A program made the translations under genes and the position numbers. The notes below the pieces were generated by a model, which was given only the letters and a program-made list of their open reading frames with translations, was not told the origin of the DNA and searched no databases. A DNA stretch of 64,000 nucleotides, taken from Lactobacillus johnsonii (lineage in GTDB: Bacteria > Bacillota > Bacilli > Lactobacillales > Lactobacillaceae). Shown here piece by piece: positions 1-64,000 of this stretch. How positions within the stretch are numbered: position 1 is the first letter of the stretch; each line of letters starts with the position of its first letter. The DNA lies in the NCBI RefSeq assembly GCF_014058685.1, contig NZ_CP059055.1, positions 1,302,001 through 1,366,000 of the forward strand. Direction: 5' to 3'.

Positions 1-87
1 TAACCTAACCGACTCCGTAATTTTGGCTTAATTATAACGTAAAGATCTCCATGAAAGATGATTTTTTTCAAAATATTAAAAAATCGC

Positions 88-117
88 AAACCTTTAACAA
101 AAGTTTGTCTTTTTTTG
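88..117 (+). terminator. weak terminator-like hairpin upstream of ltaS
   Basis: A five-base inverted repeat (CAAAC and GTTTG) is followed by a T-rich tract. It may end a gene to the left of the window, or act as a leader structure ahead of ltaS. The stem is short, so this is only a tentative call. Confidence 0.3.
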
Positions 118-160
118 AAATTACCAGTAAAATATTCCTTATTAAAAGGAGTAGTGAAGC

Positions 161-2404
161 GTGAATAAAACAAAACGTAATTTCTGGCAAACTAGAATTG
201 GTTTCTTAACAATCCTAACACTTTGTTTTTGGGCAAAATATATGTATGCGGCTTACTTTGATTTTAAGCTTGGCTTAAGTGACCCATACCAGCACTTCAT
301 CGTCTGGTTAACGCCTTTAGGCACATGCATTATTATTCTTAGTTTAGGGCTCTATTTCTCTAAGCCATTAGTCTCTTATATTGCAATGCTAGTTTTAGAC
401 ACAATAAATACGATTTTGCTTTTTGCAAATGTCATTTATTATCGTCAATTTTCAGACTTTTTAACTAGTAAAACTATTCAAAATACCGGAAAAGTATCAC
501 AAGGACTAGGAAAGAGTACGGTTGCTTTACTGCATCCCAGCGATATTTTTCTTTGGCTGGATCTCATAATTATCATTATCTTATTGATTATTAAAGTTAT
601 CAAAATTGATCCACGTAAGTATGGATTTAAACGTCCATTTGCTGTCTCATCATTTGGCGTTTTCATGTTAACTTTAAATATGTTTTTAGCTGAAACCTCA
701 CGTCCACGATTATTAAGAAATACATTCGACCGCTCTTACGTGGTTAAATATCTTGGACTTGATACTTATTCAGTATATGACCTCTTAAAAAGTGCACAAT
801 CAAACCAAGTTAAGAAAAATGCTAATGCAGAAGATATTAATCAAGTACTCGACTTTACTAAAAAGCATTATGCAAAAGCAAATCCAGAATATTTTGGTAA
901 AGCCAAGGGAAAAAATGTCATTGTCCTACACCTAGAAAGTTTTCAACAATTTCTAATTGGATTAAGAGTTAATGGACAAGAAGTTACTCCATTTCTTAAC
1001 TCACTCTATCATAATAAAGACACCGTTAGCTTTAGTAACTTTTATCATCAAGTAGGCTTGGGACGAACCAGTGATGCAGAAAATATGCTTGAAACTGGAA
1101 CATATGGTATTTCAGATGGTTCCCTATTTTCATCATTAGGATCTGAAAATACTTTCCAAGGTGCACCTCAAATTCTTCGTCAAACTGGCTATACTTCGGC
1201 TGTTTTTCACGGTAACACAGGAACTTTTTGGAATCGAAATGAAGTATATAAAAATTTAGGATATAACTATTTCTTCGATGCAAATTATTTCTCTCAAAAA
1301 AAGAACGACAAAATCGGATATGGCCTAAAAGATAAGTTATTGTTTAGTGAAAGCATTAAGTATCTTGAACAGATTCAGCAACCATTCTATGTTAAGTATT
1401 TAACTGTTACTAACCATATTCCATTTCAACTTGATCAAGAAGATAAAGATGATAACTTTACTACTACAAATACTTCAAATACAACCATCAATAATTACTT
1501 TGAGACAGCGCATTATCTTGACCAATCAGTTAAAGAGTTCTTTGATTATCTAAAAAAGAGTGGCCTTGATAAAAATACGATGGTTATCCTTTATGGAGAC
1601 CATTACGGTGTTGGTAGTTCAGATGATGAATTATCTGCTCTGGCACCAGTATTAGGTAAAGATTTTAGTAAATGGACATCTTATGACACAACAGAACTTC
1701 AAAAAGTTCCTTTCATGATCCATATGAATGGAATTAAGGGGACAATTGATAACAAGCTTAGCGGTGAAATTGATGTTCTCCCAACGTTACTTCATCTTTT
1801 AGGAATTTCAAATAAAAATTATATTCAATTTGGTCAGGATTTATTCTCCAAACAATATCGACAAGTAGTTGTGTTTAGAAACGGTACTATTGTTACTCCG
1901 AAATATATAATTATTGGCGGTAAAGGTATTAAAGGGACAATTTACAATCATCAAACTGGGGAAAAGATCACTAAATTTAATAAAAAGCAAAAAGTTGAAA
2001 TTGCTAAATTAGTTGAATATGGACGCACCTCTCTTCACTATTCCGATTTGTTAAATAATCATAATCTGCTACGGTTCTACACTCCAGCTGGCTTTATTCC
2101 AACTAATCCGAACGAATTCGACTACAAAATTAACTATCAAAAAATGTTGCAATTAAGAAAAGAATTAGGTAACAAATCTACTTCTCTTTATTCTCAGCAC
2201 AAGGGAACGACTACTGATCTTTATACAACTGATGCTTCAGAAATCGATAAGGATGAAATTAATAATATTCCTGAGAATATTCAATCAGCTACAAGTGAAA
2301 AAATAAAAATAATCAAAACAGTTCTCCAGGAAAAGATAATCTCGATAAATAGAAAAAGGGTAGTACTTATATTTTTAAGTACTACCCTTTTTGTTAGTCT
2401 TTAA
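161..2404 (+). CDS. ltaS: lipoteichoic acid synthase (LtaS), frameshifted C-terminus
   Basis: Polyglycerolphosphate LTA synthase. In this family the membrane-anchored enzyme moves glycerol phosphate from phosphatidylglycerol onto the lipoteichoic acid chain outside the membrane. The N-terminus has about five hydrophobic spans (residues 12-180). A sulfatase-fold domain follows, with LHLES (metal-binding Glu 259), GRTSDAEN (Thr 303, expected nucleophile) and LYGDHYG. Translation starts at GTG 161 after AAAGGAG. The last 34 residues look wrong: the frame runs through the terminator hairpin at 2353. With one extra A in the A6 run at 2298-2303, the frame would read a polar tail and stop at 2350-2352, just before that hairpin. 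The core domain is unaffected, so activity is likely kept. Confidence 0.93.
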   Translation: MNKTKRNFWQTRIGFLTILTLCFWAKYMYAAYFDFKLGLSDPYQHFIVWLTPLGTCIIILSLGLYFSKPLVSYIAMLVLDTINTILLFANVIYYRQFSDFLTSKTIQNTGKVSQGLGKSTVALLHPSDIFLWLDLIIIIILLIIKVIKIDPRKYGFKRPFAVSSFGVFMLTLNMFLAETSRPRLLRNTFDRSYVVKYLGLDTYSVYDLLKSAQSNQVKKNANAEDINQVLDFTKKHYAKANPEYFGKAKGKNVIVLHLESFQQFLIGLRVNGQEVTPFLNSLYHNKDTVSFSNFYHQVGLGRTSDAENMLETGTYGISDGSLFSSLGSENTFQGAPQILRQTGYTSAVFHGNTGTFWNRNEVYKNLGYNYFFDANYFSQKKNDKIGYGLKDKLLFSESIKYLEQIQQPFYVKYLTVTNHIPFQLDQEDKDDNFTTTNTSNTTINNYFETAHYLDQSVKEFFDYLKKSGLDKNTMVILYGDHYGVGSSDDELSALAPVLGKDFSKWTSYDTTELQKVPFMIHMNGIKGTIDNKLSGEIDVLPTLLHLLGISNKNYIQFGQDLFSKQYRQVVVFRNGTIVTPKYIIIGGKGIKGTIYNHQTGEKITKFNKKQKVEIAKLVEYGRTSLHYSDLLNNHNLLRFYTPAGFIPTNPNEFDYKINYQKMLQLRKELGNKSTSLYSQHKGTTTDLYTTDASEIDKDEINNIPENIQSATSEKIKIIKTVLQEKIISINRKRVVLIFLSTTLFVSL
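2353..2392. terminator. bidirectional terminator between ltaS and the histidine kinase
   Basis: Perfect inverted repeat AAGGGTAGTACTT / AAGTACTACCCTT, with A tracts on one side and T tracts on the other, lying between two convergent genes. It sits inside the current ltaS reading frame, which supports the frameshift reading of ltaS. Confidence 0.85.
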
Positions 2405-3845
2405 TAAATTCCTTATAACCCTTATCATATAAGGTTACGGTAAACGTTGCACCCTTTCCAGGTTCTGAATCGACGTTAATCTTACCGCCATGCTGTTTAA
2501 TAAGAGATAAAACAATCGAAAGTCCTAAGCCAGATTCTCCCGAGCCAATTTTTGCTCTCGATGGATCTGCCTTATAGAATCTTTCAAAAATGTATTTCAT
2601 CTGTTTCTTATTCATTCCAATTCCTGTATCGGCTATTTTAAATTGGGCGCCATGCTCAATCCTCTTAGCAGAAATTGTAATCTTTCCATTTTCAGTAAAT
2701 TGTAATGCATTTTGAACTAGATTAACCATTATCTGAGTGAAACGGTCTTTATCTGCATAAACTTCAACTTGCTGCGGACAATTTAAAATCAACTCATCAT
2801 TCTTTTGAGCAGCTTTTTGCTTCATTTGTGTTAATAAATTAGCTAAAACTTCAGTCGCATTGAATTTTGATTGAATCAGACTAATTTTATTATTTCTAAT
2901 TTTTTCGTAATCTAAGTTTTCATTTACTAATCTAATTAATCGTTTTGTTTCACTGTGCATTAAAGCAATAGACTTAGGTTTGGCCTCTTCAGGAATAGCA
3001 TCATATTCAAACCCTTCTAACAAACCGTTAATTGTAGTAAGCGGAGTTCGCATTTCATGAGCGGCATCAGCCATAAATTGCTCTCGTCGCTTTTCTTGTG
3101 CCTTAATTTCATCGTTTGATTCTTTTAAAGCATTAACCATAATATTAAAATTACGTGCTAAATCATCAATCTCATCAGTATCCTTGTGTTTTAGATGGAC
3201 ATTAAAGTCCCCTTGTGCGACTTTCTTAGTAGCATTAGATAAAAGCTTAATCTTTCTTGAAATATAGTACGACAAGATAAAACTGATCAACCCACCAATA
3301 ACTAAAGAACTAAGTAAAGCTGTTAACAGATTATGCTTTTCTCGTACAATCATTTGTTCCACATTTTGCACACGTGAACCGATCCAGATTACTCCCACCA
3401 GTTTTCCTTTACTACGCCAGGGAACAATTACACTAGTATATGCATCTTTATTTGAAAAAGAACTTACTCGTCCATCCTCATGATCATTTCTAATGCGAAT
3501 CTTTTTACCATTCTTTAATTGCTTAAATAACTTTTGCGGTAAAGCCCAGTTCATTGTAGTTTCTGGATAAACTTGTCTATTTTTATTATTAAAAATGCGA
3601 AGATTTACATCTTCGCCTTCCATTACTACCTGTAAATTTTTCAAAAATTTAGCATCTAATTCATGTTTAGGATTATCTTTCGCTAAAGCTAGTTTTCCAA
3701 TCGAAGTTCCATATTCTTCTAAGCGAGTGTAACTTTGAGAATAGGCTTGAATAGTCGCAAAATGAATAGTTGATGAGCCAATAATTACAATACTAGTAAT
3801 TATTACTAGCAAAAAACCTAAAATTTCTTGATAGAATAACTTCAA
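2394..3845 (-). CDS. sensor histidine kinase of an OmpR-class two-component system
   Basis: A 483-residue membrane sensor kinase. A first span (residues 7-29) and a second (about 173-195) flank an extracellular sensor region, followed by HAMP. The phosphoacceptor helix has AHEMRTPL, and the ATPase domain has NLVQNALQF, DTGIGM and GESGLGLSI. Domain order and length resemble PhoR/ResE-type kinases. It starts at TTG 3845 after GAGG, four bases past the stop of the response regulator, so the two are co-transcribed. The stimulus cannot be read from sequence. The gene ends next to ltaS and shares its operon with an SdpI-like protein and manA, which makes envelope stress plausible but unproven. Confidence 0.9.
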   Translation of the reverse strand: MKLFYQEILGFLLVIITSIVIIGSSTIHFATIQAYSQSYTRLEEYGTSIGKLALAKDNPKHELDAKFLKNLQVVMEGEDVNLRIFNNKNRQVYPETTMNWALPQKLFKQLKNGKKIRIRNDHEDGRVSSFSNKDAYTSVIVPWRSKGKLVGVIWIGSRVQNVEQMIVREKHNLLTALLSSLVIGGLISFILSYYISRKIKLLSNATKKVAQGDFNVHLKHKDTDEIDDLARNFNIMVNALKESNDEIKAQEKRREQFMADAAHEMRTPLTTINGLLEGFEYDAIPEEAKPKSIALMHSETKRLIRLVNENLDYEKIRNNKISLIQSKFNATEVLANLLTQMKQKAAQKNDELILNCPQQVEVYADKDRFTQIMVNLVQNALQFTENGKITISAKRIEHGAQFKIADTGIGMNKKQMKYIFERFYKADPSRAKIGSGESGLGLSIVLSLIKQHGGKINVDSEPGKGATFTVTLYDKGYKEFIKD

Positions 3846-3848
3846 CTT

Positions 3849-4559
3849 CTATACCTCAGAATCATCAAACTTGTAGCCCACACCCCAAACGGTTTGAACT
3901 ACTTGAGGACCAGCTTTCTCTAATTTTTGACGTAATTTTTTAATATGAGCATCAACAGTTCTTTCCTCACCGAAAAACTCATATCCCCACACTAGCTCTA
4001 AAAGTTTGTCTCTTGAAAAAACCTGCTTTGGCTTTTGAGCCATAGTATAAAGTAAATCAAATTCCTTAGGGGTCAAACCTTCAACCACTTTATCATCAAA
4101 TCGTACTTCTCGACGGTCCTTCGAAATTTTTAAATGCTTAGTTACTACATCATATTTTATACCATTAGAAGCATGCATATCCTTTTCCAGATGGCTTCTG
4201 CGATATAGCGCCTTGATCCGTGCTATTAAGGCCAAAGGACTAAAGGGCTTAGTAACATATTCGTCTGCACCAATCCCCAATCCTAAAATTTGATCAGTTT
4301 CTGAGTCTCTAGCCGTTAACATAATTATTGGTATTGAGAGAGAAATTGCTCTAATTTCCTTAGCTACTTCCATACCATCTTTTTTAGTTAAATTAAGATC
4401 TAGCGTAACGATATCATAAGAGCTGGGATTTGCCTTAAACATTTCAACAGCTTCTACTCCATCTTTAGCTATATCTACGTCCCACTGCTCTTTACTAAAG
4501 AACATTTTCATCATTTCCGCAACAGAATTGTCATCTTCAACCATTAATATCTTTAGCAT
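3849..4559 (-). CDS. OmpR-family response regulator
   Basis: A 236-residue regulator with a receiver domain (acidic pair EDD near the N-terminus, phospho-acceptor Asp in VTLDLNL, Thr/Lys switch residues in LTARD and VTKPF). A winged-helix DNA-binding domain follows, with LTPKEFDLL and TVDAHIKKLRQKL. It is the partner of the kinase encoded immediately downstream. Its ATG overlaps the stop of the upstream SdpI-like gene as TAATG, indicating translational coupling. Targets are unknown. Confidence 0.93.
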   Translation of the reverse strand: MLKILMVEDDNSVAEMMKMFFSKEQWDVDIAKDGVEAVEMFKANPSSYDIVTLDLNLTKKDGMEVAKEIRAISLSIPIIMLTARDSETDQILGLGIGADEYVTKPFSPLALIARIKALYRRSHLEKDMHASNGIKYDVVTKHLKISKDRREVRFDDKVVEGLTPKEFDLLYTMAQKPKQVFSRDKLLELVWGYEFFGEERTVDAHIKKLRQKLEKAGPQVVQTVWGVGYKFDDSEV

Positions 4560-4951
4560 TATTTGTCCTTAAATCCTTTTACTCTAGTATGTTTAATCTT
4601 ATCCGGTTCAATATAATCATGTGGCAACTCATGCCGAGCACGTAAAAAAGCCTGCAATTTCTTTTCAGTTAAGATTATTGGAGCCAAGATAAACAAATAA
4701 AAAGTAAGCAACCAAATTAAAAAGTAGCGATCCCAATGCAAAAAATGAATTCCTAATCCTAAAAGAGTTTGGATCAAACCAAATAACATAAAATAATTAC
4801 GGGCTACTTTTTGCGCATACTGGTAGCTTGCTTCATTAACTGAAGCTAAATAGGACATATATCCATAAATTCGATTAGGGTTGGGCGAAGGAGCAATCAG
4901 CCAAATGACCCCGATTACAAACATTATTACCCCGCAACCAATATAAATCAT
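4559..4951 (-). CDS. SdpI-like small membrane protein
   Basis: About 130 residues with three hydrophobic spans. It carries the pattern NRIYGYMSYLASVNEASYQYA, which resembles the SdpI/YhfL signature (N-R-x-x-G-Y-R-T then W-x-x-A). SdpI is an immunity and signalling membrane protein in Bacillus, but many relatives have no known role. ATG 4951 is chosen because GGAG lies eight bases upstream; a longer GTG start at 4969 has no good ribosome site. It lies directly upstream of the two-component genes, so it may feed signals to the kinase (inference). Confidence 0.6.
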   Translation of the reverse strand: MIYIGCGVIMFVIGVIWLIAPSPNPNRIYGYMSYLASVNEASYQYAQKVARNYFMLFGLIQTLLGLGIHFLHWDRYFLIWLLTFYLFILAPIILTEKKLQAFLRARHELPHDYIEPDKIKHTRVKGFKDK

Positions 4952-4975
4952 TTGACCAACTCCATTCACTTAAAT

Positions 4976-5941
4976 TTATTCTTTACCCGGAGCTGAAATT
5001 ACTAAACGTAAATTACCGCTAAAACTAAAGTTCTTCATTTCGTTAGGAATAATAAAGTTGCTTCCTAATTTAATGTCATACTCTTTACCATCAGCAATAA
5101 ACTTACCGCTACCTTTAATTAAAGATACTAGAAGATAAGGATGATCATTTAAACTCCAAGCAAAATCTCCATCAACATCAATCTGCCATAAATAAAAATG
5201 TGGTGACATCGGTGGTTGTGCTAGCGTAGTAATCTTAGCATCTCCTACTGTTTCTGATGTAATTTTTAGCTTCGGATCTTTATGTGGTACTTGAATAGTA
5301 TCAAGAGATTGCTTAATATGCAACTCTCTCTTCTTTCCCGTCTTCTTATCTACGCGATCCCAATCATATAATCTGTACGTTACATCACTTGATTGTTGGG
5401 TTTCAATAACCATAGTACCCTTTGTTAGAGCATGTACAGTACCAGAAGGAACGTATAAAAAGTCTCCTTCTTTTACAGGTACATAGCGTAAAAGCTTTGA
5501 CCACTTTCCATTTTTAATCCAATCTTCTAGTTCTTCCTTGCTCTTAGCGTTGTGCCCATAGATAAGTTTAGCACCTGGTTCAGCATGAAGCACGTACCAG
5601 CTTTCTGTTTTCCCTGAATCATTTTCATGAATTCTGGCATATTCATCATCTGGATGAACTTGAACTGATAAATTATCATTTGCATCTAAGAATTTAACTA
5701 GTAAAGGAAATTCTTTTGCTTTTGGATTACCAAATAACTCAGGATGCTCTAAATATACTTCTCGCAATGTCTTTCCTTTAAATGGACCTGCATTAACAAT
5801 TGAAGCATCGTCTTTGTATCCTGAAATTACCCAGGCTTCTCCAACCTTTCCATCAGGAATATCATATCCTAAAACAGTATTTAATTTACGACCACCCCAA
5901 ATTTTTGGTCTAAAGTATGGCGTTAAAAATAATGGTTCCAT
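4976..5941 (-). CDS. manA: mannose-6-phosphate isomerase, class I
   Basis: Cytoplasmic zinc enzyme interconverting mannose 6-phosphate and fructose 6-phosphate. The 321 residues match the short Firmicutes class I form. Zinc-site motifs are QVHPDDE and the His in VPSGTVHAL, and the cupin core is complete. Its start follows GAGGTGAT. It is the first gene of the manA - SdpI-like - response regulator - kinase group, with 25 bases to the next start. The truncated aminotransferase lies just upstream on the same strand. Confidence 0.93.
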   Translation of the reverse strand: MEPLFLTPYFRPKIWGGRKLNTVLGYDIPDGKVGEAWVISGYKDDASIVNAGPFKGKTLREVYLEHPELFGNPKAKEFPLLVKFLDANDNLSVQVHPDDEYARIHENDSGKTESWYVLHAEPGAKLIYGHNAKSKEELEDWIKNGKWSKLLRYVPVKEGDFLYVPSGTVHALTKGTMVIETQQSSDVTYRLYDWDRVDKKTGKKRELHIKQSLDTIQVPHKDPKLKITSETVGDAKITTLAQPPMSPHFYLWQIDVDGDFAWSLNDHPYLLVSLIKGSGKFIADGKEYDIKLGSNFIIPNEMKNFSFSGNLRLVISAPGKE

Positions 5942-5983
5942 AAAAAAATCACCTCAATAAAAGTATATATCTTTTTGAGATAA

Positions 5984-6000
5984 TTTTGAAACCACTTTCA
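5984..6000 (-). other. small palindrome between aminotransferase remnant and manA
   Basis: TTGAAA and TTTCAA flank a four-base loop. No T run follows on the minus strand, so a terminator is doubtful. It could be an operator or part of the manA promoter; an AT-rich -10-like TATATA follows about 17 bases downstream on the minus strand. Confidence 0.25.
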
Positions 6001-6001
6001 A

Positions 6002-6385
6002 CTATTTTTTAGAAAAATTTTTAATTCCAGTAATCAATCGTTCAATTCCATCCTCTACCATCGATATTGGTGAGGCCAAATTAAGACGTAAAAATTGACT
6101 CGCGTTACCCCGATAAATACTGCCAGCTGAAACAATTAAGCCAGTTTCTTTTCGAAGATAATCTGCTAATTTTTTACTATCTTTTGAAATTTCGCTTACA
6201 TCTAACCACATTAAGTAAGTTGCAGGTCCAGAGACAATCTTTACATTTTTCAAGTTTTTATTTATTTCATGTTCAGCATAGATAAAATTCTCATTAATTG
6301 TATCTAATAAATCATGCAGCCAATTAAATTCTTCTGTATAAGCAGCAATTGTTGCCGGAATTGCCATTAGATTTGGCTCAGCCAA
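6002..6385 (-). pseudogene. C-terminal remnant of a PatB/MalY-type aminotransferase
   Basis: Only the last ~125 residues of a pyridoxal-phosphate fold type I enzyme remain. The family usually has about 390 residues and cleaves cystathionine and related C-S substrates. Recognisable C-terminal motifs are ATIAAYTE, GTYL/ATYLMWLD and the RLNLA/RLNIA strand (FLRLNLASP). The PLP lysine and the N-terminal two-thirds are absent. The frame opens directly against the truncated phage head gene at about 6390, with no ribosome site of its own; a nominal TTG is at 6385. This marks a deletion that removed one prophage end and the start of this host gene. Confidence 0.88.
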
Positions 6386-6386
6386 T

Positions 6387-6821
6387 TCATAGTTTGTTAG
6401 TTAAACTTTGTTCTTGTTCTACCCCTAACTCAACCAATCTAGCGCCGATTTTGCTTTTTAAAATCTCATTACGGTTAATTCGCATTGTCGCATTATAAAC
6501 TTTTAAACGATTATTAACGTCTTCGCTAAAATCTTTCCGGGTTACATGCTTACCTTTAGCTCTTAATTCATTAGCTTTATCAACAGCTCGTTTAGCTAAT
6601 GATTCATACTCTTTCATTGCATCAGCTTTGACAAGCTTTCCCTCAGATAATGCTAAATCTGCCTTAATCTGCTGATTAATATCAGAAATCGTCCGATTAT
6701 ACATACCAACTATATGTTGGTTGTATTTTTCCATGTCTTTTTTTGCTAATTTTTGCCAAGCTTTTTCGGCCTTAATGCGGTTGTCCCAGTAGGCTTTACT
6801 CTGTTTCAGACTTGTCATCAT
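6387..6821 (-). pseudogene. truncated phage minor head (head morphogenesis) protein
   Basis: About 144 residues of the helical N-terminus of an SPP1 gp7 / Mu gpF-like minor head protein, which normally runs to 300 residues or more. It includes KQSKAYWDNRI and NRNEILKSKIGARL. It overlaps the end of the portal gene, the normal position for this protein. The frame ends at 6387-6389 exactly where aminotransferase sequence begins, so the C-terminal half was deleted. A GTG at 6827 is an alternative start. Confidence 0.78.
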
Positions 6822-8223
6822 CTTCACCAGAATTCAAATAATCAGGCAATGATCCAGCTGCTTGTTGTGCATTTTTGATATTTTCTTGTTTTTCTTTGTT
6901 AATCTGCTCAATTTCAGCTTGCGGATCTTTAACAAATGGTAATAAAGATAGTTGAGTTTGTTGCGATACCATTCCTTCAGCATTTTTAGCAGCAGAAATC
7001 ATTGATGAAATATCATCTGGTAAATTACGAGTAAAATGAAACTTCAAAGTAGACCATTGTTCTCTTTGATTATCATTGTTGAACAAGGTTTGGAATACAA
7101 TTCGATACATTTGCTTCAATGCTTTAGTAAATTTACGCTCTTTACTATCTGCTTTATTCTGCATTGAAAGTAATTTATACTGCATTGCTACACCACTAGC
7201 ATTATTAGCAAAATTTTCGTCACGTAAATTAGCGATTTCGGTATTCTCATAGATTGACTTTTGTAAGTGGTCAATCATATTTTCTTGCATTCCGTCCGCA
7301 TCTGGCTTTTGAATAAAACCAACTTTTGGATCACTATTTGGATCTACAGTTGGCGCATAAATTAACCGGTTGTTCTTAAAATCAAACTTAGGGTTACCAT
7401 CATCATCTTCATCGAGAGTTATATTGAACATAAACATGTACGAATTATCAAAATAAGCAATCTGGTTGGCTTTCTGACTCATTACATGATCCAATTCATC
7501 CTGAAGTGTAATGATTTGTTCAAAGACTGATTGCCGTTCTTCATTCTCATAAAATTCAACAGCAGGAACCAAACCATATGGATTAATCCCTTCTGAATTG
7601 GTTATATGATCTTCGGTAAGATTCATACCTTCAAAAATATAAAACTTATCAGCATATTGCACTTGGCCTTTTGCATCAGTCCAATTCTTTGTGTCATCTA
7701 ATTCATATCGAACAAAAGCTAATGGATTATGAGCAACCGTATCATCATATATAATAAATGCCCGTTCTGGGCTTGAATGAGTAAGGTGTGGTAGTTTATC
7801 TTCACCTTGATAAATAAACACAACAGACCGTCCAAAAATATCTGCTTGCTTACTTATTTCGTTAAGCTCATCTTGAAAAGAATTTTCATTATTCCAATCT
7901 TGCAAAACATTATTAATATTTTTATCTTCAGCAGAAATTACTGGAGGGATGCCGGCAAAAAAGCCGTTGTATGAATCTTCCAACGGCTTAATTTTATTAT
8001 CGATTAATTTATTATTGATATTATCTGTCTTATTATTTGGGTCATCAAGAATACTATGCTTGCCCAAATAGTATTCCATATTTTTACGATATTGAGGTTT
8101 TAATGTATTTTCATTGTAAGAAATAAAACCAAAAATCTCATTTATTGACATTCTTTGTCCTACAGGATAAATAAAACGATTATTATGAGTTACTCTATCA
8201 TTGCCAAAATCAATTGTCTTCAA
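6796..8223 (-). CDS. phage portal protein, SPP1-like
   Basis: A 475-residue portal subunit. In this family it forms the dodecameric ring at the head vertex through which DNA enters. Length, the YYLGKHSIL N-terminal region and position between large terminase and minor head gene fit SPP1 gp6-type portals. Start is TTG 8223, preceded by GGTGGTGAG. The acidic C-terminus (GEDDDKSETE) overlaps the next gene. The gene looks intact although the downstream head genes are lost. Confidence 0.88.
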   Translation of the reverse strand: MKTIDFGNDRVTHNNRFIYPVGQRMSINEIFGFISYNENTLKPQYRKNMEYYLGKHSILDDPNNKTDNINNKLIDNKIKPLEDSYNGFFAGIPPVISAEDKNINNVLQDWNNENSFQDELNEISKQADIFGRSVVFIYQGEDKLPHLTHSSPERAFIIYDDTVAHNPLAFVRYELDDTKNWTDAKGQVQYADKFYIFEGMNLTEDHITNSEGINPYGLVPAVEFYENEERQSVFEQIITLQDELDHVMSQKANQIAYFDNSYMFMFNITLDEDDDGNPKFDFKNNRLIYAPTVDPNSDPKVGFIQKPDADGMQENMIDHLQKSIYENTEIANLRDENFANNASGVAMQYKLLSMQNKADSKERKFTKALKQMYRIVFQTLFNNDNQREQWSTLKFHFTRNLPDDISSMISAAKNAEGMVSQQTQLSLLPFVKDPQAEIEQINKEKQENIKNAQQAAGSLPDYLNSGEDDDKSETE

Positions 8224-8235
8224 AATCTCACCACC

Positions 8236-9507
8236 TTAAATAAATGATTTAATAATTCTAGCTTTCGTACTTCCATGACCATTCTCTTCCTCTACCGCAT
8301 AACGAATAGCATCAATGCAGTGGTTATATGCATCGATCGGCCTATTAGTATATTCATCAGTCTTCTTATCTTTCACATATGTGTAATTCTGCAATTCTTC
8401 AATTGTCTTTACACAACGATCATCAACCACCCATTTAAATTGTTGAAGGAATTGAATACCTTGAATTATTGAATCGGGACCTTTTAGAGCCGGTCTAATA
8501 CGATAAATACCGTCTCTTTTCATTTCAGCAATTGATTTCTTTTCAGCACTATCAGCTGTTATTACTTCTTTTGAATAGCCCATGTCCTTAATTACTTGTG
8601 CTAACTGATTATTAAGCAAGCCCTTTTTAACAAATTCATCCATCACATAAAGTGTTTTATTTCTCATATCTAGTTTGATATGCATAAATGCACTTGGATC
8701 ATTGATAAACCCATAATCAAGCCCAAAATAATCATTTAACGCTAATAATTTAGGATCACGAGGATTTAATCGTTTGGTTTTAAAGTAAGGAAAAACAAGC
8801 TTATCAAGCGTCGCAAATTCACCTAATGTGTATATTTTGTAATAAGCAGGATTAGTATTTTTCAACTCTTCAATCGTTCTGATATTGTCTTCATCTAAAA
8901 ATCTATTATCTTTGTAAGTTGATTGATGGATAGCTACTCTTGACCGATCATAATCTGCACTAGGATCAAACCAAGTCTGATATGTCCAATTAAGCTTGCT
9001 AACTGGATTAAACATACAGAAGATTTGTCTCTGTTTATGCTTAGGTTCACGTAAACGCAAAGTAAGTTGAGTGTAGTCATTATGATTAAACTCACTTGCT
9101 TCTTCCATAACCACATCTGACAGTCCCTTAATAGATTTAATCTTTTCTGGGTCATCCATACCTTGAAATAAAAAAATCGCCCCATTTGGAAGGACGATTG
9201 TTTTATCAGATCTATTTACATGACAGTATTGAAGGATATTCCATTCACTTAAACATTCAGTGACATCAGTAAAAATTGAATTTTTAACTGTTCTATCAAC
9301 CTTACGTAACCAAAGCACTTTTCTTGGAACATTCCAATGCTGTAATGATTTCAATACAACTTTTTGTACTACTCCATGACTTTTGCCACTAGAAGCTCCA
9401 CCATACCAAACCTCTGTAAATTTAGAATAATCAAATAAATTATCGTATATTTGCTGATTAAATACTTTTGAGGGATGCGGAAAATTCAAATTAATCCTAA
9501 CCATCAT
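8236..9507 (-). CDS. phage terminase large subunit
   Basis: ATP-driven DNA packaging motor and nuclease. Walker A is seen as GGASSGKSHG, Walker B as DVVMEEASEF, and the C-terminal nuclease fold has FGLDYGF and VITADSAE. About 423 residues, normal for the family. The start is ATG 9507 or 9504, after AGGTGATT. It overlaps the end of terS, a coupled arrangement. It appears full length. Confidence 0.93.
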   Translation of the reverse strand: MMVRINLNFPHPSKVFNQQIYDNLFDYSKFTEVWYGGASSGKSHGVVQKVVLKSLQHWNVPRKVLWLRKVDRTVKNSIFTDVTECLSEWNILQYCHVNRSDKTIVLPNGAIFLFQGMDDPEKIKSIKGLSDVVMEEASEFNHNDYTQLTLRLREPKHKQRQIFCMFNPVSKLNWTYQTWFDPSADYDRSRVAIHQSTYKDNRFLDEDNIRTIEELKNTNPAYYKIYTLGEFATLDKLVFPYFKTKRLNPRDPKLLALNDYFGLDYGFINDPSAFMHIKLDMRNKTLYVMDEFVKKGLLNNQLAQVIKDMGYSKEVITADSAEKKSIAEMKRDGIYRIRPALKGPDSIIQGIQFLQQFKWVVDDRCVKTIEELQNYTYVKDKKTDEYTNRPIDAYNHCIDAIRYAVEEENGHGSTKARIIKSFI

Positions 9508-9952
9508 AATCACCTGGATCAATGTTTACTGTAATATCAGTTTGAGTTTCAACTTTATCAGTAAAGATCTTATAGTATTTACCAAGTAGTTCCAGGGCCT
9601 TTAACTGGTCTTGATCTTCAGGAGTTACTGTAGTTACATTGTCATAAACAACCTTGGGCTTTTTGCCCTTATAATCTATTCGCTTAAAAACTTTTTCTCT
9701 TGGTTCCCCAATAGCTAGACGGCTCAAATTATCAAGAACACCATCAATATCGAGAATATCTTTTGCCTTAGTTTCATTCATCACATCACTTAAATAGTTT
9801 TGAATGTTGGTATTTGTTAGTAGTTTTGAAGCATTTGTTCTGGCCGTAATATCTTTTTTAGCACTATAAGCAACTTTATAGGCTCTTGTAGCATTAAAGT
9901 CTTTCAAATATTCCTGACAAAATTTCTTTTGTTTTGGTGTAAGTTCTTTCAA
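9497..9952 (-). CDS. phage terminase small subunit
   Basis: DNA-recognition subunit of the packaging terminase, 151 residues. The N-terminal helix-turn-helix region LTPKQKKFCQEYLKDFNATRA is typical of the Terminase_2 family, followed by an oligomerisation region. Start is TTG 9952 after AGGAGGTGAG. A terminator-like hairpin lies immediately upstream at 9965-10004, so late transcription must read through it, or a promoter lies close by. Confidence 0.9.
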   Translation of the reverse strand: MKELTPKQKKFCQEYLKDFNATRAYKVAYSAKKDITARTNASKLLTNTNIQNYLSDVMNETKAKDILDIDGVLDNLSRLAIGEPREKVFKRIDYKGKKPKVVYDNVTTVTPEDQDQLKALELLGKYYKIFTDKVETQTDITVNIDPGDYDG

Positions 9953-9964
9953 ATTCTCACCTCC

Positions 9965-10004
9965 TAAAATAAAAGAGACTAGTTAATTTTACTTAACTAA
10001 TCTC
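9965..10004 (-). terminator. terminator-like hairpin just upstream of terS
   Basis: Inverted repeat GAGATTAGTTAA / TTAACTAGTCTC (one mismatch), followed on the minus strand by TTTTATTTT. It separates the small membrane protein genes from terS and nearly touches the terS ribosome site. It could therefore modulate packaging gene expression. Confidence 0.7.
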
Positions 10005-10007
10005 ACA

Positions 10008-10151
10008 TTAATTTGTTTTATCGGTCCAAATAAAAATAGCAATTAAAATTTGTATAAAAAGCAATAGAATAGCATCTACTTTAGATAGCGAATTAAAACA
10101 AGAAAATGTAATGGGAGCAAACCACAACATTAATAGAAAAAAACTTCTCAT
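10008..10151 (-). CDS. 47-residue phage membrane peptide
   Basis: Starts at ATG 10151 with GGAG about eight bases upstream. It encodes two hydrophobic stretches (residues 3-17 and about 27-41) and ends ...IWTDKTN. No known domain. It is one of three predicted membrane protein genes between the tRNA block and terS, lying between two terminator-like hairpins. A role as a phage cargo gene is inference. Confidence 0.55.
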   Translation of the reverse strand: MRSFFLLMLWFAPITFSCFNSLSKVDAILLLFIQILIAIFIWTDKTN

Positions 10152-10185
10152 AATTTCTCCAACCAAAAAGCAACTTTCTGACTGC

Positions 10186-10214
10186 AAAATAAAAAGCCAG
10201 CTTACGCTGACCTT
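10186..10214 (-). terminator. terminator after the 34-residue membrane peptide gene
   Basis: AGGTCAGC / GCTGGCTT stem with a GTAA loop, followed on the minus strand by TTTTTATTTT. It lies at the stop codon of the 34-residue ORF and before the 47-residue ORF. Confidence 0.75.
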
Positions 10215-10317
10215 ATTTCATTATTTTTTTAACTATCCAAATCACTAATATACAACTAATAATTATTATCAATACATATTTCAAATATATCCACAAATTA
10301 AAATGCAAAAAAAACAT
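10213..10317 (-). CDS. 34-residue membrane peptide coupled to the upstream gene
   Basis: ATG 10317 overlaps the stop of the preceding gene as TAATG, a coupled start. The product is a single hydrophobic span (residues about 12-28) with a basic end IVKKIMK. No family recognised. Such tail-end peptides can partner with the preceding protein, here also membrane anchored; this is inference. Confidence 0.5.
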   Translation of the reverse strand: MFFLHFNLWIYLKYVLIIIISCILVIWIVKKIMK

Positions 10318-10865
10318 TACTTCATTAACTCTTTTTTGATGCTTTCATACCCTCTTTCATATTCACTAGCATAACTATCATAGTCTTTTATGCTTATTTT
10401 TAATAAAGTAAGAGGGCTGATATAGTAGCCTGAAAAATCTTCTTTTAAACTTGATACAATATATGCAATATATACCATCATTTTATATGGATCAAATTGT
10501 TTTGATTTATTAAGTGCAAAAGTAGCTGAATTATAGGCGGATATCAATTTTACAGTTCGATCTGATCCATATATTATCGTATCATGCATAAGCTTCTTAT
10601 AAATTTTTAATGCATCTGGATTTTCACTACTAATCTTAGCAATAGTACCATCCATATCTGTTAAAAAATCTGTCCAACTAGCTAGTACTTCTTGTTGTTG
10701 TTTACCTCCGAGTTGCTTAAAATATGATTCGATTTGAATATCATGTGCATTTTTATTTTTTATAGTTTCAAGCCATTTTTGTGTAATTAAATCTGGTAGC
10801 TTTAATACTATTCCAATTAATACAATCATTACTACTGTTGAAACTATACTAATTATTTCTAACAT
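10317..10865 (-). CDS. membrane-anchored phage protein of unknown function
   Basis: About 182 residues. One N-terminal membrane span (LEIISIVSTVVMIVLIGIVL) is followed by a soluble, mostly helical domain of about 150 residues with no domain I recognise. ATG 10865 lies 11 bases after GAGG; a GTG at 10871 is also possible. It lies between the tRNA cluster terminator and terS, a position where temperate phages often carry accessory genes. A host-defence or superinfection role is possible, but nothing in the sequence proves it. Confidence 0.6.
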   Translation of the reverse strand: MLEIISIVSTVVMIVLIGIVLKLPDLITQKWLETIKNKNAHDIQIESYFKQLGGKQQQEVLASWTDFLTDMDGTIAKISSENPDALKIYKKLMHDTIIYGSDRTVKLISAYNSATFALNKSKQFDPYKMMVYIAYIVSSLKEDFSGYYISPLTLLKISIKDYDSYASEYERGYESIKKELMK

Positions 10866-10891
10866 AAACACAATCACCTCAAAACTATTAT

Positions 10892-10929
10892 AAAAAAATC
10901 AACTCCACACGAATAGGGGTTGACTTTTT
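10892..10929 (-). terminator. terminator closing the phage tRNA cluster
   Basis: Stem AGTCAACCCC / GGAGTTGATT with a short loop, followed on the minus strand by a T7 run. It lies downstream of tRNA-Tyr and separates the tRNA cluster from the membrane protein genes. Confidence 0.8.
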
Positions 10930-10965
10930 GAGATGATTGAATTTTTTAGCTGGAATATCCAGCAA

Positions 10966-11047
10966 TGGCAAAGATAGGACTTGCACCTATGAAACCTTTC
11001 GGTGGCGGATTTACAGTCCGCTGTCGTTGCTACTGGACCACTTTGCC
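10966..11047 (-). tRNA. tRNA-Tyr (GTA), phage-borne
   Basis: Cloverleaf of 82 nt. The acceptor GGCAAAG pairs with CTTTGCC and the discriminator is A. The anticodon stem GCGGA / TCCGC has loop CTGTAAA, and there is an extra variable arm as expected for class II Tyr. The T arm is ATAGG / CCTAT with loop TGCAAGT, where the usual TTC is TGC. CCA is not encoded. A hairpin (GCTGGA / TCCAGC) lies just 3' at 10949-10963. Confidence 0.85.
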
Positions 11048-11185
11048 AAACTATGCTCTTTTTATTAAGGACATCCTTATAAGGGATGCATGTCCGCACA
11101 GCGAACACAGAGCAATAGCCTCAAGTGTTAAATACATAATATAGAGGAATTTCTTAATGCGGTGAATTAATTCAATTAGTTCCCA

Positions 11186-11257
11186 TAGCCCGTACAAGAA
11201 TTGAACTTGTAACTCCACCGTGAAAGGGTGGCGTCTTAGCCATTTGACCAACGAGCT
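11186..11257 (-). tRNA. tRNA-Glu (TTC), phage-borne
   Basis: Cloverleaf of 72 nt. The acceptor AGCTCGT pairs with ACGGGCT through one T·G wobble. The anticodon stem CCACC / GGTGG has loop CTTTCAC, and the T arm ACAAG / CTTGT has loop TTCAATT. CCA is not encoded. Confidence 0.88.
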
Positions 11258-11448
11258 GTACTAGGAAAGCTGCTATACTTAAGCCTCGCTTTTACGATTG
11301 CCACGGCATCTCAGTATTAGATTTAATGCGGAGTTACGTATCTTTGACCGACTTACCGCTAACCATTAAAACAATCAACCTTAAGCACAAAAATGTTGTT
11401 TCAAGAATTAGATTAACTTTACTTAAAGAAGGAAAATAAAGCTAATCT

Positions 11449-11523
11449 ATAGGACTAGCTGGGCTCGAACCAACACTACACAGGATCAAAACCTGATGCC
11501 TTACCAATTTGGCTATAGTCCTA
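11449..11523 (-). tRNA. tRNA-Gln (TTG), phage-borne
   Basis: The acceptor TAGGACT pairs perfectly with AGTCCTA. The anticodon loop is TTTTGAT. The D arm AGCCAAATTGGTAAGGC and a GTTCGAG T loop match Gln tRNAs. The first acceptor pair is T-A and CCA is not encoded. A perfect 7-bp hairpin (GCTCTGT / ACAGAGC) lies just 5' at 11528-11546. Confidence 0.82.
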
Positions 11524-11684
11524 GAATGCTCTGTCAGGTACAGAGCTAAACCAGAAACTTTTTTGACTGTAAATTAAACGACAAGTAATACATGTTTTGT
11601 GAATATGAATTACTATTACGGATAAAACGCAAATATATTGCATGACAAGGTATATTTGCTTAACGCCTGCTTTCCGACAGGCAA

Positions 11685-11770
11685 CGGGCAGGCAAGGAGT
11701 CGAACCTCGCTAGATATTTATGAAAGAAGATTGCCTTCTTTCTAATTCCAAATTGTGTTCCGTTCTACCC
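11685..11770 (-). tRNA. degenerate tRNA-like element, Leu(CAA)-like
   Basis: A good T arm (CGAGG / CCTTG, loop TTCGACT) is followed by CCTGCCC, which pairs 6 of 7 with GGGTAGA at the 5' side. The length of about 86 nt and a CGGAA...GG D region suggest class II Leu. The anticodon hairpin has loop GGCAATC, so base 33 is G, not the usual T. Either a decayed gene or a non-translating tRNA-like RNA. Confidence 0.4.
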
Positions 11771-11863
11771 ACGGTATCTGCTGCGGTCCACTGCGAACAG
11801 ATAACCAGCTCTTAGTCTACGCTCTCCCTCGAAACCGTTGAGGGGTCATGGCGATAGAAGGTT

Positions 11864-11922
11864 GCACCTAAGCTACATACTATTACACATAATAGTCTGA
11901 TAATGACTACCTGCTTAGGTGC
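11864..11922 (-). other. nested stem structure in the tRNA block
   Basis: A perfect 10-bp inverted repeat (GCACCTAAGC / GCTTAGGTGC) encloses a 7-bp hairpin (ACTATTA / TAATAGT). An alternative 5-bp stem TAGTC / GACTA with a 7-nt loop looks like an anticodon arm. It may be a decayed tRNA or a structured spacer RNA. Confidence 0.45.
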
Positions 11923-11923
11923 T

Positions 11924-12025
11924 ATAAGCCAAGCAGGAATTGAACCTGCTTAACTTGAATAATTAAGAAACTACGAGAAATATTTTATTAGAGGTCTTTT
12001 TTTATCGTCTCTCATCGATTAGCCC
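11924..12025 (-). tRNA. degenerate tRNA-like element, identity unclear
   Basis: A clean T arm (GCAGG / CCTGC, loop TTCAATT) is followed by TTGGCTT and A. It can pair through wobbles with GGGCTAA about 100 nt upstream, and a D-like arm ATCG / CGAT is present. No convincing anticodon arm is found and the element is too long, so it is probably a remnant. Confidence 0.35.
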
Positions 12026-12039
12026 GCTGTCTCGGGCTA

Positions 12040-12109
12040 TAACCGCCAGCCGAATTGAACGACTGCTAACGCCTACCAAGGACGGTCAGTCAATTGTACT
12101 TACACAATC
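12040..12109 (-). tRNA. degenerate tRNA-like element, Pro(TGG)-like
   Basis: A cloverleaf can be drawn: D arm AGT / ACT, anticodon stem CCGTC / GGCGT (4 of 5 pairs) with loop CTTGGTA, and T arm AGTCG / CGGCT with loop TTCAATT. The acceptor (GATTGTG with GGCGGTT) is mostly wobble pairs with one mismatch, so it is likely non-functional or unusual. Confidence 0.38.
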
Positions 12110-12184
12110 AAGATCTTCTATTAATTTTAGAAAGGAGTATTTTTTAAGTTCGAAAAACCGCACTCATAGCACCATCGAGGTGTC

Positions 12185-12215
12185 GTCGAAAGATCCTACC
12201 ACCTAATCTTTCGAC
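12185..12215 (-). other. perfect 10-bp inverted repeat at the start of the late region
   Basis: GTCGAAAGAT and ATCTTTCGAC flank an 11-base loop, shortly downstream (minus strand) of the phased TGCGT repeats. No T run follows. It could be an RNA structure in the late leader, an antitermination site or a DNA-binding palindrome. Confidence 0.5.
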
Positions 12216-12238
12216 AATAACAATTTAACACGATTTGC

Positions 12239-12276
12239 ACGCAAGCAGAACGCAAGGTTTACGCATACTTTACGCA
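12239..12276 (-). promoter_or_regulatory. four TGCGT repeats at exact 11-bp spacing (putative late operator)
   Basis: On the minus strand TGCGT occurs four times, with copies at 12272, 12261, 12250 and 12239 (plus-strand ACGCA). Every step is 11 bp, one helical turn, so all copies face one side of the DNA. The array starts about 20 bp after the ArpU-type gene stop and precedes the tRNA and packaging genes. Binding by the ArpU-type protein to drive late transcription is the natural inference. Confidence 0.65.
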
Positions 12277-12295
12277 CGACCAATTTTTCCGAAGC

Positions 12296-12799
12296 TTACC
12301 AAACAGTCTTAATTCTTTCAGTAAAAACTCTTAAATCAGGTAAGCCTTCAACATCAAAATACTTCTTCCAGTAAAGCCAACGGTCAGCAAATTCGCATTG
12401 TGCGTTAATTTTCTTATTGTCGATTGACCGAGTAGATAAATTAACAGTCGCTGCTACATCAACAATTCTTAATTGATCTATATACGTGCCAATTAAGATG
12501 CGTCTGTAAGGTTTAAATGCTGTATCGGTGCAATTATCCATTGTTTTATAGATAGCTGCACACACCTTTCTAGCAGGATCAGCAATATCAATATCGTCCT
12601 GTGCTTCATCAATGAAGTTGTTTTCAACGCCGTTCTCATTTGTTGACCCTGGTGCAAAAGATAATTGAGGGCTTGTAAGTTGATTACGGTGCAAGCCAGC
12701 CAAGTTAAGATATCTCTGAAACTCAGTAGTCAGAAATTTATCCACCTTCCTAGCTGTAGCTCTTGGATTTGGCTGTAATCCCAAATTAATTTGATACAC
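12296..12799 (-). CDS. ArpU-family phage late transcription regulator
   Basis: A 167-residue ArpU/RinA-like protein. This family regulates late phage transcription and resembles sigma region 4. The C-terminal part has a helix-turn-helix (YIDQLRIVDVAATVNLSTRSI). GTG 12799 follows GGGAG. It is the last gene of the early operon and lies directly before the phased repeat array and the tRNA-terminase region, the standard place for a late activator. Confidence 0.82.
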   Translation of the reverse strand: MYQINLGLQPNPRATARKVDKFLTTEFQRYLNLAGLHRNQLTSPQLSFAPGSTNENGVENNFIDEAQDDIDIADPARKVCAAIYKTMDNCTDTAFKPYRRILIGTYIDQLRIVDVAATVNLSTRSIDNKKINAQCEFADRWLYWKKYFDVEGLPDLRVFTERIKTVW

Positions 12800-12820
12800 A
12801 CTTACACTCCCTCTCGTCTT

Positions 12821-12988
12821 CTAATTGTTTTTGTTATTTGCTACTAGAGCATCAGTAAATACTCGATCAGTAATTTCATAAGGATCTTCGTCATTAGAAC
12901 AATGATGCTTGGCATATTTCAAAATATTTAAGTACATCATGACCATTGTTTCATTGCCAACTTCTAACTCATTTCTAGTCTCGTCCAT
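12821..12988 (-). CDS. small acidic phage protein, 55 residues
   Basis: ATG 12988 lies inside the 3' end of the upstream gene, with a 14-base overlap. The product is acidic and contains GNETMVMMYLNILKYAKHH. It stops 22 bases before the ArpU-type start. No family recognised. The coupled position supports it as a real gene. Confidence 0.5.
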   Translation of the reverse strand: MDETRNELEVGNETMVMMYLNILKYAKHHCSNDEDPYEITDRVFTDALVANNKNN

Positions 12989-13193
12989 CTTTAGACCTCA
13001 CTTTGATTTCATGCTCAATCAATGGAAGAAGCTCTTCTGCCTTGTACTCATGTTCCATATCTTCCAAAGTTGGTTTGTCAATATCCTTAAAATTTCTAAT
13101 ATTAGATTTAAGCATTGATTGAAAATTCTTAAGTTGTTCAGTTTTAAAGTTCTTGTATGTATAGGGATTAACCTCAAAATCATATAGTTTCAT
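12975..13193 (-). CDS. hypothetical phage protein, 72 residues
   Basis: A charged soluble protein with no recognised domain. The middle is lysine and asparagine rich (KNFKTEQLKNFQSMLKSN), followed by an acidic helix (EDMEHEYKAEELLPLIEHEI). It is one base from the next upstream gene stop and overlaps the 55-residue gene downstream. Confidence 0.55.
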   Translation of the reverse strand: MKLYDFEVNPYTYKNFKTEQLKNFQSMLKSNIRNFKDIDKPTLEDMEHEYKAEELLPLIEHEIKVRSKDGRD

Positions 13194-13194
13194 T

Positions 13195-13479
13195 TCAAAA
13201 CTCCATATCGTCGATTTCTTCCAATAATTCTTTCTCTTCTTCTGAAGGCTTATATACTCTTAAATCCCAAATTCCTTTGCCCATGTACGTCAGTACATCA
13301 TATTTGCTAAAAGAACACATCCAACCAACTTTGGTATGAACTGCCCAAGGTTTTAAAAATAAGTCTAATCTACCACTTGGCAGCACTTTTAGTCCTTTGT
13401 TTTTTAAAAAATCTTCAGTATAAGTATCTTCAAATTCTTCTCTTGTCCCTCTAGTGCCGATTTCTAGTTTGATTTCCAT
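13195..13479 (-). CDS. hypothetical phage protein, 94 residues
   Basis: A soluble mixed alpha/beta protein with two tryptophans, ending in an acidic tail (EEEKELLEEIDDMEF). No domain recognised. It overlaps the end of the 48-residue gene upstream by 29 bases, typical of the tight packing here. Confidence 0.55.
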   Translation of the reverse strand: MEIKLEIGTRGTREEFEDTYTEDFLKNKGLKVLPSGRLDLFLKPWAVHTKVGWMCSFSKYDVLTYMGKGIWDLRVYKPSEEEKELLEEIDDMEF

Positions 13480-13597
13480 ATCTATCTCTCCACTTCTTGT
13501 AATACTCTTTTACTTCTTTTTCGTAATTTACTGGCTTAAGTGTTCCGTCTTCCTGTACGTGATACCATTCGCCTTTTTGATACTTAAGATCACTCAT
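13451..13597 (-). CDS. hypothetical phage protein, 48 residues
   Basis: The start is ATG 13597, which overlaps the stop of the 27-residue membrane peptide as ATGA. Residues such as KYQKGEWYHVQEDGTLKPV suggest a small beta-strand protein. An extended frame starting at 13633 overlaps the membrane peptide and is rejected. Confidence 0.5.
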   Translation of the reverse strand: MSDLKYQKGEWYHVQEDGTLKPVNYEKEVKEYYKKWRDRYGNQTRNRH

Positions 13598-13677
13598 AGG
13601 ACAAAAACCACAAATCCGACTGCACCTAAGCAAATGAGTATCCCTGCTACAGTAATTAATGCTGCGCTATGCTTCAT
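13594..13677 (-). CDS. 27-residue single-span membrane peptide
   Basis: ATG 13677 to TGA 13594. It encodes a short basic start (MKHS), then an almost uninterrupted hydrophobic span to the C-terminus. Its stop overlaps the start of the next gene as ATGA, and its own start lies inside the end of the upstream gene. Function unknown; see the finding on tiny membrane peptides. Confidence 0.5.
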   Translation of the reverse strand: MKHSAALITVAGILICLGAVGFVVFVL

Positions 13678-13888
13678 GTTTTCTTAATTCCTTAATCATA
13701 GTGGTAATTGGCAAACGGTATTCACTAGATAAAATGCTGGCATCAAAGTCTAAAAGATCAAGTTCAGCCTTTAAAGTGCAGTTATGTTGCTTAGCCATCA
13801 ATTTTGCTAATCTCAAGGCTTTGTCCCTATTCTTTGCTACACAGGCATCCATAAATTTACTTGGCAAGCTTACGTCTATCTCTTCCAT
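13667..13888 (-). CDS. hypothetical phage protein, 73 residues
   Basis: A small helical protein (KFMDACVAKNRDKALRLAKLM and TTMIKELRKHEA). No recognised domain. It lies 14 bases after the upstream gene and overlaps the 27-residue membrane peptide. Confidence 0.55.
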   Translation of the reverse strand: MEEIDVSLPSKFMDACVAKNRDKALRLAKLMAKQHNCTLKAELDLLDFDASILSSEYRLPITTMIKELRKHEA

Positions 13889-13901
13889 CTAATTCCCCAA
13901 T

Positions 13902-14243
13902 CTATCCGTAAATTACGGCAATCATCAATGCTACGCTTCTAATATTGCCCAGAATCGGATCATTTAACCAGTTACGGTACTCATCACTAACAGGCATGTA
14001 ATCGCTAGAAGCCCCAAACTCCCAATCTTTTTTCAGATCTTCCTCATCATCAATATCTAACAGCATTTTGAAAGCACCGCGGAATGTAAGCATCCCTCCC
14101 TGAATTTCATTTGAAACCCAATCAATGCGCTTTTGAACAAATTCAGGTAAGGAATGATTTTTAGCTGGTGGCACACACTTGCCATCCTCAACTTTCCATC
14201 CATATACCCAATCATAACTTTCAGTCACTCTATCTTTTTCCAT
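13902..14243 (-). CDS. hypothetical phage protein, 113 residues
   Basis: An acidic soluble protein with WVSNEIQGGMLTFRGAFKML and WNLNDP-like segments. No known domain. It lies five bases downstream of the RusA gene, so it is probably translated from the same transcript. Confidence 0.55.
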   Translation of the reverse strand: MEKDRVTESYDWVYGWKVEDGKCVPPAKNHSLPEFVQKRIDWVSNEIQGGMLTFRGAFKMLLDIDDEEDLKKDWEFGASSDYMPVSDEYRNWLNDPILGNIRSVALMIAVIYG

Positions 14244-14248
14244 TTTTT

Positions 14249-14710
14249 CTAATCCCCCATATCTCTCTTAATTCTCACTTCAACCCTAGGACGGTCTGCA
14301 TATCTCTTTACAACAAGCAATTTAGTAACCTGTCTGTCATCTTTGTATACGCCACGTATAACTTCGACCATCTTTTTAAGCTGCCTGTTTAGCTTTTTCT
14401 TAGGGTTCATACCGTCCATGATAATCTTGCCGATATTATCCGCATCAGGCATCTTGATAGGCAATTCTTTGTTAGCAAGGCACAATGCCTTACGTTTTTT
14501 ACTCCAACTCTTAGGGACGGAAAAATATGCCACTATTTTGACATCTACAGGCTCGTCATTATCAAAGTACCCGTCAAAACTATTAATTGCCGTATACCTG
14601 ACTAAATCTTCATACTGAGATGTCTTCTTTGGCGTATATGCTACTGTTCTAGTAACCCTAGGTCTAGCCTTACCTACTGGCGGTCCTTCAATCGTAAACT
14701 CTACTTTCAC
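14249..14710 (-). CDS. RusA-family Holliday junction resolvase
   Basis: Endonuclease resolving four-way junctions in phage recombination and replication. Expected features are the GPPVGKARPRVTR start, PDADNIGKIIMDGMN and VYKDDRQVT, which hold the acidic metal ligands. Between the last two motifs lies a basic insert of about 18 residues (PKKKLNRQLKKMVEVIRG) where most family members have only a few. Length is 153 residues. Its ATG overlaps the stop of the 99-residue gene upstream. Confidence 0.85.
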   Translation of the reverse strand: MKVEFTIEGPPVGKARPRVTRTVAYTPKKTSQYEDLVRYTAINSFDGYFDNDEPVDVKIVAYFSVPKSWSKKRKALCLANKELPIKMPDADNIGKIIMDGMNPKKKLNRQLKKMVEVIRGVYKDDRQVTKLLVVKRYADRPRVEVRIKRDMGD

Positions 14711-15006
14711 TGACTAACCTCGTTTCCGTCTTGGTCTACAGTGGTATCTACTTCTTTGATATATATCAATCTACTTACTGGAATTATCAAAGTCGTTACT
14801 TTATTCATATTTTTCCAACCTTTATGCGAATCAGGCAAATTAAGATAGCTGAAATAGCTAAGTTTAGTGCCCGTTGTATTAGTCCAAACTTTTAAGCGAA
14901 TACATCCGGACGAAGTTTCCACGTGCTCAAAATTATCTGGAGAACATGTAATTTGTTCATAATTACCTAAATCTTTAAACGCAATTAATGATCTTATTTT
15001 TTTCAT
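14707..15006 (-). CDS. hypothetical phage protein, 99 residues
   Basis: Start ATG 15006 overlaps the TGA of the 25-residue membrane peptide (ATGA). The protein has mixed polar strands and an acidic end (VDTTVDQDGNEVSQ). No domain recognised. A longer frame to 15072 overlaps the membrane peptide and lacks a ribosome site. Confidence 0.55.
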   Translation of the reverse strand: MKKIRSLIAFKDLGNYEQITCSPDNFEHVETSSGCIRLKVWTNTTGTKLSYFSYLNLPDSHKGWKNMNKVTTLIIPVSRLIYIKEVDTTVDQDGNEVSQ

Positions 15007-15080
15007 CGTATCGCTCCCACAACCAAAATAACTAATGCTAACAGAATCAAGAACGCTGCTGCATATATCCAATCTGACAT
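15003..15080 (-). CDS. 25-residue single-span membrane peptide
   Basis: ATG 15080 to TGA 15003. After MSDW the rest is a hydrophobic helix rich in Ala, Leu, Ile and Val, ending in Arg. Its ATG shares a base with the stop of the upstream gene, and its TGA overlaps the next ATG, so it is coupled on both sides. Function unknown. Confidence 0.5.
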   Translation of the reverse strand: MSDWIYAAAFLILLALVILVVGAIR

Positions 15081-15382
15081 TATTCCTCTACTCCTGAAAT
15101 ATCTCGGTCCATAGGGTATACTGTCTCGATTTTCGATGTATTAAAGATAACTTGCGTATGTCCTATAACATATGCAGGCTCTCCGTCACGATTTTTATAA
15201 AAATCATTTGACTCAGCATCTGCTAACGCACCACTAAAGCAAGGTAAATCACTCTTTTCTCCTTTACTAAACAAGGTATCTGCAAAGAAATAAGGCTCGT
15301 TCATTTTATTAAAGATAGTATCTACATCATCTGATACGGCATATATACATTTGGTTGTTTTAATAATTGATTTAATTTTCAT
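15080..15382 (-). CDS. hypothetical phage protein, 100 residues
   Basis: A soluble protein of predicted mixed fold (AVSDDVDTIFNKMNEPYFF, then GHTQVIFNTSKIETV). No domain recognised. It is spaced three bases from the upstream gene. Confidence 0.55.
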   Translation of the reverse strand: MKIKSIIKTTKCIYAVSDDVDTIFNKMNEPYFFADTLFSKGEKSDLPCFSGALADAESNDFYKNRDGEPAYVIGHTQVIFNTSKIETVYPMDRDISGVEE

Positions 15383-15385
15383 CGC

Positions 15386-15628
15386 CTAATCTTCCTCCAT
15401 CATTTCCTGAAAGCTTAGTACTTTCCATATTCCCAGGCCTGTATATAAGATCGGCGTCTTATCATCAGGGATTATAACTGTGCCATCATACGTATTGATC
15501 GCAGCTTCTACTCTGCTTCCGTTACTAAATCTATCTAAGCCTTTTTCATGTAAATAATATGGATTATAGATTTTAAAGAAATAATAGATTGGGGCGCTTG
15601 TACCCTCTAACAATCTTGGGGATATCAT
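15386..15628 (-). CDS. hypothetical phage protein, 80 residues
   Basis: ATG 15628 overlaps the upstream stop as ATGA, so translation is coupled. Aromatic-rich N-terminal half (PIYYFFKIYNPYYLHEKG). No domain recognised. Confidence 0.52.
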   Translation of the reverse strand: MISPRLLEGTSAPIYYFFKIYNPYYLHEKGLDRFSNGSRVEAAINTYDGTVIIPDDKTPILYTGLGIWKVLSFQEMMEED

Positions 15629-15888
15629 TCAATCACCAGCTTTGCGTTTACTTTGTGCCAAGTCGGGGAAAATTTTTTATATAGCTTTTCAACAGTTTCG
15701 CAAGAATCTAAAAAAATATCATCTTCCCTTGTGCTATACGCCCATTCCACACCAGGGTTGATATTCATCAAACAATATTTTTGATAATTATTTTTTACAA
15801 TTAGACCTATATTGCCTGTATTAGTTACTAATACATCCCCAACATTCCAATCATTATTTCTTTCTGCTCGCTTATCAATTACTTTCAT
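15625..15888 (-). CDS. hypothetical phage protein, 87 residues
   Basis: Soluble, probably beta-rich (WNVGDVLVTNTGNIGLIVKN resembles a small barrel). The family is not recognised. It is three bases from the upstream gene and coupled to the downstream one. Confidence 0.52.
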   Translation of the reverse strand: MKVIDKRAERNNDWNVGDVLVTNTGNIGLIVKNNYQKYCLMNINPGVEWAYSTREDDIFLDSCETVEKLYKKFSPTWHKVNAKLVIE

Positions 15889-15891
15889 TGC

Positions 15892-16089
15892 CTAATCCTC
15901 CATTTTGTACAGTGTTAATCTTTGACTATTTTTCGGTGCGTTTCTGTGATATGCAGGTTTAGACAAGTACAGGAGAGATTGTTTCTTTTTGTGATACTTT
16001 TCAGCTAAATAATCTGCTGTACCAAGATCAATAAATGTGTCTCCTCTATACATTGCATACCACTTTGGTTTTAGCTGGGTTTTACTCAT
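15892..16089 (-). CDS. hypothetical phage protein, 65 residues
   Basis: A basic protein with YAMYRGDTFIDLGTADYLAEKY. This matches the general look of small phage proteins with an N-terminal strand pair followed by a helix. Function unknown. It overlaps the upstream gene by eight bases. Confidence 0.52.
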   Translation of the reverse strand: MSKTQLKPKWYAMYRGDTFIDLGTADYLAEKYHKKKQSLLYLSKPAYHRNAPKNSQRLTLYKMED

Positions 16090-16294
16090 TTTGACTTACC
16101 TGCCTTACTACTCCATGGAGCTTCTTAGCAACTTTTGCTGCCTCTTTCTTGTCGATAAATATCGACTTAGCATACCCAGCCGAGCGACCTGTTGTGTCTA
16201 AGATCTCAACCATGTACATATCAGGGATTGAGTACCATCGGTACTCTTTTGCGTCTTCGATAATCTTTTCCAAATTATGGTTTTCTTCAAGCAT
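16082..16294 (-). CDS. hypothetical phage protein, 70 residues
   Basis: Small soluble protein (VEILDTTGRSAGYAKSIFIDKKEAAKVAKK). Its ATG overlaps the antirepressor stop as TAATG. No recognised family. It is the first of the small ORFs downstream of the antirepressor. Confidence 0.52.
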   Translation of the reverse strand: MLEENHNLEKIIEDAKEYRWYSIPDMYMVEILDTTGRSAGYAKSIFIDKKEAAKVAKKLHGVVRQVSQNE

Positions 16295-17043
16295 TAAGCA
16301 ATGTCCTCTCTCTCGATTAGTGGTAGAACGTCATTTTCTTTAAGCACGTCGTAAATCAAGCGTCTACCTTTTTGTTTCCACGCTGTAAGTGGCTTAGCAT
16401 GATCTTTACCGTGTTTATCAGTGTAGGAATACATCTTTGTTGTTGTGTACTTTTTGCCCATATAAGCTTTATATAAGATCCATTGACCGTTAACTTTATG
16501 CTGAATTTTCATACGATTGAGTAACTTGTTAAACTCTCTAGCGCTATATCCATAATCCATAGCAATTTGTGTTGTTAGCATTGCATCAGTAGTCCCAAGA
16601 ATGACATCTAAATAGCTAGCTTTCTTGTTACTCTCTTCTAGCTGTCTACTTAGACTCTTGTTTTCAAGCTTAAGTTGCAAGTTCTCACTATGAAGAATAT
16701 CCATAGCACGTTGAATAACGTTTTGTGGATCATTCCACTTTCTTTCTAGTTCTAAGAAATACTCTCGATATAATTTTGATGTTTCTGTTCTTGCCATCAT
16801 TGCAAGTTGTTTAGCCATTGAAATTGTTAAGGCATAGTCAACAATTTCTCGTTTAGCCCCGTTTCCAACAACCGTACTTGATGTACACTTGTAAAAATCT
16901 TCGTTTTCGGTATATAAATCAAAATTATTGTCTACCCATCTGCTAAAACGACCTTTTAGCCCTAATCCTTTATACAAATCTCTAGCACTAACTAGCTGTT
17001 GGTCATTATTAACTGTCACTTTAATTAATTCACTACTCATCAT
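16294..17043 (-). CDS. phage antirepressor, AntA/AntB plus KilAC domains
   Basis: About 249 residues. The N-terminal AntA/AntB domain has VSARDLYKGLGLKGRFSRW and LTISMAKQLAMMART. A coiled linker (LHSENLQLKLENKSLSRQL) and a C-terminal KilAC-like domain (TTQIAMDYGYSAREFNKLL) follow. Such proteins counter the repressor at induction or act on early control. Start is ATG 17043 or 17040 after GGAG; a TTG frame from 17058 is less likely. It overlaps the upstream gene end. Confidence 0.85.
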   Translation of the reverse strand: MMSSELIKVTVNNDQQLVSARDLYKGLGLKGRFSRWVDNNFDLYTENEDFYKCTSSTVVGNGAKREIVDYALTISMAKQLAMMARTETSKLYREYFLELERKWNDPQNVIQRAMDILHSENLQLKLENKSLSRQLEESNKKASYLDVILGTTDAMLTTQIAMDYGYSAREFNKLLNRMKIQHKVNGQWILYKAYMGKKYTTTKMYSYTDKHGKDHAKPLTAWKQKGRRLIYDVLKENDVLPLIEREDIA

Positions 17044-17368
17044 CTTCGCCCTCTCCAAGAATGTTTAGAAGTTGTGCCTTTATAAACTCCTTGGCTACCT
17101 TTTCTCCTTCTTCGTCATCATTAAGCAACTCTTTAAATCCATCAATTACATCTTTAGTGTTTCCAAATTGTAAGGCTGTAAACAGCTGCTGCCCTATTTG
17201 GCTACTAACAATTGCATCTAAAGAATTTTGATCGACTATTTTTGATACTTCATCAATCAGCTTTAAAGCTAAATTTTCATCTCCAACTGCTACAATTCCC
17301 AAGGTCTTTCCGATAAATTTTGCTAATTCTTCGCTGATGTGTTCTGTTCCTCTTACATATTTACTCAT
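17033..17368 (-). CDS. hypothetical phage protein, 111 residues
   Basis: An acidic, helical protein (KFIGKTLGIVAVGDENLALKL, ending GEGEDDE). Function unknown. It lies three bases from the upstream 204-residue gene and overlaps the antirepressor start. Confidence 0.55.
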   Translation of the reverse strand: MSKYVRGTEHISEELAKFIGKTLGIVAVGDENLALKLIDEVSKIVDQNSLDAIVSSQIGQQLFTALQFGNTKDVIDGFKELLNDDEEGEKVAKEFIKAQLLNILGEGEDDE

Positions 17369-17371
17369 TTT

Positions 17372-17986
17372 TTAATCCTCTTCGTCCTCGTTTAGTACAA
17401 TTTTTGCAATAGCATATAAGGCAATATCAGCTGGGTTAACGCCTAATTCTTTAATAAGATAACCTGCCACATTATTTCCTGCTTCATTCAAATACCGTTC
17501 AGCATTGTCTTTCTCATCAAACTTGTTAGCGGTATTCGCCTTAGCTATATCAGTTAATGTTTCTAGTAACAAGCCAACATTCTTCGGCTTTTCAGTAGCT
17601 TTATCTTTTTTGTCCTTTAGATTAGCAACAGCATCCTTTACCGCTTTAGCCCTTATTTTCAAAGTTAATGCTGTAGCCTTAAGAGCATCAATACACTCTT
17701 CTTTGTCAATCTCTCCTGATGGTGCGCTAGCAGTATCAAATCCAACCCACCATTCGCCGTCAATGCTTAAATTACCAGCATAGGTAACACCGTATGGAAA
17801 ATTGGAAAATTCATCTAATCTATCAAAGTAATCTTCGTTTCGATTGTTAACTTGAGCGATCCATTCAGCAGGATCATCAAGCGGGTAAAGTTGGATATAT
17901 CCTGTATAGTAAGTCCAAGGCTTAGTATGTTTAAAAACCATAATTCTTCTTCCGCTTACAACTTCGTTAAAAACAACATCTTTCAT
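17372..17986 (-). CDS. hypothetical phage protein, 204 residues
   Basis: Two parts. An N-terminal beta-rich region has several Trp and Tyr (PWTYYTGYIQLYPLDDPAEW, IDGEWWVGFDTA). A C-terminal helical Lys/Ala-rich region (residues about 100-204) ends in an acidic tail. No domain recognised. It lies between the HTH-zinc gene and the antirepressor in the early operon. Confidence 0.55.
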   Translation of the reverse strand: MKDVVFNEVVSGRRIMVFKHTKPWTYYTGYIQLYPLDDPAEWIAQVNNRNEDYFDRLDEFSNFPYGVTYAGNLSIDGEWWVGFDTASAPSGEIDKEECIDALKATALTLKIRAKAVKDAVANLKDKKDKATEKPKNVGLLLETLTDIAKANTANKFDEKDNAERYLNEAGNNVAGYLIKELGVNPADIALYAIAKIVLNEDEED

Positions 17987-18006
17987 GATTTACTCCTCTA
18001 ATCTTC

Positions 18007-18324
18007 TTAATTAGCTTTTGAAATTGATAAATAAAATTCTTTACAAAATGGGCAGCAGTTAACTTTATCGGCATCTTGTGACGAAATTCTAAATACTTTG
18101 TGGCATTCCAAGCATTCAGCTTGATACCAAATCTGATCCAGTCCTTGCAAGTAAGGCACTGATACGTTGAAATAATCTGCCAACTTCTGCCATGTATTTA
18201 ATTTTGGCTCAGTCGTTCCGTTCTCGTAATTACTGAATGTTCCACGATTGATCCCTGTTTGTATTTGAACATCATCAAGCGTCAAGTTTCTTTTTTCTCG
18301 TAATTCCTTTATTCGGTTTTGCAT
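18007..18324 (-). CDS. XRE-type HTH protein with C-terminal zinc ribbon
   Basis: 105 residues. Residues 4-60 form a Cro/C1-type helix-turn-helix (LTLDDVQIQTGINRGTFSNYENG). Residues 68-98 have paired cysteines (CLEC and CCPFC) likely to bind zinc. It is probably a DNA-binding regulator, with the zinc ribbon aiding DNA or protein contact (inference). It lies five bases from the replication gene, so it may control replication genes. Confidence 0.7.
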   Translation of the reverse strand: MQNRIKELREKRNLTLDDVQIQTGINRGTFSNYENGTTEPKLNTWQKLADYFNVSVPYLQGLDQIWYQAECLECHKVFRISSQDADKVNCCPFCKEFYLSISKAN

Positions 18325-18329
18325 GGTGG

Positions 18330-19073
18330 TTACCCTTCTTTGATCGATACATTGTTAGGCTCTATATTGCTTATACATTTAATTAGATAACCAATTGGAT
18401 AATCTATAGCTCCAAATAAAGTTTTATCAACTGCTTTATGCAAAGAAGCTAATGGTTTTCCTCTAACTACTTGTGTTAATAGTATTCGTTCATGGTTAGT
18501 TATTTTGGGCATATCTACTCGATATTTTCTAGATTGAAATTCATAATAATTCAATAATTCATTTACGATTAAGGAATAATCTGTTTTTTGGTCGTCCCTT
18601 ATCTCTCTCTCTTTATTTATACTTGTATTATTAATACTTGTATTATTCTCTTTAAACTTTTCTTTAATAGGGTGTTTAAAGTTTTCTTTAATACCCTCTT
18701 GTTCTTTTCTTGAATAGGTATTGTCTTTTTCTTTAATAGGGGTATTATCTTTTTCTTTAACAGGAGTATCCTTATTTTCTTTAACGGGTTCAGCAACTGG
18801 ATATAATTTTCTACCGATGATTTGGCTACCATCTTTTTCGAGATAGACTTTCAAATATCCTCTTTCTTTCAAGTGATTAATCCAGTTTGAAATAGTTGTC
18901 TTTGATTTGCCGTATAAATTAGCAAAGTAATTATTAGTAGCTGTGCAGTATCCGCTCTTATTAGCTAATGCTGTAATCTCACTAAATAATAGCTTTTCGT
19001 TAGCTTTTAGCTTTCTGTCGTATCTCACATTGGCTGTGAGAATTGAGTAGTAATTAGGCTGTTCATTATTCAT
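18330..19073 (-). CDS. phage replication initiator-like protein with internal repeats
   Basis: 247 residues. The N-terminus resembles winged-helix phage replication initiators (YYSILTANVRYDRKLKANEKLLFSEI and KSKTTISNWINHLKERGYL). The middle is a low-complexity repeat of KEKDNTPI-like octamers followed by NNTSI repeats. The C-terminal domain resembles DnaD/DnaB-like initiator tails. The repeat-encoding DNA probably doubles as the phage origin. It follows the ERF gene by 13 bases. Confidence 0.7.
   Translation of the reverse strand: MNNEQPNYYSILTANVRYDRKLKANEKLLFSEITALANKSGYCTATNNYFANLYGKSKTTISNWINHLKERGYLKVYLEKDGSQIIGRKLYPVAEPVKENKDTPVKEKDNTPIKEKDNTYSRKEQEGIKENFKHPIKEKFKENNTSINNTSINKEREIRDDQKTDYSLIVNELLNYYEFQSRKYRVDMPKITNHERILLTQVVRGKPLASLHKAVDKTLFGAIDYPIGYLIKCISNIEPNNVSIKEG
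18619..18648. repeat. 15-bp tandem duplication in the replication gene
   Basis: The 15-base unit ATACTTGTATTATTA (plus strand) occurs twice in tandem and encodes a repeated Asn-Asn-Thr-Ser-Ile. It lies on the low-complexity linker beside the 24-bp repeats. Confidence 0.65.
18658..18788. repeat. 24-bp tandem repeats, putative phage origin
   Basis: On the plus strand the unit CTTTAAYAGGRGTAT... recurs at 18731, 18755 and 18779 (exactly 24 bp apart). A diverged copy lies at 18709, and related TTTTCTTTAA motifs at 18658 and 18682. Iteron-like repeats inside an initiator gene are a known layout for origins in temperate phages of Gram-positives. Origin function here is inferred. Confidence 0.6.
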
Positions 19074-19086
19074 GATTTCTCACTTT

Positions 19087-19845
19087 CTAGGACAATGCCT
19101 TTTCAATCTCTGCTTCTACTTCTGGATCTTTTGCGTAATCAGGAACTTTGCTTTCTTTTTTCTTATTAGCTGCTATAGCCATTGCTGTGAATTGCCTTAC
19201 GGCTTCACCATCAGCAGACTCTTCTTCTAATTTTTGATGCCACCATTCGATTGGTACACTGGTTTTAGCATTTAGTCCCATCTTTTTCTGTTTATCGCAT
19301 TCGGTATAAATAGTTACTAGAAACCTCTTTTTTCCGTTGTAGTTAGCCTGATACTCATATAGTTGATTTCTCGTCATTTTTTTGGGTTTACTCGGTGTTG
19401 ATTGTCGCCGTGCTGGCTTTTGATTTTGAACAGCTTGCTGTTGATTCCTTTGATATCCATTGCTATCAGTATCTTGGGTATCATCAATTAAGAATAACTT
19501 GGCTAAGGCGTATTTAACTGCATAAGAACTTGTAGCCCCTGATATTTGACTATCGTCCATTCCTTTTTTGTTCTGGGCTTCTCTTGCCCAGCCTTGAACC
19601 TTAACTTCTTGCTCTTGATCCTTATAGCGAGCGGTTTCAACAAAATAAATCCGATCTCCAACCATTCGTACATCTTCATCGATGGTTAATGTTGCTCCAT
19701 ACTTAGCAAGTAGTGGCTTTAGAGCTTGTTCAATATCCTCAGCATTTCGATACTTATAATGACCAAAGCTGTTATACTGGCTCTTTGGCGCTTTTAATTC
19801 ATTTTGAATTTGAGTTAAAATTGGAACTTTTACTTTTTCTGTCAT
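19087..19845 (-). CDS. ERF-family single-strand annealing protein
   Basis: 252 residues. The core has LKAPKSQYNSFGHYKYRNAEDI, then QEVKVQGWAREAQNKKGMDDSQISGATSSYA, characteristic of phage ERF recombinases. These anneal single-stranded DNA during phage recombination. The C-terminus is a variable linker and helical tail. It lies between a coiled-coil ORF and the replication initiator. Confidence 0.88.
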   Translation of the reverse strand: MTEKVKVPILTQIQNELKAPKSQYNSFGHYKYRNAEDIEQALKPLLAKYGATLTIDEDVRMVGDRIYFVETARYKDQEQEVKVQGWAREAQNKKGMDDSQISGATSSYAVKYALAKLFLIDDTQDTDSNGYQRNQQQAVQNQKPARRQSTPSKPKKMTRNQLYEYQANYNGKKRFLVTIYTECDKQKKMGLNAKTSVPIEWWHQKLEEESADGEAVRQFTAMAIAANKKKESKVPDYAKDPEVEAEIEKALS

Positions 19846-19850
19846 GGTGG

Positions 19851-20210
19851 TTACTCCTTAGGCTTCTTACTCAATTCGGATAACTTTTGTTTTAATTCAG
19901 CGTTTTCTTGAAGTGCTTTTTTAAGTTCAATAGCTAAATTGGGGTTCTGAGACTCTTCTTGTTTAATAATTTCTTGACGTGCGTCTTCTGCTATTTCTCT
20001 TAAATAGTTAATTTCCGCTCCTAAACTTCCTCCGGGAAAACTATCATCAATTTTTGGTTTTAAACTGTTAATCCAGTTAATACTTTGCTGATATGATCTA
20101 TGTTTTAAAGCTTCAGCAACGATCTTCTTAGTCCAATCACTGGCTTCTTTCTCCAGTTTGTATTGCCACGTCTTGTATTTTTTCTCGAACTCTGCATGTT
20201 TACTAGCCAT
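19851..20210 (-). CDS. hypothetical helical phage protein, 119 residues
   Basis: Mostly helical and charged, ending in a coiled coil (IELKKALQENAELKQKLSELSKK). Five bases upstream of the ERF start, so it is probably a recombination partner by position only. No domain recognised. Confidence 0.55.
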   Translation of the reverse strand: MASKHAEFEKKYKTWQYKLEKEASDWTKKIVAEALKHRSYQQSINWINSLKPKIDDSFPGGSLGAEINYLREIAEDARQEIIKQEESQNPNLAIELKKALQENAELKQKLSELSKKPKE

Positions 20211-20536
20211 CAGTAGTTGCCCTCCATACCGCCGAAGTAATCCATAACTTGCTCTTCCCAGAGGTCATCGTATTGGTCAACAGTAGCTAGATATTCTATT
20301 ACTTCTTTTTTGTCCCAATCCGTTTTTTCAACAAAGTTATCAATACCCATCTCAAAAATTTGTGTAGTAATAAAGTGCTTAAAGTTGTAATAATCACAAC
20401 TGCTGTCGCCGATTGTTACTAAGAACTGTCCTTCAAATGCTGAACTGATACCTTGTTCGGCTAACTTTCTTTGTTCTTCCAGCAGTCGTTGCTCTCTAAA
20501 AGTTCTTGCTTGTTCTTGTGTCATAATCTCAATCAT
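20210..20536 (-). CDS. hypothetical phage protein, 108 residues
   Basis: A helical Glu/Gln-rich start (EQARTFREQRLLEEQRKLAEQG) is followed by an acidic, aromatic C-terminal half. Function unknown. An internal ATG five codons later is an alternative start. It overlaps the downstream ORF by one base. Confidence 0.55.
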   Translation of the reverse strand: MIEIMTQEQARTFREQRLLEEQRKLAEQGISSAFEGQFLVTIGDSSCDYYNFKHFITTQIFEMGIDNFVEKTDWDKKEVIEYLATVDQYDDLWEEQVMDYFGGMEGNY

Positions 20537-20580
20537 TGTGGTAAAATACTCCTTAGAAATTTAATTTATAAACCTTTGAA

Positions 20581-20733
20581 TTAGTCGTTCCCGATTGCAG
20601 TCGGTAACGGCTTTTTTTGTGTCATTAATGCAATTTGGAATTGCTTATCGTACTCATCAGCAACTAATGGTGACTTATCTTGCTTAGCGAAAAATGCGTT
20701 GCTATTACTGATTAATCTTGCTTCTAATGTCAT
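20581..20733 (-). CDS. hypothetical phage protein, 50 residues
   Basis: ATG 20733 follows a strong AAGGAGGTGAG site. The product begins MTLEARLISNSNAFF and is soluble. A longer frame running to 20841 covers the next gene and has no ribosome site; it is rejected. Function unknown. Confidence 0.55.
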   Translation of the reverse strand: MTLEARLISNSNAFFAKQDKSPLVADEYDKQFQIALMTQKKPLPTAIGND

Positions 20734-20747
20734 CTTTCTCACCTCCT

Positions 20748-20858
20748 TTAAAGGAATATTCTCCAGAAGTAATAGCCCAACATAGTGATACATATAATTC
20801 CTGCTGCAATTACTTCTGAGCAAACAATTGCAACTAGCCAATCTGTCTTACGCTTCAT
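20748..20858 (-). CDS. 36-residue single-span membrane peptide
   Basis: ATG 20858 lies inside the end of the upstream 97-residue gene (11-base overlap). The peptide has a basic start (MKRKTDW), then one hydrophobic span with two cysteines, ending in FWRIFL. Function unknown; it is the longest of the three tiny early-region membrane peptides. Confidence 0.5.
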   Translation of the reverse strand: MKRKTDWLVAIVCSEVIAAGIICITMLGYYFWRIFL

Positions 20859-21141
20859 TCCAGTAATCTCCAATCGTTACTAAATCCGCAAGTGCTGCGT
20901 TAATTTGCTTCTGTTGTTCCTTAGTGCCTATCTTCTTAAACATTTCTGCTAATTGAATGACACTTTCCAATGTATTACCTAGATAAGCAATTTCAGCCGA
21001 TCCATTTTTGTTAACAACAATTTGTTCATTTTTAATGCCAATTTGATACTCGGCATCTTTCTTCAACTCGAACACTCCTCTTGATAGCAATTGTCTAATT
21101 ACGTCAGAAGTTGTAACTTTAATCATTTTTCTATCTCCCAT
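20848..21141 (-). CDS. hypothetical phage protein, 97 residues
   Basis: Soluble helical protein (VIRQLLSRGVFELKKDAEYQI and AEMFKKIGTKEQQKQINAAL). Start is 21141, or an in-frame ATG at about 21126 (MIKVTTSDV). No recognised family. Confidence 0.52.
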   Translation of the reverse strand: MGDRKMIKVTTSDVIRQLLSRGVFELKKDAEYQIGIKNEQIVVNKNGSAEIAYLGNTLESVIQLAEMFKKIGTKEQQKQINAALADLVTIGDYWNEA

Positions 21142-21466
21142 AATCTTTTTTTATGCTTGCATTCCAATCAATGCGGTGGTAATTTTCTTCGATCCACTTC
21201 TTAGCATCTTTTCTAAAGATGATTGTTTTCTTACCGTTGTGTGGGTTAACTACAAAACCGCCATTTTCGAAATCAATTTCCTTTTCAAATCGATCAAAAA
21301 TATATATTCTTACCCACTCTTGACCCTTACCTCCGCAATACTTTTTTCGGAACTCATCAATATTGATTGTTGCGCCCTCTGCTTCTTCCTTTTCCTTATC
21401 AAATAAAGCTTTGATAATTGGTTTAAAGATAACTATGAGAGCATCTTTGTTAATTAGCTCAGGCAT
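21131..21466 (-). CDS. DUF771-like phage protein
   Basis: 111 residues with FRKKYCGGKGQEWVRIYIFDRFE, GGFVVNPHNGKKTIIFRKDA and WIEENYHRIDW. This pattern is shared by DUF771 proteins in early regions of Lactobacillales phages. Function unknown, possibly DNA binding. It lies after the Cro-like gene in the early operon. Confidence 0.7.
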   Translation of the reverse strand: MPELINKDALIVIFKPIIKALFDKEKEEAEGATINIDEFRKKYCGGKGQEWVRIYIFDRFEKEIDFENGGFVVNPHNGKKTIIFRKDAKKWIEENYHRIDWNASIKKDYGR

Positions 21467-21550
21467 CTAATCACCCATATCTCTCTTAATCCTCAGCATG
21501 TTCAAGTTCAAATTAGATTTTCATTTTCTTGTATCTCCTCTACTTGTTTC

Positions 21551-21775
21551 CTAAATCTTGTAACTTTTATTTAAAAAAATGGAAGGTGAAATATTTAGAG
21601 CATCTGCTACACCAAAAGCAAACTCAGCTGTAAAACGTAATGTTCCATTCAAATATCCAGTTAAATTAGATGGCGACATATTCATCTTTCTAGCAAGATA
21701 ACTTTTCTTAATTCCATGTTCTTTTAGATATTGATCTAAAATTTGGGCGCTATTCTCCTTAGTAAGACTTGGCAT
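21551..21775 (-). CDS. Cro-like HTH repressor
   Basis: 74 residues, essentially one XRE-type helix-turn-helix (IKKSYLARKMNMSPSNLTGYLNG). First gene of the leftward early operon, divergent from the CI-like gene. The intervening region holds three related palindromic operators. It should repress the lysogenic promoter during lytic growth, as Cro does in comparable phages. Confidence 0.82.
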   Translation of the reverse strand: MPSLTKENSAQILDQYLKEHGIKKSYLARKMNMSPSNLTGYLNGTLRFTAEFAFGVADALNISPSIFLNKSYKI

Positions 21776-21791
21776 GTTTTCCCTCCTTTCA

Positions 21792-21810
21792 GTTACAAAT
21801 ATCTTGTAAC
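21792..21810. promoter_or_regulatory. operator O1 of the lysogeny switch
   Basis: Perfect palindrome GTTACAA - ATATC - TTGTAAC, 19 bp. It lies in the leader of the Cro-like gene. Same motif as the sites centred at 21836 and 21879. Confidence 0.82.
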
Positions 21811-21826
21811 TTTATACTTATATAAT

Positions 21827-21845
21827 ACTACATATTTTTTGTAAA
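21827..21845. promoter_or_regulatory. operator O2, weaker copy, at the divergent promoters
   Basis: ACTACAT - ATTTT - TTGTAAA keeps the right half-site and four of seven left positions of the O1 motif. It overlaps TTTACA (minus) and TTGTAA (plus), plausible -35 elements of the two divergent promoters. Confidence 0.55.
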
Positions 21846-21869
21846 AATATTTTAAAAATATAAAATTAA

Positions 21870-21888
21870 GTTACAATATAATTGTAAT
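21870..21888. promoter_or_regulatory. operator O3 next to the CI-like start
   Basis: GTTACAA - TATAA - TTGTAAT, one base off a perfect palindrome with the O1 spacing. It lies 22 bases before the CI-like start codon, suited to autoregulation. Confidence 0.78.
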
Positions 21889-21909
21889 TTGATTGAGGAG
21901 GTCAAAAAT

Positions 21910-22266
21910 ATGACCGATTTTAGTGATAAATTAAAACAGCTTAGAGAAGGCAAAGGCTGGAGTAAAACTAATGTTGCTAAACATTTAGGCATTGGACTTT
22001 CAACTTATGCTAATTGGGAATATGGCATTAGTGAGCCTGATATTCAAACTATTAATCAAATAGCTACTCTGTATGATGTATCTAATGGATACTTAATGGG
22101 TAATGACAACAGTGGAAATGAAGAAAATGAAACTAAATCAGTTGACTTAGAAAAAGACCCTGTCGTACTTAGCTACGGTGGTCGTCCTGTTTCAGATGAA
22201 GATATGGATATTATCAAGGCTATCCTTGAAAGACATAAGAATGATGGAGACGTTCACTACGAGTAA
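21910..22266 (+). CDS. CI-like phage repressor
   Basis: 118 residues. The N-terminal XRE helix-turn-helix (WSKTNVAKHLGIGLSTYANWEYG) is followed by a short acidic C-terminal region. There is no peptidase domain, so inactivation is probably by the ImmA-type protease encoded next. ATG 21910 follows GAGGAGG. It maintains lysogeny through the three palindromes upstream (inference from layout). Confidence 0.85.
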   Translation: MTDFSDKLKQLREGKGWSKTNVAKHLGIGLSTYANWEYGISEPDIQTINQIATLYDVSNGYLMGNDNSGNEENETKSVDLEKDPVVLSYGGRPVSDEDMDIIKAILERHKNDGDVHYE

Positions 22267-22268
22267 CT

Positions 22269-22721
22269 ATGTATAATAATGATTTACTACTATATATATG
22301 TCATTTGATTGAGGATCATAACCTCGGTGTTATACTTTCTCGCTTAGACGACAGACATTTCCGCTCTAGGTATCTTCCGCAAAAGAAGCTTATCATTGTC
22401 AATACAAACTGGTGGAATCCACCAGAAGTGCCGTTTATGGCTGCGCATGAACTCGGACATTGCATTAATGGCGATACAGGTGTTATGTACTATGCCCATG
22501 ATTATGACTGGCAAGAACATGATGCCTTTAACCGAAACGATGACGCATTCAAGGAAGATCAAGCTGATTTATATGGATTAAATCTCATCTGGGATTATGC
22601 TTCTTCCCAAGGGTACACCTGCGAAGACCCTGGAGAGTTCATGCTACAGTTCGGGATTCCGGAAAGATTGAAAAAAGTCGTTGCCAAAAAATTTGAAAAC
22701 AGCAATGATTTACTATTTTAG
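22269..22721 (+). CDS. ImmA/IrrE-family metallopeptidase
   Basis: 150 residues with the zinc protease motif AAHELGHCIN (HExxH) and a downstream EDQADLYGL helix supplying further ligands. In ICEBs1, ImmA cleaves the repressor ImmR after an inducing signal. Here it starts two bases after the CI-like stop, so the pair probably forms the same kind of switch. Confidence 0.88.
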   Translation: MYNNDLLLYICHLIEDHNLGVILSRLDDRHFRSRYLPQKKLIIVNTNWWNPPEVPFMAAHELGHCINGDTGVMYYAHDYDWQEHDAFNRNDDAFKEDQADLYGLNLIWDYASSQGYTCEDPGEFMLQFGIPERLKKVVAKKFENSNDLLF

Positions 22722-22783
22722 GCGATTTTATGAACAAAAAGTAAAAAAGAAACTTCAAAAACATATTGATGAGGAAAATAAGA

Positions 22784-23683
22784 ATGAATAAAAAATGCTT
22801 AATGTGTGGAAAATCAAGTTTAACAAAGTTAAAACTAAAAGATGGTGTAGTTTGCTCAAAATGCCTAAAAAAATCTAATTGGGGTAAAGGCTGGGCAACT
22901 ACTCCTAATGCTGCTTTATTTTGGGCTAAAACTTTGACATTTAATGAGTTTCAAGAATTCCTTGCAAATGGTGGTAATTATAAAACTGCAACTCAAAATT
23001 GGATAAAAAAAAGAACAGCTAAAACTCAAGCTAAATCAGATAAAATTGTAGAAAACTCAAAGGAAAAATTGTCTAATATTGATAATAAGCAGGTAAATAC
23101 TCATTCATTAGATGATGCTATGGCACAAAATGAAACTGAAAAGATCCAGAAAATGGATACTTCAGAAAAGGTTAAACAAGAACTTATTGCTGCTAAGGTA
23201 TTCGATTTAACTTTCGTAAAGAAAGAGATTAAAGCTCTTCCAGAAGTATTAGATAATACTGAAACAATCAAATATGCTTGTTCAGGTGTCCTTGATGGTC
23301 ATACTTGGCTAGTAGTATGTACCAACAAAAGAGTTATCTTTTTAAACAAGAATATGATTGTTGGAATGGATCAGAAAGAGATTCCTCTCGCTGTGATTAA
23401 TGCAGTATCTTATAGCAAGCAATTTGTCTCTGGTACTGTATCAATCACTAATGGAGCTAATGTAACTGGAATTGAAAAAATTAACGCTGTGGCTGCTCCT
23501 ATCATGGCTAAAACTATCAGAGAACAAATGGCTGCAATTAAGTCTCCTACTCAATCTCAGACAGTAGTTCAATCTACTCCAGATGTTCCTGATGAAATTA
23601 GAAAATATAAGCAACTTTTAGATGATGATATTATCACTCAAGAAGAATTTGATGCAAAAAAGAAAGAATTACTTAATCTTTAA
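22784..23683 (+). CDS. zinc-ribbon / PH-like / SHOCT cargo protein
   Basis: About 300 residues. Order: a zinc ribbon with two CxxC pairs (KCLMCGKSS, VCSKCLKK), a polar linker, a bacterial PH-like domain (about residues 165-255, VCTNKRVIFLNKNMIVGMDQKEI), and a C-terminal SHOCT motif (IRKYKQLLDDDIITQEEFDAKKKELL). Related proteins are common between repressor and integrase in lactobacillus and staphylococcal prophages; their role is unknown. The start is probably ATG 22784 (MNKKCLMCG); an upstream in-frame ATG at 22766-22769 is possible. Confidence 0.7.
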   Translation: MNKKCLMCGKSSLTKLKLKDGVVCSKCLKKSNWGKGWATTPNAALFWAKTLTFNEFQEFLANGGNYKTATQNWIKKRTAKTQAKSDKIVENSKEKLSNIDNKQVNTHSLDDAMAQNETEKIQKMDTSEKVKQELIAAKVFDLTFVKKEIKALPEVLDNTETIKYACSGVLDGHTWLVVCTNKRVIFLNKNMIVGMDQKEIPLAVINAVSYSKQFVSGTVSITNGANVTGIEKINAVAAPIMAKTIREQMAAIKSPTQSQTVVQSTPDVPDEIRKYKQLLDDDIITQEEFDAKKKELLNL

Positions 23684-23704
23684 AAGCACATATAGGAGAC
23701 ATAA

Positions 23705-24106
23705 ATGAAAGTTAAATTTAAAGCAGTAATTACCTCTATAACAGCTACAGTAATTTTAGGTAGCTCTTTCCCCTTGATTCAAAAACATAGTTCACAAATT
23801 GTCGAAGCAAAGCAAAAATCTACCCATCATAAGAAAAAGGCTAAAACTAAAAAATCTAAAGATACCTTATTATCTAGAGCAAAAAAATTAAAGTATGGAA
23901 TGAAGTTAACTACAGTCAAAAAAATTATGAAAGTGAAACCAACTGAAGAAAATGAAGACGGTTTTGTAACCCTTACATATGGTAATGATAAAGTTATTCT
24001 TGGCTTTGATGAACATAATAAACTATCTAATGCTCCTGCAGGCGCCCCTCAGATTGCAAAACAAGGAGAAAAATATGCTCGTCAACATATAAGAAATAAG
24101 GATTAA
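23705..24106 (+). CDS. secreted small prophage protein with BLIP-like repeat
   Basis: 133 residues. A signal peptide (MKVKFKAVITSITATVILGSS...) is followed by a Lys/His-rich linker. One compact domain (LKYGMKLTTVKKIMKVKPT...LTYGNDKVILGF) resembles the small repeats of beta-lactamase-inhibitor-like / SmpA-type proteins. Probably exported, possibly a lysogenic conversion factor. It sits between the PH-like gene and integrase, one base before the integrase ATG. Confidence 0.6.
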   Translation: MKVKFKAVITSITATVILGSSFPLIQKHSSQIVEAKQKSTHHKKKAKTKKSKDTLLSRAKKLKYGMKLTTVKKIMKVKPTEENEDGFVTLTYGNDKVILGFDEHNKLSNAPAGAPQIAKQGEKYARQHIRNKD

Positions 24107-24107
24107 A

Positions 24108-25217
24108 ATGGCACGAATAAGAAAACGGGGAAAGAAATGGACGGCAGAGGTATCATGGTACATTAATAACGAGCGACAGTATAAATCCAAAGGTGGGTTC
24201 GAAACTAAGCGAGACGCTCAAAAATGGGCTAATGAGATGGAAGTAGCTAAAGATGACGAACAAATCTCTAATAAAGACCCCATTTTTGCTGAATATTTTA
24301 AAATTTGGTACGAAACCTTTAAAATTACTGGTAAATCAAATAATACTAAAAGACGCTATGCTAGAATCTATGATCTAATTAAGTTAAATTTTCCTGACGT
24401 AAAAATCTCTAAAATGAATCGTCTTAAATATCAGAAATTTATAAACGATTACGGATCTAACCACGCTAAAGATACTGTAAAAAAAACGCATGGATCAATT
24501 AGATCATGCGTTAAAGATGCAATCAGCGAAGGAATTATAAGGAAGAACTTCACTGACAGAATTAATTTAGTTTGGAATGAAGAAAAAAATAGAAAAATTG
24601 ATTATTTAAACTTTGCCCAAGTCCAATTGCTAGTTAAATCTCTTTTAAATGGCATTAAGCCATCTTATATAAGCAGATATATGCTTCTAACTATAATTTA
24701 TACTGGAATGCGTCCGGGAGAAATCAGAGTGCTTACATGGCATGATATAGATTTTAAAAATCAGCAAATCCACATAACTAAGTCATGGGACTATGATAAT
24801 AATAAAATTGTTAATTATGACTCAGACGAGATTAACAAGGAAACTAAAAATCGCTCTTCTACCCGTGTTATAGCTGTAGATCATAAGTTACTTGATATTC
24901 TACTCCAACTTAAAGAAAATGGAACTGAGAGACTATTTATTAACAATGATGGCACTATTCCAACATCAACTGCTGTGAATAAAGTTTTACGCAAACACTT
25001 AAAGAAACTAAATATCGAAAAAGAAGGTTTTCACTTCCATAGTTTGCGACATACACACGTTGCAATGCTACTTTTTAAAGGAGTGGATTTATATTCTATC
25101 AGTAAACGGTTAGGACACTCCAATATGAGTATAACTGCTTCCACTTATGCATATATGTTGGACGAACTAAAACAAAAATCAGACAAACAAATAATCAATA
25201 TTTTGGACGAAATTTAG
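24108..25217 (+). CDS. int: phage tyrosine integrase
   Basis: 369-residue site-specific recombinase. Order: N-terminal arm-binding domain (RKRGKKWTAEVSWYIN), SAM-like core-binding domain, and catalytic domain with Arg in GMRPGEIRVL, HxxR in FHSLRHTHV, His in LGHSNMSI and Tyr in TYAYM. The gene points at the tmRNA 3' end about 73 bases away, marking that as its integration site. It appears intact. Confidence 0.95.
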   Translation: MARIRKRGKKWTAEVSWYINNERQYKSKGGFETKRDAQKWANEMEVAKDDEQISNKDPIFAEYFKIWYETFKITGKSNNTKRRYARIYDLIKLNFPDVKISKMNRLKYQKFINDYGSNHAKDTVKKTHGSIRSCVKDAISEGIIRKNFTDRINLVWNEEKNRKIDYLNFAQVQLLVKSLLNGIKPSYISRYMLLTIIYTGMRPGEIRVLTWHDIDFKNQQIHITKSWDYDNNKIVNYDSDEINKETKNRSSTRVIAVDHKLLDILLQLKENGTERLFINNDGTIPTSTAVNKVLRKHLKKLNIEKEGFHFHSLRHTHVAMLLFKGVDLYSISKRLGHSNMSITASTYAYMLDELKQKSDKQIINILDEI

Positions 25218-25223
25218 ACCTTA

Positions 25224-25242
25224 GCGGTCAAATGGCGGTCAA
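25224..25242 (+). promoter_or_regulatory. paired GCGGTCAA repeats, putative integrase arm sites
   Basis: GCGGTCAA occurs at 25224-25231 and 25235-25242, 11 bp apart, between the integrase stop and the attachment region. Integrases of this class bind short direct repeats near att; binding here is inferred. Confidence 0.5.
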
Positions 25243-25250
25243 GATAAAAT

Positions 25251-25285
25251 AAAAAGCCTGTAGGATCAATACCTACAGGCTTTTA
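25251..25285. terminator. terminator shared by tmRNA and integrase
   Basis: Stem AAAAGCCTGTAGG / CCTACAGGCTTTT around a short loop, with T-rich ends on both strands. It lies between the convergent integrase and tmRNA genes. Confidence 0.85.
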
Positions 25286-25289
25286 TTAA

Positions 25290-25653
25290 TGGAGATGAGG
25301 GGAATTGAACCCCTGTCCAAACGTATTTCGTCGTTAACATCTACGATCATAGTTATATTACTTAAAATTCGCTTTGATAAAACGCCATATAACAGGGCTA
25401 AACTATCAAAACTAACCTAAGAATCTTATTTCTAACTATTAAGGTAAGTAGTTAAACGTAGCTCGTTAAATGGTAAGACCCGTAGATAGACACGAGCAAT
25501 CCATCTTTGGATCACGCAGGCTGACTAAGCAGCTACTGCGTAAGAATTTTCGTTATTTGCAGTTATAATTTAACTGTGACGTTTTTAACGTAGACGTGAC
25601 CTACGAATCGCAGTCAACGCGAATCTACGCCTGTCGAATCCCAAAACATCCCC
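25290..25653 (-). ncRNA. ssrA: transfer-messenger RNA (tmRNA)
   Basis: 364-nt ribosome rescue RNA. The 5' GGGGATG pairs with 3' CATCTCC, then discriminator A, and the T arm GGGG...CCCC has loop TTCAATT. The tag frame at 25525-25560 encodes ANNENSYAVAA then TAG. The partner SmpB is encoded at 54807-55262. The prophage integrase targets its 3' end, as many phages do, and the tmRNA sequence remains complete. Confidence 0.95.
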
Positions 25654-25709
25654 AGATGTTTCAATGATATCACAGTCCCTATTAAAATGCTATAACTTTG
25701 ATTTTAACC

Positions 25710-26918
25710 TTATTTGTTTAACTTATCTAATTTTGCTAAACGAACAACATCACGTGCAATCATTAATTCTTCATTTGTTGGAACAATCATAGCAGTAATT
25801 TTTGAATTTGGTGTAGTAATCACACCCTCATGATTAGCTTTGTTGGCTTCTTCATCATATTCAAGACCAAGCCAAGTAAGACCATCCATAATTTGCTTTC
25901 TTACACTTGCATCATGTTCCCCAATGCCTGCTGTAAAGACTAAAACATCTAATCCGCCCATTTCAGTCATGTAGGCACCAATATAACGAACAATTCGATT
26001 AATGAATATATCTTTTGTAAGTTGAGCCTGCTTATCACCATTTTTGATAGCTTTTTCAATATCTCTCATATCTGGTGAAATTCCTGAAAGACCCAATAAA
26101 CCAGATTCGGTATTCAACATCTTGATAACTTCGTTAAAACTAGTGATGTTTCCCTTTTTCATAATAAATTGAAGTAAAGAAGGATCTACATCACCACTTC
26201 TCGTACTCATCGTGATTCCTGCAACAGGACTAAATCCCATTGAAGTATCAAAAGATTTTCCATCTTTAATAGCAGTAACTGATGCACCACTACCCAAGTG
26301 ACAAAGAACCATCTTCAAGTCCTCAACTGGTTTATTTAAAAGATCAGCGGTACGACGTGATACATAGCGTGCAGAAGTACCGTGTGCACCATATTTTCTA
26401 GCACGGAACTTTTCGTAATACTTATAAGGAACAGAATATAAGTATTGAACTGGATCTAATGATTGGTGAAATGACGTATCAAAAACAGCGACTTCTGGTA
26501 CATTAGGCAAAACTTTCATGAAGGCATAAATACCATCTGCCTCAGCTGGGTTATGTAAAGGCGCATAGTCACTCATATTATAAATTTTCCAAAGATTATC
26601 TTCAGTAATTACTGTACTATCAGTAAATTCTTCTCCACCAGCAACTACACGGTGACCTACGCCCGCAATATCTTCTAAGGAATCAATAACATTATATTCT
26701 TTAAGCCAGCTAAGTAACTTTTGAACAGCTTCTTCTTGGTTAGCAATATCACTTTGTTCATCATGTTGACTGCCATCAGCTAAAGTCATAGTAAAAACAG
26801 AGCCTGGTAATCCTACCCGGTCAGCCATACCAGATGCAATTACTTCTTCATTATCAAGAGAAAATAATTTGTACTTAAATGATGAACTACCTGAATTTAC
26901 TGCTAAAACTTTTTTCAT
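25710..26918 (-). CDS. ackA: acetate kinase
   Basis: 402-residue cytoplasmic enzyme making ATP and acetate from acetyl phosphate, or the reverse. Motifs: VNSGSSSFKYKLF at the start, GHRVVAGGEEF, FDTSFHQSL, CHLGSGASV and TMSTRSGDVDP. Its partner, phosphotransacetylase, is encoded separately at 49042. It lies 25 bases downstream of a methylase gene, the usual ytxK-ackA neighbourhood of Bacilli. Confidence 0.96.
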   Translation of the reverse strand: MKKVLAVNSGSSSFKYKLFSLDNEEVIASGMADRVGLPGSVFTMTLADGSQHDEQSDIANQEEAVQKLLSWLKEYNVIDSLEDIAGVGHRVVAGGEEFTDSTVITEDNLWKIYNMSDYAPLHNPAEADGIYAFMKVLPNVPEVAVFDTSFHQSLDPVQYLYSVPYKYYEKFRARKYGAHGTSARYVSRRTADLLNKPVEDLKMVLCHLGSGASVTAIKDGKSFDTSMGFSPVAGITMSTRSGDVDPSLLQFIMKKGNITSFNEVIKMLNTESGLLGLSGISPDMRDIEKAIKNGDKQAQLTKDIFINRIVRYIGAYMTEMGGLDVLVFTAGIGEHDASVRKQIMDGLTWLGLEYDEEANKANHEGVITTPNSKITAMIVPTNEELMIARDVVRLAKLDKLNK

Positions 26919-26943
26919 ATATATACCTCACATACTTATAAAA

Positions 26944-27945
26944 TTAATCTTTATTTTTATGATACCAATCATTTAACTTCATATTAAATGCTACTAAAGA
27001 TTCTGGTCCTTTTAGTGAATCTAATTTAGCTACCAGTACTTCCCGCTCCACAGCATGATCTCCATGATTTTGGAAAACTAAAATTGATTTTTGCTGAATT
27101 TGGTTTGAAAACATATTATCTGGCAAATCTACAATAGCTTGAATATTAACTTTTTTTGCTAACCAAGTCATGAATTCAGTAGAGCCTTTGCCAGTAAATA
27201 GTAATCGTGGTACCACTAAAAATGCAAAGCCATCTCTCTTAAGATTATTTACAAGTTGCTCAATAAACAAAGTATGGGCAAATGAATGTCCTTCTTTTGC
27301 ATGATTTTCATAGCGTTGAGCATTATTATCTAGTGGATAGTAACCTACCGGTAGATCACTTAAGACAACATCAGCCTTTTCAATCATCCATGGATCTAAT
27401 GCATCTTGGCAATACAAATCAATCTTTAAATCTTCAAGATGCGCACCAATATCAGCCAAGTCTAAGAGAGATTCCTCGTTATCAATTCCAATTAGATTGT
27501 AATTATTTTGAGAATGATTCTCTTGTATTAACTGTCTAATTACTGAATAAAGTAAGTTTCCAGTCCCAATAGCTGGATCAACTACAGTTTTTTTACCAGT
27601 AGGAACAATTTTTTGCCAAATCAAAGCAATTATTGTAGCAACTACTGAGGGGGTAGGCATTAAGTTATAGTCACTAGCATCTTGAGTAATTGCCTTTAAA
27701 GCTAATAAAGTAAATATCTGTACTTTCAATGCACGTGGCAAATTATCATAATCTAATTGACGATATTCTTCAGTCAATTCAGCTACAGTTTCCTTATCTG
27801 GAGCACCTGACTCAACTTTGATCTTTCCGTTTTCTAAATTATCAAAGGTTTCCGTCAATGCAGATGAAAAAGAAACATTAAGAGCCTTTTGTAAATGCTC
27901 AATAGCTGTCTGAAATTTTGGATACAATTCTTCTACTTTTTGCAT
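26944..27945 (-). CDS. YtxK-like class I SAM-dependent methyltransferase
   Basis: 333 residues resembling the N6-adenine DNA methylase fold. The SAM site is VVDPAIGTGNLLYSVI. The NPPY-like motif reads SDLPVGYY, so the classic Asn-Pro-Pro-Tyr is not conserved and the substrate is uncertain. It lies between comG and ackA, as in many lactobacilli and in Bacillus (ytxK). No restriction partner is seen. Confidence 0.8.
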   Translation of the reverse strand: MQKVEELYPKFQTAIEHLQKALNVSFSSALTETFDNLENGKIKVESGAPDKETVAELTEEYRQLDYDNLPRALKVQIFTLLALKAITQDASDYNLMPTPSVVATIIALIWQKIVPTGKKTVVDPAIGTGNLLYSVIRQLIQENHSQNNYNLIGIDNEESLLDLADIGAHLEDLKIDLYCQDALDPWMIEKADVVLSDLPVGYYPLDNNAQRYENHAKEGHSFAHTLFIEQLVNNLKRDGFAFLVVPRLLFTGKGSTEFMTWLAKKVNIQAIVDLPDNMFSNQIQQKSILVFQNHGDHAVEREVLVAKLDSLKGPESLVAFNMKLNDWYHKNKD

Positions 27946-28014
27946 TTTTCTTCCTTCTTTAATATTCCTTCTAATATTCTATAGGTATCCTCAAATACTA
28001 GCAAGCACTCCTTA

Positions 28015-28173
28015 TTACTTAGAGAAATAATTTATTAAAGAAAGATTGCTTTCCATATTTTCAGTAAAAGTATGCTGGTACATTAACGTAAAAGTAATAC
28101 AGATATTAATAAGCAGTAAACTACTAACCAAAGCACTCCCGTTTACTCGATTAACTCTTTTTTTCTTTCTCAT
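28015..28173 (-). CDS. comGG: ComGG-like small competence protein
   Basis: 52 residues. ATG 28173 overlaps the end of comGF in another frame. A basic start (MRKKKRVNRVNGSALVSSLL) and one hydrophobic span match minor pilin-like ComGG proteins, which are poorly conserved. It is the last gene of the comG operon, so assignment rests mainly on position. Confidence 0.6.
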   Translation of the reverse strand: MRKKKRVNRVNGSALVSSLLLINICITFTLMYQHTFTENMESNLSLINYFSK

Positions 28174-28654
28174 CAACTGGATTCACTTCCTTTTTTTCTG
28201 GTAAATCTGTTTTAAAATACATTTCACTTTGTCTACCATCTTTTTCAGTTATCAGGATTGTAAATGAATCTTTTGACGTAGAACATCTAATTTTTTTAAC
28301 TTTAAAAAGTAGAGGCATATGTCCACCCTCATCTGTCCGCATTCTTAAAGTATCATTTGAGCTCAAATCAATCACATATGTCTCGTAAGTCGGATCATTC
28401 TTCTTTTTATCAGAAAATTTTCTGAGAATAATTTTAGTTGGGTCTGATCCAGTTGTACTTACTTCAACATGCCCACTTTCTTTTAAAAAATTATTTACTT
28501 GTACATAACTATATGCAATTTCATTTATTCCACTTTTTTGATGATTAATTTTTCTAAGTGTATTTACGAGTCCAAAAAGTATTTGCGCACATAAAATCGT
28601 AACCGCAATTGCAAAAACTGCCTCTAATAAAGTAAAACCTTTTATTCTTTTCAT
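28151..28654 (-). CDS. comGF: ComGF-like competence pseudopilin
   Basis: 167 residues. A short basic leader and KGFTLLEAVFAIAVT give a type IV prepilin cleavage site after Gly, followed by a hydrophobic helix. It is a minor pseudopilin of the DNA-uptake apparatus by position and motif. It lies five bases from comGE and overlaps comGG. Confidence 0.8.
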   Translation of the reverse strand: MKRIKGFTLLEAVFAIAVTILCAQILFGLVNTLRKINHQKSGINEIAYSYVQVNNFLKESGHVEVSTTGSDPTKIILRKFSDKKKNDPTYETYVIDLSSNDTLRMRTDEGGHMPLLFKVKKIRCSTSKDSFTILITEKDGRQSEMYFKTDLPEKKEVNPVDEKEKKS

Positions 28655-28659
28655 TATTT

Positions 28660-28878
28660 TTACCTATGATAGACATGATCATGGACTAATAATGTTTTCT
28701 TATCACTATGTTTAAAAATATATTCAGCATAGGACTTATCTACTCTTTTTTCAATTTGTTTTTCCGTTTGCCTATTTTGCTTAAGTGTCAAGCCCAATAA
28801 AATCACTCCCAAACAAGCAATTGTAAATCCTAAACATGCTTCCCAGAAAATAAATCCTTTTATTTTTTTATTCTTCAA
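28660..28878 (-). CDS. comGE: ComGE-like competence pseudopilin
   Basis: 72 residues, starting KIKGFIFWEACLGFTIACLG, an atypical but recognisable prepilin motif (Glu at +5 after the cleavage Gly). It overlaps comGD. Minor pseudopilin role inferred from operon order. Confidence 0.75.
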   Translation of the reverse strand: MKNKKIKGFIFWEACLGFTIACLGVILLGLTLKQNRQTEKQIEKRVDKSYAEYIFKHSDKKTLLVHDHVYHR

Positions 28879-29284
28879 CCATTCTTCCCCATGTCATTTG
28901 TATTTTTATTTTCTTTTCTTTCTTACCATTCTTAATGGTAATCGTCCGTGGTGAAATTGTTCCACGATTGCTAATGTAAAGATTATCAAAATTGTAAACC
29001 CTAATATGTTTATCTAAATAAACTTGCAAAACCTTATGAGGTTCCTTTATTTGAATCGAAGAATTATTATCAAAATATGACAAAAAATATGACTTCTTTT
29101 TTACTGTTGCTAGATGTAAATACTTATTAATGGTAGATTTCACTTGACGTGTACTATTATCTAAAACCACCTGCTCCTTGATATTCTTGACATAAAGCGT
29201 TGGCATCAAGACTAGAAGACAAACCACTGCTAATGTAACTACTGTTTCAATTAATGTAAATCCTCTCGTTTTTTTGAAAATCAT
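28868..29284 (-). CDS. comGD: ComGD-like competence pseudopilin
   Basis: 138 residues with RGFTLIETVVTLAVVCLL, a classic prepilin N-terminus. The soluble C-terminal part is beta-rich. It overlaps comGC by four bases and comGE by eleven, so translation is coupled. Confidence 0.85.
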   Translation of the reverse strand: MIFKKTRGFTLIETVVTLAVVCLLVLMPTLYVKNIKEQVVLDNSTRQVKSTINKYLHLATVKKKSYFLSYFDNNSSIQIKEPHKVLQVYLDKHIRVYNFDNLYISNRGTISPRTITIKNGKKEKKIKIQMTWGRMVEE

Positions 29285-29577
29285 TTTTGTGGTAATTTTT
29301 CATATCTTTCTTTTTGCTTTTGAGAAATATACTCTTTCTTTACAAGTTCTTCTAAGGAAGTTCCATCTCCATTATCTTCAGCAAGCTGTCTTTGTGTCTC
29401 AATTGTTGTTCTTAAAGCCTCATCAGTCTTACTCGTAGCTCTATCTTTTTGTTTGCTTAGTCCGGGCACAATCAGCAAAATTAGCATTGCAATGATCGCA
29501 ATTACAATTACCATTTCTACTAAAGTAAATCCTTTTACTTGCTTATTTTTTATAATAAATTGTTTTAATTTTTTCAT
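29281..29577 (-). CDS. comGC: ComGC major competence pseudopilin
   Basis: 98 residues. The leader ends in VKGFTLVEMVIVIAIIAML, an ideal prepilin site. ComGC is the main subunit of the competence pilus that captures DNA. Small size and position after comGB fit. The maturing prepilin peptidase (ComC) is not in this window. Confidence 0.92.
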   Translation of the reverse strand: MKKLKQFIIKNKQVKGFTLVEMVIVIAIIAMLILLIVPGLSKQKDRATSKTDEALRTTIETQRQLAEDNGDGTSLEELVKKEYISQKQKERYEKLPQK

Positions 29578-29589
29578 TTTATTTTTCCT

Positions 29590-30591
29590 CTACATAGTTT
29601 CCATTAAGTGATACATCGGCATTAATATCTTTAAATACATCCCTAAAATACAAATCCCAATAAAAATAAAGCATATCGGTTGGATATTGAGAATTAGGCT
29701 ATTCAATTTTAGATTCAGTTCATAAAAAAGTGTCTTGCTAAGCAATAAGGCACGTTTTCCAATTTCCTTTCTAGTTGTTCCAGTTTCTAGAAGCATGACC
29801 AAATTATTAGGTATGAAAAATTCTTGCTCAATAATTTCTTTAATTTCAGTACCCTTTTCTAGTTGATCTTTTACTTTTACCCCGATAACTTGTTGTAATG
29901 ACCTATCAGGTTGCATAGCAGTAAGTTGACAGATTTTTTGTAGTGAAAAACCATTAATTAATAAAACTGCTAAATCAGACACAACTAGATAATGAACATA
30001 TAACCGTAAAACAGCTCCAATCATAGGTAAATTTGTTAGTTTTTTAAGAGCATAATAATCTTGTTTATTAAGTAATCTAATTGTTTTACTAATAAAAAAT
30101 ACTGCTGTAATAACCAAAAGTATCAGGCCACCAAGCATTACATTACTAGTCAAGTCATTATCAGACATTTCTGTTTTTAGAAATGTTTGCATACAAATTA
30201 GCAAAGTAACCATCATCCCAACCAAAAGCGCGGGATAGGCTAATTCTCCTTTTAACTTCTTTAATTGCTTATTCTTTAATCGAATAAGTTTACTCATTTG
30301 ATCTAAGCAAGATAATAGATTTCCATCAATAACTGCTAGATTTATTTGGGCAGCTAGAGTGCTAGAAAATCCCACTTCCTGCAGTACGTCTCCCAACTGG
30401 CTTCCTTCTTCTACTCGCTGATTTACATAAAGAAGTTGACGAGAATTACCCCTCCAAATTTTTGGTAATAGTCTCAAACTAGCATTCAAGGAATATCCAT
30501 TAATTAAAGCCTGCCTTAAATAATCAATAAAAATCAATTGGTCAGCACTATTTAACTTATCCTTCTTCAAAAAGTTGCTGAGTTTTTTCAC
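29590..30591 (-). CDS. comGB: ComGB competence pilus platform protein
   Basis: 333-residue polytopic membrane protein of the type II secretion F / PilC family. It has hydrophobic spans near residues 120-140, 150-170 and 305-325. It anchors the pilus assembly ATPase. It overlaps the end of comGA by 35 bases. Confidence 0.88.
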   Translation of the reverse strand: MKKLSNFLKKDKLNSADQLIFIDYLRQALINGYSLNASLRLLPKIWRGNSRQLLYVNQRVEEGSQLGDVLQEVGFSSTLAAQINLAVIDGNLLSCLDQMSKLIRLKNKQLKKLKGELAYPALLVGMMVTLLICMQTFLKTEMSDNDLTSNVMLGGLILLVITAVFFISKTIRLLNKQDYYALKKLTNLPMIGAVLRLYVHYLVVSDLAVLLINGFSLQKICQLTAMQPDRSLQQVIGVKVKDQLEKGTEIKEIIEQEFFIPNNLVMLLETGTTRKEIGKRALLLSKTLFYELNLKLNSLILNIQPICFIFIGICILGMYLKILMPMYHLMETM

Positions 30592-31573
30592 TAATTTTTC
30601 CTCGTTTTACTAATTGATTTAAACTATTCTGCCAATCATGCAAATTACCACGTTTATCGTTATTAGTGATTGCTTGATTAAGCATTTCTCCATATCCAAT
30701 ATCCATTAAACAAGCAACATCATTTTTATCTTTTATAGGTAATAACCGTTGATAGGAAACCGCCGTTAAGCAATTACTCAGTTCATCTTTAGTAATACCT
30801 AATCCTTCAAGACGCGATATTGTTTGCAAAGCCGTCTTAGCATGAATAGTAGCTAAAACTAAATGTCCGCTCAGGGCAGCATTAATACTGATTTTTGCTG
30901 TTTCTTGATCTCGAATTTCACCAATAATTAAAATATCCGGTCTATGCCGTAAAGCTGCTTTCAACAAATCGGGATATGTAATCCCCGCAATTAGATTCAC
31001 CTGCGTCTGTAAGAAGTCTGGATTCCACACTTCAACTGGATCTTCAATAGTCATTACAACTTTATTTTTTCCAATCACTTGCGCTAACTCATACATGGTT
31101 GAAGTTTTTCCCGATCCTGTTGGCCCACTTGTAACTATTAATCCACGTTGATTGGTAAGTTTTTTAATTAAATTAAACTGCTCCGGAAGAAAATAATTAT
31201 TATTCTTTTCTCCATAAATCAACCTAACTACTAAAGATTCAGCTCCGGCAAATTCTCCAACACTAGAAAAACGTAAAAATATCTTTTTTCTTTTAAACTC
31301 GGTCTGATACGCTCCTACCTGGGGTCTACGCCGTTCAGAAATATCCATCTGTGCTTGAAACTTAAAATAATTTAAGAGCTCTCTTCCACCATGTCGACTT
31401 AACTCTTGAATTTTATCTAAACCCATTGCAGTTCGAATTTTTACCTCGTATCCATTGATAATAGGAAAGATAAAAATATCACTAGCATGTCTTTCAATCG
31501 CCTCTTCTAAAATTCTTTCCGACATCTCATTCACTCTTAATCCCTCCTTTACTCTATATTTATTAGTACGCAA
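30557..31573 (-). CDS. comGA: ComGA pilus assembly ATPase
   Basis: 338-residue GspE/PilB-type ATPase. Walker A is TSGPTGSGKTS and the Walker B/His region is ILIIGEIRDQETA and LVLATIHAKTA. First gene of the comG operon. The protein powers pseudopilus assembly for DNA uptake. The start may be the in-frame ATG giving MSERILEEAIERHA (about 31528), since that is where related proteins begin. Confidence 0.9.
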   Translation of the reverse strand: MRTNKYRVKEGLRVNEMSERILEEAIERHASDIFIFPIINGYEVKIRTAMGLDKIQELSRHGGRELLNYFKFQAQMDISERRRPQVGAYQTEFKRKKIFLRFSSVGEFAGAESLVVRLIYGEKNNNYFLPEQFNLIKKLTNQRGLIVTSGPTGSGKTSTMYELAQVIGKNKVVMTIEDPVEVWNPDFLQTQVNLIAGITYPDLLKAALRHRPDILIIGEIRDQETAKISINAALSGHLVLATIHAKTALQTISRLEGLGITKDELSNCLTAVSYQRLLPIKDKNDVACLMDIGYGEMLNQAITNNDKRGNLHDWQNSLNQLVKRGKISEKTQQLFEEG

Positions 31574-31610
31574 AAAATCAAAATTATTTTTTATTATTCA
31601 AAATAATTTG

Positions 31611-31680
31611 CAAAAAAAATGGACTGACCTAAAGGTCAGTCCAAAAAAATAGACCTAAAATATAATTTTAGATCTATTTT
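31611..31680 (-). terminator. tandem terminators downstream of yebC
   Basis: Two hairpins in a row on the minus strand. AATAGATCTAAAAT / ATTTTAGGTCTATT is followed by T7, then TGGACTGACC / GGTCAGTCCA is followed by T8. They insulate comG from yebC. Confidence 0.85.
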
Positions 31681-31691
31681 GCGATAAATTA

Positions 31692-32423
31692 TTATTCATC
31701 ATCATCTGCAGCAGCAGTATATACATTAGAAACGTCATCGTTATCTTCTAATGCATCAATTAAATGAGCAAATTGCTCTTTCTTATCTGCTGGAACTGGA
31801 GTGGTGTTTTGTGGAATCATAGTTAATTCTGCATTAGCTAACTTATAGCCAGCTTTTTCCAATGCATCACGTACAGCAGTAAATTGCTTAGGATCAGTGT
31901 AGATTTCAAATGCATCATCACTAGTTTCCAAGTCGTCTCCACCAGCATCCATAACATCAAGCAAAACTTGATCTTCATCAGCGTCAGTAGTTGAACGATC
32001 AATTACAAGGTACCCCTTACGGTCAAACATGTAAGCAACAGAACCAGTTGCACCAAGAGAACCACCATTACGAGTAAAGGCAACACGAACATCAGAAGCA
32101 GTACGGTTCTTGTTATCAGTTAAAGCTTCAACTAAAACTGCAACACCACCTGGTGCATAACCTTCGTAGGTAATTTCATCATAATGTTCATCTGAATTAC
32201 CTTCAGCCTTTTTAATAGCACGTTCAATGTTAGTCTTAGGCATGTTAGCTGCACGTGCTTTATCCATAACCATACGTAAAGTAGGATTTCCTGAAGGGTC
32301 AGGACCACCACTCTTTGCAGCCATATAAATTTCACGAGATAATTTTTGGAAAACTTTACCTCTCTTAGCGTCTTGCGCATTCTTGCGGCCTTGAATATTG
32401 TGCCATTTTGAATGTCCTGACAT
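31692..32423 (-). CDS. yebC: YebC/PmpR-family regulatory protein
   Basis: 243 residues starting [21 protein letters not shown], diagnostic of the family. Members act as transcription regulators and, in recent work on relatives, as translation factors easing ribosome stalling at proline runs. The three-domain acidic protein is full length. Confidence 0.93.
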
Positions 32424-32496
32424 AAGAATCCTTCTTTCTTTTTATTTAATATAGTTAACCTTGTCAATCATAACGCACTAAAGGTTTAAATTCAAT

Positions 32497-33012
32497 CTAG
32501 GAATTACTTTTTTCTGCACGATGTCTAAGCCAATAAACAAAAATACAAATTAAGATCGCTAAAAGTGCACCAGCTGAATCAAGCGCTACATCATGAACAC
32601 TAGGGGTTCTGTCTCCAGTTAAATACTGGTGAAATTCGTCTAATCCGGCCAAACCAATGATACCTAGCCAAATAAATAAAGGACCACACCATTTCTTAAA
32701 CAATCGATCTAATCCCAAACAAGCAAACAAACCCACTAAAAAATAAGATGAAAAGTGAGCAAACTTTCTCATGACAAACTGTGTCATCCCAGCTTCACCA
32801 TTGTCCAAAACTGCATTATGCCATCGTCCACCATAATAAATATTCCAATTTCCTACTATTCTTTCAATAATTGGAAAATGACGATGTATAAATCCTGGTG
32901 ACATCTCTTGCTCATGATAAGTCATTGAACTAGAAATAAACAATCCCAGTAATACAGCAATCATTAAACATACAAAAATAATTTCTCGCTTAGTTAACAA
33001 AGTTTTTTTCAT
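32497..33012 (-). CDS. VanZ-family membrane protein
   Basis: 171 residues with about four hydrophobic spans and the VanZ-like motif DEFHQYLTGDRTPSVHDVALDSAGALLA. VanZ relatives are linked to low-level teicoplanin resistance, but most have no known role. Its start overlaps the coaBC stop by four bases. Confidence 0.82.
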   Translation of the reverse strand: MKKTLLTKREIIFVCLMIAVLLGLFISSSMTYHEQEMSPGFIHRHFPIIERIVGNWNIYYGGRWHNAVLDNGEAGMTQFVMRKFAHFSSYFLVGLFACLGLDRLFKKWCGPLFIWLGIIGLAGLDEFHQYLTGDRTPSVHDVALDSAGALLAILICIFVYWLRHRAEKSNS

Positions 33013-34217
33013 TTTATAACTTTCCTACTTTCAAGCTCTTCAGCAACTAAAGTAATTATTTTCTTAGCTATTTCTACTTTAGTTGTCTCTGCGATATTTT
33101 CATTTGCTTTATCTTTTCTTAATACCGTAACCTTATCCCTATCGCTTCCAAATACTCCCTGACTAACATTATTGGCTACAATCATATCTGCATTTTTATT
33201 TTTCAACTTTTTAGTCGCATTTTCGAGTAAATCATTTGTTTCAGCTGCAAAACCAACCACAACTTGCTGTTCTTGCTTTAAACTCCCCATTGTTTTTAAG
33301 ATATCAGGAGTTTCTTTTAAATAAATTTTTAGTTTATCTCCTTGATCTTGCTTTTTAATTTTATGATCTATGTAGTTCACTGGCTCATAATCCGCTACAG
33401 CAGCCGCCATAATTAAAGCATCCGCAGTAGAAAAAGCTTTCTTCACAGCTGCAAGCATTTCTTCAGTCGTCTCTACATGAATAACCGTCATTTTTGATGA
33501 CTCAGGAACAGGAACTGAAACATGTCCTACAATCAAAACAACTTCTGCACCAGCCCTAAGAGCTGCATTTGCTAAGGCCAGTCCCATCTTTCCACTAGAG
33601 CGATTCCCTAAATAACGAACAGGATCAAGTGGGGAGACAGTTCCGCCAGCAGTAATTACAACTTTTTTACCAGCTAATTCATCATTTACTTGAAGAGATG
33701 AGTTTACCCAGTTCATGATTGCTGCTGGTTCAGGCATTCTTCCCTTACCATTATATCCTTCAGCTAAACGGCCAGTATCAGGATCCATTACAAAGATTCC
33801 ATCTTGCTTTAATTGCTGTAAGTTTCTTTGAAATGCAGGATTACTCCACATATGGCTATTCATTGCCGGAATAACATATTTAGGTGCAGCAGTTGCTAAA
33901 AACGTTGTACTTGCAGCATCATCTGCTATCCCATTGGCTATTTTTGCAATAAAGTTAGCTGTTGCCGGAACTACAACCGCAATATCAGTCCAGTCGGCCA
34001 ATTCAATATGCTGGATCTTATCAGCTCTATTCTCCTTCCAGAGATCAGTTAATACTGGATGCTTCGTTAAAGCAGCTAAAGTTTGTGTTCCAATCAAATG
34101 AACTGCCTCTTCGGTCATCGCTACTCTTACTTCATGTCCTTCTTTTTGAAAATCACGTACAACACTAATTGCCTTATATGCAGCAATACTACCCGTGATA
34201 TATATTGTAGCTTTCAT
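33009..34217 (-). CDS. coaBC: bifunctional phosphopantothenoylcysteine synthetase/decarboxylase
   Basis: 402 residues carrying two steps of coenzyme A synthesis. The N-terminal flavin-dependent decarboxylase (CoaC) has ITGSIAAYK and PAMNSHMW. The C-terminal ligase (CoaB) has ITAGGTVSPLDPVRYLGNRSSGKMG and AAAVADYEP. Standard length. Named Dfp in older annotation. Confidence 0.95.
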   Translation of the reverse strand: MKATIYITGSIAAYKAISVVRDFQKEGHEVRVAMTEEAVHLIGTQTLAALTKHPVLTDLWKENRADKIQHIELADWTDIAVVVPATANFIAKIANGIADDAASTTFLATAAPKYVIPAMNSHMWSNPAFQRNLQQLKQDGIFVMDPDTGRLAEGYNGKGRMPEPAAIMNWVNSSLQVNDELAGKKVVITAGGTVSPLDPVRYLGNRSSGKMGLALANAALRAGAEVVLIVGHVSVPVPESSKMTVIHVETTEEMLAAVKKAFSTADALIMAAAVADYEPVNYIDHKIKKQDQGDKLKIYLKETPDILKTMGSLKQEQQVVVGFAAETNDLLENATKKLKNKNADMIVANNVSQGVFGSDRDKVTVLRKDKANENIAETTKVEIAKKIITLVAEELESRKVIK

Positions 34218-34380
34218 TTTTTATCAACCTTAATTCATAATTTCTTTCTACTATAACACAAGCTTACTAAGTCGAATTACTAAAAATAAATTAGCAAATT
34301 AAAAAATATTAGTAAATTCTGCTATGATTTATATTGAATGCAGATCTAAACAACATAATTCGAAAGGATAAATATATAGA

Positions 34381-35271
34381 ATGAGAAAACATTATCAAAA
34401 GATTTTTGCTTTCTTTTTTGCAATTAGTAGTCTTGTTTTAATTCTTACTGGCTGCTCAAAAAAAGAAAATTCATCAAATAAAATTTCTATCGTAACAAGT
34501 ACTAATGTTTATGCCGATATCGCACAAAATGTCTTAGGAAAATATGGTAAAGCAACTGCTATTATTACTAACAGTGCTACTGATCCACATGACTTTGAAC
34601 CCACAACTGCAGACGCAAAAAAAGTTCAAAATGCAAAAATTGTTGTTGCTAACGGTTTGGGCTATGATTCTTGGCTTCCTAAGCTTGCTAAATCAACTAA
34701 TAAGTCTGCTGTTTTAGTTGGCGAAGATTTAATGAATCTAAAAAATGGCGCAAATCCGCATATTTGGTTTGATTTAAACATGCCTAAAAAATATGTTAAC
34801 TATTTAGTTGAGCGACTCTCTAAAATAGACAAAAAACATGCAGCTTACTACAAAGAAAATGGGAAGGAATATCTTGCAAAAATCAATAAGATACAAAAAA
34901 TTGCAGATTCTATTGATGGTGCAAAACAAAAGCCAGTATATGTCAGCGAGCCAGTGTTTGACTATGCCTTAAATGCTACTCACTTTAAGATTGGTGATAA
35001 AGCTTTTGAAGAAGCAATTGAAAATGAAACAGATCCAAGTGCCAAAATTATTCATCAAATGAACCAAACAATTAATAATCGTGGAATTTCTTTCTTTGTT
35101 AAAAATTCTCAAGTAAGCAGTTTAACTGTTAATAATTTTGTAAAAAGAGCTAAGTCAAAAAATATTCCAATCTTGCAAGTTCGTGAAACCATCCCCAACA
35201 ATACAAGTTACATAAAATGGATGACAGAAAATTATCAGAATTTAGCAAATATTAATAAAAAACTAGACTAA
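34381..35271 (+). CDS. metal ABC transporter substrate-binding lipoprotein (ZnuA-like)
   Basis: 296 residues. The signal peptide ends in a lipobox LTGC (Cys about residue 25). Cluster A-I metal-binding motifs are DPHDFEPT, NPHIWFD (His ligands) and SEPVFDY (Glu). It probably captures Zn or Mn at the membrane surface. No permease or ATPase gene is adjacent, so it must work with components encoded elsewhere. It is monocistronic, with its own terminator. Confidence 0.88.
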   Translation: MRKHYQKIFAFFFAISSLVLILTGCSKKENSSNKISIVTSTNVYADIAQNVLGKYGKATAIITNSATDPHDFEPTTADAKKVQNAKIVVANGLGYDSWLPKLAKSTNKSAVLVGEDLMNLKNGANPHIWFDLNMPKKYVNYLVERLSKIDKKHAAYYKENGKEYLAKINKIQKIADSIDGAKQKPVYVSEPVFDYALNATHFKIGDKAFEEAIENETDPSAKIIHQMNQTINNRGISFFVKNSQVSSLTVNNFVKRAKSKNIPILQVRETIPNNTSYIKWMTENYQNLANINKKLD

Positions 35272-35283
35272 GTTAGTTTATTA

Positions 35284-35317
35284 AAAAGAGGGCCTCTAAT
35301 ACGAGACCCTCTTTTTT
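35284..35317. terminator. bidirectional terminator after the metal-binding lipoprotein
   Basis: AAAAAGAGGG...CCCTCTTTTTT hairpin with an inner CTC / GAG extension, between convergent genes. Confidence 0.85.
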
Positions 35318-36092
35318 ACTTTAAAATATCTTTTAACTTTATATTAAATTGCTGTGGAATTTCCGCCATAATTACATGTCCCGTCGGTGACATAATAAAG
35401 CTATTTATTCGGCTATTCTTTTGTTCAAGCTTCTTTTCATATCCCTCTCGATAATAAGGACTTTCCTTTGCAACAAAAAAAGTAGTTGGAATTGTTGTTT
35501 TTTCTAAAACTCTTCGCCAATCTAATGACATATGATTTTCAAGCAAATCTACATTATCTTTTCTATTAAATGGATTGGCTTTCTTGGCCTTCATTAACTT
35601 AGCATACACATTATCATCCAAGCCATTATATGTTTCATGAACCCGTGGCCTTTCTTGGCATTTTTTTAAATAATTTTCTTTTGTATAATCCATAAAGCCA
35701 TATTTCCAATTTTCATCATTAAGCATTTTAGGTGACTGATCTATTAACAATGCTTGTTTAACCAGCTTTGGATTATTTTTCATTAAACAAAAGATGATAG
35801 AAGCGCCCATTGAATGTCCCATAAAAATAGCTTGTTTGATTTTCAAAAATGATGTCAATTCATTCAAATCTTGTGTCAAACGTTCGATAGTATGACCTTT
35901 TTCTGTTCGTTGGCTTTTTCCCATATTTCTGTGATCATAAGTTAAAACTTGATACCCTAATTTATTTAAAAATGGGACTTGTGCTGACCATATTTCTTGA
36001 TAGGCTCCAAAGCCGTTAACCAAAACAATAGTTTTTCCTTTTCCCGTTAACTGGTAATTAATTTCTACATTATCACTTGTCTTAAATAGCAT
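35316..36092 (-). CDS. alpha/beta hydrolase
   Basis: 258 residues. Oxyanion region VNGFGAYQEIW, nucleophile elbow FMGHSMGAS (Ser), acid region LIDQSPK and catalytic His near the end (SPTGHVIMAE). Cytoplasmic, substrate unknown. It starts two bases after the upstream membrane protein gene stops. Confidence 0.85.
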   Translation of the reverse strand: MLFKTSDNVEINYQLTGKGKTIVLVNGFGAYQEIWSAQVPFLNKLGYQVLTYDHRNMGKSQRTEKGHTIERLTQDLNELTSFLKIKQAIFMGHSMGASIIFCLMKNNPKLVKQALLIDQSPKMLNDENWKYGFMDYTKENYLKKCQERPRVHETYNGLDDNVYAKLMKAKKANPFNRKDNVDLLENHMSLDWRRVLEKTTIPTTFFVAKESPYYREGYEKKLEQKNSRINSFIMSPTGHVIMAEIPQQFNIKLKDILK

Positions 36093-36094
36093 TT

Positions 36095-36802
36095 TTATTC
36101 CTGCTCCTGCTTAATTTTAATAAATAGACAGCCTACAGCCGCAATAATTGCGGTAATTAAAGCTTGTGTTAATCCACTGCTTAGGCTTACATTAATTCCG
36201 CTATACACACTTTCATGCAGCGAACTCGTGGCAATCTGGGCTGCATAAGATAAAACACCATATGATCCAATAGCCGCAATTAAAAGTGGAATAAGGGCTA
36301 CTTTTTTTCCAAACAAAGCTAAAGCCATTGCCAAAATATATAGTCCAATCAACAAGAAGTAAATTAAATGATAAATCTCAGCAGCCTGTTTTACCGAATC
36401 AGAATTTTGCCTCAACTGTTCATTTACCAATTGTAATATGACTTGATTAAAAACTTGCTCCTGCTGCGTATCATTCTTTAAATTCAGATCAACATCCGTT
36501 AACTTATCATTAGCCAAATAATTGGTGCTTAATTGATTTAATCCTTGATAAGATGTCTTTAATTCGATATTTTTAGGCAACTGCGACAAGAGTGTATCTT
36601 CAATACCTGAATCTTGCAGAAAACTAACACCCATTTGTAAATCACTATTATTTGCTTGATCAACCACCTTATTAATAGAACTTTTTACTAAGCCGGCTGT
36701 GCTGTCTACTTTTAATTCTACGGGACTAGTTAAAGTTAAACTCAATGATATATAGATGAGCCCAACTACAACCAATCTCCAAATCCATTTTACAAATTTC
36801 AA
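36095..36802 (-). CDS. uncharacterised membrane protein, 235 residues
   Basis: One span near the N-terminus (residues 8-24), an extracellular region of about 115 residues, then three closely spaced spans (about 142-162, 168-188 and 210-230). No domain recognised. It is in an operon with the hydrolase downstream. A role in the envelope is plausible only. Confidence 0.7.
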   Translation of the reverse strand: MKFVKWIWRLVVVGLIYISLSLTLTSPVELKVDSTAGLVKSSINKVVDQANNSDLQMGVSFLQDSGIEDTLLSQLPKNIELKTSYQGLNQLSTNYLANDKLTDVDLNLKNDTQQEQVFNQVILQLVNEQLRQNSDSVKQAAEIYHLIYFLLIGLYILAMALALFGKKVALIPLLIAAIGSYGVLSYAAQIATSSLHESVYSGINVSLSSGLTQALITAIIAAVGCLFIKIKQEQE

Positions 36803-36836
36803 TTTTTTCTCCTAATGAAAATTTTAAGATTATTTT

Positions 36837-36892
36837 TTACACTTAATAAAGTAAATCCATAGATTTTTTAGTGCTATATAATAAAAGTGTAA
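36837..36892. promoter_or_regulatory. separated inverted repeat flanking the promoter of the DUF4097-like gene
   Basis: TTACACTT at about 36837-36844 and AAGTGTAA at 36885-36892 are exact inverses. TATAAT at 36877-36882 lies just before the second copy, a good -10. The pair could be a looping operator. Confidence 0.45.
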
Positions 36893-36913
36893 CAAATATC
36901 AAAGGAGTTCAGC

Positions 36914-38131
36914 ATGATTGATGAAAAACTAAAAGAATTTTTCAATAAATTTCCTCATATTAAAGAAAATAAGCCTTTACAAAATACTTTAAGTAAAAAA
37001 ATTAAAAACTTAATAAAAAAAGAAATTCAGCATGGTGCCAGTCAATTTGAAGCAGAACAAAAAGCACTTTTAAATTTAACGGATCTTGATACCATGCTTT
37101 CTCAACTAAAATCTTTAGAAGAAAATGACTATGTAAAATATAATGATTTTTTCGCCAAAATTTTCGATTCAAAACTAGTCAATGAACTAAAGATAAAATT
37201 AAATCAAATTGATGAAATTCATCTTAACTATCGCTTGGGTGATATTTTAGTTTTACCAACCAATTCTTCCCAACTAATCGTACATGACTTTATGTCTCGC
37301 GATATTAAAAACCTACACTCAACAGTTGAAAAAGTTGGAAATGTTTTAAAAATTACCCAAGGCCCTCGCAAACTAGTTGGTATTTTTAAAAATAAAACTT
37401 TGCTATTTTTACCTAAAGAGTTCACTGGTTTTCTAACTATTCGCAGTCAAAGTGGGGATGTCTATATTAATAAGATTTCTAATTATTGTATGGTAGATGT
37501 AACTGCGGTTTCAGGAGATTTTCTATTAGCTCACTCTACTCTTAAACGAGTACAAGCAGACTTAAAATCCGGAGACATTGTCATTTCTAATACTTCCGCT
37601 AATGTCTTTCATGTTAATGGTCACTCAGGAATGCTGGACAGTAATGATGTGAATGCAAAAGAAGAAATATCTTATCACACAATCAGTGGAAATATGGAAT
37701 TAGAAAATATTAATACTAAAAATTTTTTTGTGGATACTAAAAGTGGCAAGATCGCCGTAAATGGGCTTACAAGTGAGAATATAGATTTAGTAACCGATAC
37801 CGGATTAATGCTTCTAAATAATCTTACTGGAGGTGGTAATATTAAATCTGATATGGGGAAAATTAACTTATCACTGGCTGAAAAGTCTAAATTTAATTTA
37901 TCAATTCAAAGTAAAGTTGGTAATATATCGGTTAATGTCCCACCGGCAATATTTTTCAAATTCAAAATTAATACCAAAAAAATTGGTCCAACTGATTTTC
38001 CTCTTGATGCCATTATTTACGGAAACGATGATTACGATAAAATTGAAGGCTATGTTGGTAAGGAAGATTCAACTAATTTAATTGATATTTCAAGCAAAGT
38101 AGGAAAAGTTTCGATTAAAAATCAAAATTAA
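36914..38131 (+). CDS. DUF4097-like repeat protein
   Basis: 405 residues. Residues 1-75 are a helical segment resembling the domain often fused to DUF4097 proteins. The rest is a beta-helix-like run of short strands (SQSGDVYINKIS, KSGDIVISNTS, SDMGKINLSL), typical of DUF4097. No signal peptide or membrane span is evident, so it is probably cytoplasmic. Function unknown; relatives are often controlled by envelope stress. Confidence 0.72.
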   Translation: MIDEKLKEFFNKFPHIKENKPLQNTLSKKIKNLIKKEIQHGASQFEAEQKALLNLTDLDTMLSQLKSLEENDYVKYNDFFAKIFDSKLVNELKIKLNQIDEIHLNYRLGDILVLPTNSSQLIVHDFMSRDIKNLHSTVEKVGNVLKITQGPRKLVGIFKNKTLLFLPKEFTGFLTIRSQSGDVYINKISNYCMVDVTAVSGDFLLAHSTLKRVQADLKSGDIVISNTSANVFHVNGHSGMLDSNDVNAKEEISYHTISGNMELENINTKNFFVDTKSGKIAVNGLTSENIDLVTDTGLMLLNNLTGGGNIKSDMGKINLSLAEKSKFNLSIQSKVGNISVNVPPAIFFKFKINTKKIGPTDFPLDAIIYGNDDYDKIEGYVGKEDSTNLIDISSKVGKVSIKNQN

Positions 38132-38140
38132 TAACTATCA

Positions 38141-38177
38141 AAAAAAGAATGTATCGGAATCTGATACATTCTTTTTT
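38141..38177. terminator. bidirectional terminator
   Basis: AAAAAAGAATGTATC / GATACATTCTTTTTT hairpin between the DUF4097-like gene and the convergent crcB pair. Confidence 0.87.
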
Positions 38178-38185
38178 ATTGAGAT

Positions 38186-38545
38186 CTAAATCAAAGTATC
38201 TACTTTATATCCTAAAAATACTAAAATTAAGCCACCACCATATGATAGCAATGCATATAGGGTGAATACACTGTAATTACGATCTCGCCAATGAGACAGC
38301 AATTCAACGTTTAACGTTGAAAATGTTGTATAACCGCCTAATACTCCTGTTCCAATCAAAGCATAGATAAAGGGTGAGAATTTACGAGAAAAAATAAATC
38401 CCAATAAAAATGCTCCTGTAAGATTTATTAATAGCGTTGCGTACGGAAATTTCTCAGACCAATGTTTTTTACCATAGTTAGTAATGCCATATCTTAAAAT
38501 TGCTCCCCAAATAGCTCCGAATCCGGCTGTTAAAACTGTTATCAT
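38186..38545 (-). CDS. crcB2: CrcB/Fluc fluoride channel subunit 2
   Basis: 119 residues with four membrane spans. The Fluc motif GAIWGAILRY is at the start and GVLGGYTTFSTLNVE carries the conserved Thr-Phe-Ser signature. Fluc channels are dual-topology dimers; two tandem genes usually give a heterodimer with opposite orientations. It overlaps the first gene by four bases. Fluoride export is family knowledge. Confidence 0.92.
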   Translation of the reverse strand: MITVLTAGFGAIWGAILRYGITNYGKKHWSEKFPYATLLINLTGAFLLGFIFSRKFSPFIYALIGTGVLGGYTTFSTLNVELLSHWRDRNYSVFTLYALLSYGGGLILVFLGYKVDTLI

Positions 38546-38931
38546 GCTTTTTCTGCCAACTTTCTACCTGTTCTTTTACCTACTAACATTCCCAAATAAG
38601 CAAATAAAAAACCAATAAAGATCGAACTAAAGAAATAAATAGTTGCTTGACTATTCATCCCACTTTCTAATTGCTTAAGAGTATCTAAATTAAAACTTGA
38701 AAAAGTAGTAAAGGAACCAACAAATCCTGTACTTAGTCCAGTAACTAGCCAATCTCTTCCTTCTCGGTATTCAACAAAAAAATAAGTAAAAAATGCTAAT
38801 AAAAAGCAGCCGATAATATTAGCAGTCAAAGTTCCAGTCTGTGACCAGATTAAATTTAAATAGGCTCGCAGTCCACCTCCAAAAAAAGCAAAAATCCCTA
38901 CACTTAAATAATTTTTCAATCGTCTATTCAT
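38542..38931 (-). CDS. crcB1: CrcB/Fluc fluoride channel subunit 1
   Basis: 129 residues, four spans, with FGGGLRAYLNLIW and GFVGSFTTFSSFN. Partner of the downstream crcB gene. It starts inside the end of the HAD phosphatase gene, so the three are one operon. No fluoride riboswitch is evident upstream of the operon. Confidence 0.92.
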   Translation of the reverse strand: MNRRLKNYLSVGIFAFFGGGLRAYLNLIWSQTGTLTANIIGCFLLAFFTYFFVEYREGRDWLVTGLSTGFVGSFTTFSSFNLDTLKQLESGMNSQATIYFFSSIFIGFLFAYLGMLVGKRTGRKLAEKA

Positions 38932-39739
38932 TAAAAACCAGCCTTCTTAATGCATACGCTATTCCGTCTTCATTATTTGTTTTAGTTATAAAATTAGCAC
39001 GCTTTTTTATCTCAGAAACCGCGTTTCCCATAGCTACTTTATAGAATACCGGCACATCAAACATAGAAATATCATTAGTTTGATCACCAAAAATCATTAC
39101 TTCATCTTCTTTTAAATTTAGTTTTTTAGCTAACTCTTTTAACGCATTTCCTTTAGATGCATGCTTAGAATTAATCTCAATCAAAGTTTCATCTGAAGTT
39201 GAGACATTATATCTTTCAAATACTTCCTCTGATAAATTCCCATAAATATTCTTCATTTCAGCTGGAGATCCTGAAAACATTGCCTTAGTAAATTTAATAT
39301 CTTCTGAAATATCTTTTAGTTCAGAAACCTCTATTGGCATTCTTGTTAGCCAACTTTCACGTGATAGATAATAGTTAATAAAATGATCTAATGTAATAAA
39401 CTTATCTCTTACTTCAATATGAAAATTTGCTTGTAATTTATCAGCAATCTTTTCAAAAAAGATAAAATCATTATAGCTTAACAGTTCTTCAACGATTGCT
39501 TTTCCTTGAGAATTTAACACTAAAGCTCCATTAAATGCAACCACATACTGAGTAGAATCCTTTAAGTCCAATTCATTAAGATAGTCCTTAATACCTGGAA
39601 ATGGTCTACCTGAGCAAGGAACTATTTTTATTCCCATCTTTGATGCCTTTTGAAGTGCTTGCTTGGTTTTAACACTTATTTCTTGTTTATCATTTAATAA
39701 TGTTCCATCAAGATCTACAGCAATTAATTTTATATTCAT
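38924..39739 (-). CDS. Cof-type HAD phosphatase
   Basis: 271 residues. HAD motif I is AVDLDGTLL, motif II CSGRPFPG, and motif III/IV MIFGDQTNDISMF. The cap is type C2b, as in sugar-phosphate phosphatases of the Cof family. Substrate unknown. First gene of the operon with the two crcB genes. Confidence 0.88.
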   Translation of the reverse strand: MNIKLIAVDLDGTLLNDKQEISVKTKQALQKASKMGIKIVPCSGRPFPGIKDYLNELDLKDSTQYVVAFNGALVLNSQGKAIVEELLSYNDFIFFEKIADKLQANFHIEVRDKFITLDHFINYYLSRESWLTRMPIEVSELKDISEDIKFTKAMFSGSPAEMKNIYGNLSEEVFERYNVSTSDETLIEINSKHASKGNALKELAKKLNLKEDEVMIFGDQTNDISMFDVPVFYKVAMGNAVSEIKKRANFITKTNNEDGIAYALRRLVFNE

Positions 39740-39795
39740 TAGCTTTTCTCCTTATGTAATCGGTTACTCTCCTTTCTATTATACAAAAAATGCAT

Positions 39796-39845
39796 AAAAA
39801 AAGACGACACTACCTCCCTGTTGATCCAAGAAAGTAGGCGTCGTC
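39796..39845 (-). terminator. terminator after glmM
   Basis: GACGACGCCTAC / GTAGTGTCGTC long stem with a T7 tract on the minus strand. It lies between glmM and the HAD gene. Confidence 0.82.
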
Positions 39846-39918
39846 AGATATTAATCGGTTAAATTGGTGAACACCATCACCATATTAAATTTTAAATAAA
39901 GCCAAAAATAATTAGTTT

Positions 39919-41286
39919 TTAGTTTGAACCCATTTCTTCTTCAACAACCTTAGCAACTTCTTCACAGTACTTGTCAGCTAATTCTTGTGTTGGAGCTTCA
40001 GTCATTACACGAAGCAAACTTTGAGTTCCAGATGGACGAACAAAAATACGTCCTTCATCACTTAATTCTTTTTCAACCTTTTCAATGGCTTCAGTAATGC
40101 GTTTATGTTCTTTCCAGTCTTTTTTATTTTCAACAGGAACATTAATTAAACGTTGTGGGTATTCTTTAAAGTCACTCAATAATTCACTGAGGGATTTACC
40201 GGTATCCTTCATTACATATAATAAATGTAATCCCGTAAGCATCCCATCACCTGTGTTGTGGTAGTCGCTAATAATAACGTGACCTGATTGTTCTCCACCA
40301 AGATTATAACCATTAGCTCTCATTTCTTCTGAAACATAACGGTCACCAACTTGTGTTCTTATATTTTTAAGACCACGTCTTTCCAAAGCCTTTGTAAAAC
40401 CAAGGTTACTCATTACAGTTGTAACAATTGTATCTTTCTTTAAGCGACCATGATCAGCAAGATATGAGCCAATAACGTACATAATGTGATCACCGTCAAC
40501 TTCGTTCCCATTTTCATCGACAGCAATACAACGATCAGCATCCCCATCAAATGCTAAACCTAATTGAGCACCTTGTTTTACAACTTCTTCTTGTAATTTC
40601 TTAGTATGAGTTGCGCCCACATGATCATTAATGTTTAAACCGTCTGGATGAGTTGCAATGGTAGTAAAGTCAACCCCCATATCAGCAAATAATCTTGAAA
40701 TCAAAGCACTAGCAGCTCCATTAGCGCCATCTACAACAACTTTAATTCCACTTAATTCTTCTGGTAAAGTATTTTCAATAAATTGTAAGTACTTAGAAGC
40801 TCCTTCATGGTAATTTGTTACAGTTCCTAAACCTTCTGCAGAAGGACGTGGAAGCTTATCTTCAGGTGCATCAATCAATTTTTCAATTTCTTCTTCTTTA
40901 GCATCAGATAATTTTAAACCATCACTACCAAAGAATTTAATTCCATTATCTTCAACCGGATTATGTGAAGCTGAAATTTGAACACCAGCATCTGCACCTT
41001 GTGCACGTACTAAGTAAGAAAGACCAGGAGTAGTAATTACACCAACTTCTAAAACTTCAATTCCGACGGAAAGCAAACCAGAAATCAATGCATACTCTAA
41101 CATTTGTCCAGAAATACGTGTATCACGAGAAACTAATACCTTAGCTCTTTCTCCATCCTTTTTATCCTTAGTAAGAACGTATCCTCCATCACGACCTAAT
41201 TTAAAAGCCATCTCTGGAGTTAAGCCAGCATTAGCAACCCCCCGTACACCATCTGTTCCAAAATATTTAAGCATAATTTTTAACAA
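39919..41286 (-). CDS. glmM: phosphoglucosamine mutase
   Basis: 455 residues. Converts glucosamine 6-phosphate to glucosamine 1-phosphate for cell wall precursors. Active serine loop is [13 protein letters not shown], metal loop AFDGDADRC, sugar loop GGEQSGH and phosphate loop [11 protein letters not shown]. Start probably ATG 41271 (MLKYFGTDG), five codons in. Last gene of the cdaA-cdaR-glmM operon, whose products interact in other Firmicutes. Confidence 0.95.
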
Positions 41287-41298
41287 CCTTTCCTTGTT

Positions 41299-42267
41299 TT
41301 ATTCTTTTTTAGCAGTAGTATCAGTTACTTTTATATGAACTGGTATCACTGATGGTGATGCCTTAACAACGCCATCTGGCAATTTAAGTGCGACATTTTT
41401 CGTAATGTCATGGTTAATACCGCTTAAATCAACCTTTAAAGGAAGAGACGTTATTTTCTTGAGCGTATTTTCATCACCATATATCTCAATATTTTCTTCC
41501 TTTGCAGTTAAAGAATAAACATGAGTCGAAGATTCATTCTTCGAAGTTACATTTATTTTAACCTTCTTCTTAGATAAGCTAATTGGGATAGTAATATATG
41601 CCGTTACTGGATCCATAACGACGTTAAGCTGATGTCCATCTTTATCAAGTGCTACCAGCATTTCTTCACGTTCAAATGTGCTGTCTATTCCCTTTGGTAA
41701 ATTTGCCCGAGCTACTACTCGATCAACTTGGTTAACTTCGCTTTTAGCTCCAGTAATATTAACTACTTCTGGATCACTTTTAGCAGTTCCAAGATTATAC
41801 CCATGAGCTACAGCACTCTTATTATACTCTATTTGTACAGGAAGAGTACGAGATTTTCTCTTTTGAATATTTACGCGTACTTTACTTGGGCTAATATTAT
41901 AAGTTAATTGACTACTTAAACCATTTACCTTAATTGGTACAGTATGCTCTCCTGTTTTTAAATGGCTTAAATCAATGTAGACACGGAAGTTTTGAGTATT
42001 AATAGTAGATGTAACTAAAGCATTCGATCCCTCTAAAGTTAAATTTACTTTTTCAGGATATCCCGTTACATAGTACTTATCCGTATTAACTGAAACTTGT
42101 AAGGGTACCTTAATTACCTGGGTTTTAGTTGCAGTTTTTAAGGTTTCTTCACGTCGGCCTTGAGTAACATAACCTTGCTGATTAGATGCTACATAAACAG
42201 CTAATAAAATAGCCAAAATCAAAGCAATAATTCGATAGAACCAAGGTTTATCAAAAAACTTTTTCAT
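41299..42267 (-). CDS. cdaR: CdaR/YbbR regulator of the diadenylate cyclase
   Basis: 322 residues. One N-terminal membrane span (residues 11-26), then extracellular YbbR repeats. In Bacillus and Listeria, CdaR binds CdaA and tunes c-di-AMP synthesis. It overlaps cdaA by four bases and sits 12 bases before glmM. Confidence 0.92.
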   Translation of the reverse strand: MKKFFDKPWFYRIIALILAILLAVYVASNQQGYVTQGRREETLKTATKTQVIKVPLQVSVNTDKYYVTGYPEKVNLTLEGSNALVTSTINTQNFRVYIDLSHLKTGEHTVPIKVNGLSSQLTYNISPSKVRVNIQKRKSRTLPVQIEYNKSAVAHGYNLGTAKSDPEVVNITGAKSEVNQVDRVVARANLPKGIDSTFEREEMLVALDKDGHQLNVVMDPVTAYITIPISLSKKKVKINVTSKNESSTHVYSLTAKEENIEIYGDENTLKKITSLPLKVDLSGINHDITKNVALKLPDGVVKASPSVIPVHIKVTDTTAKKE

Positions 42268-43118
42268 TTTTTATTTGACCCCCAATTCCAAACATGATTT
42301 ACAATTCTTTGATACCACTTTGGCTTTTCTTCTTCCTCTTTTGGAACTAATTGAGCATTTAAATATTTCAAATATTCTTCTCTAGTTAGATCAAGCATAA
42401 ACTGGCTATTACGAGTAATAGTTACTCCACCGGTTTCCTCTGAAACAACGATAGTAATTGCATCGGTAACTTCTGAGATACCAACAGCTGCACGGTGACG
42501 TGTCCCAAGTTTTTTAGGAATCATACTATTATCAGAAAGAGGTAAATAAGCTGCAGCAACTGCTATTCGATTATTGCGAATAATTACGGCACCATCGTGC
42601 AATGGCGTATTAGGTATAAAAATGTTGATTAATAATTCACCAGTGATATCAGCATCAATTGGAATACCGGTTTCAATATAGTCCTCTAGTCCTGTATTTT
42701 GTTGAATCGTGATCAAAGCACCAATTCTTCTTTTTGACATATACTGAATTGCTTTATCTAATTCTCCGATCATCTTTTCAGCAGCTTGCTTTTCAGTCAT
42801 TGTAGTCCCACCAAAAATTGGTGATCTACCTAAATGCTCTAAGCCACGCCTAATTTCTGGCTGGAAAATAACAATTATTCCAATTACTGACCAAGAAAGA
42901 ATTTGATCGACAAAATACGTTAACGTATGTAAATGTAACAACCCAGCTACAATTCTGACCAGAATAATTAATGATATCCCTTTAACTAATTGAACTGCTT
43001 TGGTCCCTCTTACCAACATAATTAACCGGTAAATAATGTACCATACAATTAAAATATCAATAATATTCATCAGGTTTTGCCAGGTAAATATTTGCTCAAT
43101 ATTAAACTTCATTGCCAC
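42264..43118 (-). CDS. cdaA: diadenylate cyclase CdaA
   Basis: 284 residues. Three membrane spans (residues about 15-85), then a DisA_N catalytic domain with LHDGAVIIRNNRI and GTRHRAAVG, which bind ATP. Makes c-di-AMP, which controls potassium and osmolyte balance. First gene of the cdaA-cdaR-glmM operon. Confidence 0.95.
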   Translation of the reverse strand: MAMKFNIEQIFTWQNLMNIIDILIVWYIIYRLIMLVRGTKAVQLVKGISLIILVRIVAGLLHLHTLTYFVDQILSWSVIGIIVIFQPEIRRGLEHLGRSPIFGGTTMTEKQAAEKMIGELDKAIQYMSKRRIGALITIQQNTGLEDYIETGIPIDADITGELLINIFIPNTPLHDGAVIIRNNRIAVAAAYLPLSDNSMIPKKLGTRHRAAVGISEVTDAITIVVSEETGGVTITRNSQFMLDLTREEYLKYLNAQLVPKEEEEKPKWYQRIVNHVWNWGSNKK

Positions 43119-43152
43119 CCTCCTAAAATTTAATTATATCTAAACCAAGCTC

Positions 43153-44226
43153 TTATCGACCATACATTTTAAATTCGAGAAATAGATCATTATATTCTTG
43201 AATTTTCTTTGGACCTAAGTCTTGATAAACTTGTAAATTTTTCATTGCTTGTTTACTTGGATAAAATTGTTTATCGTTTTTTATTTCCTTTGGTAATAAT
43301 TCTTGAGCTTTTACATTAGGGGTTGCATACCCGATATACTCTGCATTCTGAGCAGCATTTTTAGGATCAAGCATAAAATTAATAAAAGCATAAGCACCTT
43401 TTTTATTCTTTACGGTCCTAGGAATGACAAAATTATCAAACCATAAGTTTGAGCCTTCAGGTGGCACTACATAATGTAAGTGTTTATTATCGTTTAGCAT
43501 TGTACGAGCCTCGCCAGACCACGTTACTCCAACAGCAGCTTCATTTTGAATCATATACATTTTTAATTCATCTGAAATAATTGCTTTTACATTGGGGCCG
43601 AGACCGTCCAACTTTGTTTTTGCTAATTTTAGATCTAAGGAATTAGTAGTATTCAAAGACTTTCCCATAGACGCTAAAGAGAGTCCCATAATATCTCTAG
43701 CAGAATCAACTAATAAAATATTATGCCGATAATCCTTGGACCAGAGATCATTCCAATGCTTTATTTGCCCAGGTTTTACAAATTTATCATTATATACAAT
43801 CCCTAACGTTCCCCAAAAATACGGAACAGAGTAGGTATTTTTGGGATCAAAAGAGTGATGTAAAAACTCACTCCCAATATTTTTGTAATTTGGAATTTTC
43901 TTAGTGTCAATTTTATCAAGTAAGTTAGCTTTACGCATTTTTGAAATCATGTAGTCTGAAGGGACGCAAATATCGTATGCAGTACCACCTTGTTTTATCT
44001 TCGTGTACATTGCTTCATTAGAATCAAATGTTTCATAAATTACATGATATCCAGTTTGTTTTTCAAATTTCTTGATTAGCTTGGGGTCAATATAATCACC
44101 CCAATTATAGATAATCAAATTTTTATTATTAGTGCTAACACCATTATTATTTAATTGTTTAGCCCCAGCTTCTAAGCCAAAACAAACCAATAGAATAGTC
44201 ACAATTCCAATTAACAGCTTCTTCAT
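43153..44226 (-). CDS. potD: spermidine/putrescine-binding protein
   Basis: 357 residues. N-terminal signal or anchor (LLIGIVTILLVCFGLEAGA) followed by the PotD-like core (IYNWGDYIDPKLIKKFEKQTG and SDYMISKM). No clear lipobox Cys, so it may be held by an uncleaved span. Last of potABCD, with four-base overlaps along the operon. Confidence 0.92.
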   Translation of the reverse strand: MKKLLIGIVTILLVCFGLEAGAKQLNNNGVSTNNKNLIIYNWGDYIDPKLIKKFEKQTGYHVIYETFDSNEAMYTKIKQGGTAYDICVPSDYMISKMRKANLLDKIDTKKIPNYKNIGSEFLHHSFDPKNTYSVPYFWGTLGIVYNDKFVKPGQIKHWNDLWSKDYRHNILLVDSARDIMGLSLASMGKSLNTTNSLDLKLAKTKLDGLGPNVKAIISDELKMYMIQNEAAVGVTWSGEARTMLNDNKHLHYVVPPEGSNLWFDNFVIPRTVKNKKGAYAFINFMLDPKNAAQNAEYIGYATPNVKAQELLPKEIKNDKQFYPSKQAMKNLQVYQDLGPKKIQEYNDLFLEFKMYGR

Positions 44227-45020
44227 TGTGCACGCCCCTTACCAATATGGGTTTTATGATTAGTAATTACATAATAAATAAGTACTAAAATCATTACAAA
44301 AATAAACATCACAGTACTCAAGGCATTGATTTCTAGGTTAATTCCTTGGCGCGCACGTGAATAAATTTCTACTGACAATGTTGAAAAACCATTTCCTGTC
44401 ACAAAAAAAGTAACTGCAAAATCATCTAAGGAATAAGTCAAAGCCATAAAAAAGCCAGCTAAAATTCCTGGTGTAATAGCCGGAATCATTACCTTGCTAT
44501 AAACTTGCCAAGTGGATGCACCTAAATCTCGAGCAGCATCTACTAAAGAATAATCAAATTCTTTTAAGCGGGGCAAAACCATTAATACAACAATTGGAAT
44601 TGAAAAAGCAATGTGGCTTAATAAAACAGATCCAAAACCTAAGCCAATCCCTAAAAAAGTAAAGAAGATTAAAAAACTCGCCCCGATAATTACATCTGGT
44701 GATACCATCAAAACATTATTTAAGGCTAGCAAAGTTTTTCGTCCTTTTTTATTTTTAGTCTGACTAATTGCAATTGCTCCAAAAGTACCAATTATAGTGG
44801 CAATTAAACTAGATAAGAGTGCTAGTAAAATTGTTTCTAGAAAAATGGCTAATAGCCTATTATCATTAAAAAGATCCTGATAATGACTTAAAGTAAACTT
44901 TTCAAAATGATCCATATTATGACCACTTGAGAAAGAATAAAATATTAAATAAAAAATGGGTAAATATATCAAAACCAGAACAAAAGCAAAATAGATTCGG
45001 GACCATTTTATTTTTTTCAT
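44223..45020 (-). CDS. potC: spermidine/putrescine ABC permease PotC
   Basis: 265 residues, six spans, with the EAA-type loop DAARDLGASTWQVYSKVMIPAITPGI facing the ATPase. Overlaps potB and potD by four bases each. Confidence 0.93.
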   Translation of the reverse strand: MKKIKWSRIYFAFVLVLIYLPIFYLIFYSFSSGHNMDHFEKFTLSHYQDLFNDNRLLAIFLETILLALLSSLIATIIGTFGAIAISQTKNKKGRKTLLALNNVLMVSPDVIIGASFLIFFTFLGIGLGFGSVLLSHIAFSIPIVVLMVLPRLKEFDYSLVDAARDLGASTWQVYSKVMIPAITPGILAGFFMALTYSLDDFAVTFFVTGNGFSTLSVEIYSRARQGINLEINALSTVMFIFVMILVLIYYVITNHKTHIGKGRAQ

Positions 45021-45829
45021 AGTTTGATCTCCTTTTTATGATGATGATCTGATGAGGTAAAGAGCATAACAATCACCATTAACACTATTAATACCACACC
45101 AATTGTCGAACCCATTGACCAATTCATAGTCGTCATAAAGTATTCTTCAATCGCAGTACCAAGGGTAATTACTCGATTTCCTCCAATTAACCTAGTTAGC
45201 ATAAATAAAGAAAGTGAAGGTATGAATACTGCTTGAATTCCTGACTCAACTCCAGATTTTGAAAGTGGCCATAAAACCTTAATAAATGTTTGCCATTTAC
45301 TTGCGCCTAAATCATAAGCTGCTTGAATTACAGCAGGATTAATATCACAAATTGCATTATAAATTGGCAAAATCATAAATGGAATTTCGATATAAGCTGC
45401 AACAAAAATAAAGGCAAAATCAGTAAACAAAATATTTGCAGGTGCTATTCCAAAAAGGCGTAGAAAATTATTCAATAGTCCATGCTTACTAAAAATGCCA
45501 ATAAATGCGTAAGCTTTCAAAAGCAAGTTAATCCAAGTAGGCAAAATAATCAATAACAGCCAAAATTGTTGGTTTTTCATTTGGCTTAAAATATAGGCAA
45601 TTGGATAAGAAATTAGCAGCGTAATTAAGGTAATTAAGAATGCATACCAAAATGAATTTAGAGTCATTCTTAAAAAAGTACCATTAACAAAAAATTGCTG
45701 AAAATTCTTTAAGGTAAAGCCATCATCCCCTTTAAATGCATTAATTGTAATCAAAATAATCGGAGCGATAACAAATAAGCTAAGCCATAGAATATAAGGA
45801 ATGAGAAAAAACAATTTACTTTTTTTCAT
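45017..45829 (-). CDS. potB: spermidine/putrescine ABC permease PotB
   Basis: 270 residues, six spans, with EAA-type loop QAAYDLGASKWQTFIKVLWPLSKSG. Heterodimerises with PotC. Three bases from the potA stop. Confidence 0.93.
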   Translation of the reverse strand: MKKSKLFFLIPYILWLSLFVIAPIILITINAFKGDDGFTLKNFQQFFVNGTFLRMTLNSFWYAFLITLITLLISYPIAYILSQMKNQQFWLLLIILPTWINLLLKAYAFIGIFSKHGLLNNFLRLFGIAPANILFTDFAFIFVAAYIEIPFMILPIYNAICDINPAVIQAAYDLGASKWQTFIKVLWPLSKSGVESGIQAVFIPSLSLFMLTRLIGGNRVITLGTAIEEYFMTTMNWSMGSTIGVVLIVLMVIVMLFTSSDHHHKKEIKL

Positions 45830-45832
45830 ATC

Positions 45833-46924
45833 TTACTCCTCTCCTTCATATGCCTCTAAACGCTTATCAAATTCAGCTTCACTTTCGCCAAAACGCATAA
45901 CATGAATATCTTCAGGATCAAAATATACTCCTACTTCCTTACCAATTTTAGTTGGATTAGTGGAGTGAATTAACCATTCATTTTCGTCACTATCAATGGC
46001 CTTAATTTCAAAATGATCCCCTAAAAAGAGCTGACTTTCAACCACAACTCTTAGTTTTCCATGTTCAATATCAGTGATATCTAAATCTTCCGGTCTTAAA
46101 ACGACCTCTACCTTTTCACCAGGTTTAATACCTGCATCAGCACATTCAAAACGATGATTTCCAAATTCCACTTCATAATCCTTAATCATCCGTCCACTTA
46201 AGATATTAGAATCGCCAATAAAGCGAGCAACAAAGTCATTAACTGGTTCATCATAAATATCAACCGGACTACCACTTTGTTGAATTTTCCCTTCATTTAA
46301 AACAAAAATTTCATCACTCATTGCTAGAGCCTCCTCTTGATCATGAGTAACAAAAATAAAAGTAATCCCCAGCTTTTTTTGAATTTCACGTAATTCAAAT
46401 TGCATATCTTTTCTTAAACGTTTGTCTAAGGCAGATAAAGATTCATCTAAAAGTAGCACCTTTGGTTGATTAACAATTGCTCTGGCAATTGCAACTCGTT
46501 GCTGCTGTCCACCACTTAATTCAGAAATTTCTCGGTTTGCAAAGCCATCCAATTGAACCATGTGTAAAGCTTCTTTAACAGCTAATTTTATTTCTTGCTT
46601 ATCCTTTTTCTTGATCTGTAAACCGAATGCCACATTTTCAAAAACATTCATATGAGGAAACAAAGCATAATTTTGAAAAACAGTATTAATTTTTCTTTTA
46701 GCAGCATCTAAATTAGTAATATCTTGTCCATCAAAAAAAACTTGTCCACTCGTTGGTTCGCTAAATCCAGCAATTATTCTTAAAATAGTAGTTTTCCCAG
46801 AACCTGATGGTCCTAATAAAGAATAAAATTTTCCCGATTCAATCGTTAAATTAATGTCCTTTAGTGCTACAAAACCATCATCATATTCCTTACGAACATG
46901 CTTTAATTTAATAATATCGCTCAA
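45833..46924 (-). CDS. potA: spermidine/putrescine ABC transporter ATPase
   Basis: 363 residues. Walker [10 protein letters not shown], signature [14 protein letters not shown], Walker [13 protein letters not shown]-loop FVTHDQEEA, and a C-terminal TOBE regulatory domain. Drives polyamine uptake with PotBCD. First gene of the operon. Confidence 0.95.
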
Positions 46925-46946
46925 TTTTTTCTCACCATCTATTTCA

Positions 46947-46976
46947 TAAAAAAAGCTACAAGCCGTTACTTGTAGC
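46947..46976 (-). terminator. terminator between murB and potA
   Basis: GCTACAAG / CTTGTAGC perfect 8-bp stem with a T7 run on the minus strand. potA therefore needs its own promoter, or readthrough. Confidence 0.88.
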
Positions 46977-46989
46977 GTTGTACTAGTAT

Positions 46990-47895
46990 CTAATCTTTTT
47001 CTTTTCCAATAATTCTTACTTCAGTTTGTAAATCAATACCAAAGTCTTTTTTTATTGTTTTTTGAATTAAATGAATTAAATCTAAATAATCAGTAGCTGT
47101 AGCACCGCCAACATTAACGATAAAGCCAGCATGCTTCATTGAATCTTCTGCTCCACCGATTCTTTTACCTTGCAGACCTGCTTTAATAATCATTGGTCCT
47201 ACGAAATGTCCTGCTGGACGTTTAAAAACACTTCCACAAGAAGGATATTCTAGTGGTTGTTTTGCTCTGCGTAAACCATTAAAATATTCCATCTTTGCTT
47301 TGATAGCCCACTTATCTCCTGGCTCAAGACCAAAAGTAGCACTCACAACAATATCTCCAGTTTCTTGAACCACGGAGTGGCGATAGCCGAATTCCATTTC
47401 ATCATGTGTGTAAGTCTTAAATTCACCAGCACGAGTTAAGACACGAACAGACTTAATAACAAATTCTGTTTCACCGCCATAGGCGCCCGCATTCATAAAG
47501 ACTGCTCCTCCTACACTACCAGGAATACCAGCCGCAAATTCTAGACCGCTTAGACCAGCTTCACATGCTGCTTCAGATGTATCAATAATTCTTGCCCCAG
47601 CATCCGCTGTAACAGTTGCCTCATCTTTATTTGCAACAATTGTGTCCATTTTTGTCAAAATCAAAACTAAACCAGAAATACCACCATCTCTAATGATCAA
47701 GTTAGAAGCATTTCCAATAACAGTTAAGGGAATCTTATTCTCTTTAACTGTATCTACCAATAGTTCTAGCTCATTTAAATTTTTAGGAAAAGCAAGATAC
47801 TGCGCAGGTCCTCCCGTCTTAGTAAACGTAAAACGGCTCAATGGAATATTTTCTTGAATATCGATCCCCTGTTTTTTTAAATCCATTAGTTGCAT
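46990..47895 (-). CDS. murB: UDP-N-acetylenolpyruvoylglucosamine reductase
   Basis: 301 residues. FAD enzyme making UDP-MurNAc. Motifs: [47 protein letters not shown] and [11 protein letters not shown] with the proton-donor Ser. Start may be the second Met (MDLKKQGID). Full length. Confidence 0.94.
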
Positions 47896-48013
47896 TTTTA
47901 TCTCTCTTTTCCTTAAATAATCATCTCTTTAATCATACCGCATTAAATGGATAGTTTTCTACCTTAAGTGTTATACTAAAAAGAAAAATAATGTTTTATT
48001 TCAGAGGATAAAA

Positions 48014-48547
48014 ATGAACTTTACTGCAATGGATTTTGAAACGGCAAATAGTCATCCTGAAAGTGCCTGTTCTCTTGCTTTAGTTATGGTTAGAAATAAT
48101 GAAATTGTCGATCGTTTTTATACAGTTATCAATCCGCAAATGCCTTTTGATGGACGAAATATAAGAATTCATGGCATTACAGCTGAAGATGTAAAAAATG
48201 CACCAACAATGGCTGAAGTTTGGCCAAAAATTAGAAAATTATATCAACCAGGAATGTTAGTAGCTGCCCATAACGCTCGCTTTGATTGCCGCGTAATGGA
48301 GAAATCACTGGCTCGCTATAATATTCCAGCCCCCCATTACTTTGCAATTGATACTTTAGCAACTAGTAAGGCGTTCGAACCCGATCTTCCTAACCACAAG
48401 CTAGATACAGTGTCAGACGCTTTAAATATTAACCTATGGCATCACCACAACGCTTTAAGTGATAGTGAAGCTTGTGCAGGTATTTTAATTGAGGAAAATA
48501 AACGTGTTGGAGATGATCCAATCAAAAAAATGGTTAAGCCTATCTAA
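48014..48547 (+). CDS. DEDDh-family 3'-5' exonuclease
   Basis: 177 residues of the DnaQ/epsilon fold. Exo I is AMDFETANSHP, Exo II AHNARFDCRVM and Exo III HHNALSDSEACAGI with the DEDDh His. A stand-alone proofreading-like exonuclease of the YprB/PolC-epsilon kind; substrate unknown. Own transcript, divergent from murB. Confidence 0.88.
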   Translation: MNFTAMDFETANSHPESACSLALVMVRNNEIVDRFYTVINPQMPFDGRNIRIHGITAEDVKNAPTMAEVWPKIRKLYQPGMLVAAHNARFDCRVMEKSLARYNIPAPHYFAIDTLATSKAFEPDLPNHKLDTVSDALNINLWHHHNALSDSEACAGILIEENKRVGDDPIKKMVKPI

Positions 48548-48563
48548 GCTTAACCATTTTTTA
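48531..48563. terminator. bidirectional terminator overlapping the exonuclease stop
   Basis: TGGTTAAGC / GCTTAACCA stem then T6. It overlaps the last codons of the exonuclease gene and lies before the convergent tsaE. Confidence 0.8.
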
Positions 48564-49040
48564 TTATTCAAAATATTTTTTTATTTCTGACAACCAAAGC
48601 TTGTTTCTTTCTCCGACAGCTTTAAATTCAACTATTCGCTTGGTAGAATCCCATGAATCATCTACACGCTTAATCGATAATTCAAGATAATCGTTAGGTA
48701 AGTCTTCAATAATAAATTGTGGCCATTCGATTACGACCAACCCATCTTCAGCTAGATATCCAGGCATATCAATACTTGATAAGTCTCCATCTTCTAGCCG
48801 GTACATATCCATGTGGAAAAATGGTCTCTTACCTTCCCGATATTCTCTAACAATTGTAAAAGTGGGACTTTTAACAGGTCGTTTAATTCCCAAAGCTCTT
48901 GCAATTCCTTTAGTTAATGTAGTTTTTCCGGCACCCAAATCACCAGATAAGAGCAATAAATCATGACCCTTACTACTTTTACCAATTGCCTTACCTAACT
49001 TTTGCATCTGTTCATCAGAATTTATTTCTAATGAGTTCAT
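48564..49040 (-). CDS. tsaE: tRNA t6A modification ATPase TsaE
   Basis: 158 residues. P-loop SGDLGAGKTTLTKG, the SPTFTIVREY motif and VIEWPQ. Works with TsaB, TsaD and TsaC in making N6-threonylcarbamoyladenosine on tRNAs reading ANN codons. One base after the pta stop. Confidence 0.93.
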   Translation of the reverse strand: MNSLEINSDEQMQKLGKAIGKSSKGHDLLLLSGDLGAGKTTLTKGIARALGIKRPVKSPTFTIVREYREGKRPFFHMDMYRLEDGDLSSIDMPGYLAEDGLVVIEWPQFIIEDLPNDYLELSIKRVDDSWDSTKRIVEFKAVGERNKLWLSEIKKYFE

Positions 49041-49041
49041 T

Positions 49042-50019
49042 TTATTTCTCCATATTAGCTTGAGCAGCAGTTAAAATAGCTAATAAATATACATCTTCCG
49101 TCTTGCATCCACGTGACAAATCGTTAATTGGAGCAGCAAGACCTTGCAATACAGGACCAATTGCGCTAAATCCACCTAAACGTTCTGCCACTTTATAAGA
49201 AATATTACCAGATTGTAGTTCTGGGAAAATAAACACATTTGCGTGTCCAGCAACTGCAGAACCTGGGGCTTTTGCTTCTCCAACACGAGGAACAATTGCA
49301 GCGTCAAATTGTAATTCTCCATCACAAATTAATTCTGGATATTTTTGGTGTACTAACTCAGTCGCTTCTTGCACCTTAGTTACCATTGGGCCCTTTGCTG
49401 ATCCCTTAGTTGAAAAGCTAAGCATTGCAATTTTAGGCTCAAGACCAATCATTTCAGCTGTTTTACTTGATTGATAAGCAATTTCAGCTAGAGTTTCACT
49501 ATCTGGATCAATATTAATAGCACAATCAGCAAAAATATACTTTTCATCTCCGCGTTCCATGATCATAGCTCCTGAGACACGGCTCATACCTTTTTTAGTC
49601 TTAATAATTTGAAGAGCTGGACGCACAGTATTAGCAGTAGAGTGAGTAGCTCCTGAAACCATCCCATCGGCTTTTCCTTCATATACTAACATTGTGCCAA
49701 AGTAAGAAACATCTTGTAGAATTTTCTTTGCTTCTGCTAAAGTATTCTTTCCTTTTCTTAACTCAACAAAGTCTTGACACATTTTTTCAAAATCAGGGTA
49801 AACTGCCGGATTAATAATTTCAATTGAGCCTAGATCAACATTCAAGCTTTGAGCAGTCTTTATTACCTCATCAGGCTTTCCCAGTAAAAGTGGTTTAACA
49901 ATACCTTCTTTTTCGAGGCGAACAGCAGCTTTTATTATTCTGTCATCGTTTCCTTCCGGAAAAACAATTACTTTCTTTGATTCTTCTGCTTTTTTCTTAA
50001 GTGAGTCAAATACTTTCAT
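49042..50019 (-). CDS. pta: phosphate acetyltransferase
   Basis: 325 residues. Transfers acetyl between CoA and phosphate. Motifs: VFPEGNDDRII, GMVSGATHSTANTVRPALQ, AMLSFSTKGSAKGP and AAIVPRVG. Works with AckA encoded at 25710. Co-transcribed with tsaE, a common pairing in lactobacilli. Confidence 0.95.
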   Translation of the reverse strand: MKVFDSLKKKAEESKKVIVFPEGNDDRIIKAAVRLEKEGIVKPLLLGKPDEVIKTAQSLNVDLGSIEIINPAVYPDFEKMCQDFVELRKGKNTLAEAKKILQDVSYFGTMLVYEGKADGMVSGATHSTANTVRPALQIIKTKKGMSRVSGAMIMERGDEKYIFADCAINIDPDSETLAEIAYQSSKTAEMIGLEPKIAMLSFSTKGSAKGPMVTKVQEATELVHQKYPELICDGELQFDAAIVPRVGEAKAPGSAVAGHANVFIFPELQSGNISYKVAERLGGFSAIGPVLQGLAAPINDLSRGCKTEDVYLLAILTAAQANMEK

Positions 50020-50092
50020 AACAAATTAAGCCTTTCTTTTTTTATTTATAGATAATATTTTACAATTTCAAAGCTTTTTCTCAAAACAAAAA

Positions 50093-50788
50093 CTATGCCA
50101 TATCTGCTGGGTTTACTTCTTGTGGTAATTGCCAATCAATTGGACTTTCACCAAATTTAATCAAAGCATCATTACATCTAGAAAACGGACGTGAGCCGAA
50201 AAAGCCACGATCTGCTGAAAAAGGACTAGGGTGGGGAGATTTGATAATTACATTCTTTCCCTCATCAATTAAAGGAATTTTATTTTGTGCAAATTTTCCC
50301 CACAAAATGAAGACAACTTTTCCTCGGTCACTTAGCGCCTTAATGGCTGTGTCCGTAATTAGTTCCCATCCTTTACCTCGGTGCCCATTAGCATTTCCAT
50401 ATGGTACAGTCAAAACTGCATTTAACAGTAATACTCCTTGATCTGCCCATTTTTTAAGGTAGCCATGATTTACTGGAACTGCACCCACATCATCATATAG
50501 TTCTTTATAAATATTTTTTAAAGATGGAGGCAATGGCACTCCTGGATTAACACTAAAGCTCATCCCAGTAGCTTGACCTGGATTATGATATGGATCTTGT
50601 CCTAAAATTACAACTTTCGTATCTGCAAAACTTGTTAATTTAAAAGCAGTAAAAATATGATACATATCGGGAAATATCTGTTTCGTTTGATATTCTTCCT
50701 TTAAAAAATCACGTAATTCTTGATACTTTTCACTTTCAAAAGCTGGTGCTAAAACTTCATCCCAATCATTTCCAATTAATTTTTTCAT
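50093..50788 (-). CDS. ung: uracil-DNA glycosylase
   Basis: 231 residues. Removes uracil from DNA. Water-activating loop [13 protein letters not shown], and HPSPFS near the end. ATG 50788 gives [13 protein letters not shown] and normal length; a longer frame reaching 50899 would add an unrelated hydrophobic leader and overlap the divergent HAD gene. Confidence 0.95.
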
Positions 50789-50864
50789 ACTTATTCTATC
50801 CTCTTGTCTCTCTAAGAAATCCAAGTTCATGATATCATATAGATAAAAGATTGGAGGACTTAAA

Positions 50865-51725
50865 ATGATTAAACTTATTGCAAGTGACATGGACGGCACG
50901 TTGTTAAATAAACAAATGCAAATTTCATCTGAAAATATTGCTGCTATAAAAGAAGCACAAGCAAAAGGCGTTGAATTTTTAGTTGCAACAGGTCGGGCGC
51001 CTTCCGAATCTCAGGGCATACTTGCTAAAGCCGGACTTCATACCGGATTCATTAATTTGAATGGTGCAATGGTCTTTAATACTGCTGGCAAACTAATTGT
51101 AAATGAACCAATTCCTAAAGACCAAAGTATTAAGATCAATAAATTACTCAAATATTCTGGTTTTTACTTTGAAATAGTTGCTGCAGATAATGTTTATTCA
51201 GATTCTCGTTTGCGCAGAATTGCTAACTTTTCTGATCTATTAGTTGATCTCAACAAAAAATTAACTTTTAAAAAGGCAGTTTCTTTTGCTGCTGGCTCAG
51301 ATGAAATCATGAGAATTAAATATGTTTCTGACTTTAAAGATTTGCTTGAAAAACCAGACTTTGAAGCCATGAAATTTGTTGCTTTTCATCCTGATGGCCC
51401 TAAAGTATTTAAACATATTCGTGAAGAAATCGGAAAAATGGGTAATTTAATTGTCACTGCGAGTTCTTCTACTAATATCGAAATTAACAATATTAAAGCT
51501 CAAAAAGGGATTGCTTTAATGGATTATGCTCGCTTGCAAGGCTACCAACCAAATGAAGTAATGGCCATTGGCGACAATCTTAATGATGAATCAATGATTC
51601 GCATGGCTGGCGTAGGTGTAGCAATGGAAAATGCTGCGCCTGAAATCAAGAAAATTGCTAACTTTATTACTAAAAGTAACAATGATAATGGAGTTGCATA
51701 CGCAATTCGTCATTTTTGTAAATAA
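50865..51725 (+). CDS. Cof-type HAD phosphatase
   Basis: 286 residues. Motif [11 protein letters not shown], motif [13 protein letters not shown], motif III lysine in NIKAQKG, motif [13 protein letters not shown]. YidA-like sugar phosphatase class, substrate unknown. Divergent from ung with a short shared promoter region. ATG follows GGAGG. Confidence 0.9.
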
Positions 51726-51754
51726 ACATAATTTTTCTAAAGGCAGATGAAATT

Positions 51755-52270
51755 ATGCGTTATACTGTCCAACTTACACATGGTCAAACTTGTGGTCAAA
51801 TTCCAGTAAAAAATGATCAGGGTGAAATAGTTTATATCTTAAAAGGTAATCTTAATGAATTTAACCAACCAATCATTTTAACTGATATTAACCATAATGA
51901 AATTGGTCGACTTTATTTAGACTCTAACCATCTTTTAGCAAGTTATAGTGTTGATGTAGTCAATCATTCTCTAGTCAAAGTAAAAAAATTTAATAGTCGT
52001 TTTACTAATTTATTCTATATTACTCGGTTAAATTATTGGATCAAAGGAAGTTTAAAACAAGGAAGATACGGATTTTACTCAGGTATTAAAAAAGTGGCTA
52101 GCGTTTCTTCACTAGTCACTGACATGGGGCTTACCTGGAGCTGTGATATCTCACGTCCTGAAGACGTCCCCTTTATTATTTTAATTAGTTTGCTTTTTAC
52201 ACAGTGGCATACTAAACCACTATTTTTGCCAACTTTTAATTTTCAAAATCAAATTAATGCACTTTCTTAA
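51755..52270 (+). CDS. LURP-one / tubby-like protein (tentative)
   Basis: 171 residues, mostly beta strands (GEIVYILKGNLNEFNQPIILTD, GRLYLDSNHLLASYSV). This pattern resembles the tubby-like barrel of YxjI/LURP-one proteins. No membrane span except a weak C-terminal stretch. Function unknown. It is 29 bases after the HAD gene and overlaps the convergent regulator by four bases. Confidence 0.5.
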   Translation: MRYTVQLTHGQTCGQIPVKNDQGEIVYILKGNLNEFNQPIILTDINHNEIGRLYLDSNHLLASYSVDVVNHSLVKVKKFNSRFTNLFYITRLNYWIKGSLKQGRYGFYSGIKKVASVSSLVTDMGLTWSCDISRPEDVPFIILISLLFTQWHTKPLFLPTFNFQNQINALS

Positions 52271-52836
52271 TCACAGTTTAAATAATAATGTGAGAAATTA
52301 AACACTTGATATTGATGAGAACAAACGTGCTTTTGAAAATCAATTAATTCAATAATGATTGCTAAATCTTCCAATAAATAACTATAACTTTTATTGCAGC
52401 TATGACTAATCCAAAAACAAATTCGATCATAGAGGATATTAGTCAATTGTTTAAGGATGAGCTCTGAAAAACTTCCTCGCTTGTAAACATATGAGTGAAT
52501 ATATTGAAAAAAATGTTTCCTCATCTTTTCACACATACAGTTTTCTTCACTGAAATTATATGCATTATAGAAATATTGTTTATGTTTTTGAATATAGCTA
52601 CATAAACTATTAAGAATTTGTCTTAAACTATTCTTTTCATTTTTACGTAATTCTTTTTTCAGCTCTAGTAAAATACAAGCTTCAATACAGTTATTTATTT
52701 TTCCATATCGTAAATAGAAAGTTCTTCTACTAATTCCTGCTTCAAGACAAAGTTTAGAAATATTTATTTTCTTTAGGTCTGGTTGAGATAACATATCATG
52801 TAAAGCTATTTGAACTCGTTGTAATTCATCCAGCAT
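52267..52836 (-). CDS. TetR/AcrR-type transcriptional regulator
   Basis: 189 residues. N-terminal helix-turn-helix (INISKLCLEAGISRRTFYLRYG) in TetR style, then an all-helical, Cys- and Tyr-rich ligand-binding part. No obvious target gene lies divergent to it; an IS element now occupies the upstream side and may have separated it from its target. Confidence 0.78.
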   Translation of the reverse strand: MLDELQRVQIALHDMLSQPDLKKINISKLCLEAGISRRTFYLRYGKINNCIEACILLELKKELRKNEKNSLRQILNSLCSYIQKHKQYFYNAYNFSEENCMCEKMRKHFFQYIHSYVYKRGSFSELILKQLTNILYDRICFWISHSCNKSYSYLLEDLAIIIELIDFQKHVCSHQYQVFNFSHYYLNCD

Positions 52837-52994
52837 TTCATTCTAATTTCCTTTCTAATTAAACTATGATCACTCTCCAATCTTACATAGTTTTATTACT
52901 TTAACAGGTTTTTAAAGGGTATGCAACATTAATAATGTAATTAGTGTTATTTTTAAATATTTCTTTAAATTTAATAACCGCAAATTGCAATAAT

Positions 52995-54151
52995 AAATTG
53001 AACACTTTTAGTTAAGCTGCTTGATAGATTAGATCTAATTCTCTTTCAAAGATTTCATCTGGTGTATGATAGGCCAGTATCTTTCTTGGCAAAGAATTGC
53101 ACCAGGTTTCAATATTAATGATGTCTTGTAAAGAATAGTTAGCTATTGCTTCTCCCTTAGGAATGAATCTGCGAATAAGACCATTGTGTCTTTCAACTGT
53201 TCCCTTATCACAAGAAGTGTAAGGATGGGCATAGTAAACCAGTGTATTGGATACTTTTTCTAGGTTGGAAAGATCTGCAAACTCTGAGCCATTATCAGTG
53301 GTAATGGTTTTAAAAATATCATTCCAATGTTCGCTGTATTGCCTTTGGAGTTCTTTAAAGGCCTGCATGACACTGACAGAAGTCTTGTCAGGAATACGAA
53401 GAATTAAAAACTCACGACTCATACGCTCAGATAAGGTTAGCAGTACCTCATCATCTTTGCTCTTATGTCCGAGAACTAAATCGCATTCCCAATGACCGAA
53501 TTCATTACGTTTATTGATCTCTTTAGGACGTTCTTCAATGCTTCTGCCAAGTTTTTTCTTATTTTTGCGAATACGATGAAGCTTAGTATTGCGTTTAAGC
53601 TTCTCTGGCAAGTCGTAATTATAAATTCCTAATAAGCCTTGATCAACGTAATTATAAAGAGTTTTGGTGCAGACAACATCGCTGCTAGCGAATTCGCCAA
53701 CAGCAGTAGCACGATTACTGCACACATCAAGCGACCAGCCATCTTTAAAAAAATGCTTGTGGACATAGCGCATGAATTGAGCTTTCCTGAGAAAGTCTGA
53801 TTTGCGCCCACAATTTTTACGATGAGCTTTATATGCATCATGCCCTTGAGTAGCCTTATATTTTTTGACTTTACCATGATACAGTTTTACAGTGCCACGC
53901 TTAACCTCATAGCTGATAGTAGAAGGAGAACAGTTAAGTTCACGGGCAATTGCACGCAAAGAATAGCCATCTTTCAAACGCAATTGAATAATAACTCGCT
54001 CTTCAAATGATAAATGCTTGCCTTTAACGTGCTGGTTCATGGTAGAATGTAAAGAGTCCATTTTGACCTCCAATAGAAAGTTTTTGTGGTTATTAACATT
54101 CTATCAAACAGGTCCGAATGGACTTTTTATTTTTTATCAAGTGTTCAATTT
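52995..54151 (-). mobile_element. IS30-family insertion sequence, apparently complete
   Basis: Terminal inverted repeats AAATTGAACACTT (52995-53007) and AAGTGTTCAATTT (54139-54151) match exactly over 13 bp. They are flanked by AAT on both sides (52992-52994 and 54152-54154), a likely 3-bp target duplication. One transposase gene fills the element. It sits between a TetR-type regulator and a GNAT gene. Confidence 0.88.
53012..54073 (-). CDS. IS30-family transposase
   Basis: 353 residues. N-terminal helix-turn-helix domains (HLSFEERVIIQLRLKDG, SLRAIARELNCSPSTISYEV) and a DDE catalytic core: GHWECDLV, TTDNGSEF and KGTVERHNG. No stop or frameshift, so probably active. Start could be the internal ATG giving MDSLHSTMNQ. 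Confidence 0.95.
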   Translation of the reverse strand: MEVKMDSLHSTMNQHVKGKHLSFEERVIIQLRLKDGYSLRAIARELNCSPSTISYEVKRGTVKLYHGKVKKYKATQGHDAYKAHRKNCGRKSDFLRKAQFMRYVHKHFFKDGWSLDVCSNRATAVGEFASSDVVCTKTLYNYVDQGLLGIYNYDLPEKLKRNTKLHRIRKNKKKLGRSIEERPKEINKRNEFGHWECDLVLGHKSKDDEVLLTLSERMSREFLILRIPDKTSVSVMQAFKELQRQYSEHWNDIFKTITTDNGSEFADLSNLEKVSNTLVYYAHPYTSCDKGTVERHNGLIRRFIPKGEAIANYSLQDIINIETWCNSLPRKILAYHTPDEIFERELDLIYQAA

Positions 54152-54180
54152 AATTTTACAATCAGCGTAAATTTAATAAC

Positions 54181-54221
54181 AAAAAGAGAATCAATCTTTC
54201 TTTAGTGATTGATTCTCTTTT
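54181..54221 (-). terminator. terminator after the GNAT gene
   Basis: AAAAGAGAATCAATC / GATTGATTCTCTTTT perfect 15-bp stem, with T-rich tails on both strands, just outside the IS element. Confidence 0.85.
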
Positions 54222-54224
54222 ATT

Positions 54225-54794
54225 TTAATTAACTTTTTTAATCATATGGTCATACATACGATCCCCGATCGTCATGGTAGAAGTCGTTTTAAAGCCCATA
54301 TAATCGTACAAGCGAGCAGCTCTAGGATTATCTTGATCAACATTCAAGCTTATCTTTTTATATCCATTTTGGCGTGCTATCTCAGGGGCGATTTTAATTA
54401 ATTTCTGTCCAATTCCTTTCCCCCAATGTTTTGGAGAAACAGCAATAGCATCCAGATACCATTCATGCGGGAGTGCTTCTTTATCTGAAAAAATAACTGC
54501 ATCAAGAGGTAATCCAACTTTCGGATATGCACTTTTTAATGAGATATCAATCAAACCTTGATCATCATAACCATACATTACTATTAAACCAATTGGTCGA
54601 TCTAAATCATCGGTTTCTACCCACATACGATTATGTGAGTAACGATAATGAGGAGAATAAAAGCCATGTTTCATTAAATCATAAAACTGACTCTCTGGAA
54701 GAGCTTTAATAGTATCCATATCCATCTCGTCAAAGATTTGTTTTAAAATTGGATAAACTAAAGGAAAATCAGTTAATTTTGCCTTTCTAATCAT
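54225..54794 (-). CDS. GNAT-family acetyltransferase
   Basis: 189 residues. Acetyl-CoA loop is WGKGIGQKLIK after IAVSPKH, and the C-terminal strand has NPRAARLYDYMGF. Transfers an acetyl group to an unknown small molecule or protein. Last gene after smpB, 13 bases away. Confidence 0.88.
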   Translation of the reverse strand: MIRKAKLTDFPLVYPILKQIFDEMDMDTIKALPESQFYDLMKHGFYSPHYRYSHNRMWVETDDLDRPIGLIVMYGYDDQGLIDISLKSAYPKVGLPLDAVIFSDKEALPHEWYLDAIAVSPKHWGKGIGQKLIKIAPEIARQNGYKKISLNVDQDNPRAARLYDYMGFKTTSTMTIGDRMYDHMIKKVN

Positions 54795-54806
54795 TTAATT
54801 CACCTA

Positions 54807-55262
54807 CTAAATCCCATACTTACGATGAATTTCACGGTCTTGATCACGCTTTTTAATAGTTTGGCGTTTATCATATTGCTTCTTACCTTGTCCTACTCCA
54901 ATTAAAACCTTAGCAAATCCATGTTTTAAATATACTTTTAAAGGAATAATTGCCATCCCTTGTTGAGCTTGAATTCCAGCTAAACGAGCGATTTCTTTCT
55001 TATGAAGCAATAAGCGCCGTGAGCGTAAAGGATCATGATTATAGCGATTACCTTCTTTATATTCACTAATATGAACATTTTCTAAAAAAGCAGATCCATT
55101 AATAATTTGAACATATCCGTCCCGTAAATTAATTCTACGTGCACGAATTGATTTAATCTCCGTTCCAGTTAATGCAATTCCGGCTTCAAGAGTTTCCTTA
55201 ATAAAATAATCATGACTTGCTTTTTTATTTTGAGCAATCAAATTATCTGCTTTTTGTTTCAT
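54807..55262 (-). CDS. smpB: SsrA-binding protein SmpB
   Basis: 151 residues. Begins [13 protein letters not shown] and has the GTEIKSIR motif and basic tail ([19 protein letters not shown]). Delivers tmRNA to stalled ribosomes; the tmRNA gene is at 25290. Follows rnr by 15 bases, the usual secG-rnr-smpB order. Confidence 0.96.
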
Positions 55263-55276
55263 CGTTTTCTTCCTAA

Positions 55277-57619
55277 TTATTTTTTATTGGACTTGACAGC
55301 TGTTGTTTTGCGATGACGAATCTTAAAATTATGGCCATTATTTACGTGAGAAGTATTGTTATTTCTCTTGTTTCCACCATTTTTACGTCCTTTATCAAAG
55401 CTACGTTTTCCACGATTATTACTTCTTTGAGGACGCTTTGGGGCATTCGGATCATAAATTTCAAAGTCTAATTGATGTTGTTCCACATCAGCTCTAATCA
55501 ACTTAACTTTTATTGGCATCCCAATCTTAAACTGCTTATGTGAATTACGTCCAGTTAAGGTTAATGATTTTTCATCAAAATTATAGTAGTCATCGTTTAA
55601 ATTAGAAATATGAATTAAACCTTCAACAGTATTTGGCAATTGAATAAACATTCCGAAACTTGTTACTGAGGAAACAATTGCATCAAATGTTTGACCAACT
55701 TTATCAGCCATAAACTCAGTCATCTTGAGATCGTTCACACTTCGTTCAGTATCAATTGATTTTCTTTCTTGTGTTGAAGTTTGTTCAGCAACATCTGGAA
55801 GTTGAGCCTTAAAGTGCTTTTGAATATCTTGATCCATATTTTCATTTGCATATTCATGAATCATACGGTGGACCATTAAATCAGAATAGCGACGAATTGG
55901 GGAAGTAAAGTGAGTATAGTACTTAGCTGCTAACCCAAAGTGACCCAGTGGTTCAGGAGAATAATGTGCTTGCTTTAAGCTACGAAGCATCATCATTTGA
56001 ACAACAGCTTCTTCAGGTGTACCCTCGGTTTTAGCTACAATCTTTTGCAAATCCTTTGGCTTTACATCATTTGGATCAGCCTTTACGTTTAGTCCAAATG
56101 CACTTACAAACTCAAAGAATGATTGCATTTTTTCTTGATCTGGAGTTTCATGTACACGATAAAGGAAAGGTGTATGTTTCTTATAGTAGTCTTCGGCAAC
56201 AGTTTCATTTGCCATCAACATAAAGGATTCAATCATCTTTTCAGCAGTTCCACGTTCATGAAGAACAATATCTGTTGGCTTACCCTTATCATCAACTACA
56301 ATTTTTGCTTCTGGTTCTTCAAAATCAATAGCCCCACGTTGGTGACGTTTTTTATACAAAATATTATGTAAATCGGCCATTTCATGAAGCATTGGGGCTG
56401 CATCTGCATACTTTTGCTCTAACTTTTCATGATTATTTGGATCAAGAACTTTATTAACATTATTGTAAGTTAAACGTCCATGTGACTTCATAACTGATGG
56501 ATAAATTCTATATCCAACACGTTTACCTTCTGGGGTAATTTCCATATCACATGATAGAACTAAACGTTCTACACCTTCATTAAGAGAACAAATACCATTT
56601 GATAATCTAAATGGAAGCATTGGGATAACACGATCAACTAAATATGTACTGTTACCACGAGCAAAAGCTTCTTTATCTAGCGGTGTGCCTTCTTTTACAT
56701 AATGAGATACATCAGCTATATGTACTCCTAAGTGATAGTTACCATTAGGGAGTTTCCAAACTACGACTGCATCATCAAAGTCTTTAGAATCGTCACCGTC
56801 AATTGTTACAGCTGGTTGATCGGTAATATCAACCCGTTTACTTTTTTCTTCTTCAGTTACATGATCAGGAATGTTATTTGCTTGATCCATTGCTTCTTCA
56901 GGCCAATCAGTCCGAATATCATTATCAACAACAATTGACATGATATCAACACCAGGATCATTCTTATTACCGATTGTGAGAAGTGCTACACCCTGCATTT
57001 CATCTGGTTGATCTTCATCAGGATATTTAGTAATAGAAATTTTAACCATATCACCCATTTGTGGCTTAACACCATTATCAGTGATATTAATTTTATATTT
57101 CTTTAATTTTCTATTTTCACTAACAACATAACCGTAAAATCCACTTGATTTCACTACTTCATCAGAGTATGGATGAAATTCTCCAACTAAAGTTTCTACA
57201 CCACGTTCAGTAATTTCTTCAATTTTACCTTCTGGACCTTTGCCATTCCATGGATTAGCACCAGCAATAATTTTTACCTTAACGCGGTCCCCATCAATAG
57301 CAAATTTAGTATTATGTTTATCAATAAAGGCATCTTCCATGCTTTCATCATCAAATCTGACAAAACCAAATCCTTTATCATTTGCCTTAAAGGTACCTTC
57401 AGCAACAGTGTTTAATTGATTCAACTGGTACTTTCCCTGACCATCAGTTACAATCTTTTTACTATGCTCTAAAAAAGTTAAAGCTTTAACCAAATCAGGA
57501 AAATTCAATCTTTGGCTACGACTAAGATCATTTTCAAGTTGATCCACATCATATTGTTCTTGAGGATTATGTCTAAATGTTTCATAAACATCAGCTAAAA
57601 CTCGTTCATTCTGTGTCAT
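55277..57619 (-). CDS. rnr: ribonuclease R
   Basis: 780 residues. N-terminal winged helix and cold-shock domains, RNB catalytic domain ([22 protein letters not shown] with the acidic metal site), S1 domain ([17 protein letters not shown]) and a basic, Asn/Arg-rich tail. Degrades structured RNA 3'-5', including defective mRNA in trans-translation, which fits its smpB neighbour. Confidence 0.95.
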
Positions 57620-57670
57620 TATATAAATTGCCTCAATTTCTTTATAAAATAAGTTAAGTTAAAAGAAATT

Positions 57671-57704
57671 AAAAAAGCCCTCCTGTGACCAGAAGGCTTT
57701 TTTT
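57671..57704 (-). terminator. terminator between secG and rnr
   Basis: AAAGCCTTCTG / CAGGAGGGCTTT stem followed by T6 on the minus strand, right after the secG stop. It reduces readthrough into rnr. Confidence 0.85.
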
Positions 57705-57936
57705 ACTTGGATGAAAGTACTGCCAAGATCAAAGCAAGAGCAAAAAAGAGAACCAATAATACAGCGGTAATCCTTTCCATTAATGCTTCAAATCCACGCT
57801 TCTTTGTCTGGCCGCCAAATACTGCACCGCCGGACAATGCGTTTAAGGCATCTTGTTGCTTTTGCGGCTGCATCAACGTAGCAATAATAATTAAAAAGCT
57901 AACAATGATGAGTAGCGTCATGACGATATTATACAA
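57703..57936 (-). CDS. secG: SecG preprotein translocase subunit
   Basis: 77 residues with two membrane spans and the SecG pattern LNALSGGAVFGGQTKKRG between them. Start is TTG 57936, five bases after GGAGG. A longer frame to 57993 lacks a ribosome site and exceeds the family length. Confidence 0.93.
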   Translation of the reverse strand: MYNIVMTLLIIVSFLIIIATLMQPQKQQDALNALSGGAVFGGQTKKRGFEALMERITAVLLVLFFALALILAVLSSK

Positions 57937-58000
57937 AGCGCTGCCTCCATTACCTAAATTTCTTACTGTACTGATTTTACCATATTTAGCCAATGAATGC

Positions 58001-58044
58001 TAAAAGAAAAAGGGAGTCACCTAAAGCAACGTCCCTTTTTCTTT
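58001..58044 (-). terminator. terminator after enolase
   Basis: AAAGAAAAAGGGA / TCCCTTTTTCTTT stem with a T-rich tail, closing the glycolytic group. Confidence 0.85.
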
Positions 58045-58059
58045 TATTTCAACTATTAA

Positions 58060-59388
<1,329 letters not shown>

Positions 59389-59404
59389 TTAAATAAATTG
59401 TTAA

Positions 59405-60160
59405 TTAATCTTGGTAGTTTACCAATGCTAAGAATGATTCTGGATCAAGAGAAGCACCACCAACTAAACCACCATCAATGTCAGGCTTAGACATTAATTC
59501 TTTTACGTTAGCTGGTTTTACTGAACCACCGTATTGGATACGAACGTTTTCAGCAGTTTCTTCATTGTACAAGTCTTTTACAGTTTCACGAATAGTCTTG
59601 CACATTTCTTCAGCTTGATCAGCAGAAGCAGTCTTACCAGTACCGATAGCCCAAATTGGTTCGTAAGCAATAACAAGTTTAGAAACTTGTTCTGCAGTTA
59701 AGCCATCTAAAGCAGCTTTAATTTGAGCTACTACCCATTCATCTTGCTTGTTAGCTTCACGAGTTTCAAGAGATTCACCACAGCAAATGATTGGAGTTAC
59801 GCCATTAGCAAATAAAGCCTTAGCTTTCTTGTTAATGTCTTCATCAGTTTCGTGGAAGTAACCACGACGTTCTGAGTGACCAATAATACAGTAGTCAATA
59901 CCCATTTCATTCAAAACTTTAGGTGAAGTTTCACCAGTAAAGGCACCTTCAACTTCAAAGTATGCATTTTCTGCACCAGTATGTAAGTTTGAGCCTTCAG
60001 CAGTCTTCTTTAAAACATAAAGATCAACTGCAGGTGCAGCAATAACTGATTCAACTTTACTTGGATCTGGCAACTTACCCTTAACTGCATTAACAAATTC
60101 AATGGTTTGTTCAGGGTTCATGTGTAATTTCCAGTTACCAGCAATAATTGGTGTACGCAT
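59405..60160 (-). CDS. tpiA: triosephosphate isomerase
   Basis: 251 residues. N-terminal AGNWKLHMN with catalytic Lys, GHSERRGYF with His, and [13 protein letters not shown] with Glu. Interconverts the two triose phosphates. Follows pgk by 18 bases. Confidence 0.97.
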
Positions 60161-60178
60161 TAAAAATTCCTCCTAATT

Positions 60179-61390
60179 TTACTTGTCAGAAACACAAGCG
60201 ATTCCTGGTAATTCTTTACCTTCAAGGTAGTTAAGTGAAGCACCACCACCAGTAGAAATGTGGCTGATCTTAGGAGCGATTCCTAATTGCTTAGCAGCAG
60301 CAGTTGAGTCACCACCACCAATAATAGTTACGGCATCCTTTAAGTCAGCTAATGCACGACCAACTTCCAAAGTACCTTCTGCGTAATTTGGCATTTCGAA
60401 TGCACCCATAGGTCCGTTCCATACAACAGTCTTAGCATCCTTTAAGATGTCTCTGAATTTTTCAACAGTCTTAGGACCGATGTCAAGACCCATTTCGTTG
60501 TCAGGAATATCATCACCAACAATTTCGTGAGGAGCATCATTTGAGAATTCAGTAGCAGCAACGTTATCAACTGGAAGAACGATCTTGTCGCCAGCCTTTT
60601 CAAGCAAGCTCTTAGCAAGTTCTACCTTGTCAGCTTCAAATAATGATTTACCAATCTTGTGACCTTGTGCAGCTAAGAAAGTATAAGCCATACCACCACC
60701 GATTAAAATGTGATCTGACTTAGGAATTAAGTTTTCAATAACACCAATCTTATCTGATACTTTTGCACCACCAAGAATAGTTACAAATGGGTGAACTGGG
60801 TTTTCAACAGCATCACCTAAGAACTTAATTTCCTTTTCAAGTAAGTAACCAGCTGCTGCAGGCTTACCAGCCTTCTTCATAGCAGTTGCAATACCAACGT
60901 TTGAAGCGTGACTTCTGTGAGCAGTACCAAATGCATCGTTTACAAATACATCACCAAGACTTGCCCAGTATTCGCCAAGCTTTGGATCGTTCTTAGATTC
61001 ACGCTTACCAAAGTCGTTGTCAATATCTTGGAATCTAGTGTTTTCAAGAACAACAACGTCGCCATCCTTCATGTTGTCGATAGCTTCTTCTACTTCTTTA
61101 CCCTCGTTTTCTGGTACAAAAGTTACAGGCTTTTCTAATAATTCACTTAAACGTTCTGCTACTGGACGTAATGACAATTCTTTCTTGTCAGCATCTGACT
61201 TAACACGACCCAAGTGGCTAAGCAAAATTGCTTTACCACCGTGATCAATGATGTATTTAATAGTTGGTAATGCAGCAACAATACGGTTGTCGTCACCAAT
61301 AACACCATTCTTAATTGGAACATTGAAGTCAACACGAACTAAAACTTTTTTACCTTTAAGATCAAGGTCTGAAACGATTAATTTAGCCAT
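60179..61390 (-). CDS. pgk: phosphoglycerate kinase
   Basis: 403 residues. [28 protein letters not shown], and the nucleotide loop [15 protein letters not shown]. Makes ATP from 1,3-bisphosphoglycerate. Preceded by a strong terminator-like hairpin separating it from gap. Confidence 0.97.
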
Positions 61391-61421
61391 TTAAACTAAT
61401 TTACCTCCGATAGATTATTTG

Positions 61422-61454
61422 AAAAAAGGCGGAGGAAGTAATTCCCTCCGCCTT
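61422..61454 (-). terminator. strong hairpin between gap and pgk
   Basis: AAGGCGGAGG / CCTCCGCCTT perfect 10-bp GC-rich stem then T6 on the minus strand. It should end cggR-gap transcripts, or act as partial terminator or 3' stabiliser, letting gap mRNA exceed pgk mRNA. Confidence 0.85.
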
Positions 61455-61496
61455 CTCTCGTCTGCTTACTTAAAATCAGTAATTAATAATTAATGA

Positions 61497-62513
61497 TTAA
61501 AGAGTAGCAAATTTCAATAAAGTACGAACCATTTGGCAAGTGAATGAGTATTCGTTGTCGTACCAAGCAACAGTCTTAACTAATTGCTTGTCACCTGCAG
61601 TAGTTACCATAGTTTGAGTTGGGTCAAAGATTGAACCAGCAGTCATACCTAAAACGTCGCTAGAAACGATGTTGTGGTCGTTGTATGCAAATGAAGGACT
61701 TTCGTACTTCTTAACTGCTTCGTTAACTTCGTCAGCAGTTACATCCTTGCTTAAGATTGAAACTAATTCAGTTACAGAACCATCTGGAACTGGAACACGT
61801 TGTGCGTGACCGTTCAACTTACCGTTCAATTCTGGAACAACAAGACCAATAGCCTTAGCAGCACCAGTTGAGTGAGGAATAATGTTGATAGCTGCAGCAC
61901 GTGCAGAACGTAAGTTACCACCACGTACAGGACCATCTAAAAGCATTTGAGTTGAAGTGTAAGCGTGGATAGTAGTCATAGTACCAACTTCAATGCCGAA
62001 TTCTTTTTGTAAAGCATTAACCATTGGTGCTAATGAGTTAGTAGTACATGAACCAGCTGAAACAATCTTGTCATCAGCAGTCAAAGTATCATCGTTTACG
62101 CCGTAAACAATGGTCTTCAAGTCTGAACCTGCAGGTGCAGAAATTAATACACGCTTTGCACCAGCCTTAAGGTGAGCTTCTGACTTAGCTTTGCTAGTGT
62201 AGAAACCAGTACATTCAAGAACAAAGTCAACGCCATCGTTCTTAACCCAAGGAATGTTTTGTGCTTGTGGTTCAGCGTAAACACGGTACTTCTTACCGTC
62301 AACTACGATTGAGTCATCAGTTGCTGAAACTTCGTGGTTGAAAGTACCATGAGTTGAGTCGTACTTAAGTAAGTGAGCTAAAAGTGCTGGAGTAGTCAAG
62401 TCGTTGATTGCAACAACTTCAATATCTGAAGACTTTTCGCCTAGATCCATAATACGACGGAATGCTAAACGACCAATACGGCCGAAACCGTTAATACCAA
62501 TTTTAACTGTCAT
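61497..62513 (-). CDS. gap: glyceraldehyde-3-phosphate dehydrogenase
   Basis: 338 residues, type I. NAD fold [15 protein letters not shown], catalytic Cys in [24 protein letters not shown] near the end. Second gene after cggR, in the usual Firmicutes order. Confidence 0.97.
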
Positions 62514-62567
62514 ATCCTATATTCCTCCTTAGGAAATATGTAAGTAACAATTTATTTTAAACGGGAA

Positions 62568-63599
62568 TTACTTCCCCTTTAAAACCAAGTTTGAGGCTCC
62601 TTCATCCGTGATTAACCACGTTTGTTTAGGAGCATGATGCATGTAAGCTACAATTGCAGAAGCTTTACTAGCCCCAGCAGCAATTGCAAATACATGAGGT
62701 ATTTTATCTAAGTCTTCTAATTGAAGACCGATCCGTGGGATACGTTTTACAAGTCTACCTTGTTGGTCAAAGAAATACCCAAAACATTCGGCCACAGCTC
62801 CATCATTTCGAAGCTTGGAACTAGTCATTACATCTAAGCCACGTCTTTTTGACATGACATCTGCTCTACCAATTCCATGTATCACCATATCACTATTATA
62901 AATGTTTGAAATCGCATTCGCAATATCTGTATCTTGAAGCAATAAAGTCAAAGCCTCAGATGAAACATTTTCAGGTAAATATAGCCCTTTATGCTTTCCA
63001 CCTGTCTCAGAAGCCATCATCTGAGCAACAGTATTACTCTGGATTTCAACGCTTTCTCCAACTGCTCCTCTTCCGGGAACAAATAACAAATCCCGATAGC
63101 GGCTTAATTTAGGAGAAAGATGATGGGCTACTCCCGCCACAGTAGTACCACCTAAAACGGTAATAATACTTTTTCCTAATGGTAAAAGTAAATCAAGCGC
63201 AGAGTTAAGTTGTTCACCCATTAAGTCAACAACGCGCTCTTGTCGATCCATGTCACCAGGAACAATAATAGCTCGATCGATCCCTAATTTTTGTGCCAAT
63301 TCAATTTCAGTTTGACTAGCGTTAAACAAACGATCGATTAAAGGAGCAGCTTCCTTTAAAGTTCTCTTTCCTTTATCAGTTAATTCCATACCGTAGCTCT
63401 GGATATTAATGAGTCCTAACTGCCGCAAATAATCAGTTTCAGTTCGCACATTGCGCTCGCTTAATCCTAATTTTTTAGCAACAACTCTTCGCCCAACTGG
63501 AGCTAACAGCGAAATCTGTTCAAGAACAAGAAAACGTTGCCGAATTATTTTTAAAACATCAGGAACTAAGCTTTGCAACAAGGTTAAATCCGAGTCCAT
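62568..63599 (-). CDS. cggR: central glycolytic genes regulator CggR
   Basis: 343 residues of the SorC family. N-terminal winged helix (GRRVVAKKLGLSERNVRTE), C-terminal sugar-phosphate domain (GGTTVAGVAHHLS, VPGRGAVGES). In Bacillus, CggR represses its operon until fructose 1,6-bisphosphate binds. It lies first in the operon, after a leader with palindromes. Confidence 0.93.
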   Translation of the reverse strand: MDSDLTLLQSLVPDVLKIIRQRFLVLEQISLLAPVGRRVVAKKLGLSERNVRTETDYLRQLGLINIQSYGMELTDKGKRTLKEAAPLIDRLFNASQTEIELAQKLGIDRAIIVPGDMDRQERVVDLMGEQLNSALDLLLPLGKSIITVLGGTTVAGVAHHLSPKLSRYRDLLFVPGRGAVGESVEIQSNTVAQMMASETGGKHKGLYLPENVSSEALTLLLQDTDIANAISNIYNSDMVIHGIGRADVMSKRRGLDVMTSSKLRNDGAVAECFGYFFDQQGRLVKRIPRIGLQLEDLDKIPHVFAIAAGASKASAIVAYMHHAPKQTWLITDEGASNLVLKGK

Positions 63600-63615
63600 T
63601 GCTCGCTCCCTCTAT

Positions 63616-63656
63616 TGGGTCAAAAGCGATACCGCCATATGACGGTAAGCGACCCA
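63616..63656 (-). promoter_or_regulatory. nested palindrome in the cggR leader, putative CggR operator
   Basis: TGGGTC and GACCCA enclose TACCG - CCATATGA - CGGTA, with AGCGA-type repeats beside them. It lies between the cggR promoter and its start, where CggR operators sit in other Firmicutes. CggR binding here is inferred. Confidence 0.55.
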
Positions 63657-63727
63657 AAAAGCTTAAAAATATTAGAGAGACGCGAATTAACTATATTTCA
63701 ATTCACATTTCTCTCTCGACAGTTTTT

Positions 63728-63756
63728 AGTATAGCAATATCTTTTTTTAAATTCAA
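63728..63756 (-). promoter_or_regulatory. cggR: cggR operon promoter
   Basis: On the minus strand TTGAAT (63756-63751), a 17-base spacer, then TATACT (63733-63728). A near-consensus sigma-A promoter about 130 bases before cggR. Confidence 0.75.
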
Positions 63757-63780
63757 GATATATCATTCAGAATAATTAAT

Positions 63781-63808
63781 TTGTACTTTCTACATTTTCT
63801 GATATACT
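63781..63808 (+). promoter_or_regulatory. promoter of tRNA-Arg
   Basis: TTGTAC (63781-63786), 16-base spacer, TATACT (63803-63808), 14 bases before the tRNA. Divergent from the cggR promoter. Confidence 0.65.
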
Positions 63809-63822
63809 TATTTTAGTTTGTC

Positions 63823-63894
63823 GTGCCCTTAGTGTAATGGATCGCACGTAAGATTCCGGTTCTTAAAATCTGAGTTCGACTCTCAGGGGGCGCA
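63823..63894 (+). tRNA. tRNA-Arg (CCG)
   Basis: 72-nt cloverleaf. Acceptor GTGCCCT pairs with GGGGCGC, discriminator A. Anticodon stem TAAGA / TCTTA with loop TTCCGGT, anticodon CCG reading CGG. T arm CTGAG / CTCAG with loop TTCGACT. CCA is not encoded. Confidence 0.93.
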
Positions 63895-63895
63895 T

Positions 63896-63929
63896 AAAAG
63901 GAACTAGCGTATGCTGGCTCCTTTTTTTG
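63896..63929 (+). terminator. terminator after tRNA-Arg
   Basis: AAAGGAACTAGC / GCTGGCTCCTTT stem, GTAT loop, then a T run. Confidence 0.82.
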
Positions 63930-64000
63930 TATCATTTAATTACTCGGTTTATTTAGAAATAGCCTATCATTTGTAAGCATTTTCGTTATAATTAAAATCG

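Follow-up and report, generated by a model that had tools for sequence, protein, structure and literature searches.

An 11-bp-phased TGCGT array beside an ArpU-like gene as the likely operator of a prophage late promoter in Lactobacillus johnsonii

In temperate phages of lactic acid bacteria, the timing of packaging and lysis gene expression is set by late regulators, as established for Alt, Ltr and RinA. According to the available passages of PMC13123087, Ltr regulators generally bind four imperfect repeats, for Alt of phage TP901-1 a binding site of four imperfect direct repeats between -76 and -32 is cited, and Ltr of phi13 depends on a repeat region that precedes its late promoter; Alt and Ltr, encoded at the same genomic place as the regulator studied here, are described there as activators. 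No description of an ArpU binding site was found in our literature search, which included ArpU passages of papers.

The locus studied here lies in a prophage of Lactobacillus johnsonii within the window, by which we mean the whole analysed stretch of 64,000 nucleotides. It forms part of an ordinary prophage module with the order RusA gene, small ORFs, ArpU-like regulator, array, three tRNAs, phrog_8187 gene, terS and terL. The gene of the 167-aa regulator has the RusA gene upstream (14249-14710) and the terminase downstream, and the predicted -10 begins 69 bp past its stop codon. The features at the array are as follows:

12296..12799, minus strand: ArpU-like late transcriptional activator of 167 aa (phrog_248) with a predicted helix-turn-helix at residues 112-119/123-147 (profile match, AlphaFold2)
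12239..12276, minus strand: array of four TGCGT boxes at 11-bp steps
12239-12243, minus strand: box 1 counted from the predicted start, at -28..-24
12250-12254, minus strand: box 2 from the predicted start, at -39..-35
12261-12265, minus strand: box 3 from the predicted start, at -50..-46
12272-12276, minus strand: box 4 from the predicted start, at -61..-57
12222..12227, minus strand: TAAATT, the predicted -10 hexamer, with TG in front of it (extended -10) and no -35 consensus (weight matrix)
12214..12219, minus strand: conserved second hexamer TATTGT (-4..+2), which begins 8 bp downstream of the -10 start (weight matrix)
12185..12215, minus strand: 5'-terminal hairpin (11-bp stem) of the late transcript, whose predicted start is the G at 12215

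The original prediction had described four identical pentamers at exact 11-bp steps about 20 bp past the stop codon of a late regulator, and both statements proved accurate: plus-strand ACGCA stands at 12239, 12250, 12261 and 12272, which is minus-strand TGCGT four times, and the array follows the stop of the ArpU-like gene at a distance of 19 bp. Read on the minus strand after this gene, the sequence is TGCGTaaagta TGCGTaaacct TGCGTtctgct TGCGTgcaaat cg TG t TAAATT gt TATTGT cgaaag. Since boxes and gene share one strand, the array points toward the tRNA/terminase side. Searched with up to 3 mismatches, the pattern of four boxes matched only the array and its own one-step shift in the window and nothing in 100 shuffles, and with up to 2 mismatches the same two places were the only ones in the 1.95-Mb genome; a genome control with the backward pattern was uninformative because TGCGT reads identically backwards. 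Pentamers repeated four times at a fixed step of 6-30 bp occurred in three cases in the 64 kb, the other two being TTTTT and TTTAA, as compared with a mean of 0.03 of any kind, and none with at least 3 G/C per pentamer, in 60 dinucleotide shuffles. A chance origin is ruled out by the pattern search, the shuffles and the genome-wide uniqueness; the TGCGT array is real.

The array is not confined to this prophage. Close relatives (Lj771, JNU_P11, jlb1, KC5a and the IMG/VR loci L014-L022) carry four TGCGT/TGCGC boxes with the odd copy deviating, and Lj965, whose regulator is 62% identical, carries TAYGT boxes at 11-bp steps. Phages of L. helveticus have CAACG boxes at steps of about 10.5 bp, so that the upstream boxes slip out of register (L008); lag 21 is best in two of their loci (L047, L051), where at least eight CAACG-like boxes alternate between 10- and 11-bp steps. 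A protein search returned 20 proteins at least 55% identical to the window protein; 12 of the 19 phage records matched by tblastn were used, the other 7 being second accessions of the same phages, and the loci from genome searches represent part of the matches listed, mostly the better-scoring ones. A locus was dropped if its region was shorter than 240 bases or had over 35% of its 8-mers in common with one already retained (182 to 124 loci at first, 271 to 204 overall). One locus with a truncated gene (L023) was dropped, the TP901-1 and phi13 loci (L183, L184) stand outside the phrog_248 statistics, and L060, with a stop codon in the stretch, was left out of alignment A2.

Self-match was scored at lags 5-30 around the regulator stop codon. 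In the 124 loci the best lag was 11 in 58 and 22 in 15, as against lag 11 or 22 in 14 of 122 control stretches and in a mean of 10.8 of 124 shuffles; the mean lag-11 score was 9.6 versus 4.6 in the control stretch and 4.0 in the shuffles. An order-wide search added 76 dereplicated loci, with lag 11 or 22 best in 36 (control 4/76). Overall, one of these two lags was best in 109 of 204 dereplicated homologue loci and in 18 of 202 controls, and another lag was best in the remaining 95. The phased array is thus found again next to roughly half of the phrog_248/ArpU-like genes that were examined in Lactobacillales, and phased boxes beside ArpU homologues, whose absence would have spoken against the original prediction, are conserved to this extent.

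Downstream of the array in the relatives, a weight matrix captured the element TATWWT-RG-TATTGT; 92 of the 124 loci scored above the 95% level of shuffled regions (in sample), the median distance of the -12 position from the regulator stop being +52, and 73 of the 204 loci had no clear promoter. The matrix had been seeded with a pattern containing TATTGT, so the conservation of TATTGT is partly built in, and it was therefore tested on 80 loci outside its construction, where 40 carried the element above the null level and 4 were expected. When only the upstream part was used as anchor, TA was found at -4/-3 in 96 of 176 loci versus 15 of 159 shuffled ones. The TATTGT hexamer at -4..+2 is conserved at least as well as the -10, its TA being present in 39 of the 40 held-out loci above threshold. 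A sigma-70 scan listed no promoter at the predicted -10, and the region gave 10 promoters versus 13.7 in shuffles. The promoter range expected earlier, 12200-12240, was about right, with the predicted -10 at 12222-12227 and the start at 12215.

TATTGT itself was considered as the true -10, which would shift every box by 8 bp, and was rejected because the TP901-1 repeats would then fall at about -80 to -43, versus the -76 to -32 cited in the available text. With TAAATT/TATACT as the -10 these repeats fit the cited positions, and for phi13 a hand count places the TATA box (-15 to -5) and the repeat end (-42), as cited in the same passages, in agreement with TATAAT followed by 6 nt.

Anchored on the promoter, identity at lag 11 was 0.64-0.74 at -50..-46 and -39..-35, 0.42-0.57 at -61..-57 and 0.35-0.68 at -28..-24; control lags gave 0.20-0.27, and the spacers 0.26-0.58, partly above control. 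The 40 held-out promoter-positive loci gave 0.67 for the boxes at lag 11 versus 0.20-0.32 at lags 7-10 and 12-15, with 0.44 in the spacers. Forty-seven different consensus boxes in 61 loci share this one register.

The hairpin predicted at the 5' end of the window's late transcript is modestly stable compared with shuffles (z -1.59; 19 of 200 shuffles fold as well). A 6-bp stem starting at +1 was present in 32% of 92 loci versus 5% with shuffled tails, with differing sequences and loop lengths; this frequency supports the placed start and suggests that the 5'-terminal stem may be protective. Stems of 6 bp starting anywhere from -1 to +2 were seen in 42 of the 92 loci, a combined count without shuffle control. 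Beyond the three tRNAs, Rfam gave four matches on the window leader, all below gathering scores.

The regulator matches the phrog_248 profile (transcriptional activators) over the whole protein (residues 1-162, E 1.5e-32). Its TIGR01637 (ArpU) score of 37.1 bits lies below the curated cut-off of 43.1, and it is therefore named ArpU-like; among its homologues those of phiadh (156.4), Lj928 (83.5) and CR191 (51.1) pass the cut-off and that of Lj965 (36.5) does not. The AlphaFold2 model (mean pLDDT 79.4 with 49 sequences; residues 44-63 unreliable) places a helix-turn-helix in helices 112-119 and 123-147. Foldseek with this model returned nothing at E<=0.001, all PDB matches having E>=0.18, and a sequence search of the PDB gave only three matches, at E 0.041 or worse. 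The leading Foldseek matches were sigma region 4 domains, including SigmaE region 4 on -35 DNA (2h27), which may have its helix-turn-helix fold in common with the C-terminal half of the regulator (TM by target 0.71, Foldseek probability 0.99, E-value 0.36). PF08281 matches in 5 of 49 family members (best E 2.4e-5), but not in the window protein itself, and the ArpU-like protein differs from sigma region 4 also in an additional N-terminal helical part and in its repeated, variable 5-bp boxes. Judged from the model, the helix-turn-helix of the regulator appears to resemble sigma region 4 most.

The box covaries with the predicted recognition helix of the adjacent regulator, as measured by mutual information in 1463 tests without full phylogenetic correction. 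For this analysis the 204 loci were reduced to 131 with a clear promoter, to 89 with an array and to 69 after removal of proteins at least 60% identical. S/T124 tends to occur with G at box position 3 and R128 with G at position 2, and where residue 123 is E or K, G or C tends to follow the box directly; high scores are also obtained for K21 and I107, which lie outside the helix. Box similarity and protein similarity correlate in a Mantel test (r 0.18, p 0.0005), but this carries little weight as evidence, since linked stretches of DNA diverge together in any case. Many related phages retain the spacing, and their box sequences vary together with the part of the protein that reads the DNA.

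Taken together, the array, its recurrence in a common register relative to the -10, the covariation of box and helix and a predicted helix-turn-helix that looks most like sigma region 4 argue that the array is very probably the operator of the prophage late promoter, bound by the adjacent ArpU-like protein, which would activate late transcription. Weighing against this reading are the loci with another best lag or no clear promoter, the L. helveticus step of about 10.5 bp, the spacer matches above background, the high scores of residues outside the helix, the small share of Alt-family loci with lag 11 as best and the 18-bp repeats of phi13. The ArpU-like protein would dock one helix-turn-helix, presumably one subunit, on each TGCGT box. 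Given that a helical turn of DNA takes about 10.5 bp, as compared with the 11-bp box step, the bound copies would be aligned along almost a single face of the DNA between -61 and -24 and cover the place of the missing -35 element. From there they may recruit sigma-A RNA polymerase by direct contact to the extended -10 (TAAATT), and transcription would proceed from about 12215 leftward through the tRNA-bearing leader into terS and the packaging genes. The reading of the boxes as target of the late regulator, as originally predicted, thereby gains from recurrence, common register and helix-box covariation; the accompanying view that no target site with such a layout had been described was not supported, as will be seen for TP901-1 below.

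Phased boxes could be used by any regulator, and a repressor or host regulator that silences the late genes might bind them as well. This is very unlikely, considering that the box changes with the recognition helix of the adjacent regulator, that the promoter without a -35 consensus suits activation, and that Alt and Ltr act at the same place as activators in the available account (PMC13123087). A packaging site (pac/cos), or an iteron for the terminase or a replication protein, would agree with direct repeats on the terminase side of the early region, where terS is the next conserved module, but the array adjoins the stop of the ArpU-like gene, whereas in 11 phages terS begins at a distance of 521-2991 bp from the stop or start, and its register is tied to the -10-like element and its boxes to the ArpU helix, which makes this explanation highly improbable. 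Tandem slippage or base composition (phased A-tracts, for example), without specific function, is hardly credible: in some long, A/T-rich arrays (L190, L175) the spacers are indeed repeated as well, yet it is mainly the 5-bp core that is repeated, to a level of up to 0.74 and, in the held-out loci, above that of the spacers, and the array is unique in 1.95 Mb and 47 different cores keep one register.

A further alternative concerns what the bound regulator does, and depends on the features between the late promoter and the packaging genes:

11449..11523, minus strand: tRNA-Gln of the late leader
11440..11460, minus strand: intrinsic-terminator-like hairpin with an 8-bp stem, overlapping the 3' end of tRNA-Gln
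11186..11257, minus strand: tRNA-Glu of the late leader
10965..11048, minus strand: tRNA-Tyr of the late leader
10317..10877, minus strand: phrog_8187 protein of unknown function, between the late promoter and terS
10193..10214, minus strand: intrinsic-terminator-like hairpin with a 9-bp stem
9975..10004, minus strand: intrinsic-terminator-like hairpin with a 12-bp stem, ending 22 nt before terS
9497..9952, minus strand: terS, terminase small subunit (Terminase_2)
8236..9522, minus strand: terL, terminase large subunit

From the array, the ArpU-like protein might be loaded onto RNA polymerase and act as a processive antiterminator of the Q, AlpA or GafZ kind, besides or instead of activating initiation, a proposal we regard as doubtful. 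In its favour, terminator-like hairpins in +20..+700 are more numerous in sense (50, in 44 of 129 loci) than in antisense orientation (15, in 14 of 129), and in 11 phages, the window's and ten named ones, six have a hairpin ending 22-31 nt before terS and none an antisense one. This gap leaves little room for a promoter, so the late polymerase must cross the hairpin. In phi13 a terminator-like hairpin follows shortly after the terS start; the terminator scan found no terS-proximal hairpin in AB1, phiadh, JNU_P11 and jlb1. Sampling by terS itself gave 136 loci, and 83 (L276-L411) after removal of 7 with less than 400 bp upstream and of 46 near-duplicates, the searches having retained their top 80 matches, out of 101 in one case and out of 152 in another; 41 of the 83 loci have a hairpin ending within 60 nt before terS (at 22-60 nt), none antisense, with 10 further hairpin matches elsewhere in the 400 bp upstream (distances are counted from the match start, which can lie a few codons away from the start codon). 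Moreover, GafY/GafZ are shown in the accessible part of PMC11150451 to perform both activation and antitermination. Against the proposal, 42 of the 83 terS loci lack such a hairpin, and the 41 hairpins are not independent, comprising 12 sequence types of which two account for 26 and one for 16 loci, in a sample chosen by terS and not tied to ArpU-type regulators. In published work Alt and Ltr activate promoters, terminators of early operons or morons through which the late polymerase leaks may account for the hairpins, and the link to Q is limited to PF06530 matches in 2 of 49 members (best E 0.043). Leakage through the terS hairpin would be the dull answer and antitermination by the regulator the novel one. 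Were the ArpU-type late regulators of Gram-positive phages Q-like, which seems rather unlikely, they would dock on the array, activate initiation and stay with RNA polymerase through the leader and the terS-proximal terminators; TATTGT (-4..+2) and the 5'-terminal hairpin could then be loading or pausing elements, and packaging genes would be expressed only by polymerases started at the late promoter.

Several further observations were made in and around the leaders. Seven loci (L040, L041, L043, L055, L057, L058 and L063) contain tRNA-like T-arm/acceptor 3' halves within about 150 nt after the late start with no recognised 5' half, which were not called as tRNA by Rfam in all seven or by ARAGORN in the first six. 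The late leader of TP901-1 (3135-3376 in its locus) holds two tRNA genes (Lys, Ala) according to ARAGORN; tRNAs are likewise present in several Lactobacillus prophage leaders. Past the array and start in L020 and L031 the sequence becomes a tRNA 3' end plus terminator, possibly an attachment-site junction or a chimeric contig. The window also carries a tmRNA gene on the minus strand at 25290-25653, beyond the early region of the prophage, a possible integration site.

A common register on a recognisable -10 is of practical importance, since it allows ArpU-like operators to be located from sequence. With about fifty box types occurring in nature, each next to a regulator of its own, the code by which a sigma-region-4-like helix reads DNA can be tested directly, and the terS-proximal terminator-like hairpin raises a testable question of antitermination in Gram-positive phages.

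In comparison with known systems, members of the ArpU family itself (TIGR01637/phrog_248; phiadh, Lj928 and the L. helveticus phages) have homologous proteins and phased boxes at the same place; they differ in box sequence by lineage and in the L. helveticus step of about 10.5 bp, and from the window protein by its score under the TIGR01637 cut-off. GafY/GafZ of the Caulobacter GTA, lambda Q and AlpA are likewise late regulators at the promoter of a packaging cluster with terminators to cross, as described in the accessible part of PMC11150451, a likeness by description, in which ArpU antitermination is a hypothesis only. The phi13 Ltr/P23 system resembles the window in a late regulator gene upstream of its own promoter and in a repeat region that, in the available text of PMC13123087, is needed for activation; its repeats are of 18 bp (upstream of 16027 in L184, with a 9-bp sub-period), Ltr belongs to phrog_1058, and no homology between the single Ltr sequence and the window protein was detected. 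The Ltr-class trait of about four direct repeats in the target promoter is present in the window. In TP901-1, the alt gene lies directly upstream of the late promoter, the repeats cited for Alt stand at 11-bp steps at -72, -61, -50 and -39, sharing -61, -50 and -39 with the window, the tandem TATACT-TG-TATTAT resembles TAAATT-GT-TATTGT, and tRNA genes and a terminator-like hairpin precede terS. Its boxes, however, are imperfect, of other sequence and without a similar one at -28, Alt belongs to phrog_2198 whereas the window protein matches phrog_248 only, hhalign detected no homology between Alt and the ArpU-like profile (probability 0.5%, a weak test with a single Alt sequence), and of 9 dereplicated Alt-family loci only 3 have lag 11 as the best. 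Since repeats of Alt and Ltr are described, as far as the available passages go, and the register of TP901-1 matches, the layout of the array is known in kind; new here are the shared register, the diversity of the boxes and the covariation of box and helix.
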